DNA from: Thraustochytrium sp. TN22
Lineage: Eukaryota; Sar; Bigyra; Thraustochytrida; Thraustochytriidae
Direction of reading: 5' to 3'
Length of the DNA: 36,570 nucleotides
NCBI GenBank assembly: GCA_013306675.1
Contig: JABLUY010000244.1
Coordinates: forward strand, 19,027 to 55,596
The notes below the pieces were generated by a model, which saw nothing but the letters and a program-made list of their open reading frames with translations, ran no database searches and was not told the origin of the DNA. Below are positions 1-36,570 of this stretch, piece after piece; the first letter of the stretch is position 1; each line of letters opens with the position of its first letter. A program made the translations under genes and the position numbers.

Positions 1-3000
1 TCGCTGGAGTGAGTTCCTTCCTTCCTTCGTGATGCGCGGTCTCTTGCGCCGGTGGCACGGGCGGAGAGCGGCGCGGTCGGAGCGCGCAGGTCCGCACATG
101 TCGCCGGACGGCCGCGCGGCCAGCCGGCTTGACTTTGAGATGGGCCTCGCCGAGGCAAGCCGCCAGCAGCAAGCGGGCTCACGACCACATCGCATCGACA
201 CAGTCTTTTCAACAACAACATCGGCGACGAGGGCGCTGGGTCGCTGGCGGGAGCCCTGGGGAGCGGCCAGTGCGCGCTGACGTCGCTGGAGTGAGTTCCT
301 TCCTTCCTTCGTGATGCGCGGTCTCTTGCGCCGGTGGCACGGGCGGAGAGCGGCGCGGTCGGAGCGCGCAGGTCCGCACATGTCGCCGGACGGCCGCGCG
401 GCCAGCCGGCTTGACTTTGACAGTGAGATCAATGAGATGGGCCTCGGCGAGGCAAGCCGCCAGCAGCAAGCGGGCTCACGACCATAACGCATCGACACAG
501 TCTTGACTACAACGAAATCGGCCCAGCCGGCTTCCACGATCTGGTCCATCTGCTAGCCTCGGAAACAAAGTTAACGGGACTTGGGTATGTTTGATCGCTC
601 AGAATGATGATTGTGTGTTTGCACCACTGACTTGCTTGGAAACAGTGGGCTGCCGAGTCTTCCTGCAGAGTTGTCTTTCCGCGATCTTTTCTCTTGGAGG
701 AGCGGCGAAGACTCCAACGGGAAGCCTCATCCAACCCCCCGTACCCTGCATGAGCGCCTGGAGCTGCTTCGCAAGTACCTCCTGAGCAGCGAACAAGGGC
801 GAGTGTGGAGCTCGGCTGCGCACAAGCTAGCGCGCGCGTATGCAGACGTCTTCGCTTTTTTCGTGCAGATCCTCATCGCCCACGACGGCTTCGCTATCCG
901 CGAGCATGCCTTCTGGCTGGAGCTACCTGGCGAGACCGCCTCCGCCCAGGCGCTGCCAATCATACACGCGTTGCTGGAGTGCCGCGAGGGCGGATTCCTC
1001 AAGCTTCCCGCAAGCTTCTGCGAGAAGGTGTTTGGCATGCTCACGCTCGTGTCTGGCCTTGAGCTCATGCGTGCAGAAGACTCCAGCGGGCGCTCGGTGC
1101 GGTCGCTCGTGCTCGCCCGCCCGGATACGCAGGCCTGGGGAAGGACGTATGGTACCTTTCTGAGCCGCTATGCCATTGCGGATGGCCCGCCCGTGCACGA
1201 GTCCCTCACGTGCGCAGTTCACTTCGCGACTGACATTAAGCTCAACAAGGCAGTCGCGATCAAGGTCATGCGCGAGAAGGAGCAGTACGCACGCGAGGTC
1301 GATGCGCGCGCGTCGCCCTTGGAGGGCTGCCTCGGCCTGCTGCACCGGGACGATCCGCGGGAGGAGGCGGCGCAGAACGAGAACCTGTGCCTGGTCATGC
1401 AACGCGGGTCCCGGTCGCTCTTCGAAGCCATCAACACGGAGCGTTTCGCTGGGCGTGACCTGGACAAGATCCGCGTGATTGCGCACAAGCTCGCCGACGC
1501 GCTTCGCGAGCTGCATGAGAGCGGTCGCGTGCACGGCGACGTGAAGCCGCGCAACGCAGTGCGCGTGTCGGCGTCGGAGTCTCACACCTTCAAAGACGAC
1601 GGGGCCGGCGCCCTCCGCGTCTCCCGAGAATGGAAAGAGTCGTCCACGGGCGCCGGTCTCGGTCTTGCGCAGCACGAGAAGTGGCAGCTCATCGACCTGG
1701 ACGCTTCCGTCAAGCTGGGCGAGCCCCTCACCGAGAAGACCAGCTCTGGCTACGCGGCGCCCGAGGTCGCCCGCTGGCTGTTCGCGGACGACGAGCAGCC
1801 CATAGGTACTGAGGCTCTGGACGTGTGGAGCTTCGGCGTCGTCTTGTACCAGCTGCTGTCCGGCACCAAGCTCTTTATGGTGGACGAGTCGGACGACAAC
1901 CTGGTGCACCGTCGCGACAAGTTGGAGCTCATGAACTGGCTCGGCCTGGACGAGGAGCGGCTTGAGCGGATCCACGCGCATTCGCCGGAAGACCGTCGTG
2001 CGCGCGCACGAAAGGCAGGCAAGCAGCAGGAGATCGGCCTGAACGGCGATCCGGACGACATCACGGCGGCGCAGGATCTGGTGCGCCTCTGCCTGCGCGG
2101 CGACCCGGAGGAGCGTATCGAGGTCGCGGAGCTGCTCCGTCACCCGTTCTTTGACAAGGTGCGTCCGCCGCCGAGCGACGTGCCTGCGTCATCCTCGCCT
2201 CCGTCCCTCTAGCCAAGCCTGCCAGTGAGAAGCGCGAGCGCCTTTCCCTGCGCATCCTGCGCATTCACTGGCAGGTGCTCCCCGGGCACAACCGCTTCAG
2301 CCTCCTGAGGCAGACCCTGCGTCCCATGCCCAAGAAGCTGACCGTCGAGGACTGGGCGGAGAAGCCTCTCCGGACGGAGCTGATCGAGCTGCCGACCTTC
2401 CACTTTTTCCTCTCCCACATGCAGTCGCAGGCTGCGGGCATCGTCAAGGACCTGCTGCAGGGCTTGGAGCGCAGCCGGATGAAGGCCTGGATCGACGTGC
2501 GCGCGCCTGAGATCACCCTTGAGACCATGTATCGCGGCATTGTTACCTCGCGGTGCTTCGTGATGGTCCTCACAACGGACGTACTCTTCCGGCCCTTTTG
2601 TCTGGCGGAGCTCCGCTTTGCGCTGGAGCACTTTTCCCAGCGCGACAGCGAGTCTTCGCTCAAGAAGCGCATCTTCTTTCTCGTCGAGATGGACGATCGC
2701 TTCCACCCGTGGCACAACGACGACGTGCCCTGGAAGTACCGCGACCTGCTCAACGCGCGGGACGACCAGGTCCAGGACGAGGTCATGGAGCTGGAGATGA
2801 AGCGTGCCATGGCCGAGGAGGCCATGTACCAGCACGACTGGGCGACAGCACGCGCAGAGCGAGGCGGAGCGGACGAGGGAGCCTCGGCCGAGACCTTGGC
2901 TCGTGCGGTGGTAAAGGCCCGCATGGCTGTGAAGAAGTACCGCTTCGGGCTGGCGCTGCGCCGACTCACGGATGGCCTCAGGCGCCTCGACCCTGACACG

Positions 3001-3654
3001 AGCCCCGACACCTTCATCGACGCTGCAAAGGAGGCGCTGGACAAAGGAACGATGCTGCCGTATCGCCGGCGCCTCTACGAGGAAGACGCCATGCTGGAAG
3101 CCCTGGCGAAGCACGCCGAGTTCCACACGCCGATTTCGTTGGATAGATCCAGGGAGGTCGCTCCCACGGGCCACGACGTACCTCTCATTGCTCTTGCTGG
3201 CAAGCGCGACTCCAAGGTAGTCAAGGCGTTGAAGGCCGACCTTCGCGCCGCTGGGACGACGGTCACCGCCGACGTCGCCAAGGCGCTGGTCGTCATCGTG
3301 GTTCTCGAGCCGGGCTGCTCAAGCGATGTGGAGCGCCAGCTCAACGTCTCGCGCGCTGGCGGCAGCGAGGATGGCACCGACCCGCCTCTGCCTGCGTCAC
3401 TCGTAGACGCACACCTTCTGGCCGTCGAGAGTGGCTGGGACTTTTCGGGTCCCGAGCAGGAGGACTTTCACCGCGAGCTGCGCGCCAAGGTCTTTGACCA
3501 CCTCGAGGTGCTCACCTGGCGGTCGGGCGATGCGGAGGACTTTCTCGAAATCGGACCCGTCGTCGTGGGTCACGAGCGCCCGGCGTTGGTCCAGGAGCTT
3601 ATCAAGCGTGCGTGCCGACTGCGGCGTTCCGATCCGGCTGCAACTTCTGGCTAG
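1..3654 (+). CDS. LRR - protein kinase - TIR-like multidomain protein (5'-partial, spliced)
   Basis: The window cuts into this gene; its start lies upstream. Proposed exons are 1-8, 204-290, 501-584, 646-2158 and about 2218-3654, with GT-AG introns. Joined in phase, the short exons give leucine-rich repeats of the ribonuclease-inhibitor/NLRC3 type (LFNNNIGDEGAGSLAGAL, then LDYNEIGPAGF), one repeat per 84-87 nt exon, all with phase-2 introns. A protein kinase domain follows: VAIK lysine near nt 1261, catalytic loop HGDVKPRN near 1531 (Gly in place of Arg of HRD), DLD in place of DFG, AAPE, DVWSFG, ending at HPFF. After the intron at 2159 comes a TIR-like domain (FHFFLSHMQ, WIDVRAPEI, CLAELRFAL), and a weaker second alpha/beta segment from about nt 3180. 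It is probably a cytosolic sensor or signalling protein. The exact 3' splice site near 2212-2217 is uncertain; AAG at 2217 keeps frame. The kinase and TIR parts could instead be two genes, with an ATG at 2326. Confidence 0.72.
9..203 (+). other. Intron between LRR exons, copy 1
   Basis: A 195-nt GT-AG intron with donor GTGAGT and acceptor ACACAG. It sits in phase 2 between two leucine-rich-repeat exons; removing it restores the reading SLD-LFNNNIG. It matches the intron at 291-500 apart from three substitutions and one 15-nt gap (counted by eye). Confidence 0.75.
291..500 (+). other. Intron between LRR exons, copy 2
   Basis: A 210-nt GT-AG intron, same donor and acceptor as copy 1, same phase. 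It carries 15 extra nt around 431-445 relative to copy 1. Removing it joins SLD to LDYNEIGPAGF, which continues the leucine-rich-repeat pattern. Copy 1 and copy 2 are offset by 282 nt. Confidence 0.75.
585..645 (+). other. Short intron before the kinase exon
   Basis: A 61-nt intron with donor GTATGT, a branch-like CTGAC at 628-632 and acceptor ACAG. It is in phase 2 and joins TKLTGLG to LPSLPAELSF. It is unrelated in sequence to the two preceding introns. Confidence 0.65.
2159..2217 (+). other. Intron between kinase and TIR-like exons
   Basis: Donor GTGCGT follows the codons for HPFFDK at the end of the kinase domain. Without splicing the kinase frame stops at 2212. A TAG acceptor at 2212 would be the better consensus but breaks frame; AAG at 2217 keeps the frame into PASEKRERLSLRIL and the TIR-like domain. 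The exact boundary is therefore inferred. Confidence 0.5.
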
Positions 3655-4097
3655 CAGGAGCTGGAGCAGTCCCGTCGTACACGAAAAGTTCAAACTCAAA
3701 ATCAAGATTCTCTGTTGTTTCCCACTCCTCCACATCAACGATCGTCGCGGCGCGCATGAGCTGCGGTCCCAAATACGCAAACATGACCATCAGCGCCGCC
3801 GCTGACGATGCAATCGGAGGCGAGAACGACCTCAAAGGCGGGCTCGGTGCGACCAACCAAGACGAGGGCGGGTCCGAGGCCGGCGAGGCTGGCTGCGACA
3901 CCCTCGCAGTCTGGAAAAAAATGTCACCGACGTGGCCGCGCAGCATTGAAAGGCAGCCCCCGACGCAAGTGAGCAGGCGCTGGGGAAGAGCTGAGCGAGC
4001 CTTTGCGCATCGCCTTTTGCCGGGAGACGAGCGTGATCTTCCAAAGGATTCCGTAAAAGGTACCACAAAAACGACAAAGGTGCATGACGGAACTTGA
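3655..4097. other. Convergent intergenic region
   Basis: This stretch holds the 3' ends of the LRR-kinase gene (+) and the dioxygenase gene (-). I see no convincing gene, repeat or RNA in it. The frames open here are overlaps with neighbouring coding sequence. Confidence 0.6.
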
Positions 4098-5429
4098 TCA
4101 AAAATCGACAGGGAGAGGGCCAGAGGTGGAGTTGACTGTGTAGCCGTCCTCCCAGATGCCGTGACGGACAAGTCGCTCAACGCGACTGAGGAGGGCGCAC
4201 TGCTCGGGGAGGTGGAAGCCGGCGGAGGTTTTGGGCCACCAGTCCTGAATATCGTCCGAGGAGACATCCTTGCCGGGCAGATTGATGGCGCACTTGAAGA
4301 GGTCGAGGCCGGCAGCGCGACCCGGGCACTTGTCGCGGATGTTGCTCAGGCAGGGCTTGTCCTTATGATGAAGTTGCTCGATGCTGCGCGGCACGAGCGG
4401 GATCTTGTTTTGGAGGATGCGGTCAATGGTGAGTCCCTCATACTCGTCGATGAAGGTGAAGCCGCCGTCGGGCTCCTCCAGCCCGGCCTCGAAAAAGGAC
4501 CAGTAAAGCGTGGGGCGCAGGAAAGGGGAGGTGTTTGCGGAGCCGCGATGGCGCAGCAGCGAGTTGTACATGACGATGGAGCCGCGGGGCACGACGGCGC
4601 GCAGGTAGGGCGTCCGCGCCTCGATAGCAAACTTGACGTGCGTGGGCAGGTCACGGTACGGTGGTCGGTGCGTGCCGGGGTAGGCGTCGAGTGGCGCCTG
4701 GTCACCGGCAATGTCGTCCAAATAGAGGAAGCTGGTGATGAAGGCGGCCTTGCCGCGACTCAGGTTGGAGTCCTCGTGGAAAATTTGCTTCCCGGTGCCC
4801 GGGTATGAGTGCATAGTGCCGAGCTCGCGGAGCGGGGCGCCGCGGCCGAGGAAGCCCTCGAGGGCGGGCTTGACGAGCGGCAGGACCTTGTGCAGGGCGT
4901 CCAGGACGGGACCTTTCAGTTCGAGCGCAATGTCCTTGCGGAAGACGTTCTCGCGCACCGGATTGAAATCACGCACCGGATTAAAGATGTGCTGGTGCGT
5001 GTATGCGAGCAGGCTGTCGCAGGCCGCGTCGTCAAGCACGCTGGGCAAGATGACGATGCCGTGCTTGTCGAGGCGCTCCGCCACCAGAGCGGCGGTTTCG
5101 GGCCGCAGCTCCCGCGCGTGACGCTCCGCGAGGGATATGGGGATGCCGAGCATACCGAGGCCGGGGACCGCCAGGCTCTCGTCTGGGTATCTCGTGGCGT
5201 TCAGGTACGCGTCTTTGAGGTCAATCAAGTCCCCAGTGAGCAGTTCAGCCATTTTGAGGGTTGCAAACGTCTGTCCTGCCCTGGCGATGTTGTCCGCCGC
5301 GAGCTCCTGCAACGGTCGCTGCGTCGCCGCGTCCGCCGCCTCCCACGCACGCGCCGTCTGCTGCACCAGCGCCACGTTCACGGCCATGGAAGCGGCCAGC
5401 GCCATGCCAAGCCACTGCAGCAGCGTCAT
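4098..5429 (-). CDS. Phytanoyl-CoA dioxygenase (PhyH)-like protein, membrane-anchored
   Basis: Non-haem Fe(II)/2-oxoglutarate oxygenase fold. Visible ligands are the H-x-D motif in QIFHEDSNL, the distal histidine in LLRHRGSANTS, and a downstream arginine in FLRPTLYWSF suited to 2-oxoglutarate binding. I chose the ATG at 5429 because it opens directly on a hydrophobic segment (MTLLQWLGMALAASMAVNVAL) that looks like a signal peptide or signal anchor. A longer frame from 5531 only adds an Arg-rich stretch. The product would be 443 aa, longer than typical PhyH proteins of about 300-340 aa, with extra sequence at both ends. The C-terminal part contains several cysteines. A short in-protein duplication, FNPVRDFNPVREN, is present. 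The substrate cannot be told; members hydroxylate lipids or diverse small molecules. It is convergent with the LRR-kinase gene and shows no clear link to nitrate assimilation. Confidence 0.82.
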   Translation of the reverse strand: MTLLQWLGMALAASMAVNVALVQQTARAWEAADAATQRPLQELAADNIARAGQTFATLKMAELLTGDLIDLKDAYLNATRYPDESLAVPGLGMLGIPISLAERHARELRPETAALVAERLDKHGIVILPSVLDDAACDSLLAYTHQHIFNPVRDFNPVRENVFRKDIALELKGPVLDALHKVLPLVKPALEGFLGRGAPLRELGTMHSYPGTGKQIFHEDSNLSRGKAAFITSFLYLDDIAGDQAPLDAYPGTHRPPYRDLPTHVKFAIEARTPYLRAVVPRGSIVMYNSLLRHRGSANTSPFLRPTLYWSFFEAGLEEPDGGFTFIDEYEGLTIDRILQNKIPLVPRSIEQLHHKDKPCLSNIRDKCPGRAAGLDLFKCAINLPGKDVSSDDIQDWWPKTSAGFHLPEQCALLSRVERLVRHGIWEDGYTVNSTSGPLPVDF

Positions 5430-7919
5430 TGTGGCGCGGCGGCGGTTCCGTGTCGGCGCCTCGTGCGCGCGCCCAAGCTGCGGCCAGCGAAGCCGCCGCC
5501 CGCCCCGATCAGCCTGGGCGGCACGGCGCACGGGCGACAGCGCATTGCATTGTCACCAGCTCGCGCCTTGCAAGACATTGCAAGCTGATCGGGGTTGCGC
5601 CGCCGGGTTCGCTGGCCCTGACAGAACGCGCTGGAACGAGCCCAAGATGCGAGCGGCACGCGCCATGTATGGTGGTCCCAGAGTGGTACCGAGGAAATTG
5701 TCTGGTTACATCGCTGACCCAACGACTCATCGCATCGTGAGATCGCTCAGCTGGTCTTGCCGACGCTCAGGATGTCTCAAAGGTCGCACAGGGCCGCTGA
5801 TGTGTCGAGTGGACTGCGCCAAGCGCGCCTGGGAGTCGGCGCACGAAGCTGAAATGGAGCGCTCTTGAGATAGGGGCAGGGAATGGAATGTCGTCTTCGT
5901 CGCACGCGCGCCAAGAAGTACTAAGCTGTTGGCTCCAATGACGCTCGCGCCGCTCGCACGAACTACCTCGAAAATATAAAGGCGCGCAAGCTACGACAAC
6001 AGTTGCCTTCAAGCGGTCGGGTCCAGCGCCTTGAGAGTGATCTTGTGAAGGGTCACGCGTCTTCAGGCCGGATGACAGAGACGCCGTGTTCAAAGTGACG
6101 TGGCGTTGAGTGGCGCAAGGCCGATTCGGCTGCAAAGTTTTGGTGGTACCGCCGCCTTCGCCCTCGAGAGTCAACTCGCGAGGATGCAAATGGGCGCTCC
6201 TTCGACACAGCTCATCGTACAACTAATCTGTTGAGCGGACGAGCCGCAGTATACCCAACCGGCACACAAACTGAGCGCTTTGTGCACTTTCCAAGCAGAT
6301 TGATTCGCACATGGAAGTGGACCCCGCCAGGGTCACACGACATGCGGCTGCAAGAACCGCCACCCAGGCCGTGTATCTTTGGCAAAGCGCATGTCTTCCT
6401 CGCTCGCAGACGCAGGTCCGCTCGCCAGATCCTGGATGCAAGCAATGACGGTGACAACGTGGATGCGCGCAAACAGCCTGTTACCTCGCGCGGAATCCGC
6501 ATCACGCCCGCCCGTAAGTTACTGCGCAGCGAGGCAAGCTTGCCAATGCTCGAGTTGGCAGCGTTTTCCTCGCCTCTCCGCCGTGACTCACATCAAGTCG
6601 AGCCGAATCACTGCTCGCTCTGCGGCTGGCTGCAGAACTCTCTATTGTCAGCCAGCAGGACGGCCGGTGGCAGCAGCAGTCCGGGCCGCCACCTGCCGGC
6701 CAGCCACGTAGCCAGCCCGTTGCACTGACACCGTGACAGGGAGCCATCTACAGCCATGCGCGAGCGACCACGCGCGCGTCGCACCAACCAGCCAGCCGCC
6801 ATGCTCGCGCGACGCATCGCGTCGCATCATGTCTCGTGGCGTCGCGTGGCCTCGCGTCGAGCGCCGCTCGCTCTCGCTCGCTCGCTCGGTGCCAGCGTGT
6901 TGCCTCCGCCTCCTGCCCAGCCGTCGCGTCAGAAGCTGCGGCAGCGGCCTGTCTCCGGCTGCGGGGAGGCTGCGGGGCAGGGCAAAGCCCATGCTTCCGA
7001 CTGTGGAAGCTGTGGCCCGCAGCGCGGTAGCGCCTCCCGCAGACGGGGCGCGTGCTTCCATCCCGGCTCAGCGGCAAATTGGATGGCACGCGTCACTGGG
7101 CCCGTCTGCTCGTGGCTGCGGGCGCGCTACCGGTTGTCGACGCCCAGCGTTGCTTTCCTCGCTCGGCGCCTTGCTTTCCTTCCTCTCTGAGTCTCTGCTC
7201 GCCATCTCCTCCTCCGCTCGCCAGCCAGGCTCGGCTCGGCTCGGTGGCGGCTCGGCGCTCTCTCGTCCGACGCGGCTTGTCTCAGCCCAGGCATGTCGAC
7301 TCGAACTCCAGCCTCGCGCGAGCGAGCGACCGGCGGGCGGCTCGGGGAGCGAGCGACGAAATACCTACCTTTTCCAGAACGCGGCCTCGGCCTCGGACAA
7401 GCCACCCGTGGCCTGGTGGCTGGCCCTGGCCGCGACCGGCCCGCCGGCCAGCGCGAGCGCGCTGGCTGGCTGCTCGACTCCCCCGGACTACACGGCACGG
7501 TTCATTGCAATGTCCCTGCTTCTACTACTTCTTCAAAGTTCGCTCTGTCGAATCTTGTAGCTAGCTAGCCTGAGCAAGCCCGCCCAGTGGGCAGGGAGCT
7601 AGCCGGCTCGCTCCGGCGACGCCCGGCTTCGGCGCGCGGTCCGCAGCCCGCGTCATCTGCTTTCAAGTTGCCGCTCTCCGTGTCCCGTGCCGTCACGGCA
7701 AGACTTTGCAAGCAAAGAAAAGCAGCAGCTCGTTGTGGCGGCCTGGGTGCGTGGATCGGGTCGACGGGCAGGTCCCGAAGTCCTCAGGGGGCTACTGCTG
7801 CTTACCTTCCTCCGAGCAAAGCAAAGCGTGAGGGAGCAGGCAGGCAGAACCTCAACGTTTCTGACAAGCAGTCAAGCAAGCAAGCAAGCTTCAGCGAGCA
7901 CAACAGCAAGAACAAGAAG
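5430..7919. promoter_or_regulatory. Long divergent intergenic region upstream of dioxygenase and NRT2-1
   Basis: About 2.5 kb between two divergent start codons. There is a TATAAA at 5975-5980 and an AGATAG motif near 5870. A GGCTGCGGG-type direct repeat lies at 6957-6977 and has a counterpart upstream of the second NRT2. GCTCG pentamers lie at 7228-7244. A reverse-strand GAGCAGCCAG decamer is at 7466-7475. CAAG tetranucleotides run just upstream of the NRT2 ATG (about 7873-7891). Open frames here are poor in protein-like sequence and I do not call a gene. A short unannotated transcript following the TATA box is possible. Confidence 0.45.
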
Positions 7920-9551
7920 ATGCCGTCTCTAGGCGCCACCGGCGGCATTCCGCGCGACGTGCGCAACACCGAGTACAAGGGCGTGCCACTGGACGAGTTC
8001 GGCCGCGCGGTCGAGTTCAAGGTCTTCTCCTGTATGCGGCCGTGGTACCGCGCCTTTCATGCCTCGTGGATCTCCTTTTTCGTCGCCTTCTGCGGCTGGT
8101 TCGCCATCGTGCCTGCTCTCGAGTACATGGTGGAGGACTCGAGCAACGACATCACCAACGACGTGAAGAAGACCTCCAACATCGTCTCCGTGCTCGGGAC
8201 GATCTTCGTGCGCTTCGCGCTCGGCCCGATCTGCGAGAAATTTGGCGCCCGTCGCCCGCAGGCCGCCCTGCTCACCTTTGGCGCGGCCGTCGTCATGCTC
8301 TCGGCCACCGTCAACACGGCCGCCGGCCTCTTGGCCATCCGCTTCTTCATTGGCCTCGTTGGCGGCTCCTTCGTGCCGTGCCAGTACTGGACCACGATGA
8401 TGTTCGGCACGCGCGTGGTCGGCACGGCCAACGCCTTCGCGGGCGGCTGGGGCAACCTGGGTGGTGGCTTCGCCATGTTCTTTGTTGGCTCCCTCATTAA
8501 GAGCATTCGCCACGGCGGCGTCGCGGACGAGACCGCCTGGCGCTACGCCATGCTGATCCCGGGCGCCATCATGCTCGTGGTGGCCATCCCGCTTGCGCTC
8601 ATCAGCGACGACTGCCCGCAGGGTCACTGGGGCAAGCGCCTGTACAACGACCCGTCCGAGGACCGTGTCGCGCCGGTCAAGTCCAGCTCCGAGGTCAACA
8701 CACCCAAGGTGCAGGGCAGCTCGCACATGGACGTCATCACCGACTACCGCGTCTGGATTCTCGCCGCCATCTACGCTGCGTGCTTTGGTGTCGAGCTGGC
8801 TCTCAACAACTCGCTTGCCAGCTACCTGTACCGCTACTTTAACACGGACCAGGAGGGCTGCGACACGGTCGAGGTCCAGGCGTCCACCGCGTACCCTGCG
8901 TCCTGCTCGACGCTCGGCAAAGATACCTCCTCGCAGATCTCTTCGCTCTTTGGCCTCATGAACCTCTTCGCGCGCGCGCTCGGCGGCATCGTGAGCGACT
9001 TCGCCTTCCACCGCTTCGGCATGCGCGGCCGCCTCGGCGTCCTCATGGCCACCCTGGTCGGCGAGGCCACCATGCTGCTCATCTTCTCGCAGATGACCGA
9101 CGTGCCCGTGGCGATTGTCATGCTTATCCTCTTCTCCACCTTCGTGCAGGCCAGCGAGGGCGCCACCTTCGCCATCGTGCCCTTTGTCAACCGCGGCAAC
9201 ATTGGTGACGTTGCCGGCATTGTCGGGGCTGGCGGCAACATCGGCGCCGTCTCCTGGTCCACCATGTTCAAGAACATTGACTCGCAGCGCGACGCCTACA
9301 TGTACCTCGCCTTTATCATCTACGGTGTCGCCCTTGCCGCGCTTACCGTTCCGGTTCAGGGCGTCTACCTCCTCGGCTGCTCGTCCTCGCAGCACCCGCT
9401 CGAGACCGCCTCGGAGGCCTCTGAGGAGTTCTCCGCGCATGGTGTCTCTTTTGAGGAGGCCGAGGGGGCCGCCTCGCCTGTCCCTGCATCCGCCACCAAG
9501 GAGGCCCGCGAGGAGAGCCCGAGCAACAAGGGCACCCTCAACATTGTCTAA
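7920..9551 (+). CDS. NRT2: High-affinity nitrate/nitrite transporter, NRT2 (NNP) family, copy 1
   Basis: Major facilitator protein of 543 aa with about 12 hydrophobic segments, importing nitrate (or nitrite) at the plasma membrane with protons. NRT2 hallmarks are visible: the first nitrate signature AFAGGWGNLGGG and the second GAGGNIGAVSWS, plus RFFIGLVGGSFVPCQYWTTMM. The chosen ATG at 7920 (context AAGAAGATG) gives an N-terminus that aligns with the second copy at 21890. The open frame extends upstream to 7587 but that part is low-complexity. A long loop with two cysteines (near nt 8850-8930) lies in the second half. The C-terminal tail of about 55 residues is hydrophilic, rich in Ser/Glu/Ala, and differs from copy 2; such tails often carry phosphorylation control in this family. 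Its 3' end converges on nitrate reductase. Confidence 0.93.
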   Translation: MPSLGATGGIPRDVRNTEYKGVPLDEFGRAVEFKVFSCMRPWYRAFHASWISFFVAFCGWFAIVPALEYMVEDSSNDITNDVKKTSNIVSVLGTIFVRFALGPICEKFGARRPQAALLTFGAAVVMLSATVNTAAGLLAIRFFIGLVGGSFVPCQYWTTMMFGTRVVGTANAFAGGWGNLGGGFAMFFVGSLIKSIRHGGVADETAWRYAMLIPGAIMLVVAIPLALISDDCPQGHWGKRLYNDPSEDRVAPVKSSSEVNTPKVQGSSHMDVITDYRVWILAAIYAACFGVELALNNSLASYLYRYFNTDQEGCDTVEVQASTAYPASCSTLGKDTSSQISSLFGLMNLFARALGGIVSDFAFHRFGMRGRLGVLMATLVGEATMLLIFSQMTDVPVAIVMLILFSTFVQASEGATFAIVPFVNRGNIGDVAGIVGAGGNIGAVSWSTMFKNIDSQRDAYMYLAFIIYGVALAALTVPVQGVYLLGCSSSQHPLETASEASEEFSAHGVSFEEAEGAASPVPASATKEAREESPSNKGTLNIV

Positions 9552-9646
9552 GCTTTGTCAAGACTACTGGACCTCACCAAGGTTTTGCCAAGCTTCGCCA
9601 AGACTGTTGGACCTCACTAAGCTTCGCCAAAACTGCTGGACCTCAC
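9550..9646 (+). repeat. Three 29-bp repeats in the NRT2-1 3' region
   Basis: Imperfect copies of a unit built on AAGCTTCGCCAAGACT followed by a G-rich/CTCAC end lie at 9550-9578, 9590-9618 and 9619-9646, starting at the stop codon. An 11-bp partial copy separates the first two. Confidence 0.7.
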
Positions 9647-9690
9647 ACGTATCATTTACGCCACACTCACGCACCACACACAAACAAACA

Positions 9691-9696
9691 AATAAA
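9691..9696 (+). terminator. Candidate polyadenylation signal of NRT2-1
   Basis: AATAAA about 140 nt past the NRT2-1 stop, in an A-rich stretch. Confidence 0.5.
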
Positions 9697-9932
9697 GAAA
9701 GAGAGCTTTCAACTGCAAACCAACGTTTGTTTCAAAAAGACAAAAGGCTGCAGCGATTTGAAGTGCCTGGTTTTATTTCTTTATTCTTGTTGCTTTGCCA
9801 GATGAGGTGCGTTGCTCTCTGAGCTGTCGCTCATTGGACAGAGAGGCTGTTGTTGAACACCAGTCTTCTCTCGTTGCATGCATGCTTGGCTGCCTTTGCA
9901 AGGCCCAAGCGCTGCCCCAATATCATTGCTGT

Positions 9933-9938
9933 TTTATT
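9933..9938 (-). terminator. Candidate polyadenylation signal of nitrate reductase
   Basis: Reverse-strand AATAAA about 70 nt past the nitrate reductase stop. Further reverse-strand copies lie near 9770-9785. Confidence 0.4.
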
Positions 9939-10007
9939 TTGTTTTGTTTTTCACAAACAACATTGGCACTTCGAGTCCTTGTGAGAACGTGCTCTGCTCG
10001 AATATTA

Positions 10008-12662
10008 TTAGAAGCAGTCAAAGTTGTCGTCCGTGTAGCCGATCTTCTCGAGGTTGGGGATACAGGCGAACTTGATCATCGGGGGCGGGCCGCAGAGGCC
10101 GACGAAGGAGCGCGGTCCGGCGGGCGGCATGTGAGTCGTGACCATGGGCTCGTCGATGAAGCCGGTGCTGAATGCCCAGGGCTCGTCCTCTGGCGCCTTG
10201 GACACCGTATAGTGCACCTTGAAGCGGTCTGGGTGCGCGGCGGCGAAGGCATCGAGCTCGGCGCGCAGGGCAATGTCCGGGACGGAGTTGTTGGCGAAGA
10301 TGAGGGAGAAGCGCGTCGGGTCGGCGGCGTCAGCCAGGGCAGCCTCGACGACACGGAATGCGGGCGTGATGCCGGTGCCGCCGCACATGAAGCCGATGTG
10401 GTCGAGCTCATGGTGGACGTGGCCGACACGGAGCTTGCCCTTGCCGAGGTACTCGATGTGTCCGCACGGGCCCTTGACCTGGAGGCAGTCGCCGACTGCA
10501 AGGCGGTCGAGGATCTGTGTCATCTTGCCGCCCTCGGGGAACTTGGGGTGCTCGTTGGCGCGATAGACCTTGATGAGCAGGGTGAACTCGTCGCGCTCCT
10601 CGCGGCGGGCAGCCAGCACGATGGGCGTATAAGGGCGGATGACGATGGCGCCGTCAGGCCCCGCCGCCTTGATCATGACGTGCATGCCGACCGGAAGGCC
10701 GAGCGGCCGGTCGCGCTTCTCGTCGCGGTCGCGGGGCGCGAAGCGGATGAGGAAGGTGTTCTCCGTGATCTGCTCGCGGTCGACAACCTGGAAGTCGACC
10801 CAGCCACGCGGGTGCAGCCAGGCGCCACCGTTCTCGCCGGCCGCCACATTGGCGTGCGGCGCGGCAGCCACTTCGGAGGCCGGCTCGTCGGCGAGGCGGC
10901 CGATGAGGTAGTCCTGGAGCATGCGCAGAGCCTTGGGCGAGTGGATGGCCTCCATGTCCTCTGTGGCGTCGGCGCCGGCCGCCATGAGAATGCTCGAGGG
11001 CCCGCCCGGGTGCTCGCTCATGAAGGGCGTGCAGTCATAGACCTTGCCGCGGACGACGATCCAGGCGCTGTCCTCCTCGTCGTGGCGCGCCACCTCGGCG
11101 GCCGTGAAGACCGGAAGCTTGGCGAGCTCCTCGGCGCTGAGGCCAGAGTCGTCCTCCACGTCCGGCTCATCATCGTCGCCCACGCTGGTGCTGGCGCTGT
11201 CCGTGAGGTCACTGCCGGGTGCGTCGGCGATGCGCACGGGCGGCGCGGGCGCCGGCGGGCGGTGGTTGGCCGTCATCCAGCCCACGGTGGACAGGCCGGC
11301 CTCCTGCGTCGGGTGCACGAAGCGCAGCACGGTGGCGCCGTCGGACTCGCGCGTAGTGTGGTCGATGCGCACGCCGAAGATGGAGTTGTTGCCCATGCCC
11401 ATGACGTTCCACGTGAGCATGTTAGGCTGCGTGTTGCTGGACTGATCCCACGCGCGGCAGTGAATCATGCGGTGCGGCGTGCACAGCTCCTCGGTGGTGG
11501 CCTCGTACGAGAAGAACGACCAGCACCAGTACATGCCGTAGCGGTTGGGCCGCTCCGTGGCATGCATCGTGCACAGCTTCCACGAGCGGCCGTAGTCGAA
11601 GCTGACCTCAACGCGCGTCACGCGCTTACCAGACCCGGTGTACGCGTAGCCGCGGAGCGTGAGCGCCGCCGCGTCGCTGGCGGCATCCGTCGGTACGGCG
11701 AGCGTCTCGTCGTGGAATGGCGCCACGATGGCGCTGTTGATGTTGAGCTCGTTGAACAGGTACTCGGGCTTCATCCACCAGCCCTCGGCGTCCGCGATCT
11801 CCTTGGTGATGAGGGGCGGCAGGATGCGGTTGTCGAAGTAGTGATAGTGGTTCGTGCTCTCGCCGCGCCGCACCTCGAGGCGCTTCAGCCACTTGACCAT
11901 GCGGCCACCGATCCACCCTGGCACCACCACGCGCACCGGGTAGCCGCGGTCCGGGGGCAGCGGCTTGCCGTTCACCTCAAAGGCCAGGATGACGTCCTGC
12001 GCGATGTTCATGGCCAGGCCCAGAGGGATGCACGTGCCATAGAACCCCATGGGCAGCTCGTCCGCGCCCACCATCCACACATAGCGCTCCTCGTTCTCCA
12101 CCTCCTCGCCGGCGTCCGCAGCGGCGTCCAGCTCCTCGTCCGAGAGCCACGGCAGGTTGCACAGCTTGAGCAGGACGTCCCGGAGGCGGACGCCGCGCCA
12201 CACGGCCGTGGACGTGCCGCCTGTGTTCCAGCTGAAGCCCACGGTCTTGGACGTCAGGTTGTTCTCCTTGCGCCGGTTGCCAGCGCACGTCAGCGTCGCA
12301 GTCACGTTGATCTGCGGCAGCTGCATCAGCTCGTCCATAGACAGCTCCACGTTCGTGAACCCCTTGGCCACGTCCTCCTCGTCCGCCACAATCTCCAGCT
12401 TGTGCGTGTCCCAATCCAGCTGGGGCACGGCGCCGTGGTTGCGCGTGTAGTGGATGGACGTCGGCGTGATGAAGCCGGCCTCCATGAGCTTTTGCGCCGG
12501 CGACTCCGAGTTGAACGGGTGGATGCCGGTCAGCCGCACCATCTCCGGGTGCCGCGGCACCCAGGCGTCCGGCGTCTTGGCGTCGCGCGGGTCCGGGAGC
12601 ACGTCCGCCGCAAACAGCGACTCGTCCACCTCGTACGGCATCCTGCGCTTCGACTCGGGCAT
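10008..12662 (-). CDS. Assimilatory nitrate reductase (Mo-pterin, cytochrome b5, FAD/NAD(P)H)
   Basis: Reduces nitrate to nitrite in the cytosol with NAD(P)H. The 884-aa product has the full eukaryotic order. The Mo-molybdopterin domain spans about 40-320, with the Mo-ligand cysteine at 126 in TLTCAGNRR. The dimerisation domain is about 325-465. The cytochrome b5 domain is about 515-592, with haem histidines 551 (HPGG) and 574. The FAD domain follows, with RPYTP at 676-680, and the nucleotide domain has CGGTGITP at 760 and CGPPPM at 857. I took the first ATG at 12662; a GTG at 12698 is only a frame extension. Hinge 1 (about 466-514) is rich in Ser and Asp/Glu, and I see no RxxSxP 14-3-3 site of the plant type. 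It is convergent with NRT2-1 and divergent from nitrite reductase, with which it shares a 1.7-kb promoter region. Single exon. Confidence 0.95.
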   Translation of the reverse strand: MPESKRRMPYEVDESLFAADVLPDPRDAKTPDAWVPRHPEMVRLTGIHPFNSESPAQKLMEAGFITPTSIHYTRNHGAVPQLDWDTHKLEIVADEEDVAKGFTNVELSMDELMQLPQINVTATLTCAGNRRKENNLTSKTVGFSWNTGGTSTAVWRGVRLRDVLLKLCNLPWLSDEELDAAADAGEEVENEERYVWMVGADELPMGFYGTCIPLGLAMNIAQDVILAFEVNGKPLPPDRGYPVRVVVPGWIGGRMVKWLKRLEVRRGESTNHYHYFDNRILPPLITKEIADAEGWWMKPEYLFNELNINSAIVAPFHDETLAVPTDAASDAAALTLRGYAYTGSGKRVTRVEVSFDYGRSWKLCTMHATERPNRYGMYWCWSFFSYEATTEELCTPHRMIHCRAWDQSSNTQPNMLTWNVMGMGNNSIFGVRIDHTTRESDGATVLRFVHPTQEAGLSTVGWMTANHRPPAPAPPVRIADAPGSDLTDSASTSVGDDDEPDVEDDSGLSAEELAKLPVFTAAEVARHDEEDSAWIVVRGKVYDCTPFMSEHPGGPSSILMAAGADATEDMEAIHSPKALRMLQDYLIGRLADEPASEVAAAPHANVAAGENGGAWLHPRGWVDFQVVDREQITENTFLIRFAPRDRDEKRDRPLGLPVGMHVMIKAAGPDGAIVIRPYTPIVLAARREERDEFTLLIKVYRANEHPKFPEGGKMTQILDRLAVGDCLQVKGPCGHIEYLGKGKLRVGHVHHELDHIGFMCGGTGITPAFRVVEAALADAADPTRFSLIFANNSVPDIALRAELDAFAAAHPDRFKVHYTVSKAPEDEPWAFSTGFIDEPMVTTHMPPAGPRSFVGLCGPPPMIKFACIPNLEKIGYTDDNFDCF

Positions 12663-14376
12663 TTTGCCCACGACGCGCTGCTGCGCCTTGCGCTGCACTA
12701 CTCGTGCTCCTGCTCCTGCTCGGGCTCCTGCTCCTGCTTGCGCTGCTTAATGCACGCGGTCGTGGACAACACGCACAAACTCACGCCCGCGCGCGTGGGT
12801 TCTGCTGCCGCCCTGGCGGCGCGCGTGGCCGCCCGGACGATGAGTGCCGCAGCAATTCGCAAGTTCCCCTTTTGGAATCTCGATTTGCGCCCGAACACGC
12901 AGTGTGGCCGCAGAATCGGGCAGCCGGGATTGATCGCCTGGCTGGTCGCCCGCGCGCCCGCCAAGCACTGGCAGTCAGGAGGTGCTGCTGGGGGACGCTG
13001 GGACCTGGAGAAGAAGAGAGAGACAAGAAAATCGAAAGTCGCTTTTCGTTTCGAGCGCGGGAGATGACTAGCAAGCAAGCAGATTCAGGCCCAGCACGTG
13101 GCCGCGAAAGCAAAGGCACAGCCTGTCTTGGCGAGCTGCGAACTCGCCCGGCCGCCCGGCCGCCCGGCCGCCCGGCCGCCCGGCCGCCCCCGCGTTCGCG
13201 GCCCCGCGCCCGCACGCCTCCGAGTCGCGCTGGCCGACCCGCCGTCGCCGACGGCCGCACGCGGCCACCCGGCCAGCAGCACGCCCCGCCCCGCCCCGCC
13301 CCGCCCCGAGCGAAGTCGCCCCGAGCCTCCCGCCCGGATCCCAGCTTCGGCGCGGCTCGGCGACGAGCAGCCGGGAGCCTCCCGCCCTCGCGCCGGCGCG
13401 CACCCGCTTGCGAGCGCGCGCAGGCACGACTCGCAGTCTGCCCCCTCGCCCCGCTGTCCTCCCACCCGCAGCGCCTCCGCAGTGCCCGCAGCTCGGCGAA
13501 ACCCGCAGCACATCGTGTGGCGGGACTTGAATCATCGCCGCGTCGACGGTGCGGTGGGGGCCCCGCCATTCGGAAGCTCGCGCCGGTCGGAGCGCGACCA
13601 GGCTTGGAAATCGCAGCCAAGACAAGAATCCGCGCGCCGCACCGCGTACGCATGCGCAACGGGGGTCGCTCGCGGCTGTCGCCGCCACCCGGCCAGGCGA
13701 CGCCCGGGCGGCGGTCGGCCCGTGGCCGGCGGGCGGCTCCACCGCCGCCGGGATCCGCGCGCGTCGCCCAGCTGGCCCTGGCCCCGGCCGTCCAGGGACA
13801 GCCCTCTGCCGTCTAGGGGCGTCCCACTGGCCCTGGGCTTGTGTAACACGGCGAAACAATTTTCCCTGCTGCTACAGCGCGCCTCTGCGCAGCTGTAGCG
13901 TAGCAGGCTGGCCAGCGTTGGCGTGGGCGCGCCGGCGACGGACCGGTCGGCAGCAGCAGGCGGCAACCGGCCAGCCGGCCCGCCGCGCCAGGCTACCAGC
14001 GCTGGAGCCCCGCTTCGCCACGCCCCGCGCACGAGTCGCGGCACGACGCTCGGTCCCCTGGGCGGCGCCAAAAAAACCTGCCGAGGTGGCAGCAAAGTGC
14101 CAGTGACTCCACAGATCGCTGACCAGGCGGCGGCCAACTCGAAGGGAGCGAGCGAGGAGTGGTCGGCGTGCACCAAAACCGGGTTCTTCGCGGCTTGGGC
14201 TGTGGCCGCTCGGCCGCGAACGAAGGAGGCGCGGGCTAGACAGCACAGCACCGCACCGCATAGCACCGCACAGCGCAGCGCAGTGTACCGCACAGCGCAG
14301 CGCGCGCAGCCAGTTCCGCAAAAGTCTGGTCTGGGCGCGCAACCGAGCAGGCGACAGCCAGACAGCGAGCGCAAAG
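12663..14376. promoter_or_regulatory. Bidirectional promoter region between nitrate and nitrite reductase
   Basis: A 1.7-kb, very GC-rich gap between divergent start codons, an arrangement like fungal niaD-niiA. It contains about five CCGCCCGG octamers (13146-13187), a run of CCCCG pentamers resembling GC boxes (13283-13308), and the 26-bp block at 13365-13390 that also occurs upstream of the methyltransferase. A CACAGC/CACCGC-rich stretch lies at 14240-14310 near the nitrite reductase start. Several long frames cross the region but look like GC-driven noise. Confidence 0.6.
13365..13390 (+). promoter_or_regulatory. 26-bp shared promoter block, copy 1
   Basis: Begins GAGCAGCCGGGAGCCTCCCG. 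It matches 19895-19920 in 25 of 26 positions (the difference is G versus A at the ninth base). It lies about 700 nt upstream of the nitrate reductase ATG. Confidence 0.5.
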
Positions 14377-17300
14377 ATGCCGGGCGAGAAGATCGTCGTG
14401 GTGGGCCATGGCATGACGGGCCAGCGATTCGTGGAGAAGCTGGTCGAGCACAGCGCCGGGCTGCCGGAGGATGCGCGGCCGGAGATCACGGTCTTCGGCG
14501 AGGAGTCGCACCCGGCGTACGACCGCGTCAAGCTCACGTCGTACTTTGAGCACATGGACGCCAAGGCGCTGCACCTGCAGCAGGTCGAGTGGTACGACGA
14601 CAACGCGGCGCAGGTGACGCTGCGCAGCGGCGATCGCGCGCTGGCCATTGACAGCGCCGCGCGCGTGGTCAAGACCCGGCGCGGTGACGACGTCCCGTAC
14701 GACAAGCTGGTGCTGGCCACGGGCAGCGTGCCCTTCGTCCCGCCGATTGAGGGCGTGTCCAAGGAGCACGTGCTGCGCCAGTTCTACGCGGCAGCCGGCG
14801 CGGAGGAGGATACCACGCAGCCCAAGGGCCTCTTCGTGTACCGCACCATCGACGACCTGGACGACATGGTCAAGTTCGCCAAGGAAGGCGAGGTCAAGTC
14901 CGCCGTGGTGATCGGCGGCGGCCTTCTGGGCCTTGAGGCTATGCGCGTGTGCAGCGAGCACCTCAAGATCAAGGACGTCCGCGTGCTGGACAGCTCGCCG
15001 CACCTGATGCGCCGCCAGCTCGACGGCAAGGCCGGCCGCCAGCTCATCCGCACCATCGAGGCCATGGGCTACAAGGTGCACACGCGCGCGCGCACCTCGC
15101 GCATCGAGGCGAGCGACGGCCGCGTGCGCAAGCTGCATGTGGGCAAGGCTGGCTCCGAGGATAGCTTCGCGATCGACGTCGACATGGTCATCCTCTCGGC
15201 CGGCATCCGCCCGCGCGATGAGCTGGCCGCCACGGCCGGCACCGTGCAGGTGGCCGACGCGAGCGTCGGCGGCGGCGTTGAGGTGAACGACGCCATGGCC
15301 ACCTCGGACCCGAACATCTTCGCCATTGGCGAGTGCGCGCGTCACCGCGGCATGTGCTACGGCCTCGTGGCGCCCTGCTACGAGATGGCCAACGTGCTGG
15401 CCTTCAACCTGCTCAACCCGGACGCGCAGCCCAAGTCCTTCGAGGCGGGCGACCTCAGCACCAAGCTCAAGCTCATGGGCGTCGACGTGGCCAGCTTCGG
15501 TGACTACTCGATCGAGGAGGACAAGGAGAACCGCGAGGACGCCATCTCGCTCAGCTTCGAGGATCCCATCGCCGGCATCTATCGCAAGCTGACCGTGACC
15601 AAGGACGGCAAGAACCTCCTTGGCGGCATCCTCGTCGGTGAGGCCACGGACTACGCCACGCTTTCCATGCTGGCCAGGAGCACCAAGCCGCTCACGGTCT
15701 CTGTGACCTCGCTCCTCACGCCGCCCAGCCTGACCGGCGGCTCGGGCGGCGGCGTCAGCATCGTTGACATGGACGACGACGCCCAGGTGTGCTCGTGCAA
15801 CGACGTCAGCAAGGGTGACATTTGCTGCGCCGTGCGCGATAAGGGCTGCGAGACCGTGGGCGCCATTAGCGCCTGCACCAAGGCCGGCAACAGCTGCGGC
15901 GGCTGCAAGCCACTCGTCCAGACGCTGCTGGCGGACGAGATGAAGAAGCTCGGCAAGGAGATGGACAACACGCTCTGCCCGCACTTCCGCTACACGCGGC
16001 AGGAGATTTTCCACATCATCCAGATCAACAAGATCAAGACCTTCAACGACCTGTACGAGCAGTACGGCGACACCAGCTGTGTCTACCGCGGTTGCGAGAT
16101 CTGCCGCCCGGCCGTCGGCAGCATCTTTGCCTCGCTCTGGAATGACCTTGTCATCACTAAGGACCTCGCGCCGCTCCAGGACACCAACGATCGCTTCCTG
16201 GGCAACATCCAGCGTGGCGGCTCCTACTCGGTCGTGCCGCGCGTGCCGGGCGGCGAGATCACGCCAGACAAGCTCATCGTCATTGGCGAGGTCGCCAGGA
16301 AGTACGGGCTGTACTCCAAGATCACCGGTGGCCAGCGCATCGACCTCTTCGGCGCTGAGAAGCACCAGTTGCCCGACATCTGGGAGGACCTCGTCAACGC
16401 CGGCTTCGAGTCAGGCCACGCCTACGGCAAGGCACTGCGCACCGTCAAGTCCTGCGTCGGCGCCGAGTGGTGCCGCTTCGGCATGCGCGACTCGGTCGCC
16501 TTCGCCATCGAGATTGAGGAGCGCTACCGCGGCATTCGCGCCCCGCACAAGCTCAAGGGCGCCGTCTCCGGCTGCATCCGCGAGTGCGCCGAGGCTCAGA
16601 GCAAGGACTTTGGCCTCATTGCCACGGAGCAGGGCTACAACCTCTACCTCTGCGGCAACGGCGGCAGCAAGCCGCGCCACGCCACGCTCTTCGCCAGTGG
16701 CATTGACGAGGAGAAGGTCAAGCTCTACCTCGACCGCTTCCTCATGTTCTACATGCGCACCGCCGACAAGCTGCAGCGCACCGCGCGCTGGCTTGAGGCC
16801 ATGGAGGGCGGCATCGAGTACCTGAAGAAGGTCATCATTGACGACAAGCTCGGCATCTGCGCCGAGCTCGAGGAGCAGATGGCCCACCTCATCAACACCT
16901 ACAAGTGCGAGTGGGCCGAGGTCGTGCGCAACCCGGAGCGCCGCAAGGACTTCATCCAGTACGTCAACCAGCCCACCAAGAACAACCGCGGCATCGAGTT
17001 CGTGCCTGAGCGCGGCCAGCAGCGCCCGGCCCACTGGCCCAAGGACTGGAACGCCCTGCCCCATGTCCCGGCCCCTGTCAACAACCCGGTCATCAGCCTC
17101 GAGCCGGACGCCGAGGATGAGACGTCCGAGGCCAAGGACGCCGCTCCCAGCGGCCGCTTTCCTGGCGGCGAGAAGTGGGTCGACATGTGTCACGTCGACG
17201 ACGTCCTCACTGACGCCGGCGTCACGCTCCTTCACGGCAACTCCGAGCTCGCCCTCTTCAAGCTCGCCACCTACGGCCCCAAGGGCCCCGGATTCCGCCT

Positions 17301-17688
17301 CTTTGCCACCCAGAACATGTGCCCGCACCGCAACGCCTTTGTTCTCTCCCGCGGCATCGTCGGCGATGCTGGCGGCCTTCCCAAGGTCGCCGACCCCGTC
17401 CATAAGAAGCGCTACATCCTTACCACGGGCAAGTGCCTCGACGACGAGCGCTACACCATTTGGACGTTCCGCACGCGCTACGATGCCGAGACCGGTCGCG
17501 TTCACATCCTCCTGCCTTCCGAGGAGGAACTTGACGCCGTCCTCGCCATCGACAAGTACCGTATCACCGCGGCCATTGCCGACCAGCACCTCGTTGGCCC
17601 AGATGGCGGCCTTGTTGACATGGGCCTCGAGTCCAAGCTCGCGCCAAATGCCAACGGTGGCTGCGGCAGCGCCAAGCTCGACTGGTAA
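14377..17688 (+). CDS. NAD(P)H nitrite reductase, siroheme/4Fe-4S, NirB-NirD fusion type
   Basis: Reduces nitrite to ammonium with NAD(P)H. The product is 1103 aa, as in fungal niiA-type enzymes. Domains in order: FAD-binding (GHGMTG near 10) and NAD-binding (GGGLLG near 178) pyridine-nucleotide oxidoreductase; BFD-like [2Fe-2S] domain (CSCND near 471, CGGC near 508); ferredoxin-like half-domain; siroheme/[4Fe-4S] domain with C-x5-C in SCVGAEWC near 692 and C-x3-C in GCIRECAEA near 732; and a C-terminal NirD/Rieske-like domain (about 960-1080). In that last domain CPHRNAF keeps the first Cys-x-His pair. The second pair reads ADPVH where fungal homologues have a C-P-x-H motif, so one [2Fe-2S] ligand cysteine is replaced by Asp. 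The ATG context AAAGATGCC is good. No intron is evident. It needs siroheme, whose pathway enzyme is the next gene. Confidence 0.95.
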   Translation: MPGEKIVVVGHGMTGQRFVEKLVEHSAGLPEDARPEITVFGEESHPAYDRVKLTSYFEHMDAKALHLQQVEWYDDNAAQVTLRSGDRALAIDSAARVVKTRRGDDVPYDKLVLATGSVPFVPPIEGVSKEHVLRQFYAAAGAEEDTTQPKGLFVYRTIDDLDDMVKFAKEGEVKSAVVIGGGLLGLEAMRVCSEHLKIKDVRVLDSSPHLMRRQLDGKAGRQLIRTIEAMGYKVHTRARTSRIEASDGRVRKLHVGKAGSEDSFAIDVDMVILSAGIRPRDELAATAGTVQVADASVGGGVEVNDAMATSDPNIFAIGECARHRGMCYGLVAPCYEMANVLAFNLLNPDAQPKSFEAGDLSTKLKLMGVDVASFGDYSIEEDKENREDAISLSFEDPIAGIYRKLTVTKDGKNLLGGILVGEATDYATLSMLARSTKPLTVSVTSLLTPPSLTGGSGGGVSIVDMDDDAQVCSCNDVSKGDICCAVRDKGCETVGAISACTKAGNSCGGCKPLVQTLLADEMKKLGKEMDNTLCPHFRYTRQEIFHIIQINKIKTFNDLYEQYGDTSCVYRGCEICRPAVGSIFASLWNDLVITKDLAPLQDTNDRFLGNIQRGGSYSVVPRVPGGEITPDKLIVIGEVARKYGLYSKITGGQRIDLFGAEKHQLPDIWEDLVNAGFESGHAYGKALRTVKSCVGAEWCRFGMRDSVAFAIEIEERYRGIRAPHKLKGAVSGCIRECAEAQSKDFGLIATEQGYNLYLCGNGGSKPRHATLFASGIDEEKVKLYLDRFLMFYMRTADKLQRTARWLEAMEGGIEYLKKVIIDDKLGICAELEEQMAHLINTYKCEWAEVVRNPERRKDFIQYVNQPTKNNRGIEFVPERGQQRPAHWPKDWNALPHVPAPVNNPVISLEPDAEDETSEAKDAAPSGRFPGGEKWVDMCHVDDVLTDAGVTLLHGNSELALFKLATYGPKGPGFRLFATQNMCPHRNAFVLSRGIVGDAGGLPKVADPVHKKRYILTTGKCLDDERYTIWTFRTRYDAETGRVHILLPSEEELDAVLAIDKYRITAAIADQHLVGPDGGLVDMGLESKLAPNANGGCGSAKLDW

Positions 17689-18254
17689 CTGGAAAATGCG
17701 ACGGTCCCTCCCAGTGAAGAAGGAGAATGGGAAAAGACGAGCAGACGCAGAACGAAAGAAAGAAAAAGTCATGTTTACCTTTGCAAGAGCCCGAACAAGT
17801 GCGAAGAAGAACGCTAGGTTCTCGGTGTGTGAGCAAGCGACATGTGCTTTGCGTCCCTCTCCAATGAAGTGATGTCGGCCCAGTTTCCGTATCGAGATCA
17901 GGCTGCTCGCTTGCTCACGCAAGAGCAGATCCGCATGCCAATTCTGGCCGGCTCTTGTGCTCATTGCAGCACAAGCCCAGCACCCGCAAGTAGCGTTGCA
18001 AGCATTCGCGAATTTTTTGCTCGAGCAAAGTCAATGTTCGAGCTTCTTGTCCCATCTTGCACGCACGCAAGCCCTCGATCTTTTTGACAGTGAAATCATG
18101 AGCACCTAATACGGCGCGGGACACGTACTGTGTAGTTGACAAGTGGTGGCCCGTCTTGGCCCTGGGCCCCCTTCTCGACACACGACCTGGACTTTTTTTG
18201 CGATTTCGGAGTCCAAGTCGCTTCGCCCCACGATGAGACCTTAGGTAAAATGAA
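17689..18254. other. Convergent intergenic region between nitrite reductase and methyltransferase
   Basis: Less GC-rich than its surroundings, with A-rich runs near 17750 and a T-run near 18013. It presumably carries both 3' UTRs. I see no gene or repeat. Confidence 0.5.
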
Positions 18255-19229
18255 TCAATAGCTAGCTTTGACAGGAACTGGGACGCCATAGAGGACCGCG
18301 CCGGTGCCTGGCACGTAGGTGGCCTCAGGGAGTGCAGCCGCGGCGCGGCCGACGATTACAGTTGCCGGGGACTTGACGCGGGCCGTACGGCAGCGCTCGG
18401 CAATGTCGTCAAGACAGCCGCGGATTACGCGCTGGCCAGGCATGGTGGCGCGCTCGACGACGGCGGCAGGCGTGGAGCCCGGGTACTCGCAGCGCGAGCA
18501 GAGGCGATGGACGAGGTCTTCCATGCGCGAGACCGCCATGAGAAAGACGGCAGTTCGGCCCTGGTCGTAGCTTGCCGGCAGGCGGGGCACAGTGTCATGC
18601 TTGCCGTGGCCCGTGGCGATGGTGAGCTGGTCCGCGATGCCGCGCGTAGTGACGGCGAGGCCGGCTGCGAGGGGCGCGGCGAGCGCGCTGGAGATGCCCG
18701 GGACGACCTCGACGGCGAAGCCGTGGCGCTGCAGCACGAGCACTTCCTCGGCGCCACGGCCGAATACGTAGGGATCGCCGCCCTTGACGCGGACGACGTC
18801 GCAACCCTTCTGCAACTCCTCGATCATCCAGTCGTGCAGCTCGTCTTGGGCTTGGTTCGCGCAGCCCTTGGCCTTGCGCGACATGCGCACGCGACCGCGA
18901 ATGAGCCGCACGATGTCCTCGGGAACGAGCTGGTCCACGATGGCCACATCCGCCTCGAAGAGCGCCTTGCGCGCCGCCACCGTGAGCAGCGCCGGGTCGC
19001 CCGGGCCGGCGCCCACGAGCCTGCATCGGGGTGCCGCAGCACCGCCTTGTGCCAGCCGCTTGCCGACCGTCGACAGCCGCGCAGCCCAGCCGGTCCGCTC
19101 CAGTGCAGCGCCGGCGGCCACTAGCGCCACGGCGATCGCAAGGGTCATCACCCAGGCGCCCCACGCGCCCAGGAGCGCCACAGGGCTCGTCGCCTCCGCC
19201 AGCAGCTCCTGCACGGTGACCCCGCTCAT
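18255..19229 (-). CDS. Uroporphyrinogen-III C-methyltransferase (SUMT), N-terminally membrane-anchored
   Basis: Transfers two methyl groups from S-adenosylmethionine to uroporphyrinogen III, giving precorrin-2, the precursor of siroheme. The tetrapyrrole methylase fold is shown by LVGAGPGDPALLTVAARKAL near residue 70, VRVKGGDPYVFGRGAEE, and VVPGISSALAAPLAAGL. I used the ATG at 19229 (324 aa); the frame runs on to 19451 but that part is Arg/Ala-rich. The protein is monofunctional, with no CysG-like dehydrogenase/chelatase domain. Residues about 16-41 form a hydrophobic helix (WVMTLAIAVALVAAGAAL), which suggests membrane anchoring or organelle targeting and is unusual for SUMT. It lies between nitrite reductase, which uses siroheme, and the second nitrate transporter, so a role in supplying that enzyme is a strong inference. 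Confidence 0.9.
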   Translation of the reverse strand: MSGVTVQELLAEATSPVALLGAWGAWVMTLAIAVALVAAGAALERTGWAARLSTVGKRLAQGGAAAPRCRLVGAGPGDPALLTVAARKALFEADVAIVDQLVPEDIVRLIRGRVRMSRKAKGCANQAQDELHDWMIEELQKGCDVVRVKGGDPYVFGRGAEEVLVLQRHGFAVEVVPGISSALAAPLAAGLAVTTRGIADQLTIATGHGKHDTVPRLPASYDQGRTAVFLMAVSRMEDLVHRLCSRCEYPGSTPAAVVERATMPGQRVIRGCLDDIAERCRTARVKSPATVIVGRAAAALPEATYVPGTGAVLYGVPVPVKASY

Positions 19230-19894
19230 GTTCTCTCTCGCCGCTGCGAGAACCGCGAGCGCGTTTGCAGGCCAGCGCGCTCGCGCGGCTGAGCTCTTTG
19301 CGCTCGGCGCGTGCGCTGCCAGCGCCTGCCTCCGAGTCGAGTCGTATTGCTCCGCAACGCTCTGCCTGCTCGCCTGCTCGCCCTGGGCCTGACTTGTGCG
19401 CTTGAAGAAGAAGCAGATGGTGCCGCGCTGTTGCGAGCACTGGCAGAGCACGCGCTCTGCCCTTCACTGACTGACTGCCACTGCTTCCAAGGAACCAACT
19501 TGGGGTGCCAGTGATAAGTTTGTGCGAGCCGCGCGCTGTCCCGGTGGTGGATGCCCACTTGTACTAGTAGGGCTTGCAGGAGCTGTGCAGCAAGGTCGCC
19601 ACCCTGACGTTGGGGGCCCGCCCTGCGCCAGCGCTGTGTGTGCCGCGGGCCAGAGCAGCCAGCCAGCAAACCAGGCGCCGGGTCTCGCCTCAGCCTTTCC
19701 TCCGGGTGCTGCAGACGCTCGAGCCACCAGGTCAGCGGTTGGCCGACCCCGGCGCTCAGCTCTCTTGCCCGCCGCGAGGCGGTGCACGGTGCGTCGGTGC
19801 CCCGCCCGATCACCACAAGTTGCAAGAAAGGTTCGTGGACCGCGGCCACTCGTCACCGTGGCGACCAGTCCGCCGTGGCCGCAGACTCGCTGCC

Positions 19895-19920
19895 GAGCAG
19901 CCAGGAGCCTCCCGCCCTCG
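19895..19920 (+). promoter_or_regulatory. 26-bp shared promoter block, copy 2
   Basis: 25 of 26 positions match 13365-13390, in the same orientation. It lies about 665 nt upstream of the methyltransferase ATG, close to the spacing of copy 1 from nitrate reductase. Confidence 0.5.
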
Positions 19921-21817
19921 TACGCGAGCCTCTGGGTCGTTCTGAAGCACGGACTTTCGTGTGCCTCCGGTGTGGTGGGCACCTAACGGCGCGCAAGAGC
20001 TGCTGCTTGTCTGGCTGCGGGAGGCTGCGGGAGAGAGCGCGAATACTGTGGAGCAGACAACTGTCTGGGGGGAAATGTGGGGGTGACGTCGAGGGGGTGG
20101 GGAGTACGAGTCGCGCCTCTAGCTCCGGTCCGAGCAGCGAGCAGCCAGAAGTGTCACAGACTGGGGCAGGCTCCGAGCAGCCAGCGGCCAGCCAGCACCA
20201 ACGCCGGTCGAACCCCGTGCACAGCCGGCGGCCGTTGTCCAGGCTCCGCTGGGGCGCTCGCTGGCTGACGCGGTCCGCTCGATGGTTCCTCTCCAGACGG
20301 TCGCGCGTGCGAACGCTTCTCGTGTCTCGCTCCGCCTACCAGCTCCGATCGCCAGCTTTCAGCGTAAATCCGCGCGGGTAGTTCAGCCCCACAGCGCTGG
20401 CGCAAGATGTCCGTGACCGCAGTCGCTCAGCTCAGCTCAGCTCGCTGTCTGCCAGACTGAGCCGCCGCGCAAGCCTCCGCTTCTTCGACTCCTCGTGGTT
20501 TAGGGCGACACGGCGCGTGTGCTGCGTCAGCCTGCGTGATTTCGCGTCCACCAGCGGCCAGCCTCGGCCGCCAGCGGCACAAGCGCGACAGGCACGCGGC
20601 CAATCGCGCGTGCGTTCCGCGTCGCGGCGGCGACGGACAGCATGCCTTCGCCCTTGCACGACCGGCTTGCCGCCACTGGCATGCGGATTTTGGGCCCTGA
20701 CGGCAACGGTTGACAAGGCACAGAAACTGCGCGCGCGCACCGGCAAATAGTTGACATAGTACCAGGATGTCGTGACGCAAATAGCGTTGTGCCCACTGCC
20801 AGTGGCAGGGCTGGTGGCTGGCTTCCACGTCGCCAGCGCTGCGCGCGAGCAGTCAACTTCCTTCCATCTGCCAGCTGCGAGCCTGCGAGCCGTGCGAGCT
20901 GCGCGAGCTGTGCGAGCTTTGCGAGCTGAGAGCTAGCTGTGCACCTCCGCGCCGCGCCGCAGGTGACGCGCGCCGACGCGCTGCACGCCCAGGCGTTGGA
21001 ACTTGGCAGTGCGGTCGTGGCCGCCGGGCGGCGCCCTGGGTGCAGTCCTGCAGTGCAGCGGCGACCACCAGTGCAGCGGCGGCGCGGCGCGGCGCGGCGC
21101 GGCGGGGCGCAGGGGGGCGCTGGGCCGGCTCGTGGATAGGGTAGGTACTAGCGACCACAGCTCCAGGCCATCGGCGCAGGCTGCAAGCTATGTAGCATTC
21201 CGGGCGACATGGGGGGCTCCTCAATTTGCCGGCGCAAGATAGGCGTTGCTCCTTCTGAGCCTATCGCGGTGAAACCTGCTCGTTGCACAAGCGCTTGTAG
21301 CTGCACCTGTTATGAAACAAAAGTCTTGTGGCTCTAGAGTCCAGCCTCCAGAATTCAGGTGCCCCAGTACGCCGCCACCCATCGTGCGACCTCCTCCCGC
21401 CCGCCGGGGCCCTGTCTTGCAGTGCTGGCTGGTCCTTTCTCGTTGATCCTAGCTTGCTGGAACTCATTTCGGAGGTCAAGCCGAGCTTGGTGCTGAGGCC
21501 TAGCATCTTGCACCGGGGACCAAGGTTCCAGCACAGCTCGCGCACCTCGTGTCGCGGACCATTTTCTTTCGCCATGGCGGCTGGGGAGTGCGGGGCGTGC
21601 TCGAACACAAGCTGGTTGTCTCTCTTTGTCTCTGTCCCTCTCTCCGTCTCTTCTTCTCTAGCTTGGAGCAAGGGCGCGCCGTTGTGCACGCGTGCACGCG
21701 CCGTCACGATCATGGCCGCGCTCCAGTTCCTCGCAATGCGAGCGCAGCCCGGACTGGGGCGACCAAACCTTGAAAGCAAACCCAGAACCTCAAAGCCCAG
21801 GTCAAAACCAAGTAGCA

Positions 21818-21859
21818 ACTAGCAACAGCTTGCTCGCTACTAGCAACAGCTTGCTCGCT
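21818..21859 (+). repeat. 21-bp tandem duplication in the NRT2-2 leader
   Basis: Two exact head-to-tail copies of a 21-bp unit beginning ACTAGCAACAGCTTG, at 21818-21838 and 21839-21859. They end about 30 nt before the NRT2-2 ATG, so they are probably in the 5' UTR. Confidence 0.8.
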
Positions 21860-21889
21860 CCGCTCCTCCAGCCCGCTTCGCTCGCCAAG

Positions 21890-23425
21890 ATGCCGCTCGG
21901 TGCCACCGGCGGCATTCCGCGCGATGTGCGCAACACCGAGTACAAGGGCGTGCCCCTCGATGAGTTTGGCCGCGCGGCCGAGTTCAAGGTCTTCTCGTGC
22001 ATGCGCCCGTGGTACCGCGCCTTCCATGCCTCGTGGATCTCCTTCTTCGTCGCCTTCACCGGCTGGTTCGCCATCGTGCCGGCCCTCGAGTACATGGTGG
22101 CGGATGCCAGCAACGACATCACCAACGATGTGAAGAAGACCTCCAACATTGTGTCGGTGCTCGGTACGATCTTCGTGCGCTTCGCGCTCGGCCCGGTCTG
22201 CGAAAAGTTCGGCCCCCGCCGCCCGCAGGCCGGCCTGCTCGTCTTTGGCGCAGCTCTCGTCATGCTCTCCGCCTCGGTCAGCTCGGCGACTGCTCTGCTC
22301 TGCGTTCGCTTCTTCATCGGCCTCGTCGGCGGCGCCTTCGTGCCGTGCCAGTACTGGACCACGATGATGTTCGGCACGCGCGTGGTCGGCACCGCCAACG
22401 CTTTTGCTGGCGGCTGGGGTAACCTGGGTGGCGGCTGGGCCATGTTCTTCGTCGGTTCCCTCATCAAGTCGATCCGTGCCGGCGGTGTCGCCGACGAGAC
22501 GGCCTGGCGCTATGCGATGATCGTTCCTGGTGCCATCATGCTCGTCGTCGCTATCCCACTCGCGCTCATCAGCGACGACTGCCCGCAGGGTCACTGGGGC
22601 CAGCGCCTGTACAATGACCCGAGCGCGGCCAAGGTTGCTCCGGAGAAGACGGTCGCCACCGCCCCCAAGGCCAAGGGCAGCTCGCACCTCGATGTCATCC
22701 TCGACTACCGTGTCTGGATGCTCGCCGCCATCTACGCCGCCTGCTTCGGTGTCGAGCTCGCGCTCAACAACTCGCTCGCCGGCTACCTTTACCGTTACTT
22801 CAACACGGACGTTCCGGGCTGCAACACCGTCGAGGTGCAGAGCGCCACGGCGTACCCGGCAGAGTGCTCCACGCTCGGCAAGGACACTGCCTCGCAGATC
22901 TCCTCGCTTTTTGGCCTCATGAACCTCTTCGCGCGCGCGCTTGGCGGCATTGCCAGCGACTTTGCCTTCCACCGCTTGGGCATGCGCGGCCGCATCGGCG
23001 TCCTTCTCGTCACCCTCGTTGGCGAGGCCACCATGCTCCTCATCTTCTCCCAGATCACGGAGGTCACCCCTGCCATTGCCGTGCTCATCCTCTTCTCCAC
23101 CTTCGTGCAGGCCAGCGAGGGCGCCACCTTCGCCATTGTGCCCTTCATCAACCGTGGCAACATCGGTAACGTCGCCGGCATCGTCGGTGCCGGTGGCAAC
23201 ATCGGTGCCGTGTCCTGGTCCTCCATGTTCAAGGCCGTCCTCAGCCAGCGTGACGCCTACCTGTACCTTGCCTTCGTCATCTATGGCTGCGCGGCCTTCG
23301 TCTTCCTCATCCCGGTTCAGGGTGTCTATCTGCTCGGCTGCAAGTCCTCGACTAAGGATGACGATGCCTCGGATACCTCGGACGAGGTGTCCACACACAA
23401 GGACGAGAAGGCTAACCCGGTCTAA
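21890..23425 (+). CDS. NRT2: High-affinity nitrate/nitrite transporter, NRT2 (NNP) family, copy 2
   Basis: Paralogue of the transporter at 7920, 511 aa, same fold and same nitrate signatures (AFAGGWGNLGGG, GAGGNIGAVSWS). The two proteins match closely from GATGGIPRDVRNTEYKGVPLDEFG to the last membrane segment. Third codon positions differ often, so the duplication is not very recent. The C-terminal tail is about 30 residues shorter, lysine- and aspartate-rich (KSSTKDDDASDTSDEVS) and unlike that of copy 1. The loop between the two halves is also shortened and changed. The ATG at 21890 (GCCAAGATGCC) matches the start of copy 1. It is transcribed away from the methyltransferase across a 2.66-kb shared region. 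Different tails and promoters suggest different regulation or affinity. Confidence 0.93.
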   Translation: MPLGATGGIPRDVRNTEYKGVPLDEFGRAAEFKVFSCMRPWYRAFHASWISFFVAFTGWFAIVPALEYMVADASNDITNDVKKTSNIVSVLGTIFVRFALGPVCEKFGPRRPQAGLLVFGAALVMLSASVSSATALLCVRFFIGLVGGAFVPCQYWTTMMFGTRVVGTANAFAGGWGNLGGGWAMFFVGSLIKSIRAGGVADETAWRYAMIVPGAIMLVVAIPLALISDDCPQGHWGQRLYNDPSAAKVAPEKTVATAPKAKGSSHLDVILDYRVWMLAAIYAACFGVELALNNSLAGYLYRYFNTDVPGCNTVEVQSATAYPAECSTLGKDTASQISSLFGLMNLFARALGGIASDFAFHRLGMRGRIGVLLVTLVGEATMLLIFSQITEVTPAIAVLILFSTFVQASEGATFAIVPFINRGNIGNVAGIVGAGGNIGAVSWSSMFKAVLSQRDAYLYLAFVIYGCAAFVFLIPVQGVYLLGCKSSTKDDDASDTSDEVSTHKDEKANPV

Positions 23426-23618
23426 TTGTTGGAAGCCTTAGCCTTTTCCCGTTCCCAACTCTGTCCGTCCATCCATCCGTGGCATCAGCCACAATTTGTC
23501 TTTTTGAGCGAGAAAATGAGCGTGCCCTTCATGGAAGCCAGCAATGCTGGTTACTCTTGCTGCTAGCTAGTAAGTAATTAGCACGGTTTCTGCTCTTTAT
23601 CCCTTTCTCTGTTGTGCT

Positions 23619-24956
23619 TCACTTCTTCTTGAACGGCTCGATAGCTCGGACGAGCCGTGCAAGCGCTTCCTCCAGGGTCGATCGGGGGCACGCTAGGTTG
23701 ATGCGCACGAACCCTTTACACTGATCGCCCACGCCGAATAGTCGACCATCGTTTAGGCCTACGCCAGCATGTTGCTCAATCCACGACGCCACGTCTTCCT
23801 CGCCCGTGGCGGCTGCAAGACCCCGCGCATCCAGCCACACCAGGTAGGTGGCCTGCTGCGCGTGCTCCAGGGTCACCAGCGGCGCAAGCGAGGAGCCCAC
23901 AACCTCGCGCAGCCGGGCCACGTTCCCCGCCAAGTGCGCCACCAATTCCTCGCGGTAAGCTGCGCAGCTCCCGTCCTCGTCCGCAGCGGCCGTACGCAGG
24001 ATGGTATACCCCAGCGTCGTCACGTCCGCGGTGATGCCCGGCATCTCCCGCTTGAACCTCGATCGCAGCTGTTTGCCCGGAATGAGGGCGTACGCGGCCG
24101 AGAACCCGGCCAGGTTGTACGTCTTGCTCGGCGAGTGAAAGGCAATCAAGTGCTCCTCCATGGCCTCGCGGCTCGAGAACGCCGTCGAGCATGGCGTGTG
24201 CCGCGATCCCGGCAGCACCAGGTCGCAGTGGATCTCGTCCGCGCAAAGCACGATTCCACGCCGCTCGCAGAACTGCGCCAGCTCGCGCAGCTCCTCCGGG
24301 CCAAAGACGCGGCCCACCGGGTTGTGCGGGTTGCACAGAACAAAGGCGCCGACGCGCGTCGGGCTCTCCTCGGCCGCGCGCGCCATGGCTTCCATGTCCA
24401 GTCCGAAGTGGCCCAGGTCTTGGCGCCACCGCAGCGGCACCGTCGCACAGGCAATGTCTGCGTTGCGCGCGCTCGTCAGGAACGGCGGGTACACGGGCGT
24501 TGCCGTCATGGTGGCCTCACCGCGCCGCGCCGCCATGCGCGCCAGCAGGTTCAGCCCCACCACCAGCCCGGGCAGGAACACCATGTGCTCCGGCTCCACC
24601 CAGTCCTGCCCGTGCTCACGCGCATGGTACCCGCGGATCGCGTCCTTCACCGAAAAGTCCGGCCCGGAGTACCCGAAGACGCCGTGCTCCACGCGCTCCT
24701 GCACGCTGCGCACCACAGCCTCGGGCGCGCGAAAGTCCATGTCGGCCACCCACATGGGCAGGACATCCTTGTACCGCATCGTCGCGCGGTCGCGGTCCAC
24801 GGCGTACTTGTCAAACTTGATGCTGCCCGTGAACCGCCGCTCCACGCGCTCCTCCCATCGCGACGGCCCCGAGCTCAGCAGCCTCCGCCGCGCGGCCGCC
24901 CTGCCTTGCAGCTTGTGTAGGCCCTGCCGCGCCCTGCTCCGGCCCGCGCTCTGCAT
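23619..24956 (-). CDS. PLP-dependent C-S lyase/aminotransferase, PatB/MalY (cystathionine beta-lyase-like) family
   Basis: Fold type I PLP enzyme of 445 aa. Family marks are LPMWVADMDF near the N-terminus, FGYSGPDF, the CNPHNPVGRVF motif, CADEIHCDLV (Asp contacting the PLP pyridine nitrogen), and SPSKTYNLAGF, whose Lys (near residue 277) forms the Schiff base. This set is typical of MalY/PatB beta C-S lyases, which cleave cystathionine or cysteine conjugates, though an aminotransferase role is possible. The ATG at 24956 opens an Arg-rich, acid-poor leader (MQSAGRSRARQGL, then RRRLLSSG), consistent with a mitochondrial transit peptide. The open frame runs on to 26138 but there it is a shadow of the helicase gene. 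It is convergent with NRT2-2 and divergent from the helicase; a role in nitrate use is not evident. Confidence 0.88.
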   Translation of the reverse strand: MQSAGRSRARQGLHKLQGRAAARRRLLSSGPSRWEERVERRFTGSIKFDKYAVDRDRATMRYKDVLPMWVADMDFRAPEAVVRSVQERVEHGVFGYSGPDFSVKDAIRGYHAREHGQDWVEPEHMVFLPGLVVGLNLLARMAARRGEATMTATPVYPPFLTSARNADIACATVPLRWRQDLGHFGLDMEAMARAAEESPTRVGAFVLCNPHNPVGRVFGPEELRELAQFCERRGIVLCADEIHCDLVLPGSRHTPCSTAFSSREAMEEHLIAFHSPSKTYNLAGFSAAYALIPGKQLRSRFKREMPGITADVTTLGYTILRTAAADEDGSCAAYREELVAHLAGNVARLREVVGSSLAPLVTLEHAQQATYLVWLDARGLAAATGEEDVASWIEQHAGVGLNDGRLFGVGDQCKGFVRINLACPRSTLEEALARLVRAIEPFKKK

Positions 24957-25569
24957 CCCGCCCTGCACGGCTTGGACCGCGGAGGCCCCCGTAGCAGACC
25001 GTGGCCGCCCCGGGCGCGCTTCTGCCGCGCCGCTCCGAGCTCGAGCTCGAGCTCGAGCTCGAGTCGAGTCACGCCGCGCCGCGCCGCGCTGCGCTGCGCG
25101 CTTCTGGATCCCGCTCTGCTCGCCTGGCGCGGCGATCCTCTGGCACCCACCCTCGGCGCCGACGGCCCGCTCGCGCGCGAGCGAGCGCTCGCGCGCCCCG
25201 CCGCCCAGGCGGGCGGCGTCCCAGCCCAGCCCGCGCCGGCCGCCGCGCCTTCCGGCTGCCGGCCTCGAGCGCGCCGCCGCGCGCCGCGCGCCGCGCCCGC
25301 GCGCTCTCCCGCCGCCGCGGCCGCCGCCGCGCGGCCGCTGCGCCGCGCGCGCCCGCGCCCGCGCCGCCGCCTCGGCCGAGCGGGACGGGGCGCCGGCGTC
25401 CCCGGCCAGTCGGTGGTGGCTGGCACGCACGAAGGCGGCAAGCACCGGCAAGCAGACCACCAAGCGCGGCGCGGGGAGGGCCGGGCGCGGGCGGAGCGGC
25501 GGCCGGGCGCGGCGCGGCGGGCAGGCAGGCAGGCAGGCAGGCAGGCAGCAGGCGGAGCGCCGGGAGACC
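24957..25569. promoter_or_regulatory. GC-rich divergent promoter between PLP enzyme and helicase
   Basis: A 613-nt gap with extreme GC content. It contains a GAGCTC/AGCTCG hexamer run at about 25038-25068, a GCGC/GCCG-rich block at 25260-25370, and about seven GGCA tetranucleotides at 25523-25548 just before the helicase ATG. Both flanking frames stay open through it because of composition. Confidence 0.5.
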
Positions 25570-27429
25570 ATGCCGCGGTCGCTGACGGACGACGTCTTCG
25601 CAGGCCTGGTGGGCGGGCTCAAGTTCGACAAGGGCGCCAACGCGCTGGCGCTCGACGTGCTGCGGCGCCGGCCGCGCCAGGGCGAGGCCGGCGCGGCAGC
25701 GCAGGCCAAGGCGGCAGCCAAGGCCAAGGCCGCGCCCGCGAAGCTCGACTTCTTTGGGTCTGCGCCTGCCGGCAAGGCCGGCAAGAAGGACAAGGAGGAG
25801 GAGAAGAAGAAGAAGAAGCAGGAGCAGAGGGAGCGCCTGGAGGAGCAGCTGCAGCTCCAAAAGAAGAAAGCTTCCAAGCAACAGGGCGGCGACGACGACG
25901 ACGAGGATAGTAACGACGACGACGAGGAGGAGGAGGACGACAATGCCTCGCAGCAGGGCGAGGCCAAGCTGACGACGGGCGACGTGCGCGCGCTGCGCAA
26001 GCGGCTGCGCATCAAGGTCAAGGGCAACGACCTGCGCAAGCCGATGCTCAGCTTCTCGAAGGAAGGGCTGTGCGCGGAACTTGGCGACGCGCAGGCCACG
26101 CCGCAGGCGCGCGAGCGTGCGCGGCACATCTGTGCCAACGTGGAGCGCAGCCGCTACGTAGAGCCCACGGCCATTCAGATGGAGGCTGTGCCAGCGCTCG
26201 TGGCCGGCCGCGACCTGATCGGCTGCGCGCCGACCGGCTCCGGCAAGACTGCTGCGTTCCTCCTGCCCCTCATTATGCGGCTGCGCGCGCGGTCCAAGCC
26301 CAAGCCCAAGGCGGCCGACGCCGACGCCGACGCGTCAGAGGCGGAGGCGCCCGCGGCGGCGCGCGGTCCTCAGGCGCTCGTGGTGGCGCCGACGCGCGAG
26401 CTGGCCGCCCAGATTCTGCGCGAATTTGAGAAGCTCTCGAGCGGCGTCAAGCGCGTGCGCGCCGCGCTGCTGCGCAAGGGCGTGCGCACGCCGGAGCGCT
26501 TCGACCTCCTCGTGACCACCCCGGAGCGTCTGGCCGTCATGGTGGCGGCCAAGGAAGTCGATCTCGGCAGCGTGCACTACCTCGTCCTGGACGAGGCCGA
26601 CCGCCTCTTCGAGATGGGCTTCCTTGAGCACGTGGACGAGATCATCAACGCCTGCGGCCGCGACGCGCAGCGCGTCATGGTGAGCGCCACGATGCCTCCG
26701 GCCATCGAGCAGCTCGCGCAGACCGTGCTGCGCGACCCGGTCGAGGTCGTGGTCGGCACCAAGAACGCCGGCGCTTCCACCATCGACCAGAAGCTCATTT
26801 TCGCCGGCCAGGAGAACGGCAAGATGACTGGCCTGCAGCAGCTCATCCAGGATGGCGAGTTGACGCCGCCCACGCTCGTCTTCGTGCAGACCAAGGACCG
26901 CGCGCAGCAGCTGTACCAGGAGCTCGTCTACGACGGCTACAAGGTTGACGTGATTCACTCGGAGCGCACGCAGCAGCAGCGCGACGACGTCGTGCGCCGC
27001 TTCCGCGCCGGCCAGGTCTGGGTCCTCATCTGCACCGAGCTCCTTGGCCGCGGCATTGACTTCAAGGGCGTGCGTTGCGTCGTGAACTTTGACTTCCCCA
27101 CCTCGGCCGTCAGTTACGTCCACCGCATCGGCCGCACGGGCCGCGCCAACCAGACCGGCAAGGCTTACACCTTCTTCACGCACGACGACATCGAGGCGCT
27201 GCGCCCCATCGCCAACGTGCTGCGCCTCTCCGGTTGTGAGGTCCCGGAGTGGATGCTCAAACTGCGCAAGCCCGGCTCCGCGGCAGAGAAGAGGGCCATT
27301 CAGCGCCGCGTCGCCGACCGCCGCCCCATCGCTCACCTCAAGCGCCGCGCGCCGCGGCCGCCCGCGAACGGCGCAGGCGCCAAAAAGGCCAAGGCCGCGA
27401 CCTCCAACACAAACACCAAGAATGCATGA
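25570..27429 (+). CDS. ATP-dependent DEAD-box RNA helicase, ROK1/DDX52-like
   Basis: Probable nucleolar helicase for 18S rRNA/40S subunit maturation, by homology to yeast Rok1 and human DDX52. The product is 619 aa from the ATG at 25570. The N-terminal 180 residues are charged: a Lys/Glu stretch that could form a coiled coil, then a run of Asp/Glu. Helicase motifs in order: Q motif (VEPTAIQ), motif I APTGSGKT near 220, Ia PTRELAAQ, Ib TTPERL, motif II VLDEADRLFEMGF near 338, motif III SAT, then ICTELLGRGIDFKGV and VSYVHRIGRTGRA (V and VI). The stretch FDFPTSAVSYVHRIGRTGRA is characteristic of the ROK1 group. The C-terminus is Arg/Lys-rich, suitable for RNA binding or nuclear import. Single exon. 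Confidence 0.9.
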   Translation: MPRSLTDDVFAGLVGGLKFDKGANALALDVLRRRPRQGEAGAAAQAKAAAKAKAAPAKLDFFGSAPAGKAGKKDKEEEKKKKKQEQRERLEEQLQLQKKKASKQQGGDDDDEDSNDDDEEEEDDNASQQGEAKLTTGDVRALRKRLRIKVKGNDLRKPMLSFSKEGLCAELGDAQATPQARERARHICANVERSRYVEPTAIQMEAVPALVAGRDLIGCAPTGSGKTAAFLLPLIMRLRARSKPKPKAADADADASEAEAPAAARGPQALVVAPTRELAAQILREFEKLSSGVKRVRAALLRKGVRTPERFDLLVTTPERLAVMVAAKEVDLGSVHYLVLDEADRLFEMGFLEHVDEIINACGRDAQRVMVSATMPPAIEQLAQTVLRDPVEVVVGTKNAGASTIDQKLIFAGQENGKMTGLQQLIQDGELTPPTLVFVQTKDRAQQLYQELVYDGYKVDVIHSERTQQQRDDVVRRFRAGQVWVLICTELLGRGIDFKGVRCVVNFDFPTSAVSYVHRIGRTGRANQTGKAYTFFTHDDIEALRPIANVLRLSGCEVPEWMLKLRKPGSAAEKRAIQRRVADRRPIAHLKRRAPRPPANGAGAKKAKAATSNTNTKNA

Positions 27430-27963
27430 TTCCCGGCGAAGAGATGATGCCACGTGGGCCCTGTGGCGAGTCGAGCTGACTGTGAGCGGCCGGGCTTTTA
27501 GTCAGAGACCAGCCAGCCCGACGCGCGTGCAGTGACCATGGCCTTCAGGCTGCACTGCAGTGGAAGGCACCAAAGCACAAGCGCTCATGGTCACTGGCAG
27601 CCTGTCGCAGTAGCAGGGTGCATTCCGAGTCGTGTGGGGTCTGTGGGCCCGCGCGGTCCCACAGAATGTTCTGGAAGCTCCACAACGCCATGACGCTTCG
27701 GAACTTCCTTCTGGCGGCCCCACACAGTCCTTCAGAACTATCGGGCAAACCCTCGTTGCTTCGGGAGTTTCCTGCCTACTTCGAGAAACTCCGGCCCGGA
27801 GGCTCGCGAAGCGGGGCGCGCACGGGGTCCGCGTTCGGGAGGCTCCAGAAGGCTCGCGAAGGCGGGACGCGCGCGGCGCCCGCCGCAGCAGACCTACAAC
27901 TCGAAGACGAGCAAGACAACGAGCGAGAGCAAGAGCAAGAGCAAGACAAAGGAGAACAAGAAC
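27430..27963. other. Intergenic region with inverted and direct repeats
   Basis: An 11-bp perfect inverted repeat, CAGTGACCATG at 27530-27540 and its complement at 27586-27596, encloses a nested CCTTC/GAAGG pair (27542-27546, 27563-27567). An approximate 50-bp direct repeat starting GGCTCGCGAAG lies near 27801 and 27851. An A/G-rich stretch of AGCAAGA units (about 27905-27955) directly precedes the next ATG, probably 5' UTR. Confidence 0.55.
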
Positions 27964-28656
27964 ATGGCTGTCCAGTTCGGCCCCGAGCTGCCGCCCGCGA
28001 TGATGGAGGCGGCGCGCCGCGAGAAGGCGCTGCAGGAGGAGCTGCGTGTCCGGGCCCAGGCCCAGGCGCAGGAGCAGGAGCACATCCGGCCCGAGGAGGA
28101 CCTCGAGCAGAAGATGGAGGCGAGTGACGACGAGGTGGAGGACAGCGACGTGGATATGGGCGCTTCACACCTCGACGGCGCCGACTCACACGCGGAGGAC
28201 GACGCCTTTGAGGCCGCCGACGAGGATGCGGCGAGTGTGGAGAGCCTTGAGGAGGCCGTGCCGCCCGCCATTTTCCCCAGCGCCGAGGCCGTCGTTCTTT
28301 CCGGCTTGGTCCGAGAGGATCTCGTGGCTGCGATCGCCCGCGAATTCGGCCTGGAGCGCATCGACGAGGGCTCCACGGAGGACATGGTGTGCGTCATTGG
28401 CGCCAGCCGCTCTGGCCGCACTGGTGGCTTTCTCATATACACGCGCGACCCGTGCGAGGCGCGCCGCAACCTCACGGGCGTGGTCGGTCGCGTCTCTGCC
28501 TTTCGCCTGGGCGACGCCTATTCGCAGGACATGAGCGATGAGACCTGCGACACCTGCCTCGTGCGTCTTGACGAGGCTGCCAGCCCCGCAGCGATTTGGG
28601 ACACTGTGCGTTTCGCACTCGACAACCGCCATCTCGAACTTCTTGAGGTGCGGTAA
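27964..28656 (+). CDS. Acidic protein of unknown function
   Basis: 230 aa, start context AACATGG. I do not recognise the family. Residues 1-45 are helical and rich in Glu, Gln, Arg and Ala, possibly a coiled coil. Residues about 45-100 are very acidic (EASDDEVEDSDVDMG). From about 105 to the end a compact mixed alpha/beta segment follows, with EDMVCVIGASRSG, FLIYTRDPCEARRNL and ETCDTCLVRLDEA, the last containing a C-x2-C pair. There is no signal peptide or membrane segment. The acidic N-terminus would fit a nuclear or chaperone-like role, but that is only a suggestion. Codon use resembles its neighbours, and the tandem duplication that begins about 90 nt after the stop is probably in its 3' UTR. 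Confidence 0.7.
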   Translation: MAVQFGPELPPAMMEAARREKALQEELRVRAQAQAQEQEHIRPEEDLEQKMEASDDEVEDSDVDMGASHLDGADSHAEDDAFEAADEDAASVESLEEAVPPAIFPSAEAVVLSGLVREDLVAAIAREFGLERIDEGSTEDMVCVIGASRSGRTGGFLIYTRDPCEARRNLTGVVGRVSAFRLGDAYSQDMSDETCDTCLVRLDEAASPAAIWDTVRFALDNRHLELLEVR

Positions 28657-28744
28657 GAAGGAGCGACGCGACGAAGAAGAAGCAAACGACGAGCGTGCTT
28701 ACCAGCGCGCTGCTGGCGAACGAACAAGCGCTGCGAACGAGTGC

Positions 28745-29212
28745 GTGCTGTGTGGTGTCTGTCTGTGTGATGCTCATGATCAAGAAAAAACAAACTGTAG
28801 CCTACTTTGCCTGACTTTTCTTTCAATCCTTGTACAAGTCGCGCAGAGCTTCTTGAACGAAGACACGCGCGTCATTCCACTTGGCGCTTCTTGTCACCGC
28901 ATCCCGTGCTCTGACTGCTCGCCTTGCCGCGCCGTCTGTCGACGACCACGTCACTTGCTTTGTTAACCTTGCCATTGCCGTGCTGTGTGGTGCCTGTCTG
29001 TGTGATGCTCATGATCAAGGAAAAACAAACTGTACCAGTAGCCTACTACTTTGCCGGACCTTTCTTTCAATCCTTGTACAAGTTCGCGCAGAGCTTCTTG
29101 AACGAAGAGACGTGCGTCATTCTACATGGCGCTTCTTGTCACCGCATCCTATGCTCTGACTGCTCGCCTTGCCACGCCGTCTGTTGATGACCACCTTGCC
29201 TTGCCATTGCCG
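28745..29212 (+). repeat. Tandem duplication, two copies of about 235 bp
   Basis: Copy 1 at 28745-28979 and copy 2 at 28980-29212 share long blocks, for example TGATGCTCATGATCAAG and CAATCCTTGTACAAGT, with scattered substitutions and small indels. Both end in TTGCCATTGCCG. The frames differ between copies, so it is probably non-coding. Confidence 0.8.
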
Positions 29213-30063
29213 TCCAAGCCGCGCGTTCGTGGCGTCACTGACTTCGAGTTCGCGCTCTTGCGGAGCAAGGCAACGGCGGACCACGACAGCGTCTTGACGA
29301 GGAGCCCGAGCGTCAACCTTCCTGCCGGTGCAGTGGTGCGCTTTGCAGAGGTCTCAAGTCTCGCCGAGCAGAGCCACATGGCTGATCCTGCGGTTCGTTA
29401 ATGCCCGTGAGCCTTGCACGCGCCGAATTCCACCCCGTACTCTCCTCCCCCGGCTCCTCCGCGCCCTTTCCGGCGCCAACAACCTCCTTCACGTTGTCCA
29501 CGCACGCGCGTCACGCCGTCTCGCCGCGCTCAGCTCAGGCTGCGGCCTTGCCCACGGTCCCTCGCCCCGTTCCGCTCCCTCAGGCTGGCCGCGCTCGCCG
29601 CCGGGTCCGAGCCGCCGTCGCCGGCCAGGAACCCTTGGCCGCTCGAGTCCGACTCGGACCGCCCCCGCCTTCACGCCGCCGCGCTGGCACCGCACGGGTT
29701 CTGGCGCCGCCGCGGCCGCGCGGACCGGCGCGGGGTGACCCGAGCGCGGCCGCGGCGGCGTCTCTGTTCAACCCCGCCCGGCGGGCCGGCACGGTAGGCG
29801 CGCCGCGGCGCCCTCGAGTTGGGCGGAGTTGGGGTTGGGAGCGCCGCGCTCGCGGACCTCGGCGAGTCCCTGGGCGGCGCCGACGGCAAGCAGAACCAGA
29901 ACGCCAACCTGAGCAGGCGGCGGCAGGCGGCGGGAGCTTGAAGAAGGCTGCGCGGCAGGCTGGAGCAGCGCGCGAGCGCCGCGAGCGGACCCGACCCGCC
30001 TCGGGAGGGAGGGCGCGCCGCTGACGCGTGGCAGTGCTCGTTGACGCACGCGACAGCGCCGGC
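29213..30063. other. Intergenic region upstream of the ABC transporter
   Basis: The first 190 nt keep a frame (to 29401) with protein-like sequence, RGVTDFEFALLRSKATADHD, but without a recognisable family or a safe start; it could be a relic or exon fragment. From 29402 to 30063 the DNA is very GC-rich, with no clear element, and presumably includes the transporter promoter and leader. Confidence 0.35.
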
Positions 30064-33000
30064 ATGGACCCGAAAAACGGCGCGGGCGGCGCGCAGCAGC
30101 AGGAGCAGGACCTGCAGGCCGGCGGCGCGCAGGTGGGGCCGGAGGACGAGTCGGCGGCGTCGACAACGTCGTCGTCGGCGGCTTCGGCCTCGGCCTCGGC
30201 CTCGGCGACGCGAGCGCACAAGGACCATGTGGCCGTGGGCGTGGCCGAGGCCGAGGCGGCCAAGGACCTGGGCAGCCTGGACGAGGCGCTGCTGACGAGC
30301 AGCACGGACTTTGGCGAGTGGGCCGACATGCTGCACAGCAGGCAGCGCGGCGCGGAGGATCACATCAGCAGAATGAGCGTAGCCGCCCGGCTGTGCATGG
30401 GGTACCTGGTGCGGCTGGTGCGCAAGGGGTGGTCGCAGCCGCTGGAGCGCGAAGACCTGCCGGGCCTGCGGCCGCAGCAACTGTCGTCGACGCTGTACGT
30501 GCGCTTCAACCAGGAGTGGGAGAAGGCGCGGGCCGAGGGCGACGGGCACGGCGCCTTCCAACGCGCGCTGCTCCGCGTGCCCCAGGTACGCCGCACGCTC
30601 GCATACGGCACGACGCTGTCCATCATGCAGGGCGTGTCGGCGACCGTGGGGCGACCGCTGCTGCTCAAGGCCATCGTGAACGCGGTGGAGGGCGACGCGA
30701 GCACGGAGGAGTGCGCCGGCTGGGTGGCGCTCTTCGCCGTGGTGAGCGCCATCGAGGGCTGGGCCGGCGTCACGGGCCGCCAGACGCTGGCCGAGGAGTT
30801 CGGCACGCAGTTCCAGATCTGCTCGAGCTCGGCCGTGTACAGCAAGATGCTGCGCGTGGACACGCAGACCAAACACGAGGACCAGGCCACCGAGTCGAGC
30901 CTCATCGGCAACGACATCGTGCGCGCCTACGAGAACGTGCGCATCGCCGCCATGCTGCCCATGGCCCTCGTCAGCGTGATTGGCGGCATCGCCGTGCTGG
31001 CGGTTACCGTCGGCGTGTACTCGCTGCTGGGCATCGGCATCATGCTGGCCATCATGGGCGGCAACGGCCTCCTGGGCAAGGTGGTGCACGGCATCGAGCA
31101 GCGCCTGCTCAAGTTCGCCGACGTCCGCCTGTCGATGCTGTCCACGGTGATCGAAGGCATCCGCGCCGTCAAGCTTTTCGGCTGGGAGGCCAAGTACCAC
31201 GACAAGATCAACGAGCTGCGCGACGAGGAGTGCCGCCGCGTGCGCAACTACCGCCTGGTACACGTGACATCCATCACCTCGGGCCGCGCCAGCCCTGTGC
31301 TGGCAGCCATGGCCACGCTCGCGCTCTACGCCTCGCAAAACAACACGCTCAACATCGCCGACGCCTACGCGGCCGTCAGCGTCTTCAACGCGCTGCGCAT
31401 GGGCCTCATCTTCGTGCCGCTCTGCGTGACGGCGATCATGACCTTTGACGTCACGCTCAAGCGGCTCGACGCCTACTTTCACCGCCGCGAGAAGCATGAC
31501 CGCGTCTTTCTGCCCGATCCGGCCTCGCGCGACGAGCATGCGCTCTTGGTGCGTCTCGACAAGTCCGCGCTCGGCTGGGTCGCGGGCGACCCACCCGTGC
31601 TGCGCGACGTTGAGCTCCAGGTGCATGGCGGCGAGGTCGTGGCCATCGTGGGCGGCGTGGGCGAGGGCAAGTCGACCTTGCTGGCCACCGTGGCGCAGGC
31701 GATCCAGCCGCTCGCAGCGCAAGACGACCCCCCTGCGGTGCGCACAGTGCGCAGCGTGGGCTTTGCACCGCAAAAGCCCTTTGTGATTTGCGGCACACTC
31801 AAGCAGAATGTGCTCATGGGCCGCGACTTCGATGAGGACCGCTTCTACCAGGCGCTCTACGCGAGCGGCCTGCACTCGGACCTGGCCGGCCTCTCGCGCG
31901 GCATTTACACGGAGATCGGCGAGCGCGGCACCACGCTCTCGGGCGGCCAGCAGGCGCGCATGGCCGTGGCGCGCGCGCTGTATGCGCGGCCCACGCTGCT
32001 CTGCCTGGACGACGTCCTGGCGGCCGTTGACGCCAAGATGTGCGCGCATATGTTCGATCACGCCATCCTCAAGCAGGTCCACCGCGGCGAAGGCCAGCGC
32101 CCGCGCGCCTGTGTTGTCGCCATGAACCAGCTCGCTCTCCTGCCGCGCGTGGATCGAATTGTCTTCATCGCCGACGGCGGCGTCAAGGCCACGGGCTCCT
32201 ACGACCATCTCCTCGCCACCTGCCCAGCCTTTGCTGACTTCGTCGAGTGCACGCGCCTTCTGCAGGAGGAGGAGCAGGAGCAGGAGGACGCGGGGGGCAA
32301 GGGGGCGGCGGACGTGACGGACCACCTCAAAAAGGCGGAGCAAGCCGCCCCGGAGAACGAGGATGCGGAGGACGCAGCCCTGCGTGAGGCCAGCATGATG
32401 AGCACGCTCGACTACCCGGCCGAGGTGGCGGCCGGAAATGACGTGCTGGAGCCGCCCGCGGCAACCATCCTCGGCAAGGAGAAGCTCACGCGCGGCAAGG
32501 TCAACCTGCACGTGTACCTGACCTATCTGCGAGCCGTGGGGCCCGTGCACACGATCATCATCCTCTTCTTTTGCTGCAGCGGCTACGCACTCATGGTGGT
32601 CAATGACTGGTGGCTCACGTACTGGGCGCAGGCCAAGCTGGACCCGAACGAGACGCGCAGCAACTCGTGGTTCGCCGGCGTCTATGCGTCGCTGAGCATC
32701 GGCTACGCCATTGCCATCATGACCACCAGCTGGATGGTGTGCTTTGGCGGCGTGCGCGCCTCGCTCAGCCTGCATCACACGATGTTGGCGCGCCTCTTGC
32801 ATGCGCCGCTGGAGTGGTTCGAAAGCACCTTGGGCGGCCGCGTCATCGCGCGCTTCTCCGCGGACCTGTCCAAGGTCGACATGCTGCTGAGCCTGATGAT
32901 CGACATCACCACACAAAATCTGATGCAGGTGCTCGCGCAGCTGGCGCTCATCTGCTATTCGGTGCCCATCATCACGCCGCTCGTGGTGGTCATTATTGTG

Positions 33001-34329
33001 ATCTTCTTCATCACCACCATTGCGGCGGACCGCGCCTCGCGCCAGACGCGCCGCGTCGCCAACAGCAACATGTCGCCGGTCCTCTCGAACGCTGCCGAGG
33101 CGACGCGCGGCCGCGACGTCATGGCCATCATGGAGACCGGCCCGTTCTTCGAGGCGCGCCATCGCCTGGCTAGCGACGAGTACGCGCGTGCCAACTACAT
33201 GGCCGGCGCGCTCATCAACTGGGCGCAGTTGTCCGCGTACTACCTGGCCTGGGTCATCGTGGTCTGCGCCACCTTTATCATGGTCCTGCTGCGCGATCGC
33301 TTCAGCGACACGAGCCTGCTCGGCATCGTCATCTCCTACTGCGTCAACCTGCCCTTTTACGTCTCGGTTTTCTCCATGAATGTCATCCGCGTCAACGGCT
33401 TCTTTACCTCCTACGAGCGCCTCCTCGAGTACGAGTCGCTCGAGCAGGAGCGCGCTGTGGAGCCCGGTAACCTTGACGGCGGCGACCCGGAGCCGCCGGC
33501 CACGCTCTGGCCAAGCGAAGGCGCCATCGAGTTCCGTGACGTGCAGCTGCGGTACCGCGCCGACCTGCCGCTTGTGCTCAAGGGCGTCAACTTTCGCGTC
33601 CGTGGCGGCGAAAGCCTGGGCATCTGCGGCAAGACCGGCGCCGGCAAGAGCTCGACGATCGCCTGCCTCTTCCGGCTGCGGCCCATCACCGACGGCGCCG
33701 TGCTGGTGGACGGCCGCGACGTCGGCTCGGTCGACCTGAACATCCTGCGCAGCCGCATCACCATCATCCCACAGGACCCGGTGCTCATCTCCGGCACGCT
33801 GGCCACCAACCTGGACCCCTTTGGCGAGGTGGACCAAGCCGCAATGTTGGACGCGCTGCGCATTGTGGGCCTTGGAGACCGCGTCACGCTGGAGGACCCA
33901 GTCGAGGCCTCGGGTCGCAACTGGTCGGCCGGCGAGCGCCAGCTGATTTGCTTTGCGCGCGCCTTGCTGCGGCCCAACAAGGTGTTGGTCTTGGACGAGC
34001 CGAGTTCCGCCATCGACCTGAACACAGACGACAAGATCCACGAGATGATCCGCGAGCAATTCCACCGCCGCCGCCGCTGCACCGTGCTCTGCATCGCGCA
34101 TCGACTGCAGACCATCGCCACGTACGACAAGATCGCCGTCATGCAAGATGGCAAGGTGCTCGAGTTTGACTCGCCTACTCGCCTCCTGGCCGACGCGTCC
34201 ACTGAGTTCGCCTCCATGGTTGCGGCGCTCGGCCCTGCCTCACAGCAGCACATTACGGACCTTGCAACTCGTGCTGACCGCGAGAAAGCCGAGGAGCTGC
34301 AGCAGCATCAGCCCGGCCCTGCTGAGTAG
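30064..34329 (+). CDS. ABC transporter, ABCC (MRP) subfamily, full-length without TMD0
   Basis: 1421-aa exporter-type ABC protein with the order TMD1-NBD1-TMD2-NBD2. The first ATG is at 30064; the frame extends to a GTG at 30028. The first 80 residues are Ala/Ser/Glu-rich, followed by the ABCC-like leader GWSQPLEREDLPGL. NBD1 has Walker A GGVGEGKST near 530, signature LSGGQQARMAVARAL near 625 and Walker B LLCLDDVLAAVD. The Asp in place of the catalytic Glu is usual for ABCC NBD1. NBD1 also reads VAMNQLALLP where ABCC proteins have VTHQ, so the H-loop His is Asn. NBD2 has GKTGAGKSS near 1190, signature WSAGERQL, Walker B VLVLDEPSSAID and a normal CIAHRL H-loop. The linker near 730-800 is Glu-rich. 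Substrates in this family include glutathione conjugates, organic anions and metal-thiol complexes; none can be assigned here. Likely in the plasma or vacuolar membrane. Confidence 0.92.
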   Translation: MDPKNGAGGAQQQEQDLQAGGAQVGPEDESAASTTSSSAASASASASATRAHKDHVAVGVAEAEAAKDLGSLDEALLTSSTDFGEWADMLHSRQRGAEDHISRMSVAARLCMGYLVRLVRKGWSQPLEREDLPGLRPQQLSSTLYVRFNQEWEKARAEGDGHGAFQRALLRVPQVRRTLAYGTTLSIMQGVSATVGRPLLLKAIVNAVEGDASTEECAGWVALFAVVSAIEGWAGVTGRQTLAEEFGTQFQICSSSAVYSKMLRVDTQTKHEDQATESSLIGNDIVRAYENVRIAAMLPMALVSVIGGIAVLAVTVGVYSLLGIGIMLAIMGGNGLLGKVVHGIEQRLLKFADVRLSMLSTVIEGIRAVKLFGWEAKYHDKINELRDEECRRVRNYRLVHVTSITSGRASPVLAAMATLALYASQNNTLNIADAYAAVSVFNALRMGLIFVPLCVTAIMTFDVTLKRLDAYFHRREKHDRVFLPDPASRDEHALLVRLDKSALGWVAGDPPVLRDVELQVHGGEVVAIVGGVGEGKSTLLATVAQAIQPLAAQDDPPAVRTVRSVGFAPQKPFVICGTLKQNVLMGRDFDEDRFYQALYASGLHSDLAGLSRGIYTEIGERGTTLSGGQQARMAVARALYARPTLLCLDDVLAAVDAKMCAHMFDHAILKQVHRGEGQRPRACVVAMNQLALLPRVDRIVFIADGGVKATGSYDHLLATCPAFADFVECTRLLQEEEQEQEDAGGKGAADVTDHLKKAEQAAPENEDAEDAALREASMMSTLDYPAEVAAGNDVLEPPAATILGKEKLTRGKVNLHVYLTYLRAVGPVHTIIILFFCCSGYALMVVNDWWLTYWAQAKLDPNETRSNSWFAGVYASLSIGYAIAIMTTSWMVCFGGVRASLSLHHTMLARLLHAPLEWFESTLGGRVIARFSADLSKVDMLLSLMIDITTQNLMQVLAQLALICYSVPIITPLVVVIIVIFFITTIAADRASRQTRRVANSNMSPVLSNAAEATRGRDVMAIMETGPFFEARHRLASDEYARANYMAGALINWAQLSAYYLAWVIVVCATFIMVLLRDRFSDTSLLGIVISYCVNLPFYVSVFSMNVIRVNGFFTSYERLLEYESLEQERAVEPGNLDGGDPEPPATLWPSEGAIEFRDVQLRYRADLPLVLKGVNFRVRGGESLGICGKTGAGKSSTIACLFRLRPITDGAVLVDGRDVGSVDLNILRSRITIIPQDPVLISGTLATNLDPFGEVDQAAMLDALRIVGLGDRVTLEDPVEASGRNWSAGERQLICFARALLRPNKVLVLDEPSSAIDLNTDDKIHEMIREQFHRRRRCTVLCIAHRLQTIATYDKIAVMQDGKVLEFDSPTRLLADASTEFASMVAALGPASQQHITDLATRADREKAEELQQHQPGPAE

Positions 34330-34393
34330 GTCTGAACTTGACTTTTTTACTTGGATGAAGAAGCATGAATGAAATGTGCCCGACTCGTCCAGC

Positions 34394-34480
34394 TGGCGAC
34401 AGCAGCACCAGCAGCAGCAGCAGCAGAGGTCAAAACAGGACTCTTTTCTTTTCTTTTCTTTTTGTTCTCTTTTTTGTTTC
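34394..34480. repeat. CAG triplet run and T-rich tract in a convergent 3' region
   Basis: A run of CAG/CACCAG triplets (about 34396-34427) is followed by a CTTTT-rich tract (about 34440-34480) between the stop codons of the transporter (34329) and the convergent gene (34586). The tract is probably part of 3' UTRs. Confidence 0.6.
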
Positions 34481-34585
34481 GTCATGCTTCACATCACAGG
34501 AGCTGTAAGAGCTCTAAGAACATACATGCATCATCAGAGCGTCAGTTCGGTTCGGTTCGGTTTGTCGCACGGGCCGCTCACTCGC

Positions 34586-34940
34586 TCAGGTGCGAATACG
34601 TTTATTGTGTCGCTGGTGGTGCTGGTCGGTGACAGCGCGCTCAAGGAAGTCAAGGCGAGCCACGGCGACTTGCATGCGTCTATCGAGCGAGGAGAGCTTG
34701 GTGGCAAGTTCCTCGACCTTCATGGTGAACTTCTCGCTGAAGGCGGTGAGCTGCGGGATGGCGAGCGCCGCGCTGTGCGATGGAGTAGCAAATTGGTCGT
34801 TGGGGGTGGTCTCGCGCTGCTGTGCGTGCTGTGAGAGCGTGTCGGCGGCGTCCAGGTCGGAAGGAGAATGCGTCGAGGACGCGTCCATGGAGGACGCGTG
34901 CTGCAGTTGTTGGTGCGGGATTTGGAAGCTTGGTGCTCGG

Positions 34941-34975
<35 letters not shown>

Positions 34976-36157
34976 CCCAGGGTGCGAGAGGGACAGGTAG
35001 GCGTGTTGCGGCTGCGACTGCTGTTGATGGGTTGAGAAGCGCGACGGGTGTTGTTGGTGCGAGTGGTGCGCGTGCGGGATTTGCGGATGTTGGAGCTGCT
35101 GGTGCTGCTGCTGTTGATGATGATGTTGAGATAGCTGTTGATGGTGCTGGTGCTGCTGGTGGAGGACAGAAGGCGCGTGGTGAGGAGAAGTGTGAGTGCT
35201 GTAGTTCTGCTGGTCGGTGGCGTGCTGCGGTGGCGGCGGTGGGACCTCAACATCGTCAAGCATGCCCATCATGCTGCCGTCGCGGCGGCGCGTCTTGCGC
35301 GAGAGCTCGCGCGCCTTGACGCTCTTTTGTTTTGCACGGGACTTGCAATAGGCCTGCCAGAGCTCGTCTTCGGCCGCGAAGAGGCGCGTGAGGAAGGAGG
35401 TGGCCTTGACAGGGAGATTCTGCTTGAGGCCCTCGCAGGTCTTCTTGATGGTCTGCAGGTTGGCAATGTAGTCTGTGCGGAATCGCGACATCTCGTCCTG
35501 GCCAATATAGCGGTTCTTGGTGTGCACCTCGACGAGGTTTGTGGCGACGGATTGCGTGACGCCGACGTCCTGGCCGCGCAGAATGAGCGTGTAGTGCAGG
35601 CGCACGACGAGGCGGTTCTGGTGGCCGTTGTGGTTGTTCTTGAAGGTGATGCGCGAGGCGTTGCGCGGCTTGAGCGAGAGCAGCTCGAAGAAGTTGCCGC
35701 GCGAGGGCTGGAGCGAGACGAGCGGGATGGCTTTGAACTTGTCTGTCAGGCTCTGGCTCGGCGTGCGCACGAAGTTCTGCTCCACCTCAAAGCGCTCAAG
35801 CGTCACGGCCACGTCAGACTCGGACACCAGGTCGTGGCGCACCGCGCCGCCCGGCGACGCCCACGGCTCCCCAGCGGAGGCGTCCGCAAGCAGCTTGGTC
35901 TTGCCCTGCCACTGCACGGCGATGGTGATGCCGTTCGTGTCCACGCTGCTCATGAGCCACGTCTTGGGCGAGTGCCCGGCGATCTTGACGCGCCCCACGC
36001 GCGCCACGTCCTCGCCCTGTGGCGCCTTGAGCTCCGGCATGCTCAGGGGCAGCGGCATGGCCGCTGAGGCCGAGGTTACGGACCCCGCCATGGCCACCTG
36101 CGTGTCCACTGGGTCGTCCATCATGATGAGTGGCCCAGGCGTGAACGCTGCTGGCAT
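34586..36157 (-). CDS. Putative regulatory protein with Gln/His-rich region and C-terminal coiled coil
   Basis: 523 aa. The N-terminal half (about 45-290) looks like a folded, beta-rich domain: GITIAVQWQGKTKLL, ITFKNNHNGHQNRLVVRLHY, ATNLVEVHTKNRYIGQDE. It ends in a basic stretch (KSRAKQKSVKARELSRKTRRR) that could be a nuclear localisation signal. These features recall immunoglobulin-like or p53-like DNA-binding domains of eukaryotic transcription factors, but I cannot assign a family. From about 300 to 430 the protein is low-complexity, Gln/His/Pro/Ser-rich, including ten consecutive Gln near residue 395. The last 60 residues have a heptad-like pattern (FTMKVEELATKLSSLDRRMQ), likely a coiled coil for oligomerisation, and a basic end. 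The ATG at 36157 is the first in frame; a second Met pair follows at residues 12-13. It is convergent with the ABC transporter. A transcriptional role is inference. Confidence 0.7.
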
Positions 36158-36570
36158 GCCAGTCCTCCTGTCTCCCCCGCGCGCGGTCGCCGGCTGTGCT
36201 CTAGCTAAGCTCGCTCTCTGTCTGAGCGCGCTCGGCTGGCTCGGCCCGGCTCGGCTCGGCTCGGCCCGGCCCGGCCCAGCTCAGCTCGCTAGTTTGACTT
36301 GCGCGTCTCGTCCCGCGCTCCTCGCGCGCGTGGCGCCGGCCTGCCCGCGCCTCGCCCGCGCCCGCGTCGCGCCGCGCTCCCGCGCGCGCCGCGTCCGCCC
36401 GCGCGCGTCGGGTCCCGTCAGAGATTAGGCGCGGGAAAAACCGGGGCGGGCGCCGTGTCGCGCTCGCGCCGCGCGCACCCGCTCTGCCGCCGCCTCGCCG
36501 CCGCGACGCCCGCCGCCGTGCGCCCTGCAGAAGGGACGAGCGCCGCTCTGGGCACCCTTACCGCAGGCCG
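36158..36570. promoter_or_regulatory. Upstream region of the Gln/His-rich protein gene
   Basis: Very GC-rich and truncated by the window edge. It has a run of CGGCT/CGGCC pentamers at about 36232-36290, similar in style to the pentamer runs upstream of both NRT2 genes. No gene is recognised. Confidence 0.4.

Follow-up and report, generated by a model that had tools for sequence, protein, structure and literature searches.

Near-identical introns and variable predicted contact codons in the exon arrays of a probable LRR-kinase-TIR receptor gene and its paralogs

Why should two introns of one gene be almost identical when the exons that follow them are not? The question is raised by the first 584 nucleotides of the window, the whole 36,570-nt stretch of DNA analysed here, which corresponds to contig C160:19027-55596 of a 37.9-Mb assembly in 453 contigs has a GC content of 64–69% and is eukaryotic to judge from its introns and genes. 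Global alignment of the introns at 9-203 and 291-500 gives 192 matches, 3 mismatches and one 15-nt gap (195 aligned positions), and thus confirms the near-identity noted in the first-pass annotation. The exons downstream of them, 204-290 and 501-584, yield 50 matches, 19 mismatches and 33 gap columns in 8 gaps. As that annotation also stated, what they have in common is the leucine-rich-repeat (LRR) pattern, LFNNNIGDEGAGSLAGALGSGQCALTSL and LDYNEIGPAGFHDLVHLLASETKLTGL.

Introns were read from the sequence of one strain's draft DNA assembly, which has gaps in the arrays, and their splicing is predicted. All window features lie on the forward strand. The window opens with the 3' tail of an LRR exon (1-8), identical to 283-290. 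The remainder of this exon, which is the partner exon of intron 9-203, falls in an N gap of ~3.8 kb, internal to the array, that directly adjoins the first base of the window. The array intron at 9-203 (195 nt, GTGAG..CACAG), assigned from its sequence and a genome match search, is followed by an 87-nt LRR exon at 204-290, placed by exon calling, which encodes LFNNNIGDEGAGSLAGALGSGQCALTSL and a split junction codon. In the alignment, the second array intron (291-500, 210 nt) carries an extra 15-nt stretch. Both introns belong to class A (defined below), are bounded by GT..AG, interrupt the frame in phase 2 and have an in-frame TGA at the donor. The divergent 84-nt LRR exon at 501-584 is a cap that ends the array, with similar caps in C239 and C398, and it is followed by a 61-nt intron of non-array type (585-645, GTATGT..CAG; read by eye). 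Three more exons of array type precede the N gap and presumably belong to the beginning of the window's own array.

Downstream of the array are a protein kinase domain (1364-2152; PF00069, E 1.4e-22, profile positions 66-263) and, in a different frame, a TIR domain (2404-2709; PF13676, E 1.8e-10). The window gene probably encodes an intracellular immune-type receptor of LRR-kinase-TIR composition, with a putative role in immunity. The kinase and TIR open reading frames (ORFs) overlap at 2155-2212, and a single open frame covers both domains in the paralogs C407 and C329; the frame change in the window may reflect a short intron or a frameshift. No Pfam match to NB-ARC or NACHT, the domains that NLR receptors combine with LRRs, was obtained at E 0.001 in the window kinase and TIR ORFs or in nine paralog ORFs, and AAA_22 appeared below its cut-off in two of these scanned ORFs. 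A plasmid search returned no match. Upstream of the window, C160:192-5666 contains six TIR matches at a spacing of ~1043 nt, four with equal score and one internal TGA.

The paradox of similar introns beside unlike exons is a register error, because the earlier comparison set each intron beside the exon after it, and the second of these exons is the array cap. The repeating unit is an exon plus an intron, so n introns pair with n array exons, and the exon past the last intron is an unrelated cap. The assertion that duplication cannot produce such a pair does not hold: in C398, exon and intron repeat together in ~10 units of 276 nt, and neighbouring units are 93–100% identical in the exon and 94–100% in the intron. 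The C407 array ends in the same edge, with 7/168 mismatches between its last two introns and 51 of 68 aligned nucleotides alike between the cap and the previous exon. Array ends are less clean in C239, C149 and C379, where the last intron differs from the preceding one at 15/99, 25/224 and 33/214 positions, respectively. At the 5' edge of the C160 and C398 arrays the first intron is array-like mostly in its 3' part, which places the array edge within that intron.

Plain tandem duplication, that is, recent copying of exon plus intron with neither exchange between genes nor special selection, accounts fully for the pair 9-203/291-500 and its exons, the pair being an array edge. It also agrees with the runs of identical or nearly identical units in C398 and C11 (73-76 kb), found in a unit-similarity survey that used a wider variable set, including also codons 9 and 27.

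An exon HMM applied to the fetched loci called 205 exons with both boundaries, a count that includes a few evidently misplaced calls and the near-duplicates of C359, and 175 of the 205 are exactly 87 nt long. Each exon encodes one LRR, with the LRR frame starting at nucleotide 2 and flanking introns in phase 2, and the best solved match to the repeat fold is the ribonuclease inhibitor 1dfj (E 5.5e-22). The arrays and genes form three groups. Class A comprises C160, C398, C239, C329 and C407, with the acceptor mostly CACAG/T, and class B comprises C86, C379, C321, C210, C149, C38, C11, C359, C381 and C1, with the acceptor mostly GCAG/C; the third group is divergent, mostly with short introns. 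The median intron length is 189 nt in class A, 225 nt in class B and 84 nt in the divergent group. A constraint of intron length to multiples of 3, suggested by the periods 276, 285 and 315, was rejected as non-identical introns are often not divisible.

Nine downstream reading frames were scanned. Four encode kinase-TIR, two of them in class A (C407, C329) and two in the divergent group (C155, C83), and the other five, all of class B, encode ROC-COR-TIR (C86, C11, C381, C321 and C38). ROC was found in all five class B genes scanned and COR-A above its cut-off in four of them, with C11 just below the curated cut-off. C398 and C239 exhibit kinase similarity, the TIR match of C398 being below cut-off. 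Class A pairs with kinase-TIR and class B with ROCO-TIR in every case checked, which for class B covers five of the contigs. Genome-wide, 123 matches to TIR_2 were listed, 9 of them under the curated cut-off. The segments C11:306-309 kb and C359:8-11 kb are near-identical copies of one class B array and perhaps represent two haplotypes.

Per-codon diversity in both class A and class B peaks at codons 2, 3, 5 (less in class A) and 8 and at the split junction codon. Variability is moderate at codon 27, and class A is variable at codon 16 as well. Units with an exon length other than 87, an HMM score of 60 or less, or N were excluded from the class A and class B counts. In the window exon the peaks correspond to 208-213 (codons 2 and 3, predicted concave-face positions), 217-219 (codon 5, where class A varies less than class B), 226-228 (codon 8) and 288-290, the last comprising the third base of Leu28 and then the two bases of the hypervariable junction codon that precede the intron. 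In the LRR fold, the L-x-x-L-x-L strand lines the concave, ligand-binding face. In the alignment to ribonuclease inhibitor, most of the variable codons fall on an x of the motif L-x-x-L-x-L-x-x-N-x-L, with codon 8 just behind, and judging from the LRR fold the five codons should face the ligand and make the contacts.

For all pairs of units at 2–5% intron divergence, the difference at the five-codon set is 0.47 in class A and 0.36 in class B, compared with 0.045 and 0.014, respectively, in the rest of the exon. Among neighbouring units with intron divergence below 5%, the 13 class A pairs differ at 34/2298 intron positions, 31/182 positions of the five codons and 22/884 of the rest of the exon; the corresponding counts for the 24 class B pairs are 69/5327, 41/336 and 22/1632. 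Fisher tests on neighbouring units treat sites as independent, whereas the bootstrap resamples pairs. The bootstrapped five-codon/intron rate ratio from pairwise alignments is 9.5 (3.7–17.7) for 14 class A pairs and 9.3 (4.5–15.3) for 23 class B pairs, and the class B ratio is 8.7 (3.8–14.4) with a codon set chosen from class A. When exons are paired with the upstream intron, the class A ratio drops to 4.8 (1.1–11.7) and that of class B holds at 9.4 (3.6–20.7). Codon 27 was kept out of both groups in the binned-pair, neighbouring-unit and bootstrap comparisons. C359 was omitted from the junction-triplet and patch counts, the nearest neighbours, the extreme-pair search, the bootstrap ratios and the class B pN/pS distance bins. 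It was retained in the per-codon diversity, the binned pairs, the unit-similarity survey, the exon-length, NNY and GC3 counts, the same-amino-acid counts and the neighbouring-unit pairs, where it adds no pair below 5%. Thus, in neighbouring units with similar introns, the five predicted ligand-face codons change ~9-fold faster than the introns, and the remainder of the exon changes at about the rate of the introns. The view that exons differ more than introns is therefore correct inside true arrays, but mostly because of the five contact codons.

The first-pass annotation also proposed homogenisation and exchange of modules, and comparisons between genes bear this out: array introns are 1.7–17.5% apart where the synonymous sites of kinase and TIR are 23–67% apart. 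In these comparisons, for class A as for the ROCO-TIR genes, pS was computed only over stretches whose amino-acid identity is 40% or higher. Array introns (means 0.061–0.097) are closer than the genes' own synonymous sites (pS 0.229–0.673) in all 10 pairs that the five class A genes form. The contrast is largest for the seven pairs that involve C329 or C407 (introns 0.061–0.085, pS 0.509–0.673) and modest for the three pairs among C160, C398 and C239 (0.074–0.097 versus 0.229–0.268). The array introns of the window gene and C407 differ by a mean of 0.063 (minimum 0.017) while pS is 0.520 for the kinase and 0.602 for the TIR domain; the C160-C329 values are 0.076 versus 0.539 (kinase) and 0.630 (TIR), and those of C160-C398 are 0.074 versus 0.266 (kinase) and 0.239 (TIR). 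The pairs C160-C239 and C398-C239 yield 0.097 versus 0.229 and 0.096 versus 0.268, respectively. All 10 pairs of the five ROCO-TIR genes follow suit, with intron means of 0.050–0.164 versus pS of 0.492–0.602.

Introns elsewhere resemble intron 9-203 more (up to 96–97% in C398 and C239) than do the introns with which its own array begins (91%). The nearest intron belongs to a different array in 9 of 25 class A units, one of these being without a second own-array intron to compare, and in 25 of 55 class B units, counted with C359 dropped. Most of the class B nearest neighbours from other arrays point to one central intron, C379_1879, which weakens the exchange reading because an ancestral-like copy would give the same pattern. 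Taken with the intron and pS values, these sequence comparisons support movement of units between old paralogs by conversion, ectopic exchange or transfer. The data fit both conversion and unequal crossing-over, and either may be the acting process.

Plain duplication as the only process is strongly disfavoured. It does not predict introns a few percent apart between genes with pS of 0.5–0.67, nor the ~9-fold excess of change at five codons over introns among neighbouring units, and we regard it as unlikely. The reading that we consider likely is concerted evolution of the backbone combined with diversifying selection on contact codons, in the LRR array of an LRR-kinase-TIR gene. The LRR domain would be built of tandem units, each an 87-nt phase-2 exon encoding one ribonuclease-inhibitor-type LRR plus an intron of ~170–240 nt. 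Because each unit is phase-symmetric, gain, loss or swap of units would leave the reading frame intact. Unequal exchange and/or gene conversion would homogenise introns and exon backbone, both within an array and between paralogs of the same effector class, and diversifying selection would act on five codons per repeat (2, 3, 5, 8 and the intron-split codon), which would remain different or become re-diversified. Introns would look younger than the variable exon positions because the backbone is homogenised while the contact codons diversify.

Selection at the amino-acid level has a mixed signature. The hypervariable codons of class B have a higher pN than pS in 4/4 bins. In class A, pN (0.445) and pS (0.447) are about equal at 2–5% intron divergence, which counts against plain amino-acid selection because such selection does not predict equality. 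At hypervariable codon 2, the same amino acid is encoded by a different codon in 17/42 cases in class A and 34/102 in class B. Furthermore, the third base of Leu28, although synonymous, is saturated (144/210 in class A and 760/1128 in class B, versus 0–0.27 at 8 control codons), and its state is associated with that of the junction bases (chi-square p 1e-12). The resulting triplets GGA (18), CAA (13) and TTC (11) make up 42 of 66 distinct exon-by-array units and are the commonest in both classes. This saturated base beside the junction codon is outside the best explanation and is left unexplained by it.

The Leu28 base and its recurrent triplets favour targeted diversification, in which some DNA-level mechanism would rewrite the contact codons, or short patches, of a cassette that is constant elsewhere. 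So does a pair of units from C379 and C321 with 0/228 differences in the intron (plus 6 gap columns), 0/68 in the backbone and 9/14 at the hypervariable sites. The pair also counts against selection alone. It was chosen among as many as 1,785 same-class pairs, which tempers its weight, and the C379 array is known without its gene body. A further point for targeted change is that 7/34 changed codons in close neighbouring pairs differ at all three bases. However, in classes A and B the two-fold NNY hypervariable codons end in C in 105 cases and in T in 4, compared with 63 and 17 in the divergent genes (p 0.0002); no stop codons occur at codons 2, 3, 5 and 8 in these classes; and GC3 is 0.75 in class A and 0.85 in class B. 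The NNY bias and the lack of stops favour selection over random mutation, and the composition is unexpected for untemplated mutation. No 5' patch common to two arrays was found (0.22 expected if codons are independent), hence no donor pool is visible. A cassette-donor model of the VLR type was rejected, none of the 57 distinct hypervariable 5' patches by array being common to two arrays, a zero that independence also predicts. We judge targeted diversification quite improbable. The same slim chance is given to its fullest form, in which the arrays would be a germline (or even somatic) sensor-writing system, with cassettes swapped among kinase-TIR and among ROCO-TIR genes via intron handles and a dedicated process whose rewriting is confined to the contact codons and takes in the junction triplet with its synonymous base. 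Under concerted evolution with selection, it is possible both that old variants were kept through backbone conversion and that new change arose under selection.

Collapsed or chimeric arrays, as an artefact of assembly, could be suspected from the N gap at the window edge and from several arrays that stop at contig ends, but many units lie in contiguous sequence on more than 10 contigs, and the differences between them are structured and recur at fixed codons; an artefact is very improbable. Introner-like insertion, the repeated insertion of a mobile intron raised in the first-pass annotation, would fit many near-identical introns within one genome but is next to negligible: of at least 39 genome matches to intron 9-203, 37 are on the five class A LRR-array contigs (the outcome that the annotation associated with module shuffling or conversion), one is at a contig edge (C343), one is a relic with an exon tail (C233) and none was found in an unrelated gene, the introns occupy the same phase-2 position wherever boundaries were called, and the search with this class A intron retrieved no class B array. 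The relic, C233:41852-41974 (L042), is a lone class A exon tail plus intron with no LRR motif within the surrounding 2 kb.

Repeat receptors with a homogenised backbone and variable contact residues are already known, and intron-less arrays are without a neutral clock inside the repeat. PRDM9 zinc-finger arrays, and HLA introns compared with exon 2, combine a homogenised backbone or introns with diversified contact positions, but these are different genes, without phase-2 exon-per-repeat arrays. The LRR-ROCO genes of brown algae were reportedly the subject of work by Zambounis in 2012. Passages of a later study describe these genes as having one LRR per exon, phase-2 introns, exon shuffling, positively selected concave-face sites and 72-bp exons (PMC11378527, Teng 2024). 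The exon layout is as in our arrays, and five class B genes likewise lead into ROC-COR; unlike the algal genes, the exons here are 87 nt and of ribonuclease-inhibitor type, a C-terminal TIR is present, the window gene has a kinase in place of ROC-COR, and the passages of PMC11378527 make no mention of intron homogenisation. For Tetrahymena, the main text of PMC6564038 describes tandem 90-bp LRR exons with phase-2 introns, proposes unequal crossing-over, reports long uniform introns in young LRR genes and short introns in old ones, and suggests that the 90-bp arrays arose a single time; a neighbouring REP-like non-LTR retroelement is a further feature of the Tetrahymena type. The arrays studied here share the exact-length tandem exons and the phase, with introns of 189/225 nt in homogenised and 84 nt in divergent arrays, but they have 87-nt exons and belong to another lineage, and neither 'hypervariable' nor 'positive selection' appears in that main text. 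In the WD40 repeats of the Podospora HNWD (het-d/het-e) intracellular receptors, parts of PMC12222747 describe concerted evolution and a few hypervariable contact codons under diversifying selection. In both systems the repeats are near-identical and their changes cluster at contact codons, here predicted from the LRR fold, whereas the repeat type and the other signalling parts differ and the word 'intron' is absent from the text of PMC12222747. The anatomy thus seems close to that of the brown-algal ROCO and Tetrahymena LRR genes, and the evolutionary pattern to that of Podospora HNWD.

Among the titles listed by a literature search joining thraustochytrids and leucine-rich repeats, none concerned such arrays, and a wider search gave no report that we recognised as covering arrays of this genome. 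What these arrays add is the clock inside each repeat, together with exchange between paralogs measured against the paralogs' own synonymous sites. Because every repeat carries an intron of ~200 nt, each one offers its own non-coding yardstick for the rate at which contact codons change, and the synonymous sites of the genes give a reference for dating the movement of modules from one gene to another. In what is probably a single-celled eukaryote, sensor proteins appear to be assembled from near-identical modules copied within and between genes, with strong differences at the few residues per module predicted to touch the target, and the arrays feed two classes of TIR effector. A universal 18S 16-mer had no match in the assembly; a PUFA synthase gene and the GC content of 64–69% in the window suggest a thraustochytrid host. 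If the host is a thraustochytrid, it represents a further lineage, beside brown algae and Tetrahymena, with expanded one-LRR-per-exon phase-2 arrays. A head-to-head layout of PUFA synthase genes is a thraustochytrid trait; the genome has a 3044-aa open frame with a PfaA-type PUFA synthase and a second large frame nearby on the other strand.
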